From Saccharothrix saharensis (GTDB lineage Bacteria > Actinomycetota > Actinomycetes > Mycobacteriales > Pseudonocardiaceae), in the NCBI RefSeq assembly GCF_006716745.1, contig NZ_VFPP01000001.1, positions 868,001 to 932,000 on the forward strand: DNA of 64,000 nt, written 5' to 3'. The translations under genes were made by a program, and so were the position numbers. Below are positions 1-64,000 of the stretch, in pieces (position 1 is the first letter of the stretch; the number at the start of each line of letters is the position of its first letter). The notes under the pieces were generated by a model. It was not told the origin of the DNA. It did no database searches and saw only the letters and a program-made list of their open reading frames with translations.

Positions 1-93
1 CGGATCGGGATGCGCGCCACGGGCGAGTTCCGCGACGACGGCGAGCAGCGCTGGCGCCACCGCCGGTCGACGGGCGGCCGGGGTCCGGCCTGA
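1..93 (+). CDS. C-terminal end of an unidentified protein (cut by window edge)
   Basis: Frame 1 is open from the first base to a TGA at 91-93 and encodes about 30 residues rich in Arg and Gly. The gene body lies outside the window, so no function can be given. It is called only because the frame is open to the edge and a well-formed promoter for the next gene starts soon after the stop. It could also be chance open frame in G+C-rich DNA. Confidence 0.3.
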   Translation, partial: RIGMRATGEFRDDGEQRWRHRRSTGGRGPA

Positions 94-136
94 GCCGCGC
101 GTTGGTCTCGATCCGTCGCGTGCCCGCGGTGTCGGG

Positions 137-165
137 TTGACCTCGTCGGCGGGCCGGGTTATCCA
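137..165 (+). promoter_or_regulatory. Promoter for a leaderless CPBP protease mRNA
   Basis: TTGACC (137-142) and TATCCA (160-165) are separated by 17 bp. The GTG start at 171 lies 5 nt after the -10 box, so transcription should begin at or next to the start codon. No Shine-Dalgarno sequence precedes the GTG, which fits a leaderless transcript as is common in actinomycetes. Confidence 0.55.
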
Positions 166-170
166 CGGTT

Positions 171-962
171 GTGAGCGAAGAGCAGATCGGGTCGGTGCCG
201 CACGACGACCACCGGGCCGTGCCGCCGGACGAGCCGGCGCCGGCCCGGCAACGGCGGGCCGGGATCTCGTTGGTGGCCGTGTTCCTCGTCGGGCAGCTCA
301 CGATGCTGGTCGTGTCGGTGCTGGTGCTGCTGTCGTACGGCTCGGCGGAGACCGCGCTGCTGGAGGACGGCCGGCTGCTCGCGTTGCTGGTCGCGCCCAC
401 GTCGTTGGCCGCGGTGGTGGCGGCGATCGGGACCGGGCGGGTCGGCGCCGGGCCGAGGGCCGGCCGGGTGTGGCGGGAGCTGGCGGTCCGGTGGAACGTC
501 AAGGACATCGCCATCGGCTTGGCCCTGGGCGTGGGCGGGTTGGCGTTGACGCTGCCCGCGGCGGCGGTGTGGGCCGCGTGGGTGGGCGAGGACCAGGCCT
601 CCTCGGCGGTCGGTGACGCGTTCGCCGGGCGGGAGCTGACGCCCGTGGCGGCCGTGGTCGCGTTCCTCGCCGTGTGGCTCATCGCGCCGCTGGCCGAGGA
701 GGTGCTGTTCCGCGGCGTGCTGTGGCGCGCGTTCGAGCACCTGGGCTGGAACCGCTGGGTCGTGTTCGTGGCGACCAGCCTCGTGTTCTCGGTCGCGCAC
801 TTGGAACTGCTGCGCACACCGCTGCTGCTGGTGCTGTCGATCCCCATCGGCCTGGCCCGGTTGCTCACCGGCAACCTGCTCGCGAGCGTGGTCGCCCACC
901 AGGTGAACAACTTCCTCCCGGCCGTCGCGCTGTTCCTGGCCGCGACCGGCAACCTCCCTTGA
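171..962 (+). CDS. CPBP-family intramembrane metalloprotease
   Basis: A 263-residue polytopic membrane protein of the CPBP (CAAX protease and bacteriocin-processing / Abi) family. The three family motifs are visible in the C-terminal half: EEVLFRG (EExxxR) near residue 180, FSVAHLE (FxxxH) near 205 and HQVNNFL (HxxxN) near 243. These supply the metal-binding Glu and His residues inside the membrane. The first 35 residues are hydrophilic and Pro/Arg-rich, and the rest forms about seven or eight hydrophobic segments. Members act on membrane or prenylated substrates or give immunity to peptides; the substrate here is unknown. It points the same way as the next five genes, with an 89-bp gap to the following one. 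The GTG start is chosen because a promoter is placed for a leaderless message. Confidence 0.85.
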   Translation: MSEEQIGSVPHDDHRAVPPDEPAPARQRRAGISLVAVFLVGQLTMLVVSVLVLLSYGSAETALLEDGRLLALLVAPTSLAAVVAAIGTGRVGAGPRAGRVWRELAVRWNVKDIAIGLALGVGGLALTLPAAAVWAAWVGEDQASSAVGDAFAGRELTPVAAVVAFLAVWLIAPLAEEVLFRGVLWRAFEHLGWNRWVVFVATSLVFSVAHLELLRTPLLLVLSIPIGLARLLTGNLLASVVAHQVNNFLPAVALFLAATGNLP

Positions 963-1051
963 CCGTTCGCCCGTCCGGGGGACACACCGACACGGCCGCA
1001 TGATCCTTCGCGATACCCGGAGTACACGCCACACTCCGCACGGAGGTCGAG

Positions 1052-1486
1052 GTGCACACGTCGGGAGGCACCAGCGGAAACCGGGCCGCGTTGCCGGACG
1101 CCCTGCGCAGCCGGTGGCTGGCACCGGTCTACGCGCTGGTCGTCTCGTTCCTGGCCGTCCTGCTGCTCGGCGCGGTCGTGGGCGAACCCGCCGCGCCCAC
1201 CCGGTCGGTCGACATCCGGTTCGTGGCGCACGGTCAGGACCGGGCCTCGCTGGACAACGCCCGGGTCGAGGTGTTCGCCGGGACCGGATCGGCCCTCACG
1301 GTGAACGCCGAGGGCCGGATCGACGGCGTTCCGGCGGACGGGCCGCTCACGATCTGCGTGCGGCTGCCGCAGGGCTGGTCGGCGCCGGCACCGGCGCGCC
1401 GGCTCGGCGACCTCACGTGCTGGCCGGAGGTCGCCGCCGAGGGTCTGGTCGAGCTGCCCGTCACCCGGTCGGAGGCTCCCCGATGA
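1052..1486 (+). CDS. Single-pass membrane protein with a small extracytoplasmic domain
   Basis: A 144-residue protein with one hydrophobic segment at about residues 24-46 (start of it reads LAPVYALVVSFLAVLLLG). A soluble, beta-rich-looking domain of about 95 residues follows. Basic residues before the segment suggest the C-terminal domain is outside the cell. The two Cys in that domain (in TICVRLP and LTCWPEV) could form a disulfide. The GTG start is preceded by GGAGGTCGAG. Its stop overlaps the next start (ATGA), so the two are translationally coupled and probably work together. No known family is recognised. Its place in the vWA/PP2C/kinase operon suggests a sensor or anchor role, which is inference. 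Confidence 0.75.
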   Translation: MHTSGGTSGNRAALPDALRSRWLAPVYALVVSFLAVLLLGAVVGEPAAPTRSVDIRFVAHGQDRASLDNARVEVFAGTGSALTVNAEGRIDGVPADGPLTICVRLPQGWSAPAPARRLGDLTCWPEVAAEGLVELPVTRSEAPR

Positions 1487-2025
1487 CCACCGGGAACGCG
1501 GTGGTGACCGCGCTGACCGCACTGTGCGCGGCCCTGGGCGGGCTGGTCGGCCTCCACCTGCTCGACCTGGACTTCAAGCGCGCGGTGACCGTGGTGGTCG
1601 TCGGCGGGCTCTTCGGGGTCGTCGTCGCGCTCGGGCTGCTGACCGTCGACCGGCGTCCGACGCCGCACCGGGTGCCCGCCGCGCAACGGGAACCGGCGCC
1701 TGCCGCGCCGCGGGAACCGGTGCGCGCCCTGGCGGAACCGGAACCCGCTGCGGCGAACCGGACCTGGTGGTCCGAAACGCCCGCGCGCCCCGCGACCGCC
1801 CCGCCACCGGCCTCGGCCGAACCGCGGCCGTCGCGCGACGGCTACGACGTGGACAGCGCGGTGGTCGCGCAGTGCCCGCGCTGCGGCGACTTCCGCCTCG
1901 ACCTCGAGCAGGGCGCCGACACCTACGCGTTCCGCTGCCGAAACCCGAGGTGCGGGCACCGGTGGGAGTGGCGCGCGGGCGCACCGTGGCCGACGACGGT
2001 GGTCCGCCGCAACCTCACCGGATGA
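1483..2025 (+). CDS. Membrane-anchored zinc-ribbon protein with a WW linker motif
   Basis: A 180-residue protein. Residues about 5-27 and 34-56 form a two-helix membrane hairpin. A Pro/Ala/Glu-rich linker (about 60-125) carries TWWS at residues 94-97. The C-terminal 45 residues form a zinc ribbon, CPRCG followed by CRNPRCGHRW, with four metal-binding Cys. The start is the ATG in the ATGA overlap with the upstream gene. Zinc ribbons of this kind usually mediate protein or nucleic-acid contacts. The adjacent vWA gene starts 29 bp downstream behind a good ribosome site. The same Trp-Trp motif in a Pro-rich linker next to a membrane hairpin recurs in the kinase and the TIR protein of this island. 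No named family is recognised. Confidence 0.8.
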   Translation: MTTGNAVVTALTALCAALGGLVGLHLLDLDFKRAVTVVVVGGLFGVVVALGLLTVDRRPTPHRVPAAQREPAPAAPREPVRALAEPEPAAANRTWWSETPARPATAPPPASAEPRPSRDGYDVDSAVVAQCPRCGDFRLDLEQGADTYAFRCRNPRCGHRWEWRAGAPWPTTVVRRNLTG

Positions 2026-2054
2026 CGTGACGACCGACGACGAGGGGGTGTGAT

Positions 2055-2915
2055 GTGGAGAAGTACCGGCAGTCCGTGTCCCGGTCCGAGCCGGGGTGCG
2101 TGGTCATCCTGCTGGACCGCTCGGACTCGATGAAGCTCGCCTGGGGCCGCACCGGCGCGTCGCTCGCGGAGGGTGCGGCGCTGGCGGTGAACAACATCCT
2201 GCTGGACATGTGCATCAAGGCGACCACCGAGGTCAACGCCCCGGTGCGGCACTACTTCGACGTGGGCATCTTCAGCTACGGCGCACGCGTGACCGAACCT
2301 GGCGAGGGCGTGGAGTCGGCGTTCGGCGGCGCGCTGGCCGGTCGCGGTCTCGTGCCGCTGCCCGAGCTGGCCGAGCACCCCGTTGCGGTGCGGGAGGAGC
2401 CGTCCATCGACGTGATGCCGGTGAGCGCGCGCATGCCGGTCTGGGTGGACCCGGTGCACGGCTACCGCACGCCGATGTGCCAGGCCATCGCGGTCGCCGG
2501 CGCGCACGTGTTCGACTGGGCCGCCGCGCACCCGGACTCGTTCCCGCCCATCGTCGTCAACATCACCGACGGCATGGTGACCGACAGCCCGTACGACGGC
2601 GCGACCCTCCGGGACTGGGTGCGGCGGCTGACGTCGATCGAGACCGACGACGGCGCGACGTTGTTCTTCAACGTCTTCCTCTCGCCGTTCGAGGTCGACG
2701 AGATCGTGTTCCCGTCCGACCCGAACGGCCTGCCGTCCCCCGGCCCCGACCTGTTCGAGCTGAGCAGCCCGCTGCCGCCGCCTATGGTCGACAACGCCCG
2801 GGTCGACGGCTACGACGTCCGGCCCGGCGCGCGCGGCCTCGCGTTCAACGTCGGCCGCTCGACCCTGCTGCGGGTGCTGCAGATCGGCACCAGGGTCCCG
2901 GACCGCGCGAGGTAG
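2055..2915 (+). CDS. von Willebrand factor A (TerY-like) protein
   Basis: A 286-residue cytosolic protein made of one vWA domain. The MIDAS metal site is clear: DRSDSM with D21, S23 and S25 (DxSxS) after a hydrophobic strand, then a Thr in GYRTPMC and an Asp in ITDGMVTDS. It resembles the TerY-type vWA proteins that comparative genomics places with a PP2C phosphatase and a Ser/Thr kinase in stress-linked triads. Here the phosphatase starts 4 bp after its stop and the kinase follows. The role is probably a metal-dependent scaffold whose state is set by phosphorylation. The GTG start follows GAGGGGG. Confidence 0.85.
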   Translation: MEKYRQSVSRSEPGCVVILLDRSDSMKLAWGRTGASLAEGAALAVNNILLDMCIKATTEVNAPVRHYFDVGIFSYGARVTEPGEGVESAFGGALAGRGLVPLPELAEHPVAVREEPSIDVMPVSARMPVWVDPVHGYRTPMCQAIAVAGAHVFDWAAAHPDSFPPIVVNITDGMVTDSPYDGATLRDWVRRLTSIETDDGATLFFNVFLSPFEVDEIVFPSDPNGLPSPGPDLFELSSPLPPPMVDNARVDGYDVRPGARGLAFNVGRSTLLRVLQIGTRVPDRAR

Positions 2916-2919
2916 CGCC

Positions 2920-3717
2920 GTGAGCCACACCCGCCAGGTCGTCTTCTACGCGCCCAAGCACGGCAACGCCGAGGCCGAGTGGGAGGACGGCGCGGCGGCG
3001 GCCCCCGCCGACGGCGCCGGGCGCGGACCGCGGTTCGCCGTGGCCGACGGCGCCACGCAGGGCTTCGGCTCGGCCCGGTGGGCCCAGCAACTGGTCGCGG
3101 GCTTCGTCGGCGACCAGGGCGCGGCGCCGGACCTGACCGCGGCGGCGTTGCGCCGGTGGGCGTCGGACATGCAGGCGCGGTGGCACGACGACCCCCGGCT
3201 GGCCGGCGCGACCGACCTGCAACGGCTCAAGCAGGCCACGGTCGGTTCGTTCGCCACGTTCCTGGGCTGCGAGTTGCACGACCTGGCCGGACGGCGACCG
3301 CGCTGGACGGCCGTCGCGCTGGGTGACGCGGTGCTGTTCCACGTCCGCGGGCACCGGGTCGTGGCGCAGTTCCCACCCATCGCGCCGGATGGGTTCGGGT
3401 CCAACCCGGACGGTCTGCCGACCGGGTCCGCCGCGCTGGACGACATGGTCGACCGGGCGGTGTTCGCGAACGGCGACCTCGCCGACGGCGACCTGCTCTA
3501 CCTGGCCACGGACGCGTTCGCCCAGTGGGTCGCCGCGGCCGACCTGCGTGACGGGCCCGCGTTGTGGACGGCGTTGGCGCGCTTGGACCACCCCGAGGCG
3601 TTCCGGGAACTGGTCCGCGGTCGGCGGGCGGCGCGGGAGATGGTCAACGACGACGTCACCCTGGTGCGGGTGCGGTTCACCCGGGCTCCCGCGACGCACC
3701 TGGTGGTGTGCCTGTGA
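2920..3717 (+). CDS. PP2C-like Ser/Thr protein phosphatase
   Basis: A 265-residue PP2C-family protein. Metal-binding signatures are the Asp of FAVADGATQG (D43), the GDAVLFHV strand and the Asp in LATDAFAQW near residue 190. The chain is about the length of compact bacterial PP2C domains and has no membrane segment. It starts with GTG 4 bp after the vWA gene and overlaps the kinase gene by GTGA, so vWA, phosphatase and kinase are co-translated. It would remove phosphate from the vWA protein or other operon products placed there by the kinase. Partner identity is inferred from gene order. Confidence 0.85.
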   Translation: MSHTRQVVFYAPKHGNAEAEWEDGAAAAPADGAGRGPRFAVADGATQGFGSARWAQQLVAGFVGDQGAAPDLTAAALRRWASDMQARWHDDPRLAGATDLQRLKQATVGSFATFLGCELHDLAGRRPRWTAVALGDAVLFHVRGHRVVAQFPPIAPDGFGSNPDGLPTGSAALDDMVDRAVFANGDLADGDLLYLATDAFAQWVAAADLRDGPALWTALARLDHPEAFRELVRGRRAAREMVNDDVTLVRVRFTRAPATHLVVCL

Positions 3718-4928
3718 CCCGGTACCCGACGCCCGACGAGTACATGAAGGCCGTGCAGCGCCCGGACTGCTTCGTCGCCGACGAGCTGCGCGGGCTGGAG
3801 CTCGTCGCGCACCCGCTGTACGGGGTGCCGATGCCGGCGGCCGGCACGAGCGCCGTCGTGTTCAAGGCGGTCGCGGACGGCGAGCCGCAGGCGTTGCGGT
3901 TCTTCACCCGGGACGACGTGTCGAGCTCTGAGCGTTACGGCGCGTTGCACGAGCACTTCACGTCGCACGGCCTGGAAAACGTGGTCGCCCTGCCCCGGTG
4001 GGTGGACGGCGGTGTCCGCGTCAACGGGCGCTCGTGGCCGGTGGTGCGGATGCAGTGGGTGGAGGGGCACACGTTGAACCGGCACGTGGACGAGTTGGTG
4101 GAGCGCCGGGACACCGCGTCGTTGGCCGCGCTCGCGGTGACGTGGCGGGACCTGGTGGCACGGATCCAGCGGGCCGAGTTCGCGCACGGCGACCTCCAGC
4201 ACGGCAACGTCCTGGTGAGCCGGGACGGGGACCTGCGGCTGGTGGACTTCGACTGCTCGTGGATCGCCCGGCTCTCCGGCGCGCTCGCGCCCGGCGAGAC
4301 CGGGCACCGCAACTACCAACCGGAACAGCGGCCCTGGGGCCGGTGGATGGACACGTTCTCCGGGCTGGTCATCTACCTGTCCCTGCTGGCGCTGGCGAGG
4401 GATCCCACGGGGTGGCGCACCTGCTACACCGGCGAGAACCTGCTGTTGCGGCGGGAGGACTTCCGGCCACCGTTCGACACGCCCGCGTGGGCGCACCTGG
4501 CGGTGATCGGCGACCCGCACGTGACCGAGGTGGCCGGGCGGCTCAAGCAGTGCTGCACCCCGGGGTGGGTCGCGAGTTCGGGCCTGGACGACCTGCTCGC
4601 GCCCCGGTTCACGCCGTGGTGGGAGCGGACCCCCGTGGTGGTGGAGCCGGTGCCCGTTCCCGCGCCGCGGCCGCCGGTCGCCCGCCCGGTCGTGACGCGG
4701 GAAGGGAACTGGTGGGCCGCGGCTGAACCGTCCGCGCCGACCGCGCCCGTCGAGCAGCCTGCGCGCGAGCGGCCCGTGCCGGCGGGCGTGCTCGTGGTCG
4801 CGGCTTTCGTCGCGCTGCTGGTCTTCGGGCTCTTGGCGGACTCCGAGGCGGGCGCGGCGCTGGGCGTCGTGGTGGCGGCCCTGGTCGCGTCCACCGTCTG
4901 GTGGGTGCGGCGGCGCGGAGCGGGTTAG
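3714..4928 (+). CDS. Membrane-anchored protein-kinase-like protein (triad kinase)
   Basis: A 404-residue protein. Residues about 25-290 resemble a protein-kinase/APH fold. The catalytic loop HGDLQHGN (D160, N165) and the metal-binding DFD (D178) are intact. The usual beta-3 Lys is not obvious: the equivalent strand reads QALRFF, with Arg in its place, and no classic Gly-rich loop is seen. A Pro-rich linker with NWW at 332-334 follows, then two membrane helices (about 353-372 and 378-396) ending in RRR. The GTG start overlaps the phosphatase stop. Kinases of vWA/PP2C/kinase triads have this gene order. Activity is likely but not certain because of the N-lobe change. Its stop lies 1 bp from the end of the convergent TIR gene. 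Confidence 0.8.
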   Translation: MTRYPTPDEYMKAVQRPDCFVADELRGLELVAHPLYGVPMPAAGTSAVVFKAVADGEPQALRFFTRDDVSSSERYGALHEHFTSHGLENVVALPRWVDGGVRVNGRSWPVVRMQWVEGHTLNRHVDELVERRDTASLAALAVTWRDLVARIQRAEFAHGDLQHGNVLVSRDGDLRLVDFDCSWIARLSGALAPGETGHRNYQPEQRPWGRWMDTFSGLVIYLSLLALARDPTGWRTCYTGENLLLRREDFRPPFDTPAWAHLAVIGDPHVTEVAGRLKQCCTPGWVASSGLDDLLAPRFTPWWERTPVVVEPVPVPAPRPPVARPVVTREGNWWAAAEPSAPTAPVEQPARERPVPAGVLVVAAFVALLVFGLLADSEAGAALGVVVAALVASTVWWVRRRGAG

Positions 4929-4929
4929 G

Positions 4930-6111
4930 TCATCGCTCCTGCCGCCGTCGGGCCTGCACGGCGAACACCACTCCCGCGATCAGCATCGGCACGGCGACGA
5001 CGCCGATCGCGGGCACGTTCAGCGCGGCCACCAGGTACACGACCGCGAGCGCGAAGAACAGCACGCTCAGGCGGCCCAACCGGCGGGCGCTCCACTTCCG
5101 CGCGGGCGGTTCCGGCACGGCCTGTTCCTCCGGGACGGCGGCTTTCAGCCCTTCCGGTGGACGCGGTTCGGGCCGCGGCGCCGCCGGCCGTTCGGCTGAC
5201 GACCGCGTGGACGCCGAGTCGCCGCCCTGCCACCACTGCCTGCTCGGCGGCGGCGTGGCGGGCTTCGGTTGCGCGACGGTCGGTTGTCCCTCGGCCGCAA
5301 TCACGTCCCGCAGCCAGGTCGGTGTCGTCCCGGGACCTCCGCTCGGCGGCTGGACCGGTTCCTCCTCCGGCGGGGGCGGCGGACCGATCACCACCGGGTT
5401 CTTCTCCCAGTCGTCGGCCGCCGACAGCCAGGTGGCGCCCTCGGGCAGGTCTTCGCCCGCGCCCGGCCCGACGTTGGCCAGGATCTCGTCGATCTCCCGC
5501 GAGTTGAGGTTGGTGATCTCGCCGCGCTCGCGGAACTCGCGCAGCAGCTTGACGATGTCGGCGCGGGCGACCTCGTCGCGCTCGGTGCGCAGGTGCCGGC
5601 GCAACTGGCCGATGATGGTCTCCTGCCGTTCCGGCGGGATCGGCGCGGGGCCGAGGAGCTCGGCGATCCGGTACAGGTACTCGAACGGCACCTTCGGCGG
5701 GGGTGGCAGGGGGTTCGGCAGCACGCGCGGCCGGGCGGTCAGCTCCGTGAGCGCGCCCGCCAGCGCCACGACCGCGTCGGCGCTGCGCTCCCGGTAGTCG
5801 ACCAGCTGGCGTTCCATGATCGGGATGCGGAGGTGGTCCAGCGGCCCGACCTGCACCGGGAGCACGGGCACGCCGAGCTGCTGCGCGTACTCGAACTCCG
5901 TGTGGCAGGGCACCGACTTCCAGGACGCCTCGGACAGCGCGAACACGAACACCCGCGCCGCCTGGATCGTGCGGATGATCTCGCGCCACCACAGCTCACC
6001 GCCGTGGATCTCGTGGTCGAGCCAGACCTGGTGCCCCATCCGGTCGAGGTCCTGTCGGAGGGCGCGCACCAGGCTCTCGTCGGCACGGGTGTAGCTGACG
6101 AAGACGGTCAT
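4930..6111 (-). CDS. TIR-domain protein with C-terminal membrane hairpin
   Basis: A 393-residue protein. Residues 1-130 are a TIR domain: it opens with TVFVSYTRADE, and CHTEFE places the likely catalytic Glu at residue 72, as in NAD-cleaving bacterial TIRs. A helical middle section (about 145-225) follows, then a long Pro-rich linker with QWWQ (W293, W294). Two membrane helices near the C terminus end in ARRRQER. TIR domains either hydrolyse or cyclise NAD+ or act as adaptors. The ATG at 6111 is chosen because TIR homology begins there and GGAGGG lies 9 nt upstream; a GTG 27 nt upstream is possible. It is convergent with the kinase gene (1-bp gap), not in its operon, yet shares that protein's linker motif and membrane hairpin. 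Confidence 0.85.
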   Translation of the reverse strand: MTVFVSYTRADESLVRALRQDLDRMGHQVWLDHEIHGGELWWREIIRTIQAARVFVFALSEASWKSVPCHTEFEYAQQLGVPVLPVQVGPLDHLRIPIMERQLVDYRERSADAVVALAGALTELTARPRVLPNPLPPPPKVPFEYLYRIAELLGPAPIPPERQETIIGQLRRHLRTERDEVARADIVKLLREFRERGEITNLNSREIDEILANVGPGAGEDLPEGATWLSAADDWEKNPVVIGPPPPPEEEPVQPPSGGPGTTPTWLRDVIAAEGQPTVAQPKPATPPPSRQWWQGGDSASTRSSAERPAAPRPEPRPPEGLKAAVPEEQAVPEPPARKWSARRLGRLSVLFFALAVVYLVAALNVPAIGVVAVPMLIAGVVFAVQARRRQER

Positions 6112-6200
6112 GGTCACGCCCTCCGATCCGGGCACGTCGCTCTCCTCTGTTTGGTCGCGCTTGGGGGCTCTTTCGTTGCGCCCTGTCGCGGCCTGTCCGC

Positions 6201-7049
6201 CTACCGGACCCGTTGGAGTGACTTCTCCCGGCGCTCGGCCACGCTCGACCCGGACTCCCGCCGCGCCATCCGCCGCAGCACGACCGGCGCCAGGACCAGG
6301 CCGAGGACCGCCCACGCGGTGAGCACGCCGACGGTCTCCAGGTGCCGCCAGGACTCCCCGATCTCCACGGTGACGGCGGCGTCGGGCAGCAGCGCCGAGC
6401 GCATGCCCAGGCCGAGCCAGTAGACCGGGAAGACCTGGGCGACCCACTGCACCCAGCCCGGCAGGGCCGTGACCGGGTAGAAGATGCCCGAGACAGCGAT
6501 CATGCCGAGGATCGGGAGCATCAGCAGGCCCTGCCCGCGGGCGCCGGCGAACACCGAACCCAGCACCGCGCCGATCGGCAGGGCCGCGAGCATGCCCAGC
6601 GCCAGCACCCACGCCAGCGTCAGCCACGCGTCCACGCTGCCGGTGACCAGGCCGGAGACCAGGAACACCCCCGGCACCAGGAAGATCGCCAGGTCCACGA
6701 GCAGGCCACCGGCCACGAAGACGATCTTGCCGACCAGGTAGCCCAGCATCCCGTTGGGCGTGGCCTTGGCGCGCAGGAGCGTGCCGTCCTCGCGTTCGGC
6801 GGCGAGCAGTTGGCTCATGGTGACCATGGCCATCGCGGCGTTCATGCCCAGGATGCTCGGCAGCGCGAGCGCGCCGACCGAGAAGCCGGTCCCGCCGAAC
6901 GACACGTCACGCAGGAAGTACGTGACGACCAGCATCAGCACGGGCCAGAACGCGTGGTTCCACAGGTCCGCGCCGTTGGTCAGCGACTGCCGGAGCTCGA
7001 TCAGGCCCCTCCGCCAACCGGCACGCGATGCCGTCGTGGTGGGGTTCAC
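6201..7049 (-). CDS. ABC-2 type transporter permease
   Basis: A 282-residue inner-membrane permease with about six hydrophobic segments and the ABC-2 layout seen in DrrB-type drug exporters, including a long first cytoplasmic segment and an EREDGTLLRAKATP loop between helices 2 and 3. The GTG start overlaps the stop of the ATPase gene (GTGA), so the two form one transporter. The substrate is unknown; DrrAB-type pairs export hydrophobic drugs or lipids. The divergent regulator at 8156 is the likely controller. Confidence 0.88.
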   Translation of the reverse strand: MNPTTTASRAGWRRGLIELRQSLTNGADLWNHAFWPVLMLVVTYFLRDVSFGGTGFSVGALALPSILGMNAAMAMVTMSQLLAAEREDGTLLRAKATPNGMLGYLVGKIVFVAGGLLVDLAIFLVPGVFLVSGLVTGSVDAWLTLAWVLALGMLAALPIGAVLGSVFAGARGQGLLMLPILGMIAVSGIFYPVTALPGWVQWVAQVFPVYWLGLGMRSALLPDAAVTVEIGESWRHLETVGVLTAWAVLGLVLAPVVLRRMARRESGSSVAERREKSLQRVR

Positions 7050-7942
7050 CCGGCCACCCCTCCCGCCTCGACCCGGCGCACCAGCGACAGGTAGGTGTCC
7101 TCCAGGGAGGCCCGGCGGACCTCCAGGTCGGTGATGCCGTCACCGTGGCGGCGGAACAGGTCGTGCACGAACTTCGTGGACTCCCGCACGTGCCGCACGT
7201 GCGACCGTCCGGCGTGGGTCCAGCGGACCTCGTCCTCGCCCGCGATCCGCTGGGCCAGCTCCTCGGCCGTGCCGTCGGCGACGATCCGGCCGCCGTCGAG
7301 CACCACGATCCGGTCGGCGAGCTTCTCGGCTTCGTCCAGGTCGTGGGTGGTGAGCAGGATCGTGGTGGCGTCCTGCGCGGCGAGCCGGCGCACCAGCTCG
7401 TGGAACTCGCGCCGGGCCACCGGGTCGAAGCCGGTGGTCGGCTCGTCCAGGAACAGCAGTTCCGGGCGGCCGACGATGCCCACCGCGACGTCCAGCCTGC
7501 GCCGCTGACCGCCGGACAGCGTCCTGACCTTCCGGTCGGCTTGCGCGGCCAGGCCGACGGCCGCGACCAGCTCGTCCGGGTCCCACGGTCGCGCGATCCG
7601 GTCGGTGGCGTAGCAGGCGTAGTAGGTGCCCAGGTGGTGCAGCAGCTCGCGGACGCGCCACTTGCCGTGGTCGCGCCACGACTGCAGGACGACGCCGACG
7701 CGGGCGCGCCACCCCTCGTCGGCGTGGGCCGGGTCCGCGCCGAGCACCGACACGCGGCCCGCCGACCGCATCCGGAAGCCCTCCAGGATCTCGATGGTGG
7801 TCGTCTTGCCCGCACCGTTCGGGCCGAGCAGGGCGAGCACCTCGCCGTGGCGGGCGTGGAACGTGACGTCGTGCAGGACGTCGGTCGTGCCGTAGCGCAT
7901 GCGCAGGCCTTCGACGTCGAGCACGACTTGCTCGCTCGTCAT
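7046..7942 (-). CDS. ABC transporter ATP-binding protein (DrrA-like)
   Basis: A 298-residue ATPase with Walker A LLGPNGAGKTTT, signature LSGGQRRRLDVA, Walker B LLFLDEPTTGFD and H-loop LTTHDLDEAEKLADRI. The C-terminal extension is typical of ABC-2 exporter ATPases. The ATG at 7942 sits just after a GGGGGAGG run. A start 21 nt upstream would encode that purine run and has no ribosome site of its own, so the shorter form is preferred. It is coupled to the permease gene and faces away from the regulator at 8156. Confidence 0.9.
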   Translation of the reverse strand: MTSEQVVLDVEGLRMRYGTTDVLHDVTFHARHGEVLALLGPNGAGKTTTIEILEGFRMRSAGRVSVLGADPAHADEGWRARVGVVLQSWRDHGKWRVRELLHHLGTYYACYATDRIARPWDPDELVAAVGLAAQADRKVRTLSGGQRRRLDVAVGIVGRPELLFLDEPTTGFDPVARREFHELVRRLAAQDATTILLTTHDLDEAEKLADRIVVLDGGRIVADGTAEELAQRIAGEDEVRWTHAGRSHVRHVRESTKFVHDLFRRHGDGITDLEVRRASLEDTYLSLVRRVEAGGVAG

Positions 7943-8051
7943 TCCTCCCCCTTCGATCTTCATGGGGTGTGAAAGCTACGTTGCGTTTTTTCATGCAGCA
8001 ACGAGAGTGGGCTGACTCCAGGCGCTTTCACCTGGCTAGGAAGTCGAAAGA

Positions 8052-8103
8052 GTTGCAATCGTGTTGCCGGGAAACGCAATGAATCGACCGACTCCGTTGC
8101 AAT
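8052..8103. promoter_or_regulatory. Repeated GTTGCAAT motif in the ABC/regulator intergenic region
   Basis: GTTGCAAT occurs at 8052-8059 and 8096-8103, 44 bp apart (about four helical turns). A related GTTGCC and an inverted ACGCAAT lie between them. The spacing and the position between divergent genes suggest binding sites for the product of the 8156 gene. This is inference from pattern only. Confidence 0.35.
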
Positions 8104-8155
8104 GTACTGCCCGTGAACGCACACTGGACCGCGCCGACGACGGGAGGGCGGGAAC

Positions 8156-8980
8156 GTGCCGGGAGGCAGGCTGACCGACGAGGACCGCCGTGACATCGCG
8201 TCGGGCCTGGCCCGGGGGCTGGGCTACGCCGAGATCGCGCGACGGCTGGGCCGACCGACGTCCACCATCACCCGCGAGGTCGGCCGCAACGGCGGGGCCC
8301 GCGACTACCGGGCCGACCGCGCCCACCAGGCGACCCGCAGACGTGCCCGGCGGCGCAGGTCCGCCACGCACCCCGAACCGCCGGTCGTCGTCGGCGCGGA
8401 GGGCCGTGACCCGCGCGCGGTGCTCGCGTTCGCGGAGGAGTTCGCCGCGGCGATGGTCGGGATGGGGTTGCCGCGGATGGCCGCACGGGTGCTGGCGAGC
8501 CTCGTCACGACCGACAGCGGCGCGCTCACCGCGGCCGAGCTGGCCGGCCGGTTGCGGGTGAGCCCGGCGTCGGTGTCCAAGGCGGTCGGCTACCTCGAAG
8601 GGCTGGAACTGCTGCGCCGCGAACGCGGTACCCGACGGCGGGAGACGTACTCCATCGACGACGACATGTGGCTGCGGACGTGGCTGACCAGCGCGCGGAC
8701 CAACGCGCTGCTCGCCGACACGGCCCAGCGCGGCGTCGACGTGCTCGACCCGGCCACGCCCGCCGGCGCCAGACTGGACCACATGCGCCGGTTCTTCGCT
8801 CGGCTCAGCGACGACATGTCCGGCGGGCCGACCTCGGTCGGCGGCGACGTCGTCACCGTGCTGGCCGCGCTCGTCCGCGCCGTCACCCCCGAGGCCGCCG
8901 ACCAGCTCGCCGCCGAGCTGGGCTGGCCGCCGGACCGCGTCGCCCACGCGCTGCACGACGCCGCGCAGGTCACGCGCTGA
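8156..8980 (+). CDS. Helix-turn-helix transcriptional regulator (MarR/GbsR-like, two HTH parts)
   Basis: A 274-residue regulator. The N-terminal 55 residues contain an HTH like those of IS30-type and resolvase-like proteins (YAEIARRLGRPTSTITREV). A basic hinge RRRARRRR follows, then a winged-helix MarR/GbsR-like domain at about 100-165 (LAGRLRVSPASVSKAVGYL) and a helical C-terminal part. The GTG start is preceded by GGGAGGG at 8-nt spacing. It is divergent from the ABC export genes, the usual layout for a local repressor. The N-terminal HTH does not mean it is a transposase: no DDE domain is present. Confidence 0.8.
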   Translation: MPGGRLTDEDRRDIASGLARGLGYAEIARRLGRPTSTITREVGRNGGARDYRADRAHQATRRRARRRRSATHPEPPVVVGAEGRDPRAVLAFAEEFAAAMVGMGLPRMAARVLASLVTTDSGALTAAELAGRLRVSPASVSKAVGYLEGLELLRRERGTRRRETYSIDDDMWLRTWLTSARTNALLADTAQRGVDVLDPATPAGARLDHMRRFFARLSDDMSGGPTSVGGDVVTVLAALVRAVTPEAADQLAAELGWPPDRVAHALHDAAQVTR

Positions 8981-9003
8981 TCTTGGTCGTTTACCATGGC
9001 GGC

Positions 9004-9633
9004 ATGGCCCTGATCCACCAAGCCACGCTGACCCCGACCAAGGCCGAGCTGCTGGCCGGCTGGCTGCCCGGCCGCGGCTGGCACACCGGCCCGACCGGCG
9101 AGGTGCGGCGGGTGGCGGGCTACCGCTTCGACGACCCGGCCGGCGCGGTCGGGATCGAGACGATGCTGGTCCAGGTCGGCGACGGGCCGGTGCACCAGGT
9201 GCCGCTGACCTACCGCGACGCGCCGCTGGACGGGGCCGAGCAGTGGCTGATCGGCACCTCCGAGCACTCGACGCTGGGCAAGCGCTGGGTGTACGACGCG
9301 GTCGGCGACCCGGTGTACGCGGCGGTGCTCGCCGAGGCGATCCTCACCGGGCAGGGGCAGGTCGAGGAGTTCTGGCAGGTCGACGGCCGGCTCCAGCGGC
9401 GGGAGCTCACCATGGGCATCGCGGTGACCGGGGACGGTGGCGCGGAGGTCGCCGCCGCGAGTGCGGTCGAGCGCGTGACCGAGGGCGAGCGGACGCTGAT
9501 CGTCACGCAGACCGCCGAGTTGACCGTGCTGCGTCGGCTCGACCCGGGCGCCGAGCTCACCGGCGCCGTCCTGACCGGCACGTGGGCCGGTCAGGAGACA
9601 CCGGTGCCGCTGGCGTCCGCCTCGCCGCGCTGA
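9004..9633 (+). CDS. Maltokinase N-terminal-cap-like protein (orphan cap domain)
   Basis: A 209-residue protein resembling the N-terminal cap of mycobacterial maltokinases and CG0192-related proteins: it opens with ALIHQATLTPTK and has a GxxSxxSTLGKRWVYDAVGDPV-like stretch near residues 90-108. The kinase lobe that the cap normally precedes is absent here, both in this gene and next to it. A TACCAT box (8992-8997) ends 6 nt before the ATG, consistent with a leaderless message. Function is unknown; a sugar- or phosphate-related regulatory role is possible. Its 3' end is 3 bp from the convergent amine oxidase gene. Confidence 0.65.
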   Translation: MALIHQATLTPTKAELLAGWLPGRGWHTGPTGEVRRVAGYRFDDPAGAVGIETMLVQVGDGPVHQVPLTYRDAPLDGAEQWLIGTSEHSTLGKRWVYDAVGDPVYAAVLAEAILTGQGQVEEFWQVDGRLQRRELTMGIAVTGDGGAEVAAASAVERVTEGERTLIVTQTAELTVLRRLDPGAELTGAVLTGTWAGQETPVPLASASPR

Positions 9634-9636
9634 CGC

Positions 9637-11079
9637 TCAGTCCTTCCAGGGCATCTCGTCGCGCAGCCCCTCGTGGATCGCGTAGGCGTTCTTCACCGCC
9701 GCCTTGAGCGCACCTTCCACCCACCGCCGGTGCCGCCGGTCGCAGGCGTCGTTGGCGAACCACACCCGGTTCACCGGTCGGATCACGTCCTCGTAGAACG
9801 TCTCGCTCATCTCGAACGCCCGGAACAGCGGGCCGATGCCGCACGCGAACCAGTCCAGCGCCCAGTCCTTGTAGACGCCGAACTCGAACGTGTCACGCGC
9901 CTCGGGGTGGATCTTGACCAGGTCCTCCAGCGCCTGCATCACGCTCTCCTCGCCGGCCAGCGGGGTGTACGGCATGCTGTCCTGCTCCCAGCAGTACGAC
10001 GCGATCATCACGCCCTTGCCGAACCGGGTGTCCTGGCCCGCGGGCGGGTAGACGATGTTGCGGATCGCCAGGTCGGTCACGGTGAGGCCGTGCGTGATGC
10101 CGTACGCGCTCTCCCACCACCGCTCGCTGAACTGCATGAAGAGCTTGTGCGCCCGGCCGTAGTAGGTGTTGCGGATGGCGTACCACTTGTCCGGGTCCAG
10201 CCCTTGGATCTCCATGTGCCGCAGGCTCGCGAACGGCACGGTCACGATCACCTCGTCGGCCGCGACCGTCTGCGTGCGGCGGCCGGCGCGGTAGTGCACG
10301 CGCACTCCGGAATCGTCCTGGTCGATGCCGTGCACGAGCGCGCCGAACCGGATGTCGTCCATCAGGGTCGGCTCGAACGCCCGGGGCAGCGAGTCCGCGC
10401 CGTCCACGATGTAGACGAGGTGGCCGAACACGTCCTCGTAGAAGTGGGAGAACCACTCGACCAGCGAGAAGTGGTAGCGGCCTTCCAGGTTGAACAACGG
10501 CCCGAGCATGGACAGCGCGCCGTCGCTCAGGCCGCGTTCCTTGAGGTAGCCGAGCAGCGTGTACCGGTCGTAGTCGGTGAGCAGCCGGTGCCAGGCCTTC
10601 GCCTCGTCCTCCTGCTCCATGATGTCGATCAACGGCTGCACGGTGTGCCGCAGCAGGTCGTGCGGCGCCTTGTCCGCCTCACCGGACAGCAGGTCGAACG
10701 AGAACTGGTCGGCGGTGAAGTCGCGGCGCCGCACGCCCTTTCCCTGCAAGTACACGAAAGTGTCCTCGTCGTACATGGGAAAGGGTTTGGTGGGGAGCTT
10801 GAACTTCTCCTCGATCAGCCACGAGACCAGCGGGTGCTGCTGCGGGAACCGCATCGCGCCGAACTCGCCGTACATGTCGCCCGCGAAATCGCGGTGGGTC
10901 AGGATGCGCCCGCCCAGCCGGTTCTGGCCCTCGAGGATCGTCACCTCGTGGCCCGCTTCCTTCAGCAGCATCGCCGAGGTCAGCCCGGCCATCCCGGCAC
11001 CGACCACGACGACCCGCCGGCGCGGCGCGGAACTGTCCGGCAAACCTTGTTTGAGCAGTTCGAGCGCGTCCAACGTCAT
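9637..11079 (-). CDS. Flavin-dependent amine oxidase
   Basis: A 480-residue FAD amine oxidase of the monoamine/L-amino-acid oxidase family. The dinucleotide-binding motif VVVVGAGMAGL lies near residue 25, followed by the GG-R motif RLGGRILTHR. The C-terminal FAD contact region includes FANDACDRRHRRWVEGAL. No secretion signal is seen, so it is cytosolic. It oxidises an amine or amino acid to the imine with release of H2O2; the substrate cannot be read from sequence. The ATG at 11079 has GAGGTGG 6 nt upstream, better than a GTG 15 nt further up. It is monocistronic by position. Confidence 0.85.
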   Translation of the reverse strand: MTLDALELLKQGLPDSSAPRRRVVVVGAGMAGLTSAMLLKEAGHEVTILEGQNRLGGRILTHRDFAGDMYGEFGAMRFPQQHPLVSWLIEEKFKLPTKPFPMYDEDTFVYLQGKGVRRRDFTADQFSFDLLSGEADKAPHDLLRHTVQPLIDIMEQEDEAKAWHRLLTDYDRYTLLGYLKERGLSDGALSMLGPLFNLEGRYHFSLVEWFSHFYEDVFGHLVYIVDGADSLPRAFEPTLMDDIRFGALVHGIDQDDSGVRVHYRAGRRTQTVAADEVIVTVPFASLRHMEIQGLDPDKWYAIRNTYYGRAHKLFMQFSERWWESAYGITHGLTVTDLAIRNIVYPPAGQDTRFGKGVMIASYCWEQDSMPYTPLAGEESVMQALEDLVKIHPEARDTFEFGVYKDWALDWFACGIGPLFRAFEMSETFYEDVIRPVNRVWFANDACDRRHRRWVEGALKAAVKNAYAIHEGLRDEMPWKD

Positions 11080-11327
11080 CGGAGACCACCTCACACCGGA
11101 TCGAATGCCGCGGACGTGCCGCGGACTGCTTGACAGCGGAGGTGGCCACCCTCGGTAGACCGAACCGTACTAGGCCGGAAACCGGGGGCCAACGCCCTGA
11201 TGGGGTGAGGCGGATTGTCGCCGAATGCGCCGGAACGGGTGGGAACGGGTCGGGAAAACGCAGAACGGCGGTTTCCCGCGAGGGTGACGCAGGGCCGAAC
11301 GGGGCGGCCCGTCCACCCGTCGGGTGG

Positions 11328-11840
11328 CTACTCCGGCGAAGTGCGGACCCGTTGGGCCAACACCTGCCCCGGCCACGAGCCGACGGTGAACGGCTCGGTC
11401 GGCTCGAACGCGTTGCGCCGGTAGCAGTCGACCAGCGCGCCGCCCGAACCGGCGTAGCAGTCGACCCGGAGCGGCTCGACGCCCGCCCGGCGGGTCTCGT
11501 CGCGGGCGTGCGCCGGGAGAGCGCTGCCGACGCCCAGCCCCGCGTGCGACCGCGCCGTGACGAGCAGCGTCACGTACGCCTCCGGCTCGGCGGCCGGTTC
11601 GACGTACCGGGGCGGTCGGTGCGCGAGTGTCATGCACCCGCCGGCACGCCGTCGACCTCGGCGATCCACGCCGTGCCCACGCGGATCTTCTCCGCGATGC
11701 CCTCGACCCGACCGGGCTGGTCGGAGAACGGCTCACTCCCCCACTGCCCGTGCGACCGGAGGCGTCCAGCCACGCCACCGCGCCTCCGGCATGGCCACGA
11801 TCGCGGTCAGGTCGGCCGGGTCCCCCCGACGGATCTCCAC
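11328..11840 (-). pseudogene. GNAT acetyltransferase remnant with two frameshifts
   Basis: The minus strand encodes an acetyltransferase in three pieces. It starts with a GTG at 11840 (VEIRRGDPADLTAIV) that stops at 11733, shifts frame to read SEPFSDQPGRVEGIAEKIRV and WIAEVDGVPAG, then shifts back to read CMTLAHRPP through the acetyl-CoA loop (HAGLGVGSALPAHARDE) and YRRNAFEPTEPF, ending at 11328. First and last pieces are in the same frame, so the two shifts compensate. No clear ribosome site is seen. Either the gene is decaying or the sequence carries two indel errors. Confidence 0.7.
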
Positions 11841-12370
11841 GCCCGCGCGGTAACCCGGCCGCCACGGACGCCGGACGGGGCGGCCCCCGGTCCGGCCGGG
11901 CTCAGCGGCCCTGCGACGCCGAACCGGTCGTGTCACTGGACGACCCAGGACGACCGGTCGCCCCGGTCGGCATCGGCGGCGTGGTCCACGGGTTCGCGCG
12001 CGTCCTGCTGGAGGCCGAGCACCGGTTCGGCGACGTCCGCGACGTCGACGGCTTCGCCGTGCTCACATCGGCGCCGGCGTCGGCCTGGTCGTCCACGACC
12101 GCCTCGTCGGCGGCCCCGACTCCGGGCCCGCGGCGCAGCCGCCGCGGCGAACCAGCCGCGGTGCCGACCGTCCTGGCCCTGCGCGCCGGCTGACCGCCCC
12201 ACCGCCTCCGGCCACACCGTGCCCAACCCGGGAGATCGGGATTCACCGGCGGTGGAATACGCAGTGGTGGAATCTCCTCTTCCTTTACGTCGCCGTCATC
12301 CACGAGATCGAACATTCGATTCCGCACGGCCGTTCCAGGACAGTGGTGAGCGGTCGAAAGGCCGCCGGCA
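11841..12370. other. Gene-free stretch downstream of the LAL regulator
   Basis: No convincing gene is seen. A minus-strand frame from an ATG at 12315 begins with a plausible acidic, Pro-rich peptide (FDLVDDGDVKEEEIPPL) but has no ribosome site and degrades into Arg-rich shadow sequence. A plus-strand frame near 11980-12065 (VHGFARVLLEAEHRFGDV) looks like a coding fragment broken by a frame change. Together with the GNAT remnant this suggests decayed DNA. Confidence 0.5.
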
Positions 12371-15040
12371 CTAGTGTGACGTCACCGCACCGTTCGGGAT
12401 CGCGCCTTCGCGAGCGAGGAAAGCGCGCGTCAGCTCCACCCTGTTCCCCACCCCCAATTTGGTGAAGGTGTGCCGCAGGTGGCTGTCGACGGTGTGCCGG
12501 GACACCGAGAGTCGTTGGGCCACTTCCCGGTTCGTCAGGCCTTGAGCGACGAACCGGACGACCCTCAGCTCGGACGGCGTGAGGCTGTCCCACGCCGTGG
12601 TGTCGGCTGTCCCGCCGGCGGGTGGGCCGGCCAAGCCGCGCCTCAGCGCCGCCACCCGTTCCCGGTCGCGCGCCGAGGCGGCGTGGCGGTGCAGCTCCTC
12701 CGCCTCGGCCAGCAGTCGCGCGGCCGGTTCGTGCCTGCCGTCGTCCCGTTCCGCGAGCGCCAAGTCCTCCAGCGCCGCCGCCAGCACCAGCGGCCTCGGG
12801 GTGTCCCGGAGGAGGTGGACCGCCTGCCGCAACGCCGCCGTGTCGCCCCGGTGCAGGGCGTCGACGTGCGCGGCGACCCCGTTCAGCGACCGCGACCGGG
12901 GATTGCGCGCCGCCACGGCCTTGACCGCGGTCACGACCGACCACGCCTCCTCCGGCCGGCGCGCCCGCCTCGCCAGGTCCAGCAGCCGCATCGCCACCAG
13001 CGGCTCCTGCACGAGCGGCAACGGCCAGGCGACCAGGGACGGGTACATCGCCTCCACCGCCTCGAACCCGTCCACCGCCCGGTCGAGCGCGGCCCAGTAC
13101 TCGGCCCGTGCGAAGGCCAGTTCGTACCCGTGCTCACCCTGTCGGGCGGCCACCCGGTCGGCCTCGTGCAGGAGGTCGGCCGCGGTCTCCGGCGCGTCGC
13201 AGCGCAGCGCCAACCTCGCGAGCAGGGCCAGCAGCGGCATGACCGCCTGGGGCGCCCTCCGGTCGGCGGAGGTCGCCAGCCCGGCCTCCGCCGTCGACCG
13301 CGCGTCGTCCAGCCGACCGGCCGCCAAGTGCAGCTCGGCCAGCACCAGGTGGTACTGCGGGTGCGACCACGCGCCGCCGATCGCGCTCGCGACCCGCCGT
13401 CCCTGCTCGGCCACGGCCCGGGCCTCGTCGAACAGGTCCAGCGCGGTCGCGGTCCGGCAGAACTGCAGCCGCGGGTGGTGCGCCAGGCTCTCCCGTCCGA
13501 TCCGCTCGGCGAGCTGCACGGCCTCGCGGGCCAGGACCAGGGACAGGTCGAGCCTGCCGCGGCCGCGAGCCACGTCGGCCAGCGCCGCACGCGTGCACAG
13601 CTGCGCGGCCCTGGTCATCCGCTCGCCCGTGCCGTCCGCGGTGGGCGCGAGCTGCTCGCCGGCGGCGAACTCGTACAGGCGCACCAGGTTCTGCGCCTTG
13701 GTGGCGAGCAGTTCCGCCGACACGTCGTTCGACGGCTGCGGTCGCGACGCCTCGACCGGGGCACGTGCGGCCGGCACACGACCTGAGCCGGGCACGGCGC
13801 CCCGCACCGGTTCGGCGGGGCGGCCCGGTGCGAACGCGCGGTCGCGCGGGACCGGGTCGTGGTCGGCCGTCTCCTCCACCGCCTGGCGCAGCAGCACGCC
13901 CAGGGCCTCGGCCTCGGCCTGACCACTGCGGATCAGGTGCTCGATCGACTCCACCGGCGACACGCCTTCGCTGCGTCCCAGCCCCGCCGCCTCGCGGTGC
14001 AGGGCCGCGCGCAACGCCGCCGGCAACCCCTCGTAGAGAGCCTCCCGGACGAGTTCGTGCCGGAACGCCAGCCGGGCGCCGTCGCCGGCCAGCACCGAGG
14101 CGTCGATGACCTCCTTGACCACCGGCAGCGACCCCGGTATCCCGCAACCGCTGAGCTTGGCGACCTCGTGCAGGGTGAACGGGCGGTTGAGCACCGAGGC
14201 GACGGTGAGGATCCGCCGGGCCCGCTCCGACAGCGGTTCCAGGTACCGCTCGACGGCGTCCACGAAGTCGCCCGGCAGGGCGAACTCCACCATGAACGCC
14301 CGACCGCCCTCGACCCGGACGACCTCGGCCTTCAGCGCCGCGGTGAGCAGCTTCTCCAGCAGGTACGGGCTCCCGCCGCAGCGCTCGGCCATCATCAGCA
14401 CGGCCTCGTCGGGCTCGGCCCGCAGCAGCTGGGCGCACATCCGCCTGACCACGGCCCTCGACAGCGGCGGCAGGACGAGCAGTTCGGCGCCCTCGCGCAC
14501 GATCAGGTCGAGCATCGCCTTGGCGGGCACCGCACCGCCCACCGGGCACCGGGTCAGCACCCACAGCACCGGCCGCGACCGGGTGTCCCGGATGACGGCG
14601 CGCAGCACGTGCGCGGTCACCTCGTCGACCCAGTGGGCGTCGTCCACCGCGACCAGCGCTGGCCGCCCGCCCGCCCAGTCGGCGATCCGCGCGACGACTT
14701 CCTCCACGAGGTCGTGCGGCTCTCTGTCCCGCCGGACCCGGAACAGCGGCCCGACCCCGGTTGCCCCCGCGGTGCGGAACATGCCGCACAGCGCGGCGAG
14801 CGGCAGCGAGGAGTCCAGTTCGGTGGCACGCCCCCGCTGCACCCGGACGCCCTGCCGCTGTGCCTGATCGGCCACGTGCTCGAGGAACTTGGTCTTGCCG
14901 ATCCCGGCGGAGCCCTCCACCACCACGCAGCCGCCCCTGCCGGTCCCCAGTTCGGCCAGTGCCCGCCGCAGCCGGTCCGTCGATTCCTCACGGCCCAATA
15001 GAGACAGGTCCGCGGCCTTCACCGTTTCGACACACAGCAT
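12371..15040 (-). CDS. LAL-type (LuxR-family, AAA ATPase) transcriptional regulator
   Basis: An 889-residue large ATP-binding LuxR regulator. Walker A GSAGIGKT is at 43-50, followed by a STAND/AAA-type NTPase domain, a long helical TPR-like middle, and a C-terminal LuxR helix-turn-helix (about 825-889) reading LTPSELRVVRFVAQGL and TNREVAQRLSVSRHTVDSHL. Such regulators are typical cluster-situated activators in actinomycetes. The ATG follows a run of G residues. It is divergent from the SCP2 / acyl-CoA dehydrogenase operon across a 630-bp region with repeats and a strong hairpin, so it is the likely activator of that operon. Confidence 0.9.
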   Translation of the reverse strand: MLCVETVKAADLSLLGREESTDRLRRALAELGTGRGGCVVVEGSAGIGKTKFLEHVADQAQRQGVRVQRGRATELDSSLPLAALCGMFRTAGATGVGPLFRVRRDREPHDLVEEVVARIADWAGGRPALVAVDDAHWVDEVTAHVLRAVIRDTRSRPVLWVLTRCPVGGAVPAKAMLDLIVREGAELLVLPPLSRAVVRRMCAQLLRAEPDEAVLMMAERCGGSPYLLEKLLTAALKAEVVRVEGGRAFMVEFALPGDFVDAVERYLEPLSERARRILTVASVLNRPFTLHEVAKLSGCGIPGSLPVVKEVIDASVLAGDGARLAFRHELVREALYEGLPAALRAALHREAAGLGRSEGVSPVESIEHLIRSGQAEAEALGVLLRQAVEETADHDPVPRDRAFAPGRPAEPVRGAVPGSGRVPAARAPVEASRPQPSNDVSAELLATKAQNLVRLYEFAAGEQLAPTADGTGERMTRAAQLCTRAALADVARGRGRLDLSLVLAREAVQLAERIGRESLAHHPRLQFCRTATALDLFDEARAVAEQGRRVASAIGGAWSHPQYHLVLAELHLAAGRLDDARSTAEAGLATSADRRAPQAVMPLLALLARLALRCDAPETAADLLHEADRVAARQGEHGYELAFARAEYWAALDRAVDGFEAVEAMYPSLVAWPLPLVQEPLVAMRLLDLARRARRPEEAWSVVTAVKAVAARNPRSRSLNGVAAHVDALHRGDTAALRQAVHLLRDTPRPLVLAAALEDLALAERDDGRHEPAARLLAEAEELHRHAASARDRERVAALRRGLAGPPAGGTADTTAWDSLTPSELRVVRFVAQGLTNREVAQRLSVSRHTVDSHLRHTFTKLGVGNRVELTRAFLAREGAIPNGAVTSH

Positions 15041-15164
15041 GAACCCCCCAGGTGTAGCGGAGTCGCACTATTCCCACCCGGAAGGAATGCATTCCGAGAT
15101 CGAAAATCACGGCACGACGGTCGCCTGATCAGTGCACGCACCGCCCCCTGAGCGACCACTCACC

Positions 15165-15194
15165 ACTCTATCCGAGAATCGTTGCCAGGGACAA
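15165..15194 (-). promoter_or_regulatory. Promoter for the LAL regulator gene
   Basis: On the minus strand TTGTCC (plus coordinates 15189-15194) and TAGAGT (15165-15170) are 18 bp apart. This predicts a start about 120 nt upstream of the ATG at 15040. Confidence 0.45.
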
Positions 15195-15332
15195 TGTAAA
15201 ACCCGACCGAACCTGCCGCATATTCGGTCTTGCGTGCCCGGTCCGTTCGTGGAAAGGGCCGAACCGATCGGTTGAAACGGCGCGGAGTCACCGCTATCGG
15301 TCGTCTACCGCCGCGTCCACACCTCACGCATT

Positions 15333-15374
15333 CACGTGATGTCCCCACCTCCGGGTGCCGTGAAGCACGTGATG
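15333..15374. promoter_or_regulatory. Direct repeat CACGTGATG, candidate regulator sites
   Basis: CACGTGATG occurs at 15333-15341 and 15366-15374, 33 bp apart (about three helical turns). A third variant, CTCGTGATG, lies at 15492-15500. They sit between the divergent LAL gene and the SCP2 operon, so they could bind the LAL regulator. Pattern-based inference only. Confidence 0.4.
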
Positions 15375-15471
15375 AGCCGCCGTTCGACACCACTCGCGGA
15401 CCGGTCGGGCCGACCGGGTGCCGGCGCGGAACCGCTGCTCCCGGGGTGCCGAGCCGACGTCCGGGGTGAAA

Positions 15472-15509
15472 CGCCGCCCGCATCACCGATTCTCGTGATG
15501 CGGGCGGCG
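15472..15509. other. Strong 15-bp stem hairpin upstream of the SCP2 operon
   Basis: CGCCGCCCGCATCAC (15472-15486) and its exact reverse complement (15495-15509) flank an 8-nt loop, CGATTCTC. The 15-bp G+C-rich stem lies 160 bp before the SCP2 gene and inside no gene. It could be a terminator for a short leader transcript, an attenuator, or, as DNA, an extended dyad operator. There is no U-tract. Confidence 0.6.
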
Positions 15510-15670
15510 CACGCGGTCGGCGATGCTTCACCGGGGGCAGCCGGGCCGCCCGGCCGCCCGGTCGAGCACGCGCCACGCCGCGCGGATACGGCTTCGACGC
15601 CCACGAACCCGTCGCGACGTCCGCTCGACCGAGCACCGACCACGTGCCAACCACCAATTGGGGGACGACC

Positions 15671-16090
15671 ATGTCTGTTTTCCCGAGCTCCGAAGCCGCG
15701 ACCGAGGTGTTCGGGTCGTTGTTCGCCGCGGCGCGGCAGGACGACCGGTTCACCCGCGGCCTGCGCGAGGCGGGCATCACCATGCTGTTCGAGCACCGCG
15801 ATCCCGGTTGCCGGGCCTTCGTGAGCGCTGACGAGCTGCTCACCGGGGACGAAGCGCCCGGTCACGCGACGCTGGTGGTCAAGTCGTCCTGCGACGACGC
15901 CCACGCGCTCTGGCTCGGGCTGACCACCTTCCCCGCCCTGGTCACCACGGGTCGGATGAAGATCCTCGGCAAGGTGTCGAAGGTCCTGGAGGTCATGCCC
16001 GCGCTCGTGCCGGTGTTCGAGCACTACCCGGCCGTCGCCCGCGACGCCGGCCTCACCGGCGAGCCCGCCCGTGCCGCCGGCAGCCACTGA
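15671..16090 (+). CDS. SCP2 sterol-carrier-like protein
   Basis: A 139-residue SCP2-domain protein. The C-terminal signature TGRMKILGKVSKVLEVMPALVP matches the hydrophobic-tunnel end of SCP2 domains (read in two parts: TGRMKILGKV and SKVLEVMPALVP). Members bind fatty-acyl chains, acyl-CoA or other lipids. The ATG at 15671 is preceded by GGGG. It is the first gene of a tight four-gene operon with an acyl-CoA dehydrogenase, a putative acyltransferase and an E1-like enzyme. It probably holds or delivers the acyl intermediate to the dehydrogenase, an inference from neighbours. Confidence 0.8.
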   Translation: MSVFPSSEAATEVFGSLFAAARQDDRFTRGLREAGITMLFEHRDPGCRAFVSADELLTGDEAPGHATLVVKSSCDDAHALWLGLTTFPALVTTGRMKILGKVSKVLEVMPALVPVFEHYPAVARDAGLTGEPARAAGSH

Positions 16091-16115
16091 GCAAGCCACC
16101 ACTGGGGAGGAAAGC

Positions 16116-17345
16116 ATGAGCACCACGACGGCCCACGCCCGCACACCGGACTTCGAGCTGAACTTCGACCGCCTGCCCCACGAGATCAGCGCGTTCCAGA
16201 GCACCGTCCGCGCCTTCGCCCAGGACGTGGTGCTGCCGCGCGCGCGGCAGCTCGACCAGGCCGCCGCCGACGACTTCGACTGGGACCTGGTCCGCGAGGG
16301 GTACTCGCTGGGGCTGGCCAGGGTGGCGATCCCCCAGCAGTTCGGCGGGCTGGGCCTGGGGATGCTCGGCATCTCCGTGGCCATGGAGGAGCTGGCCGCG
16401 GCGGACCCCGGTGTCGCCCTGGTCTTCGGCGCCACGATGCTCGGTCAGACGCCGATCCTGTACTCCGGCGACCCGCACCTGCAATCCCGGTACTTGCCGC
16501 GGTTCGCGGGTGACGAGCCGGTGCTGGCGTGCAACGCGGTCACCGAGGAGGAGGCCGGCTGCGACCTGATCATCCCGGCCAACGCGGTGCACGCGCGCGA
16601 CGTGATGACGGCGCGGCGCGAGGGCGACCACTACGTGCTCAACGGTCGCAAGAAGTTCATCACCAACGCCAGGTTCGCCGCCTTCGCCTCGGTGTTCGCC
16701 AACCTGGAGGGCCACCCCGGCGCGACCGGGCTGACATCGTTCATCGTGGACCTGGACCAGCCGGGGGTGGAACGCGGCCCGGTGGCGGACAAGATGGGCT
16801 ACCGGGCGTGCTTGGGCAGCGAGCTGACGTTCACCGACGTCGTCGTACCGGTGGAGAACGTGGTGGGCGGCGAGCTGGGCGGCATGGCGATCAACATGGC
16901 GCAGAGCAACATGGCCCGCGCCTCGGTCGCGGGCATCTCCACCGGCGTGGCCCGCGGCGCGTTCGAGAAGGCGCGCGCCTGGTGCGGCGAGCGCGTCCAG
17001 GGCGGCAAACCGCTGCGGGAGCACCAGTTCACGGCGGCCAAGCTCGCCGAGATGGCCGCGAAGATCGACGCCGCCCGACTGCTGTACATGTACGCGGCCA
17101 ACAAGGTCGACAACGAGCTGCCCGCGCCCGAGTACGAGCCCGCCGCGGCCAAGTTCTTCGCCGACCGGGTCGCCATCGAGGTGGCCGACGCCGCCGTGAG
17201 CCTCGTCGGCGCCCGCGGCTACCTGCGTGACCACGGCGTGGAGAAGATGTTGCGCGACGCCTACGGTGCCCGGATCTACGAGGGCACGCCGGAGGTGCTG
17301 GCGCTGGCGATCACCGACTGCCTCTACCGCGCGGATGAGCTGTGA
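16116..17345 (+). CDS. Acyl-CoA (or acyl-ACP) dehydrogenase
   Basis: A 409-residue flavoenzyme of the acyl-CoA dehydrogenase family with the helical N-terminal domain, central beta domain (ACNAVTEEEAGCD region near residue 145) and C-terminal helical domain. The catalytic base lies in YEGTPEVLALAITD, where the Glu of the YEGT motif matches short- and medium-chain family members. It would introduce an alpha,beta double bond into an acyl thioester. The ATG follows GGGGAGGA. In this operon it most likely acts on a carrier-bound or CoA-bound acyl chain made by the KAS/ACP genes at 23-26 kb. Confidence 0.88.
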   Translation: MSTTTAHARTPDFELNFDRLPHEISAFQSTVRAFAQDVVLPRARQLDQAAADDFDWDLVREGYSLGLARVAIPQQFGGLGLGMLGISVAMEELAAADPGVALVFGATMLGQTPILYSGDPHLQSRYLPRFAGDEPVLACNAVTEEEAGCDLIIPANAVHARDVMTARREGDHYVLNGRKKFITNARFAAFASVFANLEGHPGATGLTSFIVDLDQPGVERGPVADKMGYRACLGSELTFTDVVVPVENVVGGELGGMAINMAQSNMARASVAGISTGVARGAFEKARAWCGERVQGGKPLREHQFTAAKLAEMAAKIDAARLLYMYAANKVDNELPAPEYEPAAAKFFADRVAIEVADAAVSLVGARGYLRDHGVEKMLRDAYGARIYEGTPEVLALAITDCLYRADEL

Positions 17346-18259
17346 CCGCACGCGTCGCCGAGCGCTACGTCGAGGACATCATCAAGCTCCACGACCGGAT
17401 GACGATCGGCAGGCTGCGCGACTCGGTGGACGGCGAGCCGATCCACGTGTTCGACCCGGGAGACGGGCTCGTCACCCTCTCGGTGCGGGAGTCGCAGCTA
17501 CCCGACCGGTACCTGCGCTGCCTGCTGGGTTTCCGGCTCGCCCAGTACGTGCGGCTGGGCTGGATCAGCCCGGAGATCGTGTTCCGGCGGGCCCTGTTCC
17601 ACGAGGAGCTGCGCTCGCGGGCCGGCGGTGAGAACACGCACACCGTGACCCTGTGCTCCGCCACCGGCAAGGTCCGCGGGTACGTCGGGCTGAGCGGTTC
17701 GAAGGACGTGCGGCCCCTGCCGTTGGACTCCGCGGACCGCGAGCGGTTCCCCACGGAGGCCGCCCACCGGGTGGACCTGCTCGCCGCGCGGGCCGCTCCC
17801 GGCTGGACCGTCCACCACGTGTTCGAGGTCAAGCGCTTCCTGCGCGACCAAGCCATGCCACCCGGCCCGGCCGCGACCAGGGTGCCGTGGCACGTGGTGC
17901 TGGGGTTCGGTCGAACCCTGCTGCGGTTGGGGGGACCGGATCGGCGGGTGCTGGTGGTGGGCGACGCCAAGGAGCGGGTCGCGATGCGGCACCTGGAGCT
18001 GATGGGTCTCGATCTGGAGGTGGTGCACGGCACGTCGCCGTCCCTGCCGCGCACCGACCCGAACTGGCCGATCTACGCGCAGGAGAACCTGGCCAAGCCG
18101 TTCGTCGGCGCCGTCCCGCCGTCCTATGCGGACGACGTGCGAACCATCGAGGAGCACCTGTCGTACCACCCCGGCGAGGAGCCGGTGCGAGCGTTGATCA
18201 GCAAGCTGTGGCAGCGCAGGCGTGCGGCCGCGGCGGCGAAGGGGGGAGCAGTCCGATGA
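17342..18259 (+). CDS. Putative N-acyltransferase (LuxI/FeeM-like GNAT fold candidate)
   Basis: A 305-residue protein, GTGA-overlapped with the dehydrogenase. No family is certain. Several parts match the pattern of LuxI/FeeM-type acyltransferases, which take acyl from ACP to an amine: an Arg-rich recognition stretch (FHEELRSRAG), HHVFEVKRFLRD (compare the WExSRF motif), a helix GFGRTLLRLG, and the strand-loop VLVVGDAKERVAMRHLELMG before EVVHG. If right, it would acylate an amino acid or amine with a chain from the cluster ACP. The alternative is an unrelated alpha/beta protein of unknown role. Followed directly, with ATGA overlap, by the ThiF-like gene. Confidence 0.5.
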   Translation: MTARVAERYVEDIIKLHDRMTIGRLRDSVDGEPIHVFDPGDGLVTLSVRESQLPDRYLRCLLGFRLAQYVRLGWISPEIVFRRALFHEELRSRAGGENTHTVTLCSATGKVRGYVGLSGSKDVRPLPLDSADRERFPTEAAHRVDLLAARAAPGWTVHHVFEVKRFLRDQAMPPGPAATRVPWHVVLGFGRTLLRLGGPDRRVLVVGDAKERVAMRHLELMGLDLEVVHGTSPSLPRTDPNWPIYAQENLAKPFVGAVPPSYADDVRTIEEHLSYHPGEEPVRALISKLWQRRRAAAAAKGGAVR

Positions 18260-19182
18260 CATCCGATGCGGTCGCCACCACCACGGTCGGCGACCTGTCA
18301 CCCGAGGACTTCTACGCCGAGCTCACCAGGCGCAACGCGGGCCTGGTCAGCCCGGCCCAGCAGGCGGCGCTGCGGCACGGGACGGTGCTCGTCGCCGGGT
18401 GCGGCTCGGTGGGCGGCGCGGCGGTGCAGCCGCTCACCCGGCTCGGCGCCCAGCGGTTCCTGCTGGCGGACCCCGGCCTGTTCGAGCTGAACAACCTCAA
18501 CCGCCAACCGGCGACCGTGCGCGACCTGGACCGGAACAAGGCGGAGGTGGCGGGCGAGCGGATCCTGGAGATCAACCCGCACGCCCGCGTGCGGGTGTTC
18601 CCCGAGGGCGTCACGCGGGACAACGTCGACGAACTGACCGCGACGTGCGGGGCGATCGTCGACGGGGTGGACGTGACCACGCCGTCCGGTCTGCAGGCGA
18701 AGTTCCTGCTGCACGAGTGGGCGCTGCGCCGCCGGGTGCCGCTGATCACCGGGTGGGACATGGCCGGCGTGCAGTACCTGCAGTGCTACGACTACCGGGA
18801 GGTGACCGCGGAGTTCGGCGGGCGCATCACGCGTTCGGACGTGGACACGCTGAACGTGTGGGAGCTGATCCTGCGCATGATCCCCATGCGCCGCATCCCA
18901 CCGGAAATGCTCGCCGACGTGAGCCCGAACCTGCGCAACCCGGACTACAGCGTGCCGCAGCTGGTGTACGCGGCACTGATGTTCGGTGCCTTCAGCGCAC
19001 ACGTGGTGGCCCGGCTGATGGCCGGCGAACGCGTCAACGACGAGGTGGTGTTCGACCTGCACCGCGCGGTCAGGCTGCCGCCGGAGGCGTGGCGGACGCG
19101 TGCCCGGTGGCCGATCGAGGCGTGGCGCATGGCGGTGGCGCGGCGGCGGCTGGCCAAGGCACTGGCCCGGCAGCCCTCGTGA
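18256..19182 (+). CDS. ThiF/E1-like adenylyltransferase
   Basis: A 308-residue E1-like (ThiF/MoeB/HesA superfamily) enzyme. The nucleotide-binding loop reads VLVAGCGSVGGAAV near residues 47-60, followed by LADPGLFELNNLNRQ with the conserved Asp and NxNRQ that bind ATP and Mg, and a crossover segment VDGVDVTTPSG. No paired zinc-binding CxxC motifs are seen, as in shorter biosynthetic members. These enzymes adenylate a carboxylate. No ubiquitin-like or sulfur-carrier protein is encoded nearby, so the substrate may be a small-molecule carboxylate or a peptide. It ends the SCP2-dehydrogenase-acyltransferase operon. Confidence 0.82.
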   Translation: MTSDAVATTTVGDLSPEDFYAELTRRNAGLVSPAQQAALRHGTVLVAGCGSVGGAAVQPLTRLGAQRFLLADPGLFELNNLNRQPATVRDLDRNKAEVAGERILEINPHARVRVFPEGVTRDNVDELTATCGAIVDGVDVTTPSGLQAKFLLHEWALRRRVPLITGWDMAGVQYLQCYDYREVTAEFGGRITRSDVDTLNVWELILRMIPMRRIPPEMLADVSPNLRNPDYSVPQLVYAALMFGAFSAHVVARLMAGERVNDEVVFDLHRAVRLPPEAWRTRARWPIEAWRMAVARRRLAKALARQPS

Positions 19183-19366
19183 CCGGGGCGCGGGCGTGGG
19201 GCCCGGCGGCGAGGAGGAGTCGGGTGCGGTCATCGGGCGGAACGGCCTGCGCGGGCGGGCTCGGTGGGGTGCTCGATCGGCTCGGGGTGGCCGGGACCGC
19301 GGCGGGCCCACTCGCCGTCGCGGTCCCGGCCGGGCACCCGCACTCCCCCGGAGGACGGCGACGGGT

Positions 19367-19804
19367 TCACGTCCGCGCGGCGGTCGCGGCTCGGCGCCCG
19401 ACGCCGGTCAGCGCCCGGACGTCGTCGGCGGACAGGCGGCTGGTCAAGGCACGTTGCAGCGCCGAGGCGAAGTCCTCCTGCGCCCGGCGGCGCAGCTCGA
19501 ACCCCTCCTCGGTCAGCCGGACCTCGGTCGCCCTGGCGTCCGACGGCGAGGAGGTCCGGATCACCAGACCGCGTTCCTCCATCGTGTGCAGCACCCGGCA
19601 CACCCTCGACGCGCTGAGCGCCACCGCCGCGGAGATGTCGAGGACGCGGCTGGGCTTCGCCCCCGTCGCGATGGCGCGCAGCACCTCCAGCCAGCTCAGC
19701 GACAGGCCGTGTGCGCGCACCAGCACCTCGTCCAACTCGGTGGCGATGTCGTGCTGCAGGCGGGTCAGCACCCACCAGGCGTCGTCGGCGGCAGTGTCGT
19801 CCAC
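19367..19804 (-). CDS. MarR-family transcriptional repressor
   Basis: A 145-residue winged-helix regulator: LDISAAVALSASRVCRVLHTM is the recognition region and RTSSPSDARATEVRLTEEG the wing with the conserved DxR. The GTG at 19804 is chosen over one at 19876, which would translate through a perfect palindromic operator. A minus-strand TAGACT box ends 7 nt before the GTG, so the message is probably leaderless. It is divergent from the MFS exporter, with two identical palindromes between them, and likely represses both until a ligand (perhaps the cluster product) binds. Confidence 0.85.
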   Translation of the reverse strand: MDDTAADDAWWVLTRLQHDIATELDEVLVRAHGLSLSWLEVLRAIATGAKPSRVLDISAAVALSASRVCRVLHTMEERGLVIRTSSPSDARATEVRLTEEGFELRRRAQEDFASALQRALTSRLSADDVRALTGVGRRAATAART

Positions 19805-19821
19805 CCGGAGGAGTCTAGGAG

Positions 19822-19851
19822 TTGATCGGTGCGCGCGCACACATCTAGGGT
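19822..19851 (+). promoter_or_regulatory. Promoter for the MFS exporter-amidase operon
   Basis: TTGATC (19822-19827) and TAGGGT (19846-19851) are separated by 18 bp. The first palindromic operator lies in the spacer and the second just after the predicted start site, an arrangement suited to repression by MarR. Confidence 0.5.
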
Positions 19852-19876
19852 CCCCCTCGGATAAGTGCGCGCGCAC
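19829..19876. promoter_or_regulatory. Twin MarR operators GTGCGCGCGCAC
   Basis: The perfect 12-bp palindrome GTGCGCGCGCAC occurs at 19829-19840 and again at 19865-19876, with start-to-start spacing of 36 bp. Both lie between the divergent MarR and MFS genes and overlap their predicted promoters. Identical copies in so short a region are strong evidence for operator sites. Confidence 0.75.
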
Positions 19877-19926
19877 CTATTCCGCCGGGGTGTCGGCGGG
19901 CGGCGCGCCGACCCGAAGGGGGAACC

Positions 19927-21393
19927 GTGACCGACCCGCAGAACTCAGCCACGACCGCGCCGCCGGGATCAGCCGCCCACCCACGCCGCTGGGCGATCCT
20001 GGCCGTGGTCGCGGCCGCCCAGTTCGTGGTCCTGCTCGACTCGACCGTGGTGAACGTGGCGCTGCCGTCCATCGGCGCCGACCTCGGCGCGTCGACCAGC
20101 GACCAGCAGTGGGTCGTGGACGTCTACCTGCTGACGTTCGCGGGACTGCTGCTGTTCGGCGGCCGGTGCGCCGACCTGCTGGGCAGGCGGCGGGTGTTCC
20201 TCGTCGGGCTCACCGTGTTCGCGGTGTCCTCCCTGGCGTGCGGCCTGGCCGACTCGCCGACCGCGTTGATCGTCGCGCGAGCCTTCCAGGGCGCGGGCGC
20301 CGCGGTCCTCTCCCCCTCCGCGCTGTCGATCGTGGTGACGACCTTCACCGACCCGCGGGAGCGGCGGACGGCGCTGTCGGCGTGGGGCGGGTTGGCGGTG
20401 CTCGGCGGCACGTTCGGCGTGGTCTTCGGCGGCCTGGTCGTCGCGACGTTGAGCTGGAGCTGGGCCTTCTACGTCAACCTGCCGATCGCGCTGGCCGCGT
20501 TCGTCGCGGCCCTGGTCCTGATCCCCGCGGACCCGGCCCGGAGTGCGGCGCCCCGCCGCTCCTTCGACGCCGGCGGCGCGCTCATCGCGACCGCCGCGCT
20601 GCTGCTGCTGATCCACGGCATGATCGGTACGACCGAGCACGGGTGGTCCTCGGTCGCGACGCTGGGCCCGATCGCGGGTGCGCTGCTGCTGTTCGCCGTC
20701 TTGGCGCTGGTCGAGTCGCGGGTCCGCGACCCGTTGATGCCGCCGCGGCTCTTCCGCCGTGCCGGACTGCTCGTGGGCGGCGTCGGGTTGTCGCTGACCT
20801 GGGCCGGGCAGATCTCGGTGTTCTACATGGTCAGCGTCTACCAGCAGCGGGTGCTGGGCTTCACGGCGTTCGAGGCCGGGCTGGGAATGCTGGCGATGGG
20901 GCTGCCCGCGCTGGCCGTGGTCGCCGTGCTGCCGCGGTTGATCGGGCGCGTCGGCGCGCCGGGTGCGTACGTGGTGGGCAGCGCCCTGGTAATGGTCGGC
21001 ACGGCGCTCCTGGTGCGGCTGCCCGTGGACGGCAGCTTCCCGGTCGACCTGCTGCCCGGGCTGGCGATCATGGGTTTCGGCCTGCCGTGCTGCTTCGTCT
21101 CGCTGACCGCGCTGGGCGTGTCGGCCGCGCCGCCCGCCGACTCCGGCGTGGCTTCGGGCCTGCTCAACACGTTCAGCCAGACCGGTGCGGCACTCGGCGT
21201 GGCCACCCTGGTGACGGTCGCGGCGACGCGGACCGCCGACCTCGCGGAGTCGGGACGACCCGTCGCCGACTCGCTGACCGCCGGCTTCCGCTTCGGCTTC
21301 GGCTTCGCGACCGCGGTCGCCGCGGCCAACCTCCTGCTCGGGCTCTTGGCGCTCGTGCGGGCGCGCAGGCGGGCGGCGGCCACCTCGACCTGA
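19927..21393 (+). CDS. MFS drug exporter (DHA2 family, 14 TM)
   Basis: A 488-residue proton-coupled exporter of the EmrB/QacA type. Motif C-like LLDSTVVNVALPSIG lies in the first helix, GGRCADLLGRRRVFLVG is motif A, and about 14 hydrophobic segments follow. The GTG start is preceded by GAAGGGGGAA. Paired with the divergent MarR gene, it most likely exports the product of the surrounding cluster and gives self-resistance. The amidase gene starts 20 bp downstream, so they are probably co-transcribed. Confidence 0.9.
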   Translation: MTDPQNSATTAPPGSAAHPRRWAILAVVAAAQFVVLLDSTVVNVALPSIGADLGASTSDQQWVVDVYLLTFAGLLLFGGRCADLLGRRRVFLVGLTVFAVSSLACGLADSPTALIVARAFQGAGAAVLSPSALSIVVTTFTDPRERRTALSAWGGLAVLGGTFGVVFGGLVVATLSWSWAFYVNLPIALAAFVAALVLIPADPARSAAPRRSFDAGGALIATAALLLLIHGMIGTTEHGWSSVATLGPIAGALLLFAVLALVESRVRDPLMPPRLFRRAGLLVGGVGLSLTWAGQISVFYMVSVYQQRVLGFTAFEAGLGMLAMGLPALAVVAVLPRLIGRVGAPGAYVVGSALVMVGTALLVRLPVDGSFPVDLLPGLAIMGFGLPCCFVSLTALGVSAAPPADSGVASGLLNTFSQTGAALGVATLVTVAATRTADLAESGRPVADSLTAGFRFGFGFATAVAAANLLLGLLALVRARRRAAATST

Positions 21394-21412
21394 CCCCGGA
21401 GGGGGACGCACC

Positions 21413-22804
21413 ATGACGCAACCGCACGAGTTGACCGCGCTGGAGCAGGCCCGGGCGGTGCGCGACGGACAGCTCACGCCCTTCGAGCTCGTCGAGCACC
21501 ACCTGGACCGCATCGATCGGCTCGACGGTGAGGTCGGCGCCTACCTCGCCGTCACCGCCGACCGGGCGCGGGCCGAGGCCGCCGCGGCGCTGGTGGCCCT
21601 GCGCGACGGCGAGGACGTGTCCCCCCTGCACGGCGTGCCGATCGCGGTCAAGGACAACGTGGCGGTGGCGGGCGTGCGCTTCACCTCCGGGTCGGCCGCG
21701 CACGCCGATCGCGTGGCCGAGCACGACGACGACGTGGTGGTGAGGTTGCGCCGGTCCGGCATGGCGCTGCTCGGCAAGACGAACCTGGGCGAGTTCGCCC
21801 TGCCCTGCTACACCGAGAACGCCATCGCGCCGCCGACGCGCAACCCGTGGGACCCCCGGCGCACGCCGGGCGGCTCCAGCGGCGGGTCGGCGGCCGCCGT
21901 GGCGGCGGGCCTGGCGCCGCTCGCGCACGGCACCGACCTGGGCGGCTCGATCCGCATCCCGGCCTCGGCGTGCGGCCTGGTCGGTGTCAAGCCCAGCCGC
22001 GGGCTGGTGGACGACGGCACCGGCCCGGACCCGTTCGGCCTGTCCGTCGACGGACCGCTCGCGCGCACCGTCGGGGACGCCGCGGCGCTGCTCGACGTGC
22101 TGGCGGGCGCGGCACCCGGCGGCCCGCGGGCGGGCTCGTTGCTCGACCACGCCCGCCGCGACCCCGGTCGGCTGCGGATCGCCGCCATGGCCACGCCGAT
22201 GGTGCCGGATGTCGAACCGCACCCCGACTGCGTGGCCGCGCACCGCACGACCGGTGAGCTGCTGGAGCAGCTGGGCCACCACGTCGACGAGGTGGTGGTT
22301 CCCGCGGACTACGCGCTGGTGGAGGCGTTCGGCGCGGTGCTGGCGGTCGTCGCCGCGCTGCCGCCGGTGGCGGACGAGGACGCGACCATGCCGTTCACCC
22401 GCTACCTGCGGGAGCTGTCCGGCGGGGTGACCGGGGTGCGGCTGGCGCGGGCGGTCGGGGCGTTCCGGCTGGCCGGCAGACGCCTCGCGCGCGAGCTGTA
22501 CGGCCACTACGACGTGGTGCTGAGCCCGACGCTGGCCGAACCGCCCGGCATCCTCGGCTCGTTGCGCGACGACGCCGATCCGGCGGCCGAGTTCGGGCGG
22601 ATGGCCGCGTTCATGCCGTACACGGCCCTGGCGAACATCTGCGGCCTGCCGAGCGTCAACGTGCCGGGCTGCTGGAACGACGAGGGCCTGCCGATCGGCG
22701 TGATGCTCACGGGCCGGCACGGCGAGGACGCCACGCTGATCGCCTTGGCGGCGCGGCTGGAGTCGGCGCGCCCGTGGTCGGGCCGGACCGCCGCGCCCCG
22801 ATGA
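21413..22804 (+). CDS. Amidase-signature hydrolase
   Basis: A 463-residue amidase-signature enzyme. The Ser-cisSer-Lys triad is complete: K80 (GVPIAVKDN), S155 (TPGGSSGGS) and S179 (GTDLGGSIRIP). The spacings of 75 and 24 residues equal those of characterised family members. It hydrolyses or transfers an amide, or acts on an ester. As part of the exporter operon it may trim or activate an N-acylated product, or detoxify it; the substrate is not deducible. The ATG follows GGAGGGGG. It ends 2 bp before the convergent hotdog gene. Confidence 0.9.
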   Translation: MTQPHELTALEQARAVRDGQLTPFELVEHHLDRIDRLDGEVGAYLAVTADRARAEAAAALVALRDGEDVSPLHGVPIAVKDNVAVAGVRFTSGSAAHADRVAEHDDDVVVRLRRSGMALLGKTNLGEFALPCYTENAIAPPTRNPWDPRRTPGGSSGGSAAAVAAGLAPLAHGTDLGGSIRIPASACGLVGVKPSRGLVDDGTGPDPFGLSVDGPLARTVGDAAALLDVLAGAAPGGPRAGSLLDHARRDPGRLRIAAMATPMVPDVEPHPDCVAAHRTTGELLEQLGHHVDEVVVPADYALVEAFGAVLAVVAALPPVADEDATMPFTRYLRELSGGVTGVRLARAVGAFRLAGRRLARELYGHYDVVLSPTLAEPPGILGSLRDDADPAAEFGRMAAFMPYTALANICGLPSVNVPGCWNDEGLPIGVMLTGRHGEDATLIALAARLESARPWSGRTAAPR

Positions 22805-22806
22805 GG

Positions 22807-23265
22807 TCAGGCGCGCAGCTCGGTGGCGGCGCGCGAGGTCGTCACCACCCGGCCGACCGTCATCACCACCTGCTCGTCCACCACCGACCGCCCGCCGAAC
22901 ACGGTGGTCGGTCCCGCGGCCGACAGCAGCCGCACTTCGTGCCGGACGACGCAGCCGGGCGTGACCGGGTGGTGGAACCCGACGTCAGCGATGGCGCCGA
23001 ACAGGACCACGGCCCCCGTCGTGGCAGCCGGGTCCGGCTCACCCCAGCGCGCCAGCAGCACGGCGGCCTGGCACCACGACTCGACCAGCAGGGTCGACGG
23101 GTAGTCGACCGGGTCACCCGGCGCGAGGTCGGTGTAGCAGGGTTCGTTGACACTGACCGCCTTGACCGCCGTCAGCGACTTCCCCGGCACGACCTCCACC
23201 ACCCGGTCCACCAGCAGGACCGGGTGGCGGTGCGGGAGGATCCGGATCACATCGGCGGCGCTCAC
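22807..23265 (-). CDS. FabZ-like hotdog protein lacking the catalytic His
   Basis: A 152-residue hotdog-fold protein with a clear FabZ-type start (ILPHRHPVLLVDRVVEV, EPGK-like loop, VSVNEPCY). Where FabZ has the catalytic HFPGxP motif it reads LAPGDPVDYPSTLLVE: the His is replaced by Leu 47 while the helix Glu (E62) remains. It is therefore probably inactive alone and may pair with the His-containing hotdog protein encoded just upstream, with which it overlaps by GTGA. It is the last gene of the ACP-KAS operon. Confidence 0.8.
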   Translation of the reverse strand: MSAADVIRILPHRHPVLLVDRVVEVVPGKSLTAVKAVSVNEPCYTDLAPGDPVDYPSTLLVESWCQAAVLLARWGEPDPAATTGAVVLFGAIADVGFHHPVTPGCVVRHEVRLLSAAGPTTVFGGRSVVDEQVVMTVGRVVTTSRAATELRA

Positions 23266-23696
23266 GTCGTCGTCCTCTCCGTCGACCCGTGCCCGACCTC
23301 GTACCGCAGCCTCACGCGGGCGACCGGGCCTTCCGGGCCGGCGATCGCCACGTCGCAGCGCAGGGTCGAGGCGTCGGCGCCGGGTCGCCACTCCAGTCGC
23401 GCGGTCAGCTCCGCGCCCGGCGGCACGGGAGCCAGGAACCTCGCCTGCTCGACGGCGGCCCACCGCGCGGCGGCCCCGTCCGGACCCGGGAGGGTCGCGT
23501 GAGCCGCGCGGTGGGCGAACTCGACCAACGACACGCCCGGGAGGATCGGGAAACCCGGGTAGTGCCCGGCGAACACCGGGTCGGCCGGGTCGACCACCGT
23601 CCTCGCGACGGTGGTCGACCCGGTGCGCTCGACCACTTCGACGGCCGGGCCGCGCCGGTCCAGGAAGCCGCGGGCCCGCTGCGCACGATCGGCCAC
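23262..23696 (-). CDS. FabA/FabZ-like beta-hydroxyacyl-ACP dehydratase
   Basis: A 144-residue hotdog protein with the dehydratase motif GHYPGFPILPGVSLVE. The catalytic pair H45 and E59 have the usual 14-residue spacing. It would dehydrate a 3-hydroxyacyl chain on the cluster ACP. The GTG start lies 3 bp after the KAS III stop, and its own stop overlaps the next hotdog start, so the two hotdog proteins are made together and could form a heterodimer with one active site type. Confidence 0.82.
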   Translation of the reverse strand: MADRAQRARGFLDRRGPAVEVVERTGSTTVARTVVDPADPVFAGHYPGFPILPGVSLVEFAHRAAHATLPGPDGAAARWAAVEQARFLAPVPPGAELTARLEWRPGADASTLRCDVAIAGPEGPVARVRLRYEVGHGSTERTTT

Positions 23697-23699
23697 CGG

Positions 23700-24725
23700 T
23701 CAGCTCCCCGCCGGCACGAACGTGCCGAAGCTCGCGACGGCGTCCGGCCACGCCAGGGTGACCGCACCCCAGGTCAACCCGCCGCCGAAGGCCACCGCCA
23801 AGACCTGGTCGCCCGCCTTCACCCGGCCGTCGGCCGCCGCCTGCGCCAGCAACACCGGGATCGACGCGGCGGCGGTGTTGCCGACCTCGTCGAGGTTGGC
23901 CAGCACCCTGTCCTCGGGCACCCCCAGGCGGTGCGCCACCGCCGCGCAGATGCGCATGTTGGCCTGGTGCGGCGCGAGGTGGTCGATGTCGCCGACGGTC
24001 AGCCCCGCACGGGCCAGCGCGTCGAGGGAAACCTCCGCCATGCGCTCGACGGCCTGCCGGAAGACCTCCTTGCCGCGCATCTTGAAGTAGTGCTCGCCAG
24101 GGGCGGCGGCCAGGCCGGAGGACCGCTGCCGCGACCCGCCGGCCGGGATCTGGATCAGGTCGGCGCCGATGCCGTCGCTGCCGAGCACGCACGGGCCCAC
24201 CGCGCCCGGCGCTCCTGGTCCGGCCGCGCCGAGCACCACCGCCCCCGCACCGTCGCCGAAGATCACGGCCGTGCCCCGGTCCTGCGGGTCGAGGATGGTG
24301 GAGAAGGTCTCCGCCGCGATCAGCAGCACGGTGCGCGCCGCGCCGCTGGCGATCAGGCCCACGCCGTTGGCCAAGCCGTAGAGGAACCCGGTGCACACCG
24401 CGGCCACGTCGTGGGCCGGCGTGCCCACCAGGCCCAGCCTGGCCGCCACCTCGGGGGCCACCGCGGGGCACAGCCGGTCGGGTGTCGTGGTGGCCACGAT
24501 CACCGCGTCCACAGTGGACACACCCGCCGAGCGCAGGGCCCGTGCGCCGGCGTCGACCGCGAGGTCCGACGTGGCCGTGCCAGGCTCGACCCACCGCCGG
24601 GCACCGATGCCGGTGCGCGACCGGATCCACTCGTCCGACGTGTCGAGCCGGGTGGCCAGGTCGTCGTTGGTGACCACCCGGCCCGGCAGGCTGCCGCCCA
24701 CGCCGAGCACCACCGCTCCGGTCAT
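23700..24725 (-). CDS. Ketoacyl-ACP synthase III (FabH-like)
   Basis: A 341-residue KAS III with all catalytic residues: C111 (AAVCTGFLYGL), H253 (APHQANMRI) and N283 (VGNTAAAS). It would condense a CoA-linked starter with malonyl-ACP to prime chain growth. The ATG at 24725 aligns with FabH starts and has GGGGAG upstream; an ATG 33 nt earlier is possible. It lies in the operon ACP - KAS II - KAS III - two hotdog proteins. A ketoreductase gene is not present in the cluster, so the fatty-acid FabG may be borrowed. Confidence 0.9.
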   Translation of the reverse strand: MTGAVVLGVGGSLPGRVVTNDDLATRLDTSDEWIRSRTGIGARRWVEPGTATSDLAVDAGARALRSAGVSTVDAVIVATTTPDRLCPAVAPEVAARLGLVGTPAHDVAAVCTGFLYGLANGVGLIASGAARTVLLIAAETFSTILDPQDRGTAVIFGDGAGAVVLGAAGPGAPGAVGPCVLGSDGIGADLIQIPAGGSRQRSSGLAAAPGEHYFKMRGKEVFRQAVERMAEVSLDALARAGLTVGDIDHLAPHQANMRICAAVAHRLGVPEDRVLANLDEVGNTAAASIPVLLAQAAADGRVKAGDQVLAVAFGGGLTWGAVTLAWPDAVASFGTFVPAGS

Positions 24726-24797
24726 CGGGCCGTCTCCCCGCGCGGTGCGGTCGACCATGTCGTGATCATCCTGTCGTCCCCCTTCAGCACGAGCCGC

Positions 24798-26015
24798 TCA
24801 CGGCTTCGCGATGGCGAGCACCGCGTTCTGCCCACCGAATCCGAACGAGTTGCTCAGCACGAGGTCGAGCGCGCGCGGGACCTCCGCGGTCGCCACGTCG
24901 ATCTCCAACCGCGGGTCGAGCGTGTCGAGGTTCGCGGTCGGCGGAACGAGGCCGTGCTCGACCGAGAGCACCGAGAAGGCCGCCTCGGCCGCGCCCGCAG
25001 CGCCCAGCAGGTGCCCGGTCACGCCCTTGGTCGAGGTGACCAGCGGTTTGCCGGGCAGCAGCTCGGCCAGCAACCGCCCTTCCACCAGGTCGTTCAGGGG
25101 CGTCGACGTGCCGTGCGCGTTGACGTGGTCGACGTCGCCGGGTGCGGCGTCCGCGTCGACCAACGCCCCGAGCAACGCCGTCCGCACACCGCGTCCCCGC
25201 GGATGCGGGTTCGTGATGTGGTGCGCGTCGGCGCTCGCCCCGTAGCCGACGATCCGCGCCCGCACGCGCCTGCCCTCGGCCCGCGCGTCCCGGGCGCGTT
25301 GCAGCACCAGCACGGCCGCGCCTTCACCGGCGACGAACCCGTCCCGCCCGGCGTCGAACGGGCGCGACGCCGCGGCCGGGTCCTCCGTGGTGGACAACGC
25401 TCCCATGCGGGCGAATCCCGCCATGGTCAGCGGGTTGAGCAGCGCCTCGGCACCGCCCGCCAGCACCACGTCGCACCGCCCCGCGGTGAGCAGGTCGCAC
25501 GCCGTGCCGATGGCGGTGGCGCCGGACGCGCAGGCGGTCGACACCACCAGATTCGGACCCAGCACGCCGAGGTCCATCGCGACCTGCCCCGCCACCATGT
25601 TCGGCAGGTGCATCGGCAGCAGCAGCGGCGACACGCCCGCGGCGCCCTCGCGGACCAGCACACCGTGCTGCCGCTCGAAGGTCTCGCCACCGCCGGACGC
25701 GGTGCCGATCACCACGCCCACCCGCATCGGGTCCCAGGCGTCGGCACCGAAGCCCGCGTCCGCGACCGCCTCGCGGGCCGCGACGAGCGCGAGCTGCGCG
25801 AACCGGTCGAGCCGCACCGCCCGACGGGCGCCGAGAAGCGCGTCGGCGTCGAAGTCCGGGACGCGGCAGGAGATCGACACCTCGTTCGCGGCGAGCGCCG
25901 GGTCGTGGGCCGCGGTCGAGCGGCCCGCACGCACCGCGGCCCAGCTCGCCTCGACGCCCACCCCGCCCGGCGTCACCAGGCCCAGCCCGGTGACGGCGAT
26001 GTCGAGCCCGCTCAC
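24798..26015 (-). CDS. Ketoacyl-ACP synthase II (FabF-like elongating KS)
   Basis: A 405-residue elongating ketosynthase with the intact triad C162 (STACASGATAIG), H301 (NAHGTSTPLND) and H335, plus K330 (STKGVTGHLLGAAGA). No chain-length-factor partner gene is present, so it acts as a FabF-like homodimer rather than as a type II PKS KS-CLF pair. The GTG start overlaps the ACP stop (GTGA). With KAS III, ACP and the dehydratases it forms a self-contained chain-building set. Confidence 0.9.
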   Translation of the reverse strand: MSGLDIAVTGLGLVTPGGVGVEASWAAVRAGRSTAAHDPALAANEVSISCRVPDFDADALLGARRAVRLDRFAQLALVAAREAVADAGFGADAWDPMRVGVVIGTASGGGETFERQHGVLVREGAAGVSPLLLPMHLPNMVAGQVAMDLGVLGPNLVVSTACASGATAIGTACDLLTAGRCDVVLAGGAEALLNPLTMAGFARMGALSTTEDPAAASRPFDAGRDGFVAGEGAAVLVLQRARDARAEGRRVRARIVGYGASADAHHITNPHPRGRGVRTALLGALVDADAAPGDVDHVNAHGTSTPLNDLVEGRLLAELLPGKPLVTSTKGVTGHLLGAAGAAEAAFSVLSVEHGLVPPTANLDTLDPRLEIDVATAEVPRALDLVLSNSFGFGGQNAVLAIAKP

Positions 26016-26245
26016 CGGCCGGCCCCGCGCCGCTCCTCCATGAGCGCCACGATGTCGCCCACCGTCTCCACGTCCTGCAGCTCCTCGTCGCTGATGTGCA
26101 GGCCGTGCTCCTTGCCCAGGACCATGGACAACTCGACCACGGCCAGCGAGTCGAGTTCCAGGTCGTCCTTGGTCGCCTCCGGAGTGACCTGCTCCGGCGC
26201 GATCTTCAAAGTCTCGACGAGAATGTTCTTCAAAGTTTCGTACAC
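26012..26245 (-). CDS. Acyl carrier protein
   Basis: A 77-residue ACP. The phosphopantetheine attachment Ser is S33 in ELDSLAVVEL, and helices 1 to 4 are recognisable. Of two in-frame GTG codons, the one at 26245 has GAGGAG 9 nt upstream, against 3 nt for the one at 26251. It is the first gene of the KAS operon and would carry the growing chain for the ketosynthases, dehydratases and possibly the acyltransferase at 17342. Confidence 0.9.
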   Translation of the reverse strand: MYETLKNILVETLKIAPEQVTPEATKDDLELDSLAVVELSMVLGKEHGLHISDEELQDVETVGDIVALMEERRGAGR

Positions 26246-26251
26246 GACCAC

Positions 26252-26670
26252 GGTCTCCTCACTCGCGTGCGTTTCACGGACAATCGGACAGCATGACCCC
26301 GAACACCGTCCCAGAGGGCCGCCGCCATCCGCTCAGTCACCGTCGACCGCAGCCCGAAGGATATCGGCAAGCGGTTTTGCGCGATGCGCGAAAACAATCA
26401 AACACAACGATTTCATCGTTTATCCAGCGCAGGCCCACACTCCCGCACCACTCATAAGAACACGCGTGTGACCAGCGCAAACAGCAGCACATCTCCGTGC
26501 GCACACCTTACCGCGCGCACGATCAGACCTTATGTGAACCCACCTCTACACGCACATTCGCCCCCCGATCAAAGACATCGCTGCCACACCACTACCTATA
26601 CAGGTAATGGTATCGACGGCCGTTCGGACATGTCAACGGCCGAGCAATTGTTTTGACCGGCCGGACAGGC
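26252..26670. other. A+T-richer gene-free region upstream of the ACP operon
   Basis: About 420 bp with noticeably lower G+C than the flanks and no credible gene. It should hold the promoter of the ACP-KAS operon and the end of the thioesterase gene. A dyad TACCT-ATAC-AGGTA lies at 26593-26606 and could be a regulator site. No clear -35/-10 pair is claimed. Confidence 0.5.
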
Positions 26671-27471
26671 TCAGGCGAAGCGGTAGACCACCGAGCCGAG
26701 CGCGCACAGTTCACGCTCTTCGGCGGCGAACACCTCGATATCGCTCCAGTGCACCCGGTCGTCGTGGGCGCGAACGCGGGCGCGAGCCGTGAGGCCACCG
26801 GCCGGCACCTCTCCGAGGAACCGCGCTTGGAGGGAGACGGTGGCCCCGGTGCCCGACGGACGGGCCAGCGTCCACGGCACGCTCGTGCCGGCCACGTCGA
26901 TCAGGGTCAGCACCGCGCCCACGTGGATGCGGCCGTTCGCGTCCAGGTTCCGCTCGGCAGGCGGCATGGTCACCTCGAACTCGCCGCGGCCCACTCCCCC
27001 TACCCGCAGGCCGCGGTCCAGCAGGAACGGCATCGTGCCCAGCGCACGGGAGAAGTCGCCGGGATCGGGGGCCAGGGGCGTGGCGGGGGACGCGTTGCCG
27101 CGACCCGCGCGCTCGGCGGAGAGGGTGCCGCCGGCTACGGCGACCACCTGCCCGTCCGCGTCGTGCACGGTCGTGCGGTGGAAACCCAACTCCCGGACGC
27201 GGCGCACGGTCGACGCGGTCGCGCTGAAGCCGTCGCCGCGCGCGGCTCGGACGTAGTCGATCTGGAGCGAGGTGTTCGTCGACCGGACCTCCGGGTCCGT
27301 GCCCTGGGCCGCGAGCGCCGCCAGTGCCGCGACGGCGCCGCCGTGCAGCACGTCGCCCGCCACCTGGGCGCGGTTCGAGCTGATCGCGACCCGCCCGTCC
27401 GCTCGACGAACGACGCCGAGGTCCCGTGAGAACGGGCTCTCGGTGAACCAGGTCGTCAAGGCGTCCGCCAT
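26671..27471 (-). CDS. Tandem-hotdog acyl-CoA/ACP thioesterase
   Basis: A 266-residue protein with two hotdog domains of the PaaI/4HBT type. The first contains [21 protein letters not shown] (about residues 30-50) and the second [18 protein letters not shown] (about 185-202), each with the helix that carries the catalytic acid in thioesterases. It would hydrolyse an acyl thioester. The ATG at 27471 has GGAGG 4 nt upstream. It is oriented like the ACP-KAS operon but lies 420 bp upstream of it, so it may be transcribed separately. It could release the cluster's chain or recycle acyl-CoA. Confidence 0.75.
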
Positions 27472-27806
27472 GGTGCCTCCATCTCCCTCTGCCGGCACGA
27501 GTAGCCGAACCTTCTTACCACCATCGCGCCCGACGTCCGGACGAGCGCTCCCCGAAGTCCACAGTGGACTTATCGTGCGCGACGGCAGTGCCGGAGCGGA
27601 CCGGATCCGGCTCACCCCACCCACGCGGACGGGAGTGCTCGGCTCGATCGCGGGGCCGGCACGTGCCGCGTTCCCATGGACAGCCGCGGTCGGTCGTGCA
27701 GGTCGTCGTCAATCGACGGCGAGGCCGACGTCGACTCCCCGGGCACCGGTATTCCGGGCAAGCGGCTCCCGGCGCCCCTGGCCACTTGTTGTCGTCTGCA
27801 AGCCGT

Positions 27807-27835
27807 TTGACGTCCGACACGCGGAGTTCTAGAGT
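27807..27835 (+). promoter_or_regulatory. trpB promoter with tandem AGTTCTAG repeat
   Basis: TTGACG (27807-27812) and TAGAGT (27830-27835) are exactly 17 bp apart. Seven bases later comes a GTG at 27843, so the trpB message is probably leaderless. An 8-bp unit AGTTCTAG is repeated in tandem at 27825-27832 and 27833-27840, covering the -10 box and start site, and could be the site of the GntR regulator encoded downstream. Confidence 0.6.
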
Positions 27836-27842
27836 TCTAGAT

Positions 27843-29021
27843 GTGTTCACTGACGAGGTCACCGGCGTGATGCGCGCACCCGACGCGGCCGGTCGGTTCG
27901 GGAGGTTCGGCGGGCGCTACCTGCCCGAGGCGCTGGTACCGGCGGCCGAGGCGGTGGAGGTGGCGTTCCGCGAGGCGTGGGCCGATACCGCGTTCACGGC
28001 GGAGTACCGGCGGCTGCTGGCGACCTACGTGGGGCGGCCCACGCCGTTGACGGAGTGCGTGCGGTTGTCGGAGCGGTTGGGCGTGCGGGTGTTGTTGAAG
28101 CGGGAGGACCTCGCGCACACCGGGTCGCACAAGATCAACAATGTGCTGGGCCAGGCGCTGCTGGCCCGGCGCATGGGCAAGCGCAAGCTGATCGCGGAGA
28201 CCGGGGCCGGCCAGCACGGCGTGGCGACGGCGACCGCGGCCGCGCTGCTCGGCCTGGCCTGCACCGTCTACATGGGACACACCGACGTGCGGCGGCAGGC
28301 GGTGAACGTCTTCCGGATGGAGCTGCTGGGCGCGGAAGTGGTGCCGGTGACGTCGGCGAACGGTGTCGGCACGTTGAAGGAGGCCACCAACGGCGCGCTG
28401 CGCGCGTGGGTGAACGAGACGGAGCACGCGCACTACTGCATCGGCTCCACGATGGGCCCGCACCCGTACCCGTGGATGGTGCGGGAGTTCCAACGGGTCA
28501 TCGGTGACGAGGCCCGCGCCCAGTGCGCGGAGGTGCCGGACGTGGTGGTGGCCTGCGTGGGCGGCGGGTCGAACGCGGCGGGGACGTTCGCGGGGTTCGT
28601 GGACACTCCGGCCCGGCTGGTCGGCGTGGAGGCGGCCGGCGGCGCGGCGGTCGACAAGGGCAAGCTCGGCGTCCTGCACGGGTTCATGTCCCACTTCCTG
28701 CAGGACGAGGACAGCCAGGTGCTCGAAGCACACTCGATCTCGGCCGGGCTCGACTACCCGGGTGTCGGACCGGAGCACGTGCACCTCGCCGAGACCGGGC
28801 GCGTGCGGTACACGAGCGTGACCGACGAGCAGGCGTTGCGGGCGTTGAAGCTCCTCACCCGCACCGAGGGCATCCTGCCGGCGCTCGAGTCGGCGCACGC
28901 CCTGGCGTGGGTGGTGGACGCCGCCGCGACCGGTGAGCTGGCGGCCGGGTCGACGGTGCTGGTCACGTTGTCCGGCCGCGGTGACAAGGACATCCAGCAG
29001 ATCAGGGAGCACCTGGGATGA
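27843..29021 (+). CDS. trpB: Tryptophan synthase beta chain
   Basis: A 392-residue PLP enzyme that joins indole and serine to give tryptophan. The PLP Lys is K97 in HTGSHKINN, and the phosphate-binding loop [10 protein letters not shown] is present. Other standard motifs include [10 protein letters not shown] and [13 protein letters not shown]. The GTG at 27843 fits a leaderless promoter; a GTG at 27867 with GAGG upstream is an alternative. It overlaps trpA by ATGA. No other trp genes are nearby, so this is either a dispersed primary pair or an extra copy dedicated to a local pathway. Confidence 0.93.
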
Positions 29022-29815
29022 GCGTGGGACTGGGCTTGCGGGCCGACGGGCGTCGGCTGTTGATCCCGTACGTGATGGCGGGGGTCGTGCCGGACTGGCT
29101 CGACCTGGTCCGGGGCGTGGTGGAGGCCGGGGCGGACGCGGTGGAGATCGGCCTGCCGTTCTCCGACCCGATGCTGGACGGGCCGACGGTGCAGCGGGCC
29201 TCCGCGCTGTCCGCCGGTCGGGGCGGTCGGCCGGGACCGCTGCTGGACGAACTGGCCGGGCTCGACCTGGACGTGCCGCTGGTCGTCATGACGTACGCGA
29301 ACGTGGCTATGACGTTGGCGCCGGAACGCGGCGTCGGCGGGTTCGTCGACCACCTCGCGGCGGTGGGTGTGCGGGGTGTGATCGTGCCGGACCTGCCGTT
29401 GGAGGAGTCGGCGGAGTACCGGGCCCGTGCGGCGGAGGCCGGGGTGGACGCGGTGCTGCTGGTCGCGCCCGCGTGCGGTGACGACCGGTGCCGTGAAATC
29501 GCGCGGGCGTCGTCCGGGTTCGTGTACTGCATGAGCTCCATGCAGATCACCGGTGAACGGGCCGACCTCGCCCAGACGGCCCGTGAGACCGCGCGGCGGG
29601 TGAAGGGCATGACCGAGCTGCCCGTGGTGACCGGTTTCGGCATCTCCACGGTGCAGCACGCGGTGGAGGCGTGCGCGGACGCGGACGGCATCGTGATCGC
29701 TTCGGTGCTGATGCGGATGCTGGTCGACGGCGCGCCCGTCGCCCAGGTCGTGGAGGAGGTGGCCACGTTCCGCCGGGCGCTATCCTCCGTGCAGCACTCC
29801 CCGGTCGGGGGCTGA
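29018..29815 (+). CDS. trpA: Tryptophan synthase alpha chain
   Basis: A 265-residue TIM-barrel subunit that cleaves indole-3-glycerol phosphate and channels indole to TrpB. Catalytic residues are E43 ([10 protein letters not shown]) and D54 (LDGPTVQ), with the family's 11-residue spacing. The phosphate-binding GFGIST loop is near residue 208. The ATG overlaps the trpB stop. The GntR gene starts 18 bp after its stop, so all three genes form one operon. Confidence 0.92.
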
Positions 29816-29833
29816 CGGTCGGAGGGTCCACCG

Positions 29834-30604
29834 GTGAACGACGGGCGGCGCACGGGCCGCGAGTACGAGTCGCGGGTGCCCAAGTACCTGGCGATCTACC
29901 GGGTGCTCGCCGACCGGATCACCACCGGCCGCTACCCGGCGGACACGCCGCTGCCCGCGCAGCGCGAGCTGGCCGACGAGTTCGCCGTCTCGTTGATGAC
30001 CGTCCGGCAGGCGATCCAGGCGCTGGAGGCCGACGGGCTGCTGGAGACCCGGCACGGTGTCGGCACGTTCGTGCGGCAGCCCGCGTTCGCCTACGACCTC
30101 ACCGGGTTGCGGAGCCTGTCGCAGGACCTGATCGAGCAGGGTATCGAGCTGGAGACCGAGGTGCTGGACGCTCAGGTCGTCGTGCCGCCGGAGGACGTGA
30201 GCGCCCGGTTGGGTGTCGGCGCGGACGGCCGGGCGCTGGCGGTCAAGCGGCTGCGCAGCACCCGGTCGGTTCCGCTGCTGCTGCAGACGTCGTACCTGCC
30301 GGAGGCCATCGGGGCGCGGATCGACCCGGACGACCTGCGCCGCCGGTCGCTGTACCTGCTGCTGCAGGACATGGGACAGCCGGTGCGCGAGGCGAGCGAG
30401 ACGATCCGGGCCGTGGCGCTGTCCGCGGCGCAGGCTCGTGCGCTCAAGCGCGAACCGGGTTCACCGGCCCTGCTGAGCATCCGGCTCAGCCGGAGCGAGG
30501 ACGGCACCCCCCTGGTGGACGACCGCGCGCTGCTCGTCGGCGACACGGTGATCACCGCGGAACGTGCCGTGACCGGGACGAACTTCGCCTACGAGCACCA
30601 CTGA
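29834..30604 (+). CDS. GntR/HutC-family transcriptional regulator
   Basis: A 256-residue regulator. The N-terminal winged helix (residues about 15-80) includes LPAQRELADEFAVSLMTVRQAI and LLETRHGVGTFV, followed by a UTRA-like (HutC subfamily) ligand domain. It lies directly behind trpBA, an unusual partner for tryptophan genes, and probably autoregulates the operon. The tandem AGTTCTAG repeat at the trpB start is a candidate site. The ligand is unknown. The GTG start follows GGAGGGTCCACCG. Confidence 0.85.
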   Translation: MNDGRRTGREYESRVPKYLAIYRVLADRITTGRYPADTPLPAQRELADEFAVSLMTVRQAIQALEADGLLETRHGVGTFVRQPAFAYDLTGLRSLSQDLIEQGIELETEVLDAQVVVPPEDVSARLGVGADGRALAVKRLRSTRSVPLLLQTSYLPEAIGARIDPDDLRRRSLYLLLQDMGQPVREASETIRAVALSAAQARALKREPGSPALLSIRLSRSEDGTPLVDDRALLVGDTVITAERAVTGTNFAYEHH

Positions 30605-30653
30605 CCGCCCGGCTGGACCTCGACGTACGCGACGACACGCGCCACCGACGGTT

Positions 30654-30675
30654 CCTCGGCGCCGGCTCGCCGAGG
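30654..30675 (+). terminator. Hairpin terminator after the trpBA-gntR operon
   Basis: CCTCGGCG (30654-30661) and CGCCGAGG (30668-30675) form a perfect 8-bp stem with a 6-nt loop, 50 bp after the GntR stop. No U-tract follows, as is common in actinomycetes. The rest of 30605-30899, between convergent operons, shows nothing else. Confidence 0.5.
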
Positions 30676-30899
30676 TGGTATGCGTGCGCCCGTCACCTCT
30701 CGGCGCGCGATCGGGCCGCGCACCCGGCGTCGCCTGTCCGAAGCGTGACCCGACACGACGTCGGCACCGCCGAGCCGCGGAACGCCCGGCGGGCGATCCG
30801 GCGCACCCCGTCGGGCGTCGTGCGGCGGTGTCCGAGCGGTCGGCCCCGGTCTCGTGCTCGGGCGTGGTCCGCGTGGCGGTCATGGTGGCCGCACGTGGC

Positions 30900-32659
<1,760 letters not shown>

Positions 32660-32663
<4 letters not shown>

Positions 32664-35600
32664 CCGCGCACCTTCTCCCCCACCCAGCGGGCCAGTTCAC
32701 GCGGGCTGAGCGCGGCGACCGGCATGCCCGCCGCGACCAGCGCGCCCGCTACCGACGTGGAGTAGCGGGCGACGCCGCGGTCGTCGAGGCTCGCGCAGCC
32801 GAGCACCGTCACGCCGGACGTGACCAGCTCCCGCACCTGCGCGACGAGCGGTCCGACCGGACCGCCCTCCTCGAAATCGCTGACCAGTACGACCATCGTC
32901 CTCTCCGGCACGGTCACGAGGGAACGGGCGTGGCGCAACGCTCCCGCGATGTGGGTACCGCCACCCACCCGGACCTCCAGCAGCAACGACAACGGGTCGG
33001 CCACCCGGTCGGTCAGGTCCACCACCTCGGTGGAGAACGCGAGGAAGTGCGTGGACAGCGCGGACACGCCCGCGAACACCGACGCCGTCAGCGCCGACCA
33101 CACCGTGGACGCCTCCATCGAGCCGGACACGTCCACCACCAGCACCAGCCGCCAGTCGTTCGCCTTGCGCCCGCGGGTGCGGAACACCGGCCGTTCCGGC
33201 ACGACCACCACCCGACCTTCGGCGTCACGACGGGCGGTGGCGAGGTTCGCCCGCAGCGTGCGCGGCAGGTCCAGCCGGCCACCCGGCCGCCGCGTCGGCC
33301 GCGGCAGCTGGATGCCGGTCAACGCGGGCTTCACCCGGTTGGCCAACTGCTCGGTCAGCTCGCGCACCAGCCGCGCCACCAACGGCCTCAGCCGCGCCAG
33401 CGCCGACTCCGACAGCCCGCCCGCCAACGACAGCACGTTCCGCAGCAGGTCGACCGACGGCCGGACCGACCCGGGGTCGATCTCCAGCGCTGCCTCCAAC
33501 CGCCCACCTTCCGCCGCCGCGGCCAGGACTTCCTCGCGGACGCCCTCGCCGAACAGGTCGCGCAACTCCTCCGACCACTCGCGCACGTCGGGGAACGGGG
33601 ACGACCGATCGGCGCCGAGCTCACCCCGCGCCGCACCTTCACCACCGTCGCGCCCGTACAGCTCGTCCAACGCCGCCGCGAACCGCCCGGCCCCCGCGGG
33701 ACGCTCGCCGCGGGCCCCGAGCACAAGCCGCCATCGGACCTCGGCGGTCAACGCACCGGCATCGGACAACCCGCGCCGGCCCGACGCGCCCGGTCCGCCG
33801 GGCACCGACGGCCCACCGGCGCGCACCGCCACCGCACCACCGCCCGCCGTTCCGCCGGCCGACCCCGCGGACTCGCGGGACATCCCGCCACCGGCAGCGG
33901 ACTCACCCGCTGTCCCGACGCCGGTCGCCACCGGGCCCGCCGACGCCTCAGCGCCGCCGGCCGACAACCCGTCCCGGCCGTCCGCCGCCGGCACGGCGGA
34001 CCGGTCACCACGCGCGGACCGCAGGCCGTGGGCTCGCAGGACTTCCACCGCGGCGTGTTCGGCGTCCAGCCAGCCCGCCAGCAGCTCCGGGTCCGGCGCA
34101 CCCACCGCGTCCACCCGTTCGCCCGTCCGCTCCTCCACCACCGCCAGCACCCGGGCTCGAGCCGCCGGACCCACCGACGTGAACGCGCCCCGCAACGCGG
34201 GCAGCCGGTCGAGGAAGTCCCGGTCGCCCAAGCCCTCCACCCGGTCCAGGAACGGCGTCAGCGCCTCCGGCGTCTCCAGCAACGGCCCGGCCGCCGCCAG
34301 CACGCCGGTCAACCCCCGCCGCAGCACGCCCCGGGCCTCCGGTGTCGTCGCACCGTCCACCCAGGACGCCACGCGCTCACCCAGCACCGGAGCCGGCGTC
34401 AACCCGAGCAGCACCCGCGCGGCACCCGCCGCGCCGGCGATCAGCGGCGCGCCCGAGTCGGCCAACGTCCGCAGGCACGCCGTGAGGCGCAACCCGTGCA
34501 CCTCCGGCCGCATCCCCAGCTCCACCAATGCCCGCGCGTCCGCCACGTCGTCCGACCCGGCGAGCCCGTCGAGCTGCGCCACGGCCGCCGTCTCCAGCTC
34601 CCGCGCCAGCAACGGGTGCCCGTCGAGCACGTCACCGGGAGTCCCGGGCACGTGACCGGCGCGCAACCGGTCGAGCAGGTCCAGCGCCGCCAGCAGCTCC
34701 CGCAACGTCGCCGACGACGGCAGCACGGTCGCCGCGTCACCCAGCAGCACGTCCACCATCGCGGGCAGCCCGCACAGCGACGCGTCCACCAGGTCCCGCA
34801 GCACCGCACCGGGAGTCTGCTCGCGCTCACCGCGACGCGCGCGCAGCCGGCCGAACGCGGCCAGCTCCACCGTCGCGCCCCACATCCCCGCCACCGGCAA
34901 CGTGGCCGCCGTCGCCGGTGTCCAGGCCACCGTCCACCGGGTGGTGAGCGCGTCACCCCCGCCGACGCCCGTGGTCGCGGTCTCCTCGGCGTAGGTCACG
35001 CCCAGCACGGTGAGCCGCCGCAACGCCACCTCGCGCCGCGCGTCGAGCTCCGACCGCAACGGGTCCAGCCGCAGCGACACCGGCTCCGGCGAGTCCGGGC
35101 CTGGCAGCCGCAGCGCGGCGACCAGCGACTCCACCGCGGGCGCGAGGCCCGACCGGGGCGTGCCGGGCGCGAGCACCCCGGTCCGCCGCCCGACCAGCAC
35201 GTCACCGGCGGCCCGCGCGACCACCCGGCCGCGGCCCAGCGGCTCGGCGTGGGTCAGCACGGTCTGCACCGCCTCCACCAGCTCGCCGCGGCCGGGCGCG
35301 GGCAGGCCGCGCAGCCGGGCCAGGTCGACCGCCAGCCGCAACACCTCCCGCGCCTCACCGGGACCGGCCGGGTGGCCCAGTTCCCGCACCCGCGCGCAGA
35401 TCCGCACGATCAACGACGCGGCTGCGGCCTCCACCGCGCCCGGGTCGCCCGCCGCCTCCAGCACGGCCTGCTGCCACTCGGGGTCGCGGATGCCCGCCGG
35501 GTAGCCGGACCTCTCGTCCAGCAACGCGAACCCGTACGGCACCAACGACGTGACGACGTCGGCGGACCCCGGCTCCGCGGAGTCCACCGGGCCGTCCAGC

Positions 35601-36220
35601 AACGCGGCCGCGTGGAACGACCCCACGACCGCCGCGCACCGCCGGTCGCCCACGTCCCGCACGGCCCGCCGCATCCACGCCTCGCGGCGCAGGTCGTACG
35701 GGTCGACGACGGCGTCCTGGCGGAACGCCCAGCCGACCAGCAACGCCGCGCGCCGCACCGCTTCCGGTGTCTGGCCGGGCGCGGCGGCCTCGACCAGCCG
35801 GTCCCACAGGTCGTCGCCGTCACGGCCGGTCGTCGCGCCGCGCAACGCGTCGGTCAACGGCGACGCGCTCCGCTCCCGCGCCCGGTGCCCCTCGCCCCGC
35901 AACGCCAACGGCAGGTCGCACGGCCGCACCTCGACGCCGTTGCGGCGGGCCCAGCGGATCGCGGCCAGCTCCGGCGAGAAGTCCGCGAACGGGTAGAACG
36001 CCAGCTCACCACCGGGAGACGCGCCGGACAGCGCGACCGGCGTGACCAGGTCGGGGTCGGCCAGGAACGGCAGCCACTCCCCCAGCTCCTGCGGCAGCTC
36101 CACCAGCAGCACCTCGGGTGCGAACTCGTCCAGCAGGGCCGGCACCACCGCCGCGAGCGCCGGCGAGTGGTGCCGGACCCCGATCAGGTACGGGTGCCGG
36201 TGGTCGGCCGGCTCACGCAT
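32660..36220 (-). CDS. DUF5682 and vWA domain protein
   Basis: A 1186-residue protein. The N-terminal part matches DUF5682 (YLIGVRHHSPALA, VLLVELPQEL, FYPFADFSPELAAIRWARRNG). A long helical middle and a Gly/Ala/Ser-rich hinge (about 747-813) follow. The C-terminal vWA domain has MIDAS DVSGSM at about 1030, a GGGTH loop and LVSDFEEGG. In most genomes the two domains are on separate proteins; here they are fused, or the fusion is a lineage form. The start is uncertain: the ATG at 36220 overlaps the MoxR stop by 8 nt, and a GTG at 36232 is also possible. vWA domains pair with MoxR ATPases to remodel metal-dependent targets. Confidence 0.83.
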
Positions 36221-37373
36221 CGAGGACGTCACGGAGTTCCCACAGCCGCCGCCAGGTGCGCGCGCCGGACTCGGCCCGCCGCCGGACCGCGCCGTCCCAG
36301 TAGCCCAGCAGCCGGGCCGCGTCGCTCGGGTCGTCCTTGCGCACGACGCCGAGCAGGTGGCCGGGCAGCAGCGACAGGGGGTCCCGATCGCCGGGGAAGT
36401 ACGCGCCCGCCAAGCCCAGCGAGGTCGCGACCGACACCGCTTCCGCCGTGCTCATCACCGTGGACGGCCGCTCGACCGCCCAGCCCTCCTCCGACACGCC
36501 GTTGCGCAGGTCGCGGAACGCCGTGACGAGCACCTCCAGCACCACGTCGTCGACCGCGAACGGCGCGCTGACCCGGTCCAGCGCGGCGACGGCCTGCCGT
36601 CGCACCAGCTCCGTCTCCGCGGCCAGGTCGCCGATCGGCCCGACGGTTTCGAAGTTGAACCGCCGCTTCAACGCCGCCGACATCTCCGACACGCCCCGGT
36701 CCCGGAGGTTCGCCGTGGCGATCACGGTGAAGCCGGGCGCGGCGTGCACGGTCGCGCCGTCCGGGCCCGCGAGTTCGGGCGCGGACAGCTCCGGCACCGC
36801 GATGCGCCGGTCGGACAGGATGGACACCAGCGCGTCCTGCACCTCCGGCAGGCAGCGGGTGACCTCCTCGACCCGCACCACGCCGCCGCCGCGCATCGCG
36901 GTCAGCACGGGTGACGGCACGAGCGCACGCGGGCTCGGGCCTTCGGCCAGCAGCAACGCGTAGTTCCAGCCGTAGCGCAACTGGTCCTCGGTCGTGCCCG
37001 CGGTGCCCTGCACGACCAGTTGGCTGCTGCCGGACACGGCGGCGGCCAGCAGTTCGGACAGCATCGACTTGGCCGTGCCGGGTTCGCCGACCAGCAGCAG
37101 CCCGCGCTCACCGGCCAGCGTCACCACGGCCCGCTCGACCAGCGCCCGTTCGCCGACGAACTTCGGGGTGATGACCAGCCGGGACGGCACGCCGTCCACC
37201 GACACGCCCTTGGGCAGCGCCAACGGCTCACCGCTGCCCATCACGAACGTGACGACGGCCCGCGGCGTGAGCCGCCACCCCGGCGGGCGGGGGCCGCTGT
37301 CGTAGGCGGCCAGGAACGCCAACTCCTCGCGGTGGGCGTCCTCGGCCGGTTCGACCTGCCTGGGTGCGGTCAC
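36213..37373 (-). CDS. MoxR-family AAA+ ATPase
   Basis: A 386-residue AAA+ ATPase. Walker A is GEPGTAKS (96-103), the Walker B strand reads GGVVRVEEVTR with Glu-Glu in place of Asp-Glu, and the sensor region VIATANLRDRG and arginine-containing ALKRRFNFE are present. MoxR ATPases act with vWA proteins as chaperone-like remodelers. The GTG start follows GGAGG by 7 nt and overlaps the stop of the 1608-residue gene upstream. It is the central gene of the five-gene operon. Confidence 0.9.
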   Translation of the reverse strand: MTAPRQVEPAEDAHREELAFLAAYDSGPRPPGWRLTPRAVVTFVMGSGEPLALPKGVSVDGVPSRLVITPKFVGERALVERAVVTLAGERGLLLVGEPGTAKSMLSELLAAAVSGSSQLVVQGTAGTTEDQLRYGWNYALLLAEGPSPRALVPSPVLTAMRGGGVVRVEEVTRCLPEVQDALVSILSDRRIAVPELSAPELAGPDGATVHAAPGFTVIATANLRDRGVSEMSAALKRRFNFETVGPIGDLAAETELVRRQAVAALDRVSAPFAVDDVVLEVLVTAFRDLRNGVSEEGWAVERPSTVMSTAEAVSVATSLGLAGAYFPGDRDPLSLLPGHLLGVVRKDDPSDAARLLGYWDGAVRRRAESGARTWRRLWELRDVLDA

Positions 37374-40300
37374 CTGCGTCCTCCGGTCTTGAGCTCTTCG
37401 TAGGCGGGCGCGTCGCCGTCGAGCACCCGTTGCCAGGCGCGGGCGAACAGGTCGGCCACGGGTTCCCGCGGCACGATCACGCCGGGTTGGTCGGGGGTGT
37501 GGTCGAACATCGGTGCCTTCCACGACTCCAGCGGCACGTGCGGCGCGGCCAGCGCCAACCACCCGCCGGGCAGGAACAGCGACCGCCCGGCCCGGGCCCG
37601 CTTCGCGGTGAGCACCAGGTCGGTCTCGGCGAGCGCGGCGCGGGCCTGGCGCAGCCGGGCGGGCTTCCACCCGGTCCACCGGGCCACGTTCGCGTCGGTG
37701 GGGTCGGGCAGCGCCAGCAGTTGCAGGTACAGCGCGGCCGCGTCCTCGGTCAGGTCGAACCGCGTCGCGACCTGCGCCACCAGCTCGGGCACGGACAGGG
37801 TCGGGTCCTGGTGGTAGGCGGCCGGGTCGACGCCCTCCGGCGCCGGGACCGCGCACACGGCGGTGAGGCGGTCGTCGGCCAGCCGGTCCAGCATCCGCAG
37901 CACGTCCTGCCGGCCGCTCAACGCCGTCACGGCCTCCATCAGGTCCCGGTCGGCCGGCCCCACCTGGCCGGGCCGCAGCACCAGGTGGAAGTGCGCGTCG
38001 CCCGCGCGGGCCAGCTCCAGCCACTCGCCGTACTGGTAGCGCCCGCCGTCCTCGGGCAGGTCGGCGCCGAGCAGCGCGGCGAGCCTCTCCGCCGCGACCC
38101 ACCGGCCGAGGTCCACCGCGAAGCCGGGGTGCGCGACCCGCTGCCGCGCCATCGCCAACGCCTCGGGCAGCCGGGCGCGCAGCGGCGAGCCCGCCGGGAG
38201 CCGGTGGGCCAGCCACAGCAACGCCTGCGGCACGGCCCACAGCGCCGTGCGGTCGAAGCCGTCCCGGTTGCGGGCCTGCAACCCCGAGCCGGTGAACGTC
38301 AGGTCGGCGTCGACGGCGAGCCACGGGGTGGAGTCCGGGTTGACCACGCCGGTCACGTACTCGCCCGCGTTCTGCAGGTTCAGCAGCTTCGCCGCGTCCA
38401 CCAGCACGTCGTCGGGCACCGCGGCCCGGTGGCCGTACTCGGCGGTCCACACCTCGGCGACCGCGGCCACGTTCGGCCCGGTCGTCCACAGCTCCGCCGG
38501 GTCGGCGGGCACGGCGGCGGCGACCAGCCGCAGCCGGAAGCCGTCGTCCTGTCGGCGGAACCGCTCCTTGGCCGCCTTGGCGCCCGCCGCGGACAGGCCG
38601 AGCAGCCGGCGGTCGGCGGTGGCCAGGAAGTTCGCGTCCCGACGGTCAACGCCGGGCATGCCGGCCAGCAGCAGGGTCGCCTCGGCCGTGCCCAGGCCGG
38701 TGAGCTCCACCAGCGCGGGCACCGCCTCGGGGAACCACGGCGCGGGCCCGCGCTCGGCGAGCACCTCCAGGAACCGGGCCACCCGATGCGGCCCGAACGG
38801 CGTGCGCACTTCCTGCGACCGCTCGAGGGTCCAGTCCTTCGGCAGCTCGAACGCGCCCGGCGTGCGGCTGAACTGCACGCCGTCGAACCGGCTGCCCGGC
38901 TCGTGGCGCCACCGCGTCTCGAACAGGGCGATGAACCCGTCGCCGACCGGCGTGACCCGGTCCTTGGGGTTCGCCTCTCCCTTGTGGACGGTCACGGCGA
39001 CGGTGCGCCAGTGCCCGGCGGCGTCGGCCAGGCCGCAGTCCGCGATCGACCGCAGCACGAGCGCCAGCGCGGCCCGCTGGTCGTCCGGGGTGAGCGGGGA
39101 CGCGGCGCGGTGGGCCAGGGCGGGCAGGTGCGGCAGCACGTCGAACCAGCGCGGCGCGTTCGACACCGGCAGGGACCGGCCCTCGGGCCGCAGGACCGCC
39201 TCGGTGAGCGCGGCCAGCAGCGCGGGCAGCGCCGTCGGCACCGGGCCGCGCGAGTTGTAGGACCGGTAACCGCCGAACCAGTTCAGCGCGGCGTTGACCT
39301 CGTCCTCGGTGACCTCCGGGCCGGTGGGGGCCAGGACCGGGTCGACCTCGCGGGCCGCCGCGGCGAGGTCGGCGTAACCCCGGAAGGAGCGCTCCAGCAC
39401 GGCGGCGCGGCGGACGAGGTCCACCACGCCGGAGACCAGCGCGGGGTGGGTGAGGCCGGGCAGGGCGGCGGTGACGACGCCGGCGAGGCCGTCGCGCTCG
39501 CCGCGCACCAGCGCCTTGAGCCGCTCGCGCACCGTGCGCTTCTCCCCCGTTTCCGCGCGTGCGGCGGCGAGCATCCGCTCCACCGCCTCCCGCGTCACGC
39601 CGCGCAGCGCCGCCGACCCGGCCTCGTCGCGCGGCCGCAGGAGGTGCCACCAGTCCAGCGGCGGCACGAACGGAGTGCCCGTCGCGTACGGCGGGTGCTG
39701 GGCGGCGGACGACACGGCGGCCAGCCGGGTGCCGTCCCGGTCGAACAGCACCATCGACTCGCGCCCGCCGGTCAGCACGACCTCCGCGCCGCCGGGCAGC
39801 CGCAGCACACCGGTCGGGCAGGCGGCCAGCCGCGCGCGGCGACCGTCGACGCCTTCGCCGACGTGCGAGCCGTCCGCTTCCCGGCGCACCCGCCAGCCGT
39901 GCAGGCCGTCCGCCGCGCCGAGCGGGCTGCCCACCGTCCCGGCCACCGCGGGCCGGAGGTCGCAGCTGCCGAGGACCAGCGTCGTGCCGTCGGCGGCGAA
40001 GTCCTCCACGAACCGCGGCAGGCTCGCCCGACCGCGCTGACCGGTGGCCGGGTCGACCTCGAACCAGCGCCACGCGTGGTCGTGCCACAGGCCGGCCCAC
40101 AGCGTGGTGCCGTCGCCGTGCACCTCACCGGGGGTCGGCACGACCGTGTCACCGCGGTGCACGACCCGCGCGCCGGCGGTCCGGCCGCCGTCGGCCTGCG
40201 CGATCGACGCCGACGGCGTGTTGTGCCGGTAGTAGCTGCGGTCGCTGTCGCCCATCGCGAAGACCTGGTCCGGCGCGTCGCTCCAGTACGCCAGCTCGCC

Positions 40301-42196
40301 GTCCGGCCCCTGCCAGCGGACCAGCAGGACGCCGTCGAACCAGGACGCGCTCGGCGCGAAACCCCAGCGGTGCCGGGCGTCGGCCGGGATGCGGGAGACG
40401 TGCTCGGCGAGCACGCCGTCCGGGCCGATCACCACGAACGTCTCGCCGCGCCGCAGCACGAGCGCGGGCCACCCCTCGCCGCACACCACCACGCCGTCGT
40501 CCTTGGGCGTGCCCGCGTCCGCCAGGCGTTCGACGGCCTCCTCGAGGGCGGGCCACCCCAGTTCGTCGAGCAGACCCGCGCGCAGCGTCGTGTGCAACGC
40601 GGCGGCGACGTCGGTGCCGGCCAGCCGCTCGGCCGCCTCCGGCACGTCCACGTACGCCTCCGGCACCCGCAGGACGCTCAGCTTGTCGAGGTGGTCGGCC
40701 AGGTCCGGCAGGCCGGTGACCGCCACGCGATCGACGTGCGAGCCGATCCACGAGCTCAGCGCACCGCGCAGGCCCGGCACCGCCATCACCGACGACAGCA
40801 CGTCCAGGGCGACCGCGCCCGAGCGGGTGTGGGAGCGGGCGTGCGCGACGACGCCCTCGCCGAGCGAACGGCCGAACCGCTCGGACGCGGCCAGCGCGGC
40901 GAGATCGCGCCCGCCGGGTGCGTCGTCGGCCAGCCAGCCGCCGACGTCGAGCTGCTGGTCCCGGTCGGAGGCCGCCAGCGGCACGTTCCGCGACACCATC
41001 AGGTCCAGCACGTCCAGGTCGCCCTGGCGCCAGTAGCGCAGCGCCCGCACCGGCACGGCGTCGGCGACGAGCCGGTCCGCCATCGCCTCGACCAGCTCCA
41101 GCAGCCGCACCGAGCGCGCCGTGCCGCGCCACCCCGACGCGCGCACCGCCAGGACCGACGACAGCCACTCCGCCGGGTTCGCCTCGACCTCGTCCGGCCC
41201 GATCAGGGCACGCGTGGCGCCGCAGGCGGTCAGGATCTCCAGCCACGTCTCCAGCACGGACTCCGAGTCGGGCACGAACGCCAGCAGCCGGCCGCGCACC
41301 CGCGCGTCCTCGGTGGCCAGCGCCACCAGCGAAGCGCGGTAGGACTTCCAGAACGCGCCGCTCGCCCGGCTGATCGCGGAGGTGTCCAGGATCGCGCGCA
41401 GCAGCCGCCGGTCCTCGGCCGCGAGGTCGCGCTTGGCGACCTTGGCCAACCGCCGCAGGTCCTCCGGCATCCCGGTGTAGGGCGGCAGGCCGCCCCGCGT
41501 GCGCTCGACGCACAGGGTGAAGAACAGGTCGTAGGCCGCTTCCGGGTCGTGCTTGCGGGCCAGGCCCTTGGCGTGCGCGGACAGCGCCTTGGCGGTCAAC
41601 GCGCCGGCGAACGCGAACTCGAGGAACACCTCGCGGGTGCGTTCGGGGTCGACCGCCAGGTCGTGCACCTCCTCCGCCTCGCGCGCCTTGCCGAACATGC
41701 TCGCCGCGTAGGTGGTGTTGCCGTGCTCCAGGAAGATCCGCCCGGCCTGCTCGTAGAACGTGGGCAGGAAGTGCGGCGCGGACCGGCCGAGCATGGTGCC
41801 GAGCCGGGTGAAGCCGTCCTTCGCCGCGCCCGCCTTGGACTTGGCGGTGCGGGCCAGCCGTTCGACGTCCTTGACCAGGTTGAGCGCGTGGTGGGCGTTG
41901 GCGGGGTCGTGCACGAGCGCCCAGGCGGGGAAGCCCATCGCGCTGCGCTTGCCGGTGCCGACGTCGGCGACCCGGGCCGGCGCGTCGAAGCCGAGGTACT
42001 CGCAGGTCAGGTCTTCGGCGCGGCCCAGCACGGTGGGCACGAGCCGCACCACGACGCGGTCGTCCAGGCCGGGGTGGGCGTAGTGGCGGGCGGTGACGGT
42101 GTCGCGGTCGTCTCCCACCTCGGCGGTGCCGGGCAGCACCGCGCCCGCGGCGATCAGGGCTTTCGGGCTGGGCGCTTCCGGGTTCAGGGCGTTCAC
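37370..42196 (-). CDS. Very large protein of the MoxR-vWA-SWIM gene set, unknown function
   Basis: A 1608-residue cytosolic protein without a signal peptide or membrane segment. No catalytic family is recognised. Residues about 550-820 are rich in short beta-strand and Gly/Trp/Asp-turn elements that could form a beta-propeller-like region. The N- and C-terminal thirds are mostly helical with repeat-like Ala/Leu-rich stretches. The GTG start overlaps the stop of the DUF4132-like gene, and its stop overlaps MoxR. Very large proteins of this kind accompany the MoxR/SWIM/vWA set and are often named only as DNA-binding or hypothetical. A scaffold or effector role is inference. Confidence 0.75.
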   Translation of the reverse strand: MNALNPEAPSPKALIAAGAVLPGTAEVGDDRDTVTARHYAHPGLDDRVVVRLVPTVLGRAEDLTCEYLGFDAPARVADVGTGKRSAMGFPAWALVHDPANAHHALNLVKDVERLARTAKSKAGAAKDGFTRLGTMLGRSAPHFLPTFYEQAGRIFLEHGNTTYAASMFGKAREAEEVHDLAVDPERTREVFLEFAFAGALTAKALSAHAKGLARKHDPEAAYDLFFTLCVERTRGGLPPYTGMPEDLRRLAKVAKRDLAAEDRRLLRAILDTSAISRASGAFWKSYRASLVALATEDARVRGRLLAFVPDSESVLETWLEILTACGATRALIGPDEVEANPAEWLSSVLAVRASGWRGTARSVRLLELVEAMADRLVADAVPVRALRYWRQGDLDVLDLMVSRNVPLAASDRDQQLDVGGWLADDAPGGRDLAALAASERFGRSLGEGVVAHARSHTRSGAVALDVLSSVMAVPGLRGALSSWIGSHVDRVAVTGLPDLADHLDKLSVLRVPEAYVDVPEAAERLAGTDVAAALHTTLRAGLLDELGWPALEEAVERLADAGTPKDDGVVVCGEGWPALVLRRGETFVVIGPDGVLAEHVSRIPADARHRWGFAPSASWFDGVLLVRWQGPDGELAYWSDAPDQVFAMGDSDRSYYRHNTPSASIAQADGGRTAGARVVHRGDTVVPTPGEVHGDGTTLWAGLWHDHAWRWFEVDPATGQRGRASLPRFVEDFAADGTTLVLGSCDLRPAVAGTVGSPLGAADGLHGWRVRREADGSHVGEGVDGRRARLAACPTGVLRLPGGAEVVLTGGRESMVLFDRDGTRLAAVSSAAQHPPYATGTPFVPPLDWWHLLRPRDEAGSAALRGVTREAVERMLAAARAETGEKRTVRERLKALVRGERDGLAGVVTAALPGLTHPALVSGVVDLVRRAAVLERSFRGYADLAAAAREVDPVLAPTGPEVTEDEVNAALNWFGGYRSYNSRGPVPTALPALLAALTEAVLRPEGRSLPVSNAPRWFDVLPHLPALAHRAASPLTPDDQRAALALVLRSIADCGLADAAGHWRTVAVTVHKGEANPKDRVTPVGDGFIALFETRWRHEPGSRFDGVQFSRTPGAFELPKDWTLERSQEVRTPFGPHRVARFLEVLAERGPAPWFPEAVPALVELTGLGTAEATLLLAGMPGVDRRDANFLATADRRLLGLSAAGAKAAKERFRRQDDGFRLRLVAAAVPADPAELWTTGPNVAAVAEVWTAEYGHRAAVPDDVLVDAAKLLNLQNAGEYVTGVVNPDSTPWLAVDADLTFTGSGLQARNRDGFDRTALWAVPQALLWLAHRLPAGSPLRARLPEALAMARQRVAHPGFAVDLGRWVAAERLAALLGADLPEDGGRYQYGEWLELARAGDAHFHLVLRPGQVGPADRDLMEAVTALSGRQDVLRMLDRLADDRLTAVCAVPAPEGVDPAAYHQDPTLSVPELVAQVATRFDLTEDAAALYLQLLALPDPTDANVARWTGWKPARLRQARAALAETDLVLTAKRARAGRSLFLPGGWLALAAPHVPLESWKAPMFDHTPDQPGVIVPREPVADLFARAWQRVLDGDAPAYEELKTGGRR

Positions 42197-43074
42197 GGGG
42201 CCACCACCGCTTCCTCGACGACGCGACCGGCGTGGATCGCCGCCGCCATGCGCATCCCCTCGGACCACGCGACCGGTCCGACGTCGGCGAGCGGCAGGGC
42301 GGTTCCGTCCGCCAGCGCCCACCTCAGGTCGCCCGTCCACGCCTCGCCCTCGGGGTAGTCCGAGCCGAGCCAGTACCGGGCCTCCACGGCCCGGCCGTCC
42401 TCGAACGCGGCGTAGACCGCGTCACCCCCGCGCACCGGGTAGCCGAGCGTGCGGCAGCGGCTGAGCGCGTGGTTGAGCTGCTCGAACTTGCCGCCGGCGA
42501 AGTCGTCGACCGAGGTCTTGCCGGCGAGCCCGGCGGGGCGGGTGTGCGTCTGCCGGAACAGCTGCTGCACCTTCTGCTCGACGGCGAGCTCCGCGCCGAA
42601 CTCGCGCAGCTCCTCCAGGTCCTCCAGCAGCACCGGGTGCGGGATGGACACCACCTCGGGCTTGAGCCGCCGCGTGTCACCGTCGAGGGTCACCACGCCG
42701 AGCCCGCGCTCGGGGTCGGCGTCGCGCAGGAACCCGGTCTCCGCGCCCGTGCCGTCGTCGGCGGTGACGACGAGGTCGCGCAGCGCCTCGGCCCACGCCG
42801 CGTCCGCCCAGACCTCGGCGATCAGCGCCGCCGGCACGGGCAGCGAGCGCACCATCCAGCCGTCCACGGCGGACAGGCACTCGGCCCGGTGCCTGGCCAG
42901 CCACTCGGCGAGCTGGCGCAACTGGACGACGCCCGGGTCGTCCTTGAGCGACGCGGGCACCGAGGACAGGAGCTTTCCCTTGCCGTTGCGGCACTGGACG
43001 CGCCCGTTCTCCCCGAGCCGCACCTGGTACCCCGAAGCGTGCCCGGATTGAGATCGGACATCGAGCCAGCCCAC
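42193..43074 (-). CDS. DUF4132-like protein, first gene of the MoxR operon
   Basis: A 293-residue protein. The C-terminal half (FRQTHTRPAGL, FEQLNHALSRCRTLGYPV, LADVGPVAWSEGMR) resembles the DUF4132 domain found in the E. coli MolR/YehI type. The N-terminal 40 residues form a short beta-rich module (VRLGENGRVQCRNGKGKLL). The GTG at 43074 has AGGAGG 4 nt upstream. It is the first gene of the operon leading to MoxR, vWA and SWIM genes. DUF4132 proteins are often near MoxR-type systems, but their biochemical role is unknown. Confidence 0.7.
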   Translation of the reverse strand: MGWLDVRSQSGHASGYQVRLGENGRVQCRNGKGKLLSSVPASLKDDPGVVQLRQLAEWLARHRAECLSAVDGWMVRSLPVPAALIAEVWADAAWAEALRDLVVTADDGTGAETGFLRDADPERGLGVVTLDGDTRRLKPEVVSIPHPVLLEDLEELREFGAELAVEQKVQQLFRQTHTRPAGLAGKTSVDDFAGGKFEQLNHALSRCRTLGYPVRGGDAVYAAFEDGRAVEARYWLGSDYPEGEAWTGDLRWALADGTALPLADVGPVAWSEGMRMAAAIHAGRVVEEAVVAP

Positions 43075-43790
43075 GGTTCCTCCTGCGAGTCGTTCACGAC
43101 GGTGTGGCGCGGAGGGTAGCGAGCGGGTCCGACAAAACGATCGGCATCGGCGGGTTCGTCGCCTCGCCGTGACCGGACGCGCGCTGCCGGAAGAACGTCG
43201 ACGTGGGTGCAACCGCTGGTCGAGGACGTCCTGGCGACCGTCCACTCGGACCACGTCTCGCGTTCCTCGGGCGGTCCGGCGCCTTCCGGGCCGGGTGTCG
43301 TCAGTGGACGATCAGCGTGACGACGGCGACCCCGGCCATGGCGAGGAGACGTCGGAGTACGCACCGCCCCCGTGCCCGTCGTGGAAGGGGGTTGGCCCCG
43401 GCGCCGCCGCTCCGCTGCCGGACGGGTGCCCGCCCGGCCCCGGGCCGACCGGGCCGCCACGTGTCGGCAACGCGGAGGCGTGACGTCCCGCGGTGAGGTT
43501 CGTGCAGGCCAACGGGAGACCCAGCACACCGGTGCCGGTGCGCGGCCGTCGGGCCACGGGGAGGTCCGCCGGTGCGGCCGGGTGCCCCGCCGATGTCGCC
43601 GCGACGCGGCGATGGCGCGCACCGGGCGGATCGGCCGCGTCCTGACCGCCACAGCGCGGCCGCAGAAGGGCTCGTCGGCCCGGAGCCTGGGCGACCCGGT
43701 CGACCGGCAGCGCGCCCGACGGCCGGCGCCTACCTCAAGTCTTGCCCAAATCAGGTGCGAATGTGACCGGCGTCTCTCTAACCTTCTCCC
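43075..43790. other. 700-bp gene-free region upstream of the MoxR operon
   Basis: No credible gene is seen on either strand; the open frames are Arg-rich shadows. It must hold the promoter of the MoxR operon just above 43074, for which I see no clear -35/-10 pair. A TACCCT box about 40 nt upstream of the start is the best -10 candidate. Confidence 0.4.
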
Positions 43791-43952
43791 ATGAGGCTGC
43801 TGCTGTGGATCGCACTCACGTGCGCGCTGGCGGTCGAGGGGGATGTGGTCCTTCCGCTGCTGGCGGGTGTGGCGATCGTCGGGTGCGCCGAGGTGCGCCG
43901 CCGGTCGCCGCGACCGCGCGCACGACGTCGCCATGATCTTCTCGCCAGTTGA
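43791..43952 (+). CDS. Small (53 aa) membrane protein, possibly leaderless
   Basis: A 53-residue frame with a hydrophobic first 31 residues (RLLLWIALTCALAVEGD then a second stretch VVLPLLAGVAIVG) and a strongly basic C terminus (RRRSPRPRARRR). A TAACCT box ends 6 nt before the ATG, so a leaderless message is plausible; there is no Shine-Dalgarno site. Size and layout match small basic-tailed membrane proteins common in actinomycetes. The function is unknown and it could be a chance frame. Confidence 0.45.
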   Translation: MRLLLWIALTCALAVEGDVVLPLLAGVAIVGCAEVRRRSPRPRARRRHDLLAS

Positions 43953-43977
43953 CCGGAATACTCGCGACCAATAGAGA
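43949..43977 (+). promoter_or_regulatory. Promoter upstream of the secreted glycosidase
   Basis: TTGACC (43949-43954) and TAGAGA (43972-43977) are 17 bp apart. A second pair, TTGACC (44012-44017) and TTTACT (44036-44041), has an 18-bp spacer. Either would serve the gene at 44184 with a leader of roughly 140-200 nt. Confidence 0.5.
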
Positions 43978-44053
43978 CGGACGATTTCGTGCGTAGTGTG
44001 GCGCACGTTACTTGACCTGCCGGACGACCAGCGGTTTTACTGCGGTCGCGCAT

Positions 44054-44075
44054 TCGCCTACTGACCGGTAGGCGA
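44054..44075. promoter_or_regulatory. Inverted repeat TCGCCTAC-N6-GTAGGCGA
   Basis: A perfect 8-bp inverted repeat with a 6-nt centre lies just after the second candidate promoter and 108 bp before the glycosidase start. It could be an operator or a leader hairpin. Confidence 0.45.
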
Positions 44076-44183
44076 TCATCGCGACCGAATCGAGGGCGGG
44101 CGCGCCCCTTTCTCCCCGTTGTGCGCGACATTGCCGTCGTGATCCCCAGTGGGTGCCGCCTGCCGTAAAACCGGGAGTCCGGC

Positions 44184-45458
44184 ATGTCCCCCCATCGGAA
44201 TGAACGCGGCCGTCACCGGCCCACCCGCGGCGGCCGAGGCCGCATACTGCTGTCGACCTTGGCCGCCGTGGCCACCGCGGCGGCGCTGCTCGCGCCCGCG
44301 GGCACTGCGAGCACCGGCGAGGACGCGGGAGGAGGTGGGCGGGTGAAGTCGTTCTGGTTGCACATGAGCGACACACCGGTGACCGACGAGATGCTCGCCA
44401 CCGAGGCCCGCCGACGCTCGTACATCGTGCTCAACGCCTGGCAGGGCGACCTGCTCGCCAAGCTGAAGGCGGCGAACCCCGCCGTGCAGGTCTTCGTCTA
44501 CAAGGACCTGTCGTCCACCCGCTCGTACGCGTGCCGCGACGGCGTCGACGACGCGGACCTGCCCGCCGGCGTCGGCTTCTGCACGGCCGAGCGCGACCAC
44601 CCCGAGTGGTTCCTGCTCGACCAGGGCGGCAACCGGATGGAGTACGACGGCTATCCCGGGCACTGGCAGATGGACGTCGGCAACCCGGCCTACCAGGACG
44701 CCTGGGCCGCGAACGTGGTCAAGAGCAGCGTCGCCACCGGGTTCGACGGCGTGTGGATGGACAACGCGCTGTTCCCGTGCGACGCCTACCACCCCGGCGT
44801 GTGCCCGGCGAAGTACCCGACCGACTCGGCGTTGCAGGACGCCTACGTGTCGATGTTGGCCAATACCCGCGACGAGTTCGTCTCGGCCGGGTTGAAGACG
44901 GTCGCGAACCTGTCCAACGCCCGGCTGCACGGGAACGCCTGGAACACCTACACCGAGTACCTCGACGGCGGCTTCGACGAGTGGTGGCTGGCGTTCGACG
45001 ACGACAACCTGTTGTCGGAGTACGCCGACGGGTGGAGCAAGCAGGTGGCCGAGATCGCCGACAACGAGGCCCGCGGCAAGATCACCCTGGTGCAGCCGCA
45101 CCACAGCGAGGCCGGTGACCGGGCGTACCGGTTCGCGCTGGCCAGCTACCTGATGGCGGCGGGCGACCTGGCCGCGATCGCGAGCATCGAGCAGACGGAC
45201 GGCTACGGCGACCCGACGCCGTGGCACGCCGAGTACGACTGGGACCTCGGCGCGCCGTCCGGGCCGTACCGGTCGGTGGGCACGAACCTGTTCGTCCGCG
45301 ACTTCGCGTGCGGCACGGTCGTGGTCAACGCCAACCGCACCGACAGCCGGTCCGTGACCGTGCCGCTGGACGGCGGGCACGTCACCGAGCGCGGCACGTC
45401 GGTCACCGAGGTCTCGCTAGCCGGCACCTCCGGCGCCGTCCTGCGCAAGCACTGCTGA
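44184..45458 (+). CDS. Secreted putative glycoside hydrolase (GHL15-like)
   Basis: A 424-residue protein with an N-terminal signal: a basic stretch, then a hydrophobic core LLSTLAAVATAAALLAPAG and AxA-like cleavage region. The mature part resembles the hypothetical glycosyl hydrolase family GHL15, a TIM-barrel fold, with GFDGVWMDNALF as the strand carrying a probable catalytic Asp and a later DEWWLAF acidic strand. A short beta C-terminal domain follows. The substrate is unknown, probably an extracellular polysaccharide. The ATG has GGGAG 7 nt upstream. Its last 42 bases overlap the 3' end of the convergent histidine kinase gene. Confidence 0.75.
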   Translation: MSPHRNERGRHRPTRGGRGRILLSTLAAVATAAALLAPAGTASTGEDAGGGGRVKSFWLHMSDTPVTDEMLATEARRRSYIVLNAWQGDLLAKLKAANPAVQVFVYKDLSSTRSYACRDGVDDADLPAGVGFCTAERDHPEWFLLDQGGNRMEYDGYPGHWQMDVGNPAYQDAWAANVVKSSVATGFDGVWMDNALFPCDAYHPGVCPAKYPTDSALQDAYVSMLANTRDEFVSAGLKTVANLSNARLHGNAWNTYTEYLDGGFDEWWLAFDDDNLLSEYADGWSKQVAEIADNEARGKITLVQPHHSEAGDRAYRFALASYLMAAGDLAAIASIEQTDGYGDPTPWHAEYDWDLGAPSGPYRSVGTNLFVRDFACGTVVVNANRTDSRSVTVPLDGGHVTERGTSVTEVSLAGTSGAVLRKHC

Positions 45459-46874
45459 CGGCGGCGTCAGCGGCAGGTGGACCCGGAAGCGGGTGTCACC
45501 GGGCTCGGATTCCACCCGGATGTCGCCGTGGTGGCGCTCGACCACGATCCGCCACGAGATGTCCAGGCCGAGCCCGGTGCCCTCGCCGACCGCCTTGGTG
45601 GTGAAGAACGGCTCGAAGATGCGCCGCTTCACCTCGGGCGGGATGCCGGTTCCGGTGTCGCCGACCTCCACGACCAGGTCGTCAGCGACCCGGGACGTGC
45701 GCACGGTCAGCGTGCCGAGTCCGGCCATCGCGGCCACCGCGTTGTCGACCAGGTTCGTCCACACCTGGTTGAGCTCGGCCGGGTAGGCGGGCAGCGGCGG
45801 CAGCGTCCGGTCGTAGTCCTTGACCACGCGCACGCCGTCGCGGAGCTTGCCGCCCAGCATCACCAGAGTGGAGTCGAGCAGGTCGTGCACGTCGACCACC
45901 TGGAACGGCGCCCGGTCGACCTGCGAGTACTGCTTGGCCGCGCCGACCAGTGTGGACACCCGGGTGGTGGCGTCCTCGATCTCGTTCATCAACGTCTCGG
46001 TCTCGACCGTGTAGGCCAGCCAGCGCACGGCGGCCTCGGTGGCGGTCCGCGGGCACAGCGCCGCCGCCCGGTCCAGCCACTCGACGCCCAGCCCGCCCGC
46101 GACCAGCACGGGCGCCAGGTCCCAGCCGCCGGTGACGCCGTGCGCGTCGAGCCAGTCGGCGACCTCGTCCTCCAGGTCGGCGGTCTCCATCGGGCCGAGC
46201 TTGGGCGCCTTCGCCACCTGCTCGACCGCGCTCTCCTGCAGCTCCACCAGCACCGGCAGGGTGGCCGGGTCGATCGACCCGCTCGCCAGCAGCGCGAGCT
46301 TGTGCCGCATCCCGGCCACCCGCTCCCGCAGCGCGCCGGTGGCCCGCACCGCGGCGGCGGCCGGGTTGTTCAGCTCGTGGGTCAGGCCGGCCGACAGCGA
46401 GCCCAGCGCGAGCAGCCGTTCCCGCTGGCTGACGATCCGCTCGGTGTTGCGCATGCCGAAGAACAGGCCTTCCAGCAGGTGGATGGCCATCGGGAACCAG
46501 GAGCGGAACATCGCGCCGAAGTCGTGCGCGGGCAGTTGGTACAGCCGCACGTCGGTCACCGCGTCGGCGGTCATCTGGTAGGCGGTCTTGGCCTCCGCGT
46601 CGGCGCCCAGGTACGCCTGGGTGGCGCCGAAGTACGCGCCGCGGTGGTCGGTGCGGTTGGTCTCCACGCGTTGGCCGCCGATGACGCGGCTGAGCGCGAC
46701 CGTGCCGTCCAGCAGCACGAAGAAGCAGGTCGCGGGCTGTCCCTCGCGCAGCACCTGCGTGCCGGCCGCGTGCGTCTCCACCTGGCCGTGGGCGACCAGC
46801 CACTCCAGTTGCGCCTCCGACAGGTGCTCGAACAGGAACAGCCCGCGCAGGTCGTCGACCGCCAGGTTCTCCAC
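45417..46874 (-). CDS. Histidine kinase with N-terminal cyclic-nucleotide-binding domain
   Basis: A 485-residue cytosolic kinase. Residues about 10-135 form a cNMP-binding/Crp-like beta barrel ([21 protein letters not shown]). The phospho-acceptor is in [14 protein letters not shown] near residue 175. The ATP-binding lobe has [20 protein letters not shown] and [11 protein letters not shown]. The GTG start lies 1 bp after the stop of the response regulator gene, so they are one two-component operon. The kinase probably senses a nucleotide or a redox partner and phosphorylates the receiver at D67 of its neighbour. The partnership is inferred from gene order. Confidence 0.87.
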
Positions 46875-46875
46875 G

Positions 46876-48555
46876 TCAGGACCTCTCCAGGTAGCGGTGG
46901 ACCAGCGACACGGCCATCGCGCCGTCGCCGACCGCCGAGGCGACCCGCTTCACCGAGTCCGCGCGCACGTCACCGGCCGCGAACACGCCCGGAAGGCTGG
47001 TTTCCAGGTGGTAGGGCGGCCGGTCGAGGTCCCAGCCGTCGGGCATCGCGCCGTCGGCGACCAGGTCCGGCCCGGCCAGCACGAAGCCGCGTTCGTCCTG
47101 GTCCAGCGTGCCCGCCAGCCAGTCGGTGTGGGGTGCGGCGCCGATGAACGCGAACAGCCACGACGTGCGCACGGTCGTGGTCTCGCCGGTCTTGTTGTGC
47201 CGCAGCGTCACGGTCTCCAGGTGCTGCTCCCCCGTGCCGTCGACGACCTCGGTGCACGTGCGCACCTCGATGTTGTCCACCCGGGCGAGCTGTTCGACCA
47301 GGTAGTGCGACATGGACGTGGCCAGCGAGTCGCCGCGCACGACCAGCACGACGCGGCGGGCGTGCGCGGCGAAGTACAGCGCCGCCTGTCCCGCCGAGTT
47401 CGCCCCGCCGACCAGGTAGACGTCCTCGCCGGCGCAGGCGGGCCCCTCGGTGGTGGCCGCGCCGTAGAACACGCCCCGGCCGGTCAGCTCGGCGAGGCCG
47501 GGCGCGTCCAGCATCCGGTAGGACACGCCGGTGGCGAGGATGACGGTGTGCGCGGCCAGTTCGGTGCCGTCGTCCAGCCGCACCACCCGGGCCGCGCCGC
47601 GCGCCTCCAGGCCGACCACGTCGCACGCGGTCAGCACCTCGACGTCGAACTTCAGCGCCTGCCGGCGGGCCCGGTCGGTCAGCTGCTCGCCGGACACGCC
47701 GTCGGGGAAGCCGAGGTAGTTCTCGATCCGGCTGCTGGTGCCCGCCTGGCCGCCGGTGGCGCGCCGCTCGACGAGCACCGTGCGCAGCCCCTCCGAGCCG
47801 CCGTAGACCGCCGCGCCCAGCCCGGCCGGACCGCCGCCGACCACGATCAGGTCGTAGAAGTCGGTGGACGGCCGCGTGGACAGGCCGACGCGGGCGGCCA
47901 GCTCGGCGTCGGACGGCTGGACCAGTGTCTCGCCGTCGGCGGTGACCACCACCGGCAGCCGCGCGCCGTCCTCGCCGCACGCGGTGAGCAGCCGGCCCGC
48001 CTCGGCGTCGCCGTCGTCCAGCGCGTGCCAGCGGAACGGGACGGAGTTGCGGGCCAGGAAGTCGCGGACCTCGTAGGACCGCGACGACCAGCGGTGCCCG
48101 ACGACCCGGACCTGCCGGACGGGCCCGCGGTCGGCCGCCGACCAGGCGCGCAGCAGGTCGTCCAGCACCGGGTACAGCTTCTCCTCCGGCGGGTCCCACG
48201 GCTTGAGCAGGTAGTGGTCGAGGTCGACGACGTTGATCGCGCGGATCGCCGCGTCGGTGTCGGCGTACGCGGTGAGCAGCACCCGCCGTGCGGCGGGGAA
48301 CAGGTCCATCGCGGCTTCCAGGAACTCGATGCCGCTCATGCCGGGCATGCGGTAGTCGGCCAGCAGCACCGCCACCTCCTCGCCGCGCAGCTTGATCTCG
48401 CGCACCGCGTCGAGCGCCTGCGGGCCCGACTCGGCGCGCACGATGCGGTACTTCTCGCCGTACTTGCGGCGCAGGTCGCGTGCCACGGACCGGGACACGC
48501 CCGGGTCGTCGTCCACGGTGAGGATCGAGGGCCTGGCGACCTGGGGTGTCGTCAT
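46876..48555 (-). CDS. Response regulator fused to a glutaredoxin-like and thioredoxin-reductase-like module
   Basis: A 559-residue fusion. Residues 1-125 are a receiver domain (D67 in LLADYRMPG). Residues about 146-225 look like a glutaredoxin/thioredoxin fold without a CxxC. Residues about 233-559 are an FAD/NADPH module like thioredoxin reductase (IVVGGGPAGLGAA, VYLVGGANSAGQAA). Where thioredoxin reductase has its CATC dithiol this protein reads GAATTEG, so the usual disulfide chemistry is lost. Output may be a redox reaction or a redox-controlled interaction rather than DNA binding. A GACAAT box ends 6 nt before the ATG, indicating a leaderless message. Confidence 0.87.
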   Translation of the reverse strand: MTTPQVARPSILTVDDDPGVSRSVARDLRRKYGEKYRIVRAESGPQALDAVREIKLRGEEVAVLLADYRMPGMSGIEFLEAAMDLFPAARRVLLTAYADTDAAIRAINVVDLDHYLLKPWDPPEEKLYPVLDDLLRAWSAADRGPVRQVRVVGHRWSSRSYEVRDFLARNSVPFRWHALDDGDAEAGRLLTACGEDGARLPVVVTADGETLVQPSDAELAARVGLSTRPSTDFYDLIVVGGGPAGLGAAVYGGSEGLRTVLVERRATGGQAGTSSRIENYLGFPDGVSGEQLTDRARRQALKFDVEVLTACDVVGLEARGAARVVRLDDGTELAAHTVILATGVSYRMLDAPGLAELTGRGVFYGAATTEGPACAGEDVYLVGGANSAGQAALYFAAHARRVVLVVRGDSLATSMSHYLVEQLARVDNIEVRTCTEVVDGTGEQHLETVTLRHNKTGETTTVRTSWLFAFIGAAPHTDWLAGTLDQDERGFVLAGPDLVADGAMPDGWDLDRPPYHLETSLPGVFAAGDVRADSVKRVASAVGDGAMAVSLVHRYLERS

Positions 48556-48609
48556 GTCCACATTGTCGTTCGCGTCGGGACGGCGGGCGCACCCGGTTAC
48601 CCTCTGCTG

Positions 48610-51564
48610 GTGCTCGGCACCGTGCGGTTCGGCGTCCTGGGGCCGTTGCGGGTGGAACGCGACGGTGAGCCGGTGGCACTGGGCGGTCCCCGGCAGCGGG
48701 ACCTGGTGACGCTGCTGGTGCTGCGCGCGAACCGGTTCGTCAGCACCGAGTGGCTGGTCGACGCGTTGTGGGACGGCCGGCCGCCGTCCGGTGCGCAGGT
48801 CACCCTGCGCTCGTACGTCGCGGTGCTGCGCCGTGCCCTGGAACCGGAGCGGGGTCGGCGTGCGCCGGCCGAGCTGGTGCGCGGTCACACCGGTGGCTAC
48901 GAGTTGAGCGTGCCGCCGGACGCCGTGGACGCCGTCCGCTTCACGACCCTGGCCGGTCACGGCGCACGGGCGCTCGCCGAGGGCGGGTGGGAGGCGGCCG
49001 AGCGCCACTACGCCGACGCGCTGGCCCTGTGGCGCGGTGAGGTGGCCGCCGCCGACCTGAGCGCCGTGCGCCCGGACGCGGCACGGCTCGCGGAGGCCAG
49101 GACGGCGGCCGGCGAAGGCCGCTTCACCGCCGCGGTGGCGGCCGGTCGGCACCTGGCCGTGCTGCCGGAGCTGCGCCAGTTCGTGGCCGCCCACCCCGAC
49201 CGGGAGAACGCCCGCGCGCAGCTCATGCTGGCGCTGTACCGGGCGGGTCGGCAGACCGAGGCGCTGGCGGTGTACGACGAGGGCCGCCGGGTGCTGGCCG
49301 ACGAGCACGGCGTGGAGCCGGGCGGAGTGCTGCGCGACCTGCACCGGCGGGTCCTGACGCACTCGGTGCCGACGATCGCCGCCGCCGCGCCCGAGCGGCC
49401 GCCGGAGGTGGGGACCGGCCTGGTCGGCCGCGAGGAGGAGATCGACCTCCTGGGTGGCCTGCTCGGGGCGGCGGGCCGGACCGGCGGCCGGTTCGTCGCG
49501 ATCGTCGGCGAAGCGGGCATCGGCAAGACCAGCCTGGCCGGCGCCGTCGCCCGGCGGGCCACCGCCGCCGGTGTACCGGTCGTGTGGGGACGCTGCCCGG
49601 ACCTCGGCCACGCCCCGCCGTTCTGGCTGTGGACCCAGGTGGTGCGCGCCCTCGCGCCGCAGGCGGACGACCCGGCGCTGGCGGGCTTCCGCGACGGCCG
49701 CACGACCGGCACCGACATCGACCCCGGCGCCCGCTTCCGCACCTACGACGCCGTCTCGGCGCTGGTGCACGCCGCCGCCCGTCCCCGCGGCCTCGTCCTC
49801 GTGCTGGACGACCTGCACGCCGCCGACGCGGACTCGCTGCTCCTGCTGCGCTACCTGGCCACCACCGTCCACGCCTCCCGCGCCCTGGTGATCGCCACCC
49901 TGCGCCCGTACGAGCACGACCCGGCCCTGGTGGCCACGCTCGCCGACCTGGCCCGCAGCCCCGGCCACCGGCAGCTGAGACCGGCGGGCCTGGACGCCGA
50001 CGCGGTCGCCGCGCTGGTCCGCGAGCACACCGGCGCGCCCGCACCCGCCGAGCTGGTGCTCGACCTGCTCACCCGCACCGGCGGCAACCCGTTCTTCCTC
50101 ACCGAGCTGCTGACCTCCCCCGAAGGAACCGGCGCGCCGCCCCCGAGCGTGCGCGACACCGTCCGCCGCCGGCTGCACGCCCTCGACGAGGGCACCCGCG
50201 ACTGGCTGGACGTGCTGAGCGTCGCGGGCCGGGACCTGGACGTGGACCTGCTCGAAGCCGTGACGTCCGCCGAAGTCCGGCTCACCGGCCCGGTCACCCA
50301 CCTGGTCACCGAGCCCGCCGCCGGCGTGGTGCGGTTGCGGCACCCGCTGTTCGCCGAGGCCGCCTACGCCGACCTGTCCCCCACCCGTCGCGCGGACCTG
50401 CACGCCCGGCTCGCGGACACCGGCGGGGGCACCCTCACGCCGGCGGAACTGGCCCACCACTACGGACAGGCGCGCGGGCGGGAGGACGACCACCTGCGCT
50501 GGACCCTCGAAGCCGCCGACGACGCCACCCGCCGCCTCGCCTACGAGGACGCCCTGGCGCATCTGGACCGGGCCGCCGCCCTGCTCACCGAGCCCGAACG
50601 GGCGCTGGCCGTGCAACTGCACCGCACGTCGTTGCTCCAGATCACCGTGGGCATCGGCAGCGACGCGGTCGACTCCGCCGCGGCACGCGCCCGCGACCTG
50701 CTGGCGCTGGTGGAGCCCGGCACGGACGTGCGCCCCGCCCTGTGGGTGCTCGGTGAACTGGCCTGCAACCGCGCCGAGTTCGCCATCGCCGAAGACCTGG
50801 CGGGACGCCTCGCCGCGGCCGACGGCGTGATCGGCGCGGCGGGCCACTACCTGCTCGGCGTGGTCGGCTACTTCACCGGCCGCCTGGCCGAGGCCGAGGA
50901 CCACCTGACCGCCGCGATCGACCGGTTGGACCCGCACGACCTCGTCGGGCAGGTCGGTCGCCTGCCCACGCTCGCGACCCACGACTTCCGCGCCCTGGTG
51001 CGTTCCCTGCGCGGTGACGCGGACGCGGCACGCGCCGACCTCGCCGCCGCGCGCGCCCGGGCCGAACGCGCCGACGACCCGTACGGGCGGGCCAACGCCG
51101 CGTTGTTCACCGCGTGGACCGCGCTTCAGGAGCACGACGTCGCCGCCGCCCGGGCAGCCGCCCGCCGGTGCCGCGAGATCGGCGCGCGCCGGCACATGCC
51201 GCACTTCGTCACGACCGCCGACTTCGTCGCCGAGTGGGCCGCCGCGCGCGGCGGGGACGACAGCCGCCTCACCGCGCTGCGGGCGGCCCGCGAAGGCGTC
51301 CACCGGCTCGGCCTGCGCTCGACCCGCACCATCACCCTCGCCGCGATGGCGGACGCGCATCTGGTCGCCGGGGACCGGACCACCGCGGCGGCGTTGGCCG
51401 ACGAAGGTCTCGCGCTCGCGGACGAGGTCGGCGAACGGGTCGTCGCCGCCGAGCTGCACCGCGTGCGCGGCCTCGCCGTCGAGGACCCGGCCGACCTGGA
51501 CACCGGTGCGCGGCTGGCCGAGGCGCAGGGCGCGCACCTGGTGAGGGCGCGCTTCCCACGCTGA
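48610..51564 (+). CDS. AfsR/SARP-type regulator with ATPase and TPR-like regions
   Basis: A 984-residue regulator. Residues 1-100 are an OmpR-type winged helix, 100-260 a bacterial activation (BTAD) domain, then an AAA/NTPase with LVGREEEIDLL and Walker A GEAGIGKTS near residue 300, followed by a long helical region. The layout is that of AfsR-like SARP proteins that activate antibiotic genes. The GTG at 48610 follows a TACCCT box (48598-48603) by 6 nt, suggesting a leaderless message; a GTG 12 nt further in is an alternative. It shares a 54-bp divergent region with the response-regulator gene and precedes an FAD monooxygenase. Confidence 0.88.
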   Translation: MLGTVRFGVLGPLRVERDGEPVALGGPRQRDLVTLLVLRANRFVSTEWLVDALWDGRPPSGAQVTLRSYVAVLRRALEPERGRRAPAELVRGHTGGYELSVPPDAVDAVRFTTLAGHGARALAEGGWEAAERHYADALALWRGEVAAADLSAVRPDAARLAEARTAAGEGRFTAAVAAGRHLAVLPELRQFVAAHPDRENARAQLMLALYRAGRQTEALAVYDEGRRVLADEHGVEPGGVLRDLHRRVLTHSVPTIAAAAPERPPEVGTGLVGREEEIDLLGGLLGAAGRTGGRFVAIVGEAGIGKTSLAGAVARRATAAGVPVVWGRCPDLGHAPPFWLWTQVVRALAPQADDPALAGFRDGRTTGTDIDPGARFRTYDAVSALVHAAARPRGLVLVLDDLHAADADSLLLLRYLATTVHASRALVIATLRPYEHDPALVATLADLARSPGHRQLRPAGLDADAVAALVREHTGAPAPAELVLDLLTRTGGNPFFLTELLTSPEGTGAPPPSVRDTVRRRLHALDEGTRDWLDVLSVAGRDLDVDLLEAVTSAEVRLTGPVTHLVTEPAAGVVRLRHPLFAEAAYADLSPTRRADLHARLADTGGGTLTPAELAHHYGQARGREDDHLRWTLEAADDATRRLAYEDALAHLDRAAALLTEPERALAVQLHRTSLLQITVGIGSDAVDSAAARARDLLALVEPGTDVRPALWVLGELACNRAEFAIAEDLAGRLAAADGVIGAAGHYLLGVVGYFTGRLAEAEDHLTAAIDRLDPHDLVGQVGRLPTLATHDFRALVRSLRGDADAARADLAAARARAERADDPYGRANAALFTAWTALQEHDVAAARAAARRCREIGARRHMPHFVTTADFVAEWAAARGGDDSRLTALRAAREGVHRLGLRSTRTITLAAMADAHLVAGDRTTAAALADEGLALADEVGERVVAAELHRVRGLAVEDPADLDTGARLAEAQGAHLVRARFPR

Positions 51565-51623
51565 TCCCACAGAACTCCAACAGCGCTCCGCTGGCATGTC
51601 ACCCGACACCAGGAGGAGGACGC

Positions 51624-53093
51624 ATGGAGTTCGACGTCGTCGTAGTCGGGTGCGGGCCGGTCGGCGCGCTCACCGCCAACCTGCTCGGGGCCAGGGGCGT
51701 GCGAACCCTGGTGGTCGAACGCGACACCGCGCCGCACCGGCAGCCGCGCGCGTTCTCGTGCGACGACGAGGCGTTGCGGATCTACCAGCAAGCGGGTCTG
51801 CTCGACGAGGTCGCCGGGGACATGCACGCGCCGCGGCGGGCCGAGTACGTCAACGCCAAGGGCCGCGCGTTCGCCACCATCGCCCTGGACGAGGTCGACT
51901 TCGGCCTGGGCAGCGGTCCCCTGCACTTCTTCGACCAGCCACGCCTCGAAGCGGCCCTGCGCGCCGGGCTCGACCGGTTCCCGCACGTGGCGCTGCGCAC
52001 CGGCGTCGAGCTGGTGCGGCTGAGCCAGGACGACGAGGCCGCCACCGCCGTCCTGCGCGACCTCGACACCGGCGAGGAAACCCCGGTGCGCGCGAGGTAC
52101 GTGCTGGGGTGCGACGGTGCCCGCAGCACCACCCGGGTCGCGGCCGGCATCACGCTCACCGGCACGTCCTACGCCGAACCGTGGTTGGCGGTCTCCGGCG
52201 ACGTCGCGCCCGGTGCGGTGCGCGTGCCGCACACGACGTTCGTGTGCGACTGGCGGCGGCCCGCGTTCGTCTCCCCCGGCGCGTTCGACACCTACCGGCT
52301 GGAGTTCATGCTGCGCCCGGGCGAGGAGCCGGCCGCCATGACCGACCCCGCGACGGTCGCCCGGCTCGTCGCGCCCTACGTCGACCCGGACCGCTTCACC
52401 GTCACGCGTGCCGTGGTCTACACGTTCCACCACCTCGTCGCCGAGCGGTGGCGCGACCGGCGGGTGTTCCTGCTCGGTGACGCCGCCCACCAGATGCCGC
52501 CGTTCCTGGGGCAGGGCCTGTGCAGCGGGTTGCGCGACGCGGCGAACCTGACCTGGAAGCTCGCCCAGGCGCTGGGTCCGGGCGAGCACGACGCCCTGCT
52601 GGACAGCTACGAGGCCGAACGCCGCCCGCACACCGAGGCGATGGCCCGCACCAGCGTGCGGCTCGGCCGGGTTTTCCTCGTGCGCAACAGGTTCGCCGCG
52701 TTCGCGCGGGACGTGGTGCTGCGTGCCGTGCAGACGGTGCCGCGAGTGCGCCGCCTGGTGCGGCACTTCGAGTTCAAGCCGCTGCCCGCGCTGCCGGACG
52801 GGCGGGTGATGTTCCCCCAGCCGGAGGTGGTCGTCGGCGGCGTGCGGCGGCTGCTCGACGACGTGCTCGGGCCCGACTTCGCCGTGATCGGGCCGGACGT
52901 GGACACCGTGACCGCGCGGGACTGGTCCGGTCCTCGCGCGCGGTTCCTCCGGGTGGTGGCCGACGGGGCTCCCCGCACCGGGGACGACCTGGTGGACGTC
53001 ACGGGCACGCTCACCGACTGGTTCGCCCGCCACCGCACCGGCGCCGTCGTGCTGCGCCCGGACCGCTTCGTGCACACCGACCGGGTGCGGTGA
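51624..53093 (+). CDS. FAD-dependent aromatic hydroxylase (MhpA/PHBH-like)
   Basis: A 489-residue class A flavin monooxygenase. The FAD-binding GxGxxG is VVVGCGPVGALTA at the N terminus, with the DG motif GCDGARSTTR near residue 165 and the second FAD motif VFLLGDAAHQMPPFLGQG near 285. The C-terminal thioredoxin-like domain of the 3-(3-hydroxyphenyl)propionate hydroxylase group follows. It uses NAD(P)H and O2 to hydroxylate an aromatic or polyketide substrate. The ATG follows AGGAGGAGG. It lies 59 bp after the AfsR-type gene, which may control it. Confidence 0.88.
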   Translation: MEFDVVVVGCGPVGALTANLLGARGVRTLVVERDTAPHRQPRAFSCDDEALRIYQQAGLLDEVAGDMHAPRRAEYVNAKGRAFATIALDEVDFGLGSGPLHFFDQPRLEAALRAGLDRFPHVALRTGVELVRLSQDDEAATAVLRDLDTGEETPVRARYVLGCDGARSTTRVAAGITLTGTSYAEPWLAVSGDVAPGAVRVPHTTFVCDWRRPAFVSPGAFDTYRLEFMLRPGEEPAAMTDPATVARLVAPYVDPDRFTVTRAVVYTFHHLVAERWRDRRVFLLGDAAHQMPPFLGQGLCSGLRDAANLTWKLAQALGPGEHDALLDSYEAERRPHTEAMARTSVRLGRVFLVRNRFAAFARDVVLRAVQTVPRVRRLVRHFEFKPLPALPDGRVMFPQPEVVVGGVRRLLDDVLGPDFAVIGPDVDTVTARDWSGPRARFLRVVADGAPRTGDDLVDVTGTLTDWFARHRTGAVVLRPDRFVHTDRVR

Positions 53094-53197
53094 GCGCGCC
53101 GCTGCGCCGGAGCCCTGCGACGCTGCGGCAACGCCGGTGCCCGCGGCGACGACCTCCTGGTACATCGAGGGGCCCTGCCCCGCGAAGAGGTGGTCGG

Positions 53198-53434
53198 ATG
53201 GCGGTGTTGGTGCTGGCCGAGTTCGCGGTGTACGAGTCGCTGCGCGCGCTCGCCGAGGACCGGACCGTCGTGCTCATCACGCACCGGCTGGCCGGCGTCC
53301 GGCACGCCGACCGCATCCTGCTGCTGCACGACGGTGAGCTCGCCGAGGAGGGCACGCACGCCGAGCTGCTTGCCCTGGGCGGCCGGTACGCCGACCTGTA
53401 CGAGCTGCAAAGCCGGATGTACGCCGATGCCTGA
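53198..53434 (+). pseudogene. C-terminal fragment of an ABC exporter ATPase
   Basis: A 78-residue frame that matches only the end of an ABC half-transporter: VLITHRLAGVRHADRI (H-loop) and LAEEGTHAELLALGGRYADLYELQ. Walker A, signature and Walker B are all missing, so it cannot be a functional ATPase. It starts at an ATG after a plausible AGAGG but is most likely a deletion remnant. Its end overlaps the start of the next remnant. Confidence 0.8.
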
Positions 53435-54084
53435 GCTGGTCGGGCCGGACGACCCCCGGTACGCGTGGTCGCGCAGTCGGTTCGTCGGCCGACCGCACGA
53501 GGTGCTGCCACGCGAGGTCGCCCGCTGCTCCTCGGCCGCCGACGTGGTCGCCGCGCTCGCGCCGGCCCGTGACCGCGGGTGGCCGTTCGCGGTCCGGGGC
53601 GGCGGGCACAGCAACGCGGGCCACTCCAGCACGACCGGCCTCCTGCTCGACCTCACGCCCTCGGACGGGATCGACGTCACCGGCGATCTCGTCGTGGTCG
53701 GCGGTGGTGTCCGGATCGGACGGTTGTCCGAGGCGTTGGCGAAGGCGGGTCGGCTGGTCCCGGTCGGGTCGTGCCCGTCGGTCGGCGTGGTCGGCGCGGC
53801 GCTGGGCGGCGGGTTCGGCTGCCACGGCCGGCTGCACGGGCTCACGTGCGACGCTCTGGTGTCGGCCGAGGTCGTGCTGGCGTCCGGCCGGGTCGTGACG
53901 GCGTCGGAGACCGAGGAGCCCGACCTGTTCTGGGCGTTGCGCGGCGCGGGCGGCGGCAACTTCGGCGTGGTGACCCGGCTGGCTGACCGCGTACTACGGG
54001 GCGAACGCGGACCGCCTGCGCGCGGTGAAGGCGCGTTACGACCCCGACGGCGCCTTCGTGTTCGCCCAGTCGATCCCCGGCTGA
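53427..54084 (+). pseudogene. Internally deleted, frameshifted BBE-like FAD-linked oxidase
   Basis: The N-terminal half reads as a berberine-bridge-enzyme-like oxidase: FAVRGGGHSNAGH has the His that can bind FAD covalently, then GAALGGGFGCHGRLHG and [19 protein letters not shown]. The sequence then jumps, in another frame, to the family's C-terminal BBE end ([25 protein letters not shown]) with stop at 54084. About 200 residues of the middle are missing, so the product is not functional. Confidence 0.8.
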
Positions 54085-54088
54085 GCGG

Positions 54089-54502
54089 TCAGTCGTCCGC
54101 GAGGTCGACGTCGGCGAGGTCGTCCACCCCGACCACGTCCTCGTCGTGGAACACGACCACCACTCCCAGCTCGGTGAAGCCGGGCACGCGGACCTCGGCG
54201 AACCGGACCAGCCAGTCCCGGCCGGGGTGGAAGGTGAACTCCGGCTCGGCCACCGCGCCCGGTCCGTAGCCGGGGTGCTCGCGCAGGTGGTCGGCCGCGG
54301 CCTCGTGCGCGACGGCCAGCAGCCGCGCGCGGTCGTGCAGGACCGAGCCGATGAACGCCAGGTCGAGGTCGGCGGTGGTGGCCGGGTGCTCCACCAGCAC
54401 GCTCACCGCCGTGTCCGCGACGGTCGCGTTCCAGCACGCCACCCCGTCGGGGACGTGGTCCACCGGCGTCAGCTCGCCGAAACCGGGAATCGTGATCGTC
54501 AC
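54089..54502 (-). CDS. Conserved-looking hypothetical protein, 137 aa
   Basis: A 137-residue acidic cytosolic protein with good codon structure and no recognised domain. It has regular strand-like segments (VSVLVEHPATTADLDLAF, PGFTELGVVVVFHDEDVVG) and a very acidic end. The GTG start has GGATCG nearby, a weak ribosome site. It is convergent with the oxidase remnant and divergent from the GH3 gene. It could be related to uncharacterised DUF2262-like or regulatory proteins, but I cannot confirm this. Confidence 0.6.
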   Translation of the reverse strand: MTITIPGFGELTPVDHVPDGVACWNATVADTAVSVLVEHPATTADLDLAFIGSVLHDRARLLAVAHEAAADHLREHPGYGPGAVAEPEFTFHPGRDWLVRFAEVRVPGFTELGVVVVFHDEDVVGVDDLADVDLADD

Positions 54503-54611
54503 CCGGCGATCCTATGCGCCGCTCCCGGACGCGACCGGAACGGGGCCGCCGGGGTCGCGAGAACCGGTCCGCCGTTGTCTTGACGGCGGCACGGCGGTGA
54601 AGTTCGCTGTG

Positions 54612-54625
54612 GGAGAGCGCTCTCC
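54612..54625. promoter_or_regulatory. LacI-type operator GGAGAGCGCTCTCC
   Basis: A perfect 14-bp palindrome with the central GAGCGCTC typical of actinomycete LacI-family sugar repressors such as CebR. A TTGACG (54580-54585) with a weak -10 (TTCGCT, 54603-54608) lies just upstream, so the operator covers the start region of the GH3 gene at 54692. No LacI gene is in the window. Confidence 0.65.
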
Positions 54626-54691
54626 AAGAGTTCGTCGACGATCCGCGGCCGGCGGCACACCGGCCGCGGGTCACCCCTGCCTGGAGTCGCC

Positions 54692-57600
54692 ATGCCCGAA
54701 GCGCCACCCCGGCACCGCCGCCGGGTCCTGCCCCTGCTCGCCGTCCTCGCCGCCCTGGTCGCCGGGCAGCTCGTCGCCTCGGTGGAGGCGAGAGCGGCCG
54801 GAGTCCTGCTGTCGCAGGGCAAACCGACCACCGCGTCGTCCACCGAGAACGCCGGCACCCCCGCGTCCGCCGCCACCGACGGCAACGCGGGCACCCGGTG
54901 GTCCAGCGCGTTCGCCGATCCGCAGTGGATCAGCGTCGACCTGGGCGCCACGGCCGTGCTCGACCGCGTCGTGCTGACCTGGGAGGCGGCCCACGCGACC
55001 GCGTTCCAGCTCCAGACCTCGGCCGACGGCGTCACGTGGACCACGGTCCACACCGCGACCAACGCCACCGGCGGCACGCAGAGCATCCCGGTCGCCGGCG
55101 CCGGGCGGCACGTGCGGCTGTTCGGCACCGCCCGGGCCACCGGCTACGGGTACTCGCTGTGGGAGTTCCAGGTCTACGGCACCACCGGTACCGCCACCCC
55201 CGGCACGCCGATCTCGGCGTTCAAGCAGGTCGCGGCGTCCACCTGGGAGGGCGGCAACGCGCCCGCCGCGGCCCTCGACGGCCGCACGACCACCCGCTGG
55301 TCCAGCCAGTTCGCCGACGACCAGTGGCTGCGGGTCGACTTCGGCGGCGTCGCCGCGATCAACCAGGTCGTGCTGCACTGGGAGGGCGCGTACGCGCGCG
55401 GGTACCGGCTCGAGGTGTCCGACGACGCGGTGAACTGGACGTCGATCCACTCGACCACCACCGGCGCGGGCGGCACGGAACGGCTCAACGTCGCCGGCAC
55501 GGGCCGTTACCTGCGGCTGTTCGCCACCGCGCGGGCTACCGGGTACGGGGTGTCGCTGTGGGAGTTCCAGGTGTTCGGCACGGTCGACACCTCGGCGGCC
55601 ACCCCGCCGCTGCTCTCGCCGCCGACGAAGGCACCGGCGGTGACGGGCCGGTTCGCGCTGTCCGCGCCCGCCGACAACGCGATGATCACCTCCACCCGGC
55701 GGCCGGTGTTCTCGTGGGCGGCCGTGCCGGGTGCGGTGCGCTACCAGGTCTGGCTCAACGTCAGCCGCACGGACTACGACTTCACCGCGTCGGGCAACCT
55801 GATCGACCTCTACACCAAGGTCGCCGAGCCCACCGGCACGACGTACACGCCGTCGTGGGACGTCGCCGACCGGTGGACGTACAAGTGGTTCGTGGTGGCG
55901 GTGGACGGCTCGGGCGGCACCAGCGCGTCGGCCATCCGCACGTTCAGCCTGTACCTGCCGACGGTGACGACCGTGGCCGACGGCGTGCGGGTGGTGAACG
56001 GCAGCCGCGACCTGAACAAGAACGGGACGGTCGAGCCGTACGAGGACTGGCGGCAGCCCGTCGAGACGAGGGTGAACGACCTGCTCGGTCGGATGACGAT
56101 CGAGGAGAAGGCGTACCAGATGTTCTACAACGCCCAGGCGTTCCCGCGGTCGGGGTGGCACTTCGGGCCGGCGGAGGCGCAGGACCTGCACACCGCGTTG
56201 CTCGGGTCGAGCGGGACGCGGCTGGGCATCCCGTTCGTGTCGGCCGGTGACACGATCGCCGGGTACAAGACCACGTACCCGTTGCAGAGCGCGTTGGCGG
56301 CGGCGCGGAACTACCCGTTGGACTACAAGCTCGGCGACATGCAGCGGCGCGAGCAGTTGGAGGTGGGCACGCGCGGTGTGCTGGGGCCGTTGGCCGAGGT
56401 GGGCACGAAGGTGCTGTACCCGCGCATCCAGGAGGGCAACGGCGAGAGCACCGAGGTCGCCCAGGCGCAGGTGCGGGCGCTGGTGGCCGGGTTGCAGGGC
56501 GGGCCGGAGCTGAACCCGGCGTCCGTGCTGGCGACCGTGAAGCACTGGCCGGGTGAGGGCGCGGGCGGTGAGGCGCTGATCGTGTTCGACAACGTGACGA
56601 TCAAGTACCACGTGGCGCCGTTCCGGGCGGCGATGGAGGCCGGCGCGGTGAACATCATGCCGGGGTACGCGGGCAGCTCGCTGCTCGACCCGGGCGGTCC
56701 GGGCGCGGGTGACAGCGCCAAGATCCTCGCGTACCTGCGGCAGAACCTCGGGTACACCGGGTTGATCACGACCGACTGGTTGCCGTCGGGCTCGTGGGTG
56801 GGCGCGGCGAACGCCGGTTCGGACGTGATGGGTGGCGCGGACCCCGGTGCGCCGGGGTTCACCATCGGCCAGTTCACCGCGGCGGTGCCGGCGGCGCGGA
56901 TCGACGACGCGGTGCGGCGGGTGCTGCGGCTGAAGTTCAAGCTCGGGATCTTCGAGAACCCGTACGGTGACCCGGTGAACGGGCCGTACCGGTTCCACAA
57001 GCCGGAGTACGCGGCGTTGGCGAACCAGGCGTCGCGCGAGGCGATGACGTTGTTGAAGAACACCGGCGGCGTGCTGCCGGTGCGGCTCAACCGCGGTGAC
57101 AACATCGTGGTGGCCGGTCCGCGGGCCGACGACACGGCCGCGTGCTGCATCTGGACCAGCTACTTCCACCAGGAGTACGGGTCGCAGACGATGTTGCAGG
57201 CGATCCGCGCGCGTGCCGCGCAGGCCGGGGTGACCGTGCACAAGGACACCGGGCCGTCACCGAAGCTGGCGATCGTCGCCGTGGGCGAGACGTCGTACAC
57301 CCACGCGACGAGCTGGCCGAAGGAGCAGCCCTACCTGCCGCCGGACCAGTTGGCCCTGATCCGGGACTTCCACCGGCAGGGCATCCCGGTCGTGGTCGCG
57401 CTGGTGCTGCCCCGGCCGTACGTGATCACGGAGTGGCACGACCTGGCCAGTGCGATCGTCGTGACGTACCGCGGTGGTGAGGAGATGGGTCCGGCGCTGG
57501 CGTCGCTGCTGTTCGGCGACTACAGCCCGACGGGCAGGCTGCCGTGGCAACTGCCGCGCTCGTTGTCCGACGTGCTGCGTCCCGGTGGCACCGACGTCCC

Positions 57601-57757
57601 GGCCGACGCCACCGAGCACTGGGACCTGCCCTACGACCTGGGCGCGACCGCGGCCGAACGCGCCGACATCCGCGCCAGGATCGACTCGGGCGCCCCCGTG
57701 CCGTCCACCTACGGCAACCCCCTCTACCCCTTCGCCTCCGGCCTCCCCACCTTCTGA
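54692..57757 (+). CDS. Secreted GH3 beta-glycosidase with two F5/8-type carbohydrate-binding domains
   Basis: A 1021-residue secreted enzyme. The signal peptide core is LPLLAVLAALVAGQLVASVEA. Two discoidin/F5/8C (CBM32-like) domains follow at about 35-160 and 165-300, both with RWSSxFAD and SLWEFQV(Y/F)G motifs. A fibronectin-like segment (about 320-425) precedes the GH3 barrel (VKHWPGEG, and GLITTDW with the likely nucleophile Asp) and the GH3 C-terminal domain. It should release sugars from an extracellular glycan. The ATG lies downstream of a LacI-type operator, which suggests induction by the released sugar. It is followed by a repeat element rather than another gene of its strand. Confidence 0.87.
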   Translation: MPEAPPRHRRRVLPLLAVLAALVAGQLVASVEARAAGVLLSQGKPTTASSTENAGTPASAATDGNAGTRWSSAFADPQWISVDLGATAVLDRVVLTWEAAHATAFQLQTSADGVTWTTVHTATNATGGTQSIPVAGAGRHVRLFGTARATGYGYSLWEFQVYGTTGTATPGTPISAFKQVAASTWEGGNAPAAALDGRTTTRWSSQFADDQWLRVDFGGVAAINQVVLHWEGAYARGYRLEVSDDAVNWTSIHSTTTGAGGTERLNVAGTGRYLRLFATARATGYGVSLWEFQVFGTVDTSAATPPLLSPPTKAPAVTGRFALSAPADNAMITSTRRPVFSWAAVPGAVRYQVWLNVSRTDYDFTASGNLIDLYTKVAEPTGTTYTPSWDVADRWTYKWFVVAVDGSGGTSASAIRTFSLYLPTVTTVADGVRVVNGSRDLNKNGTVEPYEDWRQPVETRVNDLLGRMTIEEKAYQMFYNAQAFPRSGWHFGPAEAQDLHTALLGSSGTRLGIPFVSAGDTIAGYKTTYPLQSALAAARNYPLDYKLGDMQRREQLEVGTRGVLGPLAEVGTKVLYPRIQEGNGESTEVAQAQVRALVAGLQGGPELNPASVLATVKHWPGEGAGGEALIVFDNVTIKYHVAPFRAAMEAGAVNIMPGYAGSSLLDPGGPGAGDSAKILAYLRQNLGYTGLITTDWLPSGSWVGAANAGSDVMGGADPGAPGFTIGQFTAAVPAARIDDAVRRVLRLKFKLGIFENPYGDPVNGPYRFHKPEYAALANQASREAMTLLKNTGGVLPVRLNRGDNIVVAGPRADDTAACCIWTSYFHQEYGSQTMLQAIRARAAQAGVTVHKDTGPSPKLAIVAVGETSYTHATSWPKEQPYLPPDQLALIRDFHRQGIPVVVALVLPRPYVITEWHDLASAIVVTYRGGEEMGPALASLLFGDYSPTGRLPWQLPRSLSDVLRPGGTDVPADATEHWDLPYDLGATAAERADIRARIDSGAPVPSTYGNPLYPFASGLPTF

Positions 57758-57764
57758 CCCGCGA

Positions 57765-57957
57765 GTCGAACCTCCGGGACCCGCGTGTCGAACCTCCGGG
57801 ACCCCCGAATTCAACGTTCAGGTACCGCGGGTGATCGCGGAGTCGTACGCGAACGGCGAACTCGGGGGTCCCGAGCGTTCGACACGCGGGACGCGAGCGT
57901 TCGACTCACGCGGCCTGGAGGTTCGACACGCGGGACCTGAGCGTTCGACTCACGCGG
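57765..57957. repeat. 22-bp-period inverted repeat element between convergent genes
   Basis: GTCGAACCTCCGGGACCC occurs at 57765 and 57787 (22-bp step). In the opposite sense, related units start at 57875, 57897, 57919 and 57941, again every 22 bp, alternating GTTCGACACGCGGGAC and GTTCGACTCACGCGG. The two blocks face each other across about 70 bp and can fold into large hairpins. The last unit supplies the stop codon of the gene at 57950. It probably acts as a bidirectional terminator or is a small interspersed repeat of this genus. Confidence 0.8.
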
Positions 57958-58426
57958 TCAGGGTGGTGATCCGGTGGCGGAGGGCGGATTCCAGGTCGCG
58001 GAGTTCGCGGGCCGGGGGGCCGAGGCCGGTCATGGACAGGCGGCGGGATTCCAGGCGGTCGGTGCGGTAGCGGGGGAAGGCCAGTTTCAGGGCGCAGTCC
58101 AGCACGCCGAGGTGGTAGCGGAGGAGTTCGACGATCCGCTGCGGCGGTGGGGGGCGGTCGGTCTGCCACGCCAGGTCGGCCGCCCAGCCGGACAGCCTGC
58201 TGTACTGGCTCGCCACGGCACGGCCGGCGCGTGCGACGTCCCAGGGCGTCTCGCCGGGTTGCGCGCAGTGGGAGATGACGGCCTCGGCCCGGTCCTGCAG
58301 CGCCACGGCCTGGACGACGACTTCCAGCAGCGCCGTCAGCCGCACGAGTTCCGCCGTGGCCGGGTCGAGCAGCACGCTCGTCGGTTCGGCACGGCTGTGT
58401 GCCCGGCGCCGGAGGATGCGCACCAC
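57950..58426 (-). CDS. Hypothetical helical protein, 158 aa
   Basis: A 158-residue soluble protein that looks all-helical (LVRLTALLEVVVQAVALQDRAEAV, IVELLRYHLGVLDCALKL), with basic N-terminal residues. No family is recognised. Its stop codon falls inside the last unit of the 22-bp repeat element, so the repeat has invaded or trimmed the 3' end. It lies 83 bp downstream of the NarL-type regulator gene on the same strand and might be co-transcribed. Confidence 0.6.
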   Translation of the reverse strand: MVRILRRRAHSRAEPTSVLLDPATAELVRLTALLEVVVQAVALQDRAEAVISHCAQPGETPWDVARAGRAVASQYSRLSGWAADLAWQTDRPPPPQRIVELLRYHLGVLDCALKLAFPRYRTDRLESRRLSMTGLGPPARELRDLESALRHRITTLTA

Positions 58427-58509
58427 CGCACGGTACCGCGCACCCGGCCCGTTGCGCCGACCGTAACGATCAAGACGGCCGGCCGGGGGTGGCGGTGGGC
58501 GCTGCGCGG

Positions 58510-59211
58510 TCAGGACGGTCGGCCGGAGGGTGGCGGTGGGCTGCTGCCCGGTACGACCAGGCCGCTGTGGTAGGCGGCGGCGATGGCTTGGGAGCGGTCG
58601 CGCAGGCCCAGTTTCATCAGGATCCGGCCCAGGTGGGTCTTCACCGTCGCCTCGCCGACCACGAGGTGCGCGGCGATCTCCGGGTTCGACAGCCCGTGCG
58701 CCACGAGCACCAGCACCTCGCGCTCGCGCACGGTCAGCTCACCCATGTCCGCCGACGTCGGCATGTGGTGGCGCGGCCGGGCGGCGAACTCGCGGATCAG
58801 GCCCTTGGCGACGGTCGGGTCCAGCCACGCTTCGCCGGACGCCACCGTGCGCACCGCGTCCACCAGCTCGCGCGGTACCGCGTCCTTCAGCAGGAACCCG
58901 GAGGCGCCCGCCCGCAACGCCGCGTACACCGCCTCGTCCACGTGGTACGTCGTCAGGATGATGATCTTGGTGGCGTGGTCCTCGCCCTCGGGGTCGGCGT
59001 CGATGATCCGCCGGGTCGCCTCCACCCCGTCCACGCCGGGCATCCGCACGTCCATCAGCACCACGTCGGGGTGCAGCTCACCGGCCCGCGCCACGGCACC
59101 CGCGCCCTCGTCCGCCTCGGCCACCACCTCGATGTCCGGCTCGGCGTCCAGCAGCATCGCGAGCCCCGCCCGCACCAGCGGCTGGTCGTCCACCAGCATC
59201 ACCCGGATCAC
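58510..59211 (-). CDS. NarL/FixJ-family response regulator
   Basis: A 233-residue response regulator. The receiver domain has the acidic pair in MLVDDQP, phospho-acceptor D in VVLMDVRMPG (about residue 55) and Lys in FLLKDA. The C-terminal LuxR-type HTH reads LTVREREVLVLVAHGL and SNPEIAAHLVVGEATVKTHL. The GTG start overlaps the kinase stop (GTGA), so kinase and regulator are a coupled pair. It probably controls genes for its own operon or for cell-envelope stress; targets are not visible. Confidence 0.92.
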   Translation of the reverse strand: MIRVMLVDDQPLVRAGLAMLLDAEPDIEVVAEADEGAGAVARAGELHPDVVLMDVRMPGVDGVEATRRIIDADPEGEDHATKIIILTTYHVDEAVYAALRAGASGFLLKDAVPRELVDAVRTVASGEAWLDPTVAKGLIREFAARPRHHMPTSADMGELTVREREVLVLVAHGLSNPEIAAHLVVGEATVKTHLGRILMKLGLRDRSQAIAAAYHSGLVVPGSSPPPPSGRPS

Positions 59212-60422
59212 CGGTGTTCCCGCACCGGTTCGCCCGCCGGACCGGTGACCGGCAGCACGGCCGTCACCCGGAACCCGCCCGGCGCCAGCGGTTGGGCCTC
59301 CAACCGCCCGCCCACGATCGCCAGCCGCTCCCGCAACCCGACCAGGCCGTGGTTCGTGGACACCGCCCACTCGGGCCGCCTGCCCCGGCCGTCGTCGGTC
59401 ACCTCGACGGTCAGTTCGTCGGCCTCCCACCGCAGCCGCACGTCCACTTCCGCGCCCGGCCCCACGTGCTTGGTCACGTTCGTCAGCGCTTCCTGCACCA
59501 CGCGGTACGCGGCCAGGTCCACGCTGGCCGCCAAGCGCCGCGGCTCGCCCTCCGCCCGCGTGTGGACCCGCACGCCGGCCGCGGAGACCGTGCCGACGAG
59601 GTGCTCGACGTCGGCCAGGCCGGGTTGCGGCCGGCCCGTCACCCCACCACCCGCTTCGTCGTCGTCGCTGAGCCGCAGCACGGTCAGCATCCGCCGCAGC
59701 TCGCCCATCGCCTGCTCGCCCGCTTCCTCGATGTGGCCGAGCGCGTCGCGGACGCGCACCGGGTCGCTGTCGAGCACCCGCCGCGCGCCCGCCGCCTGCA
59801 GCACCATCACGGTGACCGAGTGGGCCACGATGTCGTGCAGTTCGCGCGCGATGCGGGTCCGCTCGCCCATCACGGCCTCGTGCGCCTCGACCCGGCGGCG
59901 GAACTCCAGGTCCTCGGCGTGCTGGCGGCTCAGCCGGGCCCACCGCCCGCCGGCCCACACGCAGCCGTACACGAGCAGGTAGAACACCAGCGTGGCGTAG
60001 GTGGCGACCAGTCGGGCCTCGGGCGGCCGGGACGCGGCCTCCCGCAGCCCGGCCAGCACGGCGAGCACGCCGCACGCCAGCAGCGCGCCCGCCGAGACCT
60101 TCCGCTCGCTCCGCAGCGCCACGGTGAACAGCGCCACGCACGGGGTGGCGGTCGGCTGGAACTCCTGCTCGCTGGTCGGCGTCACGAGCACCGCCCAGAC
60201 CCAGATGACGCCGAACACCAGCACCGGGTACCTGCGGCGCACCAGCAGCGCCGTGAAGCCGATCGCGACCAGGGCGACGAAGACCCACATCCCCGCGCCC
60301 TCGGGTTTGCGGCTGCTGACCGCGGAGAACAGGAACACGTCCACCACGGCGGCCGACGCCGCCAGGGCGGTGTCGACCGCCGTGGCACGGGACAACCGCG
60401 GTGGCCGTCCCCCACGGTCCAT
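59208..60422 (-). CDS. NarL-type membrane sensor histidine kinase
   Basis: A 404-residue kinase with about five or six membrane segments in residues 15-165, then the HisKA_3 dimerisation domain with the acceptor His in RIARELHDIVAHSV near residue 200, and an HATPase lobe ending in VTDDGRGRRPEW and GLVGLRERLAIVGG. The ATG at 60422 overlaps the stop of the upstream gene as TGATG and has AAGGGGA 9 nt before it. It phosphorylates the regulator encoded next. The loops outside the membrane are short, so the signal is probably membrane-borne. Confidence 0.92.
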   Translation of the reverse strand: MDRGGRPPRLSRATAVDTALAASAAVVDVFLFSAVSSRKPEGAGMWVFVALVAIGFTALLVRRRYPVLVFGVIWVWAVLVTPTSEQEFQPTATPCVALFTVALRSERKVSAGALLACGVLAVLAGLREAASRPPEARLVATYATLVFYLLVYGCVWAGGRWARLSRQHAEDLEFRRRVEAHEAVMGERTRIARELHDIVAHSVTVMVLQAAGARRVLDSDPVRVRDALGHIEEAGEQAMGELRRMLTVLRLSDDDEAGGGVTGRPQPGLADVEHLVGTVSAAGVRVHTRAEGEPRRLAASVDLAAYRVVQEALTNVTKHVGPGAEVDVRLRWEADELTVEVTDDGRGRRPEWAVSTNHGLVGLRERLAIVGGRLEAQPLAPGGFRVTAVLPVTGPAGEPVREHR

Positions 60423-60982
60423 CAGGCCGTCCCCTTCCGGCACGTGGGCAGCAGGTCGCACGGGTCGCCGGGCACGATGCCGTCCTCGGGTTCCTCGAAC
60501 TCGGGCCTGCGCTGCGCGGCCTCGACCTCGGGCACCCGGCCGAGCAGTTCCGGCGTGACCGCGTCACGGGAGCCGGGCTCGACGGCCCCCAGGGACTCCA
60601 GCGCCGCCCACAGGTCGGCGTCGTGCTCCTTGAGCGCCTCCTCCAACCGGCTCTCGGTGAACTCGCCGACGGTCGGCTCGTGCCGCGAGTCGTTCGCCAT
60701 CCGGATCGTCGCGAACCGGCGGCCCTGCCCGCCGGGCAGCAGGCAGAACGTGACCCGTTCGGCGACCAGCCGCTCGACCCGGCCGCCCTCGCCCAGCGGC
60801 AGCGGCAGCACGAGCAGGTCGATGCCCTCGGTGGCCTCGGCGATGCCGTCGGTCGCGGCGGGCACGAGCACCACGCCCGGTTCGGCGAGCAACCCGGTGG
60901 CCAGGTGGCCTTCCCGGGGTTTCTCCTCGAATCCGTGCGCCTGCACCGACACCACCAGCCGCACGGTGGAACTGGACGTCAT
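60422..60982 (-). CDS. Unknown protein coupled to the two-component genes, 186 aa
   Basis: A 186-residue protein, first gene of the three-gene operon. The first 110 residues contain beta-strand-like segments (VRLVVSVQAHGFEEK, ATGLLAEPGVVLVPA, IDLLVLPLPLG, VERLVAERVTFCLLPGG) that loosely recall the core of trypsin-like folds, but no His-Asp-Ser triad is visible. The C-terminal 70 residues are acidic and end DPCDLLPTCRK with two Cys. No signal peptide is seen. The ATG follows GGGGAGGGAAT. The stop overlaps the kinase start, so it may be an accessory sensor. The family assignment is weak. Confidence 0.65.
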   Translation of the reverse strand: MTSSSTVRLVVSVQAHGFEEKPREGHLATGLLAEPGVVLVPAATDGIAEATEGIDLLVLPLPLGEGGRVERLVAERVTFCLLPGGQGRRFATIRMANDSRHEPTVGEFTESRLEEALKEHDADLWAALESLGAVEPGSRDAVTPELLGRVPEVEAAQRRPEFEEPEDGIVPGDPCDLLPTCRKGTA

Positions 60983-61245
60983 ATTCCCTCCCCTTGTCAC
61001 GCGATCCCCGCGTTCGCCGCGCGCCCATTTCCGCGCGTCCGGAACAATGGGACCACCCCCTTCCGGATCTATCGTCCCCCCCGCGTCGGAGCTTGACGAT
61101 CCCCCTGCCGGTTTACCTCGATCGGGCGACGCAGCACGGGAAAGCGCAGGCGGTGAATCCGCCCCGGGACCGACGAAAAGCCTCCCCCGATTCAGCAGTA
61201 TTGCTCTCGAAAGCAGTGGGAGAAACCGGATCAACGGAGGCGCGA

Positions 61246-62424
61246 GTGTCCAGCGAGCCCGTTACGCGCAGCCACGCCAGGCTCTTGTCCGAATGGGAGA
61301 CGGCGCACTGGAAATCGCTGCCGGCCGCGCAGCAGCCGTCGTGGTCGGACCGCCGGGCGCGGGCGATGCGGGCCCGGCTCGCGCGGTGGGACGGCCTGGT
61401 GTCGCCGGTCGAGGTGGGGTCGCTGCGGTCGGAGCTGGCCGAGGTGGCGGCCGGGCGGGGGCTGGTCGTGCAGGCCGGCGACTGCGCCGAGCCGTTCGCC
61501 GAGTGCGGTCCGCGGCACGTGACGCCGAAGGCCGCGCTGGTCGACCGGCTGGCCACGGCCCTGGGCGGCGGGCTGCCGGTGGTGCGGGTGGGCCGGATGG
61601 CGGGGCAGTTCGCCAAGCCGCGCTCGCAGCCGACGGAGGTCGTCAAGGGCGTCGAGCTGCCGGTGTACCGGGGTGACCTGGTCAACGCGCCGCAGCCGCA
61701 CGTGCTGGCGCGGCAGCCGGACCCGGCCCGGCTCGTCGCGGGCTACCACGCGGCGCGGTGGGTGACGGAGCTGCTGCGCCACCACCACCCGTGGCTGCGG
61801 ACCAGCCACGAGGCGCTGGTGCTGGACTACGAGCTGCCGCTGGTGCGGCGGGACGAACGGGGCGTCCCGCTGCTGACCTCGACGCACTGGCCGTGGATCG
61901 GCGACCGGACGCGGCACGTGGACGGCGCGCACGTGCGGCTGCTGGCGTCGGTGGCGAACCCGGTCGCCTGCAAGGTCGGCCCGGGCATGCGGCCGCAGGA
62001 GCTGCGGGAGCTGTGCGCGCGGCTGGACCCGGAGCGGGAGCCGGGTCGGCTGACGCTGATCGCCCGCCTCGGCGCGGACCGGGTGGCCGGTCTGCTGCCG
62101 CCGCTGGTGGCGGCGGTCCGCGCGGCGGGCCACCCGGTGATCTGGCTGTGCGACCCGATGCACGGCAACACGGTCACCGACGCGCGGGGGCGCAAGACAC
62201 GACTGGTCGACACGGTCGTCCGCGAGGTCGCGGGCTTCCTGGCGGCCGTGCACGACGCCGGCGGGGTGGCCGGCGGCCTGCACCTGGAGACGACGCCGGA
62301 CGAGGTCGAGGAGTGCGGTTGGGACGGGTTCCCGACCGGCTCGTACGAGAGCCTCTGCGACCCCCGGCTCAATCCCGGACAGGCGCTCGCCGTGGTCGCG
62401 GCGTGGCGCGCTGTCCACCACTAG
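61246..62424 (+). CDS. Class II (AroA-II, plant-type) DAHP synthase
   Basis: A 392-residue class II 3-deoxy-7-phosphoheptulonate synthase, the first step of the shikimate pathway, joining phosphoenolpyruvate and erythrose 4-phosphate. Family signatures are VVQAGDCAEPF, RVGRMAGQFAKPRS, KVGPGMRP, WLCDPMHGNT and the metal-site region GLHLETTPDEVEECG. At about 390 residues it is the short form typical of biosynthetic clusters such as phenazine (PhzC), lacking the N-terminal extension of the primary enzyme. The GTG start has GGAGG 5 nt upstream. Followed 13 bp later by a chorismatase gene. Confidence 0.92.
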   Translation: MSSEPVTRSHARLLSEWETAHWKSLPAAQQPSWSDRRARAMRARLARWDGLVSPVEVGSLRSELAEVAAGRGLVVQAGDCAEPFAECGPRHVTPKAALVDRLATALGGGLPVVRVGRMAGQFAKPRSQPTEVVKGVELPVYRGDLVNAPQPHVLARQPDPARLVAGYHAARWVTELLRHHHPWLRTSHEALVLDYELPLVRRDERGVPLLTSTHWPWIGDRTRHVDGAHVRLLASVANPVACKVGPGMRPQELRELCARLDPEREPGRLTLIARLGADRVAGLLPPLVAAVRAAGHPVIWLCDPMHGNTVTDARGRKTRLVDTVVREVAGFLAAVHDAGGVAGGLHLETTPDEVEECGWDGFPTGSYESLCDPRLNPGQALAVVAAWRAVHH

Positions 62425-62437
62425 AGGGGGAAAACCA

Positions 62438-63436
62438 TTGCGTGGCAACGTTATCGTGACGCCGCCGAGCACGTTCCGGTCGGCGGAGGACTTCGCCGAC
62501 CTGGCGGGCGACACCGTGCTGGGCGCCGTCCGCTTCTCCACCGCGGGCGGTCCGCCGCGGTGGGAGCACGGCCTGCCGGTCCTCCCGCTGCACATGGTGC
62601 GGCCGGGTGAGGCCGAGGTCGTGGAGGTCTGGCACACCGACGGCGACGTGGTGCGGACCGGAGAGCACGAGGGGCTGCTCTACGCGCACGACGGCGAGGT
62701 GCTGTTCTGCGCCGGGTGGATCGGGCCGTCGGCGGACTGCGGTGAGGCGGCGCGCCAGGCGTACCTGGCGGCGTTCGAGCTGGTCGAGGGCCTGGGCTAC
62801 CGCAACGTGGTCCGCATGTGGAACATGCTCGAAGGCATCACCGACCGCAGCGCGCGCGGCACCGAGGTGTACCGGGACTTCTGCGTCGGCCGGGGCAAGG
62901 CGTTCGACGAGCGCGGGCACGCCATGCCGGCGTCCACGGGGATCGGCTCGCTGGGCGGCGGTGTCGCGTTCTACTTCCTGGCGCACCGGTCGCACGAGGC
63001 CGTGCACCTGGAGAACCCGTTGCAGGTGCCCGCGCACGAGTACCCGCCGCAGTACGGGCCGAGGCCGCCGAGCTTCGCGCGGGCGACGTACGTGCGGCCG
63101 GAGCAGGGCCGGGGTTCGCTGTACGTGTCGGGGACCGCGAGCATCCTCGACCACGCCACGGTCGCAGCCGGCGACGTGGCCCGCCAGGTCCAGGTGACGC
63201 TGGCCAACATCGCCGCCCTCATCGGCGCGGACAACCTCGCCCGGCACGGGATCGACGGCGGTTACCGCCTCGACGACCTGCGGGCGGTCAAGGTCTACGT
63301 CAAGCGCCCCGAGGACGTGCCGATCGTGACGCGGCTGTGCCGCGACGAGTTCTCCCGGCGCGCGGAGGTCGCGGTGTTCACCGTCGACGTCTGCCGTCCG
63401 GACCTGCTGGTGGAGATCGAAGGGATGACCCCGTGA
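62438..63436 (+). CDS. Chorismatase (FkbO/Hyg5/XanB2 family)
   Basis: A 332-residue chorismate-converting enzyme. Landmarks are VRMWNMLEGITD, FCVGRGKAFDERG, PASTGIGSLGGG and a C-terminal RidA-like part ending LDDLRAVKVYVKRPED and FTVDVCRPDLLVEIEG. The family gives pyruvate plus either 3-hydroxybenzoate (Hyg5/XanB2 type), 4-hydroxybenzoate or trans-dihydrocyclohexadiene carboxylate (FkbO type); the subtype cannot be set by eye. The start is an unusual TTG at 62438 with GAGGGGG 7 nt upstream. With the DAHP synthase it supplies a chorismate-derived starter unit for a cluster to the right. Confidence 0.87.
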   Translation: MRGNVIVTPPSTFRSAEDFADLAGDTVLGAVRFSTAGGPPRWEHGLPVLPLHMVRPGEAEVVEVWHTDGDVVRTGEHEGLLYAHDGEVLFCAGWIGPSADCGEAARQAYLAAFELVEGLGYRNVVRMWNMLEGITDRSARGTEVYRDFCVGRGKAFDERGHAMPASTGIGSLGGGVAFYFLAHRSHEAVHLENPLQVPAHEYPPQYGPRPPSFARATYVRPEQGRGSLYVSGTASILDHATVAAGDVARQVQVTLANIAALIGADNLARHGIDGGYRLDDLRAVKVYVKRPEDVPIVTRLCRDEFSRRAEVAVFTVDVCRPDLLVEIEGMTP

Positions 63437-63453
63437 ACCGAGAGGGACGACAG

Positions 63454-64000
63454 ATGCCGAACACGTCGGTCTTGGCCGAACCCGCCGCCGTCAAGATCCT
63501 GATGGTGACCGACAGCACGGCGAGCTTCGACCGGGCCGACTTCGGCCTGGCCACGCTCGTGGACGTGCTGGAGGCGCCGCCCGGGCCGTGGGTCCGGTTC
63601 GAGGTGACGAAGGCGCACCGCGAGGCCAACCTGCCCGCGTTGACCGCCGACCTCCCCGCGTTCCGGTTCGACGAGCACGACCTGGCCCAGTACGACCAGA
63701 TCTGGCTGTTCGGCGTGGCCCGCGCGCCGCGGCCGCCGCTGGACCAGACCGAGTTGCGGGCGTTGGCCGAGTTCATGGACGGCGGTGGCGGCGTGTTCGC
63801 CACCGGCGACCACGAGGACCTGGGCGTGTCCCTGTGCGGCGACCTGCCGCGGGTGCGCAGCATGCGCAGGTGGCACTGGCCCGAGCCCGGCCCGAACGGC
63901 GAGCCGGTCGCGCCGTCGATCGACGGTCCCGACCGCAACGACACGCTGTCGGAGGGCCACGACCCGCTGTTCCAGCTCAACGACCAGTCCGACGACATCC
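63454..64000 (+). CDS. Unknown alpha/beta protein, class I glutamine-amidotransferase-like (cut by window edge)
   Basis: The frame from the ATG at 63454 stays open to the last base (at least 182 residues). The N-terminal part reads as alternating strands and helices (VKILMVTDSTASF, YDQIWLFGVAR, LRALAEFMDGGGGVFATGDHEDLG), like the ThuA / class I glutamine-amidotransferase-type fold. The segment DLPRVRSMRRWHWP is also distinctive. The nucleophile Cys of glutaminases is not seen where expected. The ATG has GAGAGGGA upstream. It follows the chorismatase by 17 bp and is probably in the same operon. Function unknown. Confidence 0.75.
   Translation, partial: MPNTSVLAEPAAVKILMVTDSTASFDRADFGLATLVDVLEAPPGPWVRFEVTKAHREANLPALTADLPAFRFDEHDLAQYDQIWLFGVARAPRPPLDQTELRALAEFMDGGGGVFATGDHEDLGVSLCGDLPRVRSMRRWHWPEPGPNGEPVAPSIDGPDRNDTLSEGHDPLFQLNDQSDDI

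What the first reader, a model, noticed from the sequence alone, without database searches (positions are those of the whole stretch)
171..6111. Membrane-linked TIR / vWA / PP2C / kinase / zinc-ribbon island
Seen: CPBP protease, one-TM protein, two-TM zinc-ribbon protein, vWA protein, PP2C-like phosphatase and two-TM kinase, in order and mostly overlapping, with a two-TM TIR protein convergent at a 1-bp gap. Known: vWA/PP2C/kinase triads are described around TerY-type systems, TIR domains are NAD-consuming immune effectors, and CPBP proteins include Abi factors. Inference: a phosphorylation-gated, membrane-based stress or antiphage system whose effector is the TIR protein. I know of no description of this exact set.
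Basis: partly seen in the sequence, partly recalled or inferred. Interest (0 to 1): 0.8.

Follow-up and report, generated by a model that had tools for sequence, protein, structure and literature searches.

The report
Membrane kinase switch with swappable effectors
A soil bacterium and its relatives carry a conserved membrane-bound protein switch (kinase, phosphatase, vWA protein) wired to exchangeable effector proteins, here a TIR protein that probably destroys NAD, and three of its six proteins share a short double-tryptophan motif that may plug the effector in.

Summary
1TM (B), zinc-ribbon (C), vWA (D), PP2C (E), kinase (F) and convergent TIR (G) stay together in 10 loci of four genera; the CPBP gene is only a neighbour in some Saccharothrix. 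D/E/F match the TerY-P triad of PADLOC, but the kinase ends in a linker and two TM helices instead of an OB fold. In one family 17 of 390 genomes have this vWA subfamily: 11 of 17 loci have such a TIR gene beside the triad, one has another TIR, five have other slot proteins (kinase-FHA-ABC, dynamin-like, GAP1-like, a 254-aa protein). Unexpectedly, a WW motif recurs in C (24 of 29 loci), F (28 of 30) and slot proteins (21 of 25 chosen by position); 16 of these 25 have it in Pro-rich sequence, against 2 of 167 neighbour proteins with such sequence. I read it as a docking tag linking interchangeable effectors to a membrane-bound TerY-P switch. It is solid for the TIR and kinase-FHA-ABC types, weak for the others. 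Anti-phage role, phospho-gating and NADase activity are inferred; the kinase's beta-3 Lys is Arg throughout. New variant of a known kind.

The parts
1052..1486 (+). B: one-TM protein with a probably extracytoplasmic beta domain holding two conserved Cys; possible sensor
   Evidence: alignment A5 of 10; AlphaFold pLDDT 78, helix 17-42 then beta strands; weak CnaB/Ig-like matches only, best E 2.8e-3
1483..2025 (+). C: two-TM protein, Pro-rich linker with WW, C-terminal zinc ribbon
   Evidence: alignment A3 of 10
1765..1770 (+). WW motif in C (NRTWWSET)
   Evidence: WW in C in 24 of 29 loci
2055..2915 (+). D: TerY-like vWA protein
   Evidence: PADLOC TerY 1.9e-44; most conserved part of the triad; DxSxS...T...D metal site read by eye
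2920..3717 (+). E: PP2C-like phosphatase
   Evidence: PADLOC PP2C 4.9e-27
3714..4928 (+). F: kinase-like domain, linker with two WW motifs, two C-terminal TM helices; HGDLQHGN and VDFD kept, beta-3 Lys replaced by Arg
   Evidence: PADLOC STK_OB over residues 3-298 only; alignment A4 of 13
4617..4622 (+). WW motif 1 of F (PWWERT), right after the kinase domain
   Evidence: invariant in 13 of 13 rows of A4; F carries WW after the kinase domain in 28 of 30 loci
4710..4715 (+). WW motif 2 of F (GNWWAAA)
4930..6111 (-). G: TIR effector: TIR domain, helical domain, long linker, two TM helices
   Evidence: TIR_2 1.4e-19; fold match to SPARTA and SARM1 TIR, Z 15.8 and 14.6
5785..6105 (-). TIR domain of G (residues 3-109)
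5896..5898 (-). Glu72 of G, predicted NADase glutamate
   Evidence: invariant in 8 of 8 and in the six correctly read rows; its role is recalled from SARM1
5230..5235 (-). WW motif in the linker of G (RQWWQGG)
171..962 (+). A: CPBP intramembrane protease, neighbour and not a conserved component
   Evidence: beside the set in the window and L043-L046; absent in L047-L049, L116 and L117

Best explanation
B-C-D-E-F is a membrane-anchored variant of the TerY-P (vWA/PP2C/kinase) signalling switch with an interchangeable effector; in this genome the effector is G, a membrane-anchored TIR enzyme. Shown: the set is a conserved unit, the effector place is taken by unrelated proteins in different lineages, and the TIR and kinase-FHA-ABC effectors share a WW linker motif with F and C. 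Inferred: B senses something at the cell surface; kinase F and phosphatase E set the state of the complex around vWA protein D and zinc-ribbon protein C; the WW motifs are docking sites (some perhaps phospho-sites, as Thr often follows three residues on) for D or another shared partner that holds the effector at the membrane; on activation the TIR domains assemble and cleave NAD, stopping growth, most likely as protection against phage.
For: Conserved set: B-C-D-E-F with convergent G in 10 loci (window and L043-L049; L116, L117), four genera. TIR linkage under rearrangement: L084, L085, L119. Specificity: among 120 family genomes G's homologues at 60% identity or more occur only in G000, G007 and G089, each time beside the triad. 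Other slot proteins: kinase-FHA-ABC, dynamin-like, short TIR, GAP1-like with GTPase (weak matches), and a 254-aa protein ending TPWWERT. WW motif: C 24 of 29, F 28 of 30 loci, slot protein outside the TIR domain 21 of 25 chosen by position. Like for like, system proteins with at least 20 Pro-rich residues have WW there in 36 of 49, other proteins of the same regions in 1 of 58, and in 2 of 167 with any such stretch. WW in C and in the slot protein go together (21 both, 3 neither, 1 mixed; Fisher 0.0017, relatedness not corrected). TIR fold. TerY-P as an anti-phage system: passages of PMC7699616 and PMC11090510, both reporting Gao et al. 2020.
Against: In the 13 aligned kinases of this clade Arg stands in place of the beta-3 Lys, so F may be a pseudokinase; 3 of 13 other TerY-P kinases have Arg too. 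The three upstream-TIR loci (L084, L085, L119) lack WW in C and TIR; the GAP1-like protein of L030 has a WW only in a part that looks folded. WW anywhere is not rare: 72 of 631 neighbour proteins, 30 of 166 of at least 390 aa, so single WWs in the dynamin-like proteins and the short TIR, outside Pro-rich sequence, could be chance. Under the strict Pro-rich rule only 16 of 25 slot proteins count, and the window's own TIR falls just short. L050's 254-aa protein was chosen by its WW; the 97-aa protein in G's place there has none. No defence-island signal. No close homologue on plasmids (best 33.5%), and none of the TIR part in phage records. D is the most conserved part in standard triads as well.
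Confidence: 0.55

Rival explanations
1. A TerY-P-like stress or envelope signalling switch without an anti-phage role; the TIR is a non-enzymatic adaptor or a developmental killer.
For: The probable extracytoplasmic domain of B and the other membrane parts point at the envelope. Slot proteins include a kinase-FHA-ABC transporter. Flanks show no clear defence island. One passage links TerY-P to tellurite resistance.
Against: Patchy distribution (17 of 390 family genomes). NADase-type TIR fold with invariant E72. The exchange of effectors resembles conflict systems.
Confidence: 0.3
2. The genes are accidental neighbours.
For: The CPBP and ABC genes next to the set are indeed accidental.
Against: B-G kept in 10 of 10 close loci with different flanks; TIR linkage kept in rearranged loci.
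Confidence: 0.03
3. The WW motif is a membrane-interface or linker-composition feature, or partly chance, and not a shared docking site.
For: C, F, the window's TIR and the kinase-FHA-ABC proteins are membrane proteins; WW anywhere occurs in 72 of 631 neighbour proteins; three TIR loci do without it.
Against: WW lies at variable and often large distance from the TM helices and is kept while the linkers change; neighbour proteins with at least 20 Pro-rich residues have it there in 1 of 58.
Confidence: 0.25
4. It is an ordinary GAP1-N2 GTPase-centred system.
For: Kaur et al. 2020 describe actinobacterial GAP1-N2 neighbourhoods with TM-linked kinase, PP2C and vWA genes, and L030 looks like one (weak GAP1-M and DO-GTPase2 matches below cut-off).
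Against: No GAP1-M match in the whole genome of the window. Other loci were not scanned for it systematically.
Confidence: 0.03

Closest known systems
TerY-P triad (PADLOC TerY, PP2C, STK_OB; Gao et al. 2020 as reported in PMC7699616 and PMC11090510, passages seen)
   Same: vWA, PP2C and kinase; profile matches for all three
   Different: Kinase lacks the OB fold (or fused zinc ribbon) and ends in two TM helices; zinc ribbon is on a separate two-TM protein; extra 1TM protein; adjacent effector gene; WW motifs
GAP1-N2 systems, third theme (Kaur et al. 2020, PMC7159879, section 29 read)
   Same: Actinobacterial kinase fused to TM helices next to PP2C and stand-alone vWA genes
   Different: No GAP1-M match in this genome; TIR effector; that section mentions neither a WW motif nor a TIR partner for this theme
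TIR NADase effectors (SPARTA TIR-APAZ, SARM1, Cat1)
   Same: TIR fold (SPARTA Z 15.8, SARM1 Z 14.6; Cat1 by sequence, E 0.0025), conserved Glu72
   Different: No Argonaute or CRISPR part in the set; C-terminal TM helices and company of a kinase/phosphatase switch

Membership tests
TerY-P triad | TerY-like vWA protein with metal site | tested here: met
   PADLOC TerY 1.9e-44 over 4-281; DRSDS, T and D present (motif meaning recalled)
TerY-P triad | PP2C-like phosphatase | tested here: met
   PADLOC PP2C 4.9e-27
TerY-P triad | Kinase fused at the C-terminus to an OB fold or zinc ribbon | tested here: not met
   STK_OB match ends at residue 298 of 404 and profile position 297 of 562; the rest is linker and two TM helices; zinc ribbon lies in gene C
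TerY-P triad | Anti-phage activity | not testable with these tools
   none for this variant
TerY-P triad | Active kinase | tested here: inconclusive
   HGDLQHGN and VDFD kept, beta-3 Lys is Arg in 13 of 13
GAP1-N2 system | GAP1 protein | tested here: not met
   0 matches of PF20014 in the window's genome; the same search rang in 1 of 14 control genomes
TIR NADase | TIR fold | tested here: met
TIR NADase | Catalytic glutamate | tested here: met
   E72 invariant in 8 of 8; its equivalence to SARM1's catalytic Glu is recalled
TIR NADase | NAD cleavage | not testable with these tools
   assay needed
Thoeris | ThsB-type TIR with ThsA partner | tested here: inconclusive
   best ThsB model only 0.008 for G; ThsA was not searched

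The most novel reading that the evidence does not exclude
The xWWxxT/A motif is a portable address tag: a protein that carries it in a flexible linker becomes the effector of the membrane vWA/PP2C/kinase switch, so that lineages exchange TIR NADases, kinase-FHA-ABC transporters and perhaps dynamin-like GTPases under one controller, and the tag can be used to find unknown effectors (it pointed to the 254-aa protein of L050).
Probability: 0.4. Interest if true: 0.78.

Novelty: new variant of a known kind. Interest (0 to 1): 0.6.

Why it matters
TerY-P triads are described as stand-alone defence modules and as add-ons of larger systems, but the passages seen here do not say how they reach an effector. 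A variant in which the effector is exchanged while a short motif shared by kinase, zinc-ribbon protein and effector stays would make this directly testable, and would connect phosphorylation-type signalling to TIR-mediated NAD depletion in bacteria.

Tried and rejected
CPBP and ABC genes as components: rejected. GAP1-N2 membership: rejected. Zinc ribbon of C as a piece split from the kinase: six standard triad kinases of the family show no obvious zinc ribbon at their ends (by eye), and the C and F profiles share only a TM stretch; undecided. D as the WW reader because it is so conserved: undecided, the same rank order holds in standard triads. Defence company: the 109 flanking proteins come from 12 loci and the upstream piece L009; 43 PADLOC families matched at 1e-10, of which the tool showed 25 (mad3 in 4 proteins, mad8, C3a156 and AriA in 2, the others shown in 1, among them kinase models, MzaA and a phospholipase effector). 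I judged these generic, without a control set. Other WW-tagged genes in the own genome: one codon-limited pattern gave four sites, as did its backward control; only F's lay in a linker. No structural match is claimed for B (best E 2.8e-3). The helical domain of G was not searched alone. Literature: searches listed no paper that I recognised as describing this set or the WW motif; only three papers were opened.

Mistakes and dropped rows: the background wrongly held three system proteins (two re-read from L009, and L056's kinase); searches are the corrected counts. In one search the L116 row was read on the wrong strand and is ignored. In one search the second WW listed for L116 is the one inside its TIR domain (the gene call is truncated at the start) and is not counted. 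L034 gave no called vWA gene and was not pursued. L083 has no slot protein assigned (its contig ends upstream); L056, L058 and L059 are cut by contig ends, so their slot proteins are not counted. L060 and L120 slot proteins, F of L056 and L060, several C genes and B of L049 were read as stop-to-stop ORFs, because the gene caller missed or misplaced them.

Full report
What is there. The window lies in a genome of 8.9 Mb whose nearest named relatives here are Saccharothrix species. Genes B to G lie at 1052-6111 and code for a one-TM protein, a two-TM zinc-ribbon protein, a vWA protein, a PP2C-like phosphatase, a kinase-like protein with two C-terminal TM helices and, convergent at a 1-bp gap, a TIR protein with two C-terminal TM helices. 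PADLOC names D, E and F TerY, PP2C and STK_OB; the kinase match stops before the second half of that profile.

Is it a unit? The vWA subfamily is rare. All tallies include the own genome. At E 1e-5, 14 of 120 family genomes hold any TerY-like vWA. At 1e-60 with a Frankia-type query, 17 of 390 family genomes and 11 of 394 class genomes match. At 1e-52 with the window's own protein, 6 of 397 order genomes match and 3 of 396 phylum genomes, the two besides the own one only 40-42% identical. The neighbourhoods of all 17 family loci were read, some through named copies matched by coordinates. Ten have B-C-D-E-F with the convergent TIR gene (window, L043-L049, L116, L117; four genera). One (L119) has a related TIR gene upstream in the same direction, as have L084 and L085 from other families of the order. 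One (L057) has a different, short TIR gene. The other five are kinase-FHA-ABC (L051, and L058 cut by the contig end), dynamin-like GTPase (L118), GAP1-like plus GTPase (L030, weak matches) and the 254-aa protein (L050). So 12 of 17 loci have a TIR gene beside the triad, 11 of them of this kind. Conversely, among 120 family genomes the TIR-plus-helical protein at 60% identity or more occurs in three genomes, each time beside the triad; weaker homologues (31-37%) form tandem TIR pairs in four genomes of one genus, and one 34% match lies elsewhere in G007 (L073-L076 read, no triad in those stretches).

Which genes are not part. The CPBP gene is beside the set in the window and L043-L046 but not in L116, L117 or L047-L049. 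The ABC transporter pair at 6201-7942 is present in L044-L046 but not in L043 or the other genera.

The WW motif. Reading the linkers showed a tandem tryptophan in C, F and G, kept while the linkers change strongly in length and letters. It recurs in slot proteins: three to five copies in each kinase-FHA-ABC protein read in full (L051-L055, L060, L120, L121), two in the 254-aa protein of L050, whose last residues (TPWWERT) equal the motif that follows F's kinase domain, and one each in the dynamin-like proteins of L086 and L118 (aligned with each other, in a variable stretch) and at the N-terminus of the short TIR of L057. Over 30 distinct loci: C has WW in 24 of 29 read, F in 28 of 30, and the slot protein, outside the TIR domain, in 21 of 25 chosen by position and read in full; L050 is left out of the last count because its protein was picked by the motif. 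Missing: C of L050, L083, L084, L085, L119; F of L083 and L119; slot proteins of L084, L085, L119, and of L030, whose only WW lies in a part that looks folded. With the rule that the WW must lie in Pro-rich sequence (31-residue window, at least 20% Pro), 16 of 25 slot proteins remain: 8 of 10 convergent TIRs (the window's own and L046 fall just short) and 8 of 8 kinase-FHA-ABC proteins.

Controls. Of 631 other proteins of the same regions, 58 have at least 20 Pro-rich residues and one of these has WW there; 167 have any such residue and two have WW there. The matching figure for 55 system proteins is 36 of 49. WW anywhere occurs in 72 of the 631, and in 30 of 166 with at least 390 residues, so the single WWs of the dynamin-like proteins and the short TIR are weak evidence. 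Of 13 standard TerY-P kinases none has WW in a Pro-rich linker; one has it near its end. WW in C and in the slot protein go together (21 both, 3 neither, 1 mixed; Fisher 0.0017 without L050; 0.006 with it; relatedness not corrected). A forward test was written down before loci L116-L122 were opened: L122 proved a copy of L055; in the six distinct ones C, F and slot protein all had WW in five and none had it in L119; the slot protein of L118 has it outside Pro-rich sequence, so strictly it misses the prediction, and most of these loci are close to ones already seen, so the test is mild. Among 78 motif copies (after dropping a few in TM or folded parts and one at a protein end) the third residue after WW is T in 31 and A in 13.

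Parts. G: AlphaFold mean pLDDT 65.5 overall; over the TIR domain the ten-residue means run from 58 to 93, most above 80. TIR folds of SPARTA (Z 15.8, rmsd 2.4, 128 residues) and SARM1 (Z 14.6) are nearest; by sequence the only PDB match at 0.01 is Cat1, a CRISPR-associated TIR protein (E 0.0025). E72 is invariant. L084's TIR protein ends in a CD225 domain (E 3e-15; below the cut-off in L085 and L119). F keeps HGDLQHGN and VDFD but has Arg for the beta-3 Lys in 13 of 13 aligned; Lys stands there in 10 of 13 standard kinases. B varies most (21-34% outside the Saccharothrix loci), as a surface sensor might.

How it most likely works. See Best explanation. Shown: conserved unit, interchangeable slot protein, shared motif in the two main types, TIR fold. 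Inferred: docking by WW, gating by kinase and phosphatase, NAD loss, anti-phage use.

Against the known. TerY-P-like triads with a kinase-OB fusion are reported as stand-alone anti-phage systems, and with a kinase-zinc-ribbon fusion as companions of CoCoNuT systems (passages). Kaur et al. 2020 describe actinobacterial GAP1-N2 neighbourhoods with a kinase fused to TM helices beside PP2C and vWA genes (section read); so the membrane-type triad itself is known, in one context. The searches gave no paper that I recognised as describing the TIR-linked set, the exchange of slot proteins or the WW motif; Anantharaman et al. 2012 and Gao et al. 2020 were not read. Hence: new variant of a known kind.

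Noticed in passing
G000 (own genome), 22 places: The genome has 22 TIR_2 matches at E 0.001 or better, 21 of them over the family cut-off.
   Followed up: no
L031 (G000:C1:8884001-8904000): A second, standard TerY-P triad in the same genome, with a 714-aa kinase, no WW and no TIR among the neighbours listed.
   Followed up: partly
L073, L074, L075, L076: Tandem pairs of TIR proteins in another genus of the family, near a DnaJ-like gene (by eye), with no triad in the stretches read.
   Followed up: partly
L084:12035-13369: A TIR protein ending in a CD225 (interferon-induced transmembrane protein) domain, E 3e-15.
   Followed up: partly
L051:13131-16514, L053:13091-16498, L121:13113-16547: Ser/Thr kinase-FHA-ABC ATPase-membrane fusion proteins (domains scanned in L053 only) of about 1100-1300 aa with several WW motifs, directly after the triad kinase.
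   Followed up: partly
L057:8216-8809, L083:11721-12365, L118:14570-15121: A shared membrane-protein family of 183-214 aa without a Pfam match (scanned in L057) near three module loci.
   Followed up: no
L083:4590-6272, L085:15808-16401: Two loci share a neighbour with a GHMVDxPDR motif, seen by eye.
   Followed up: no
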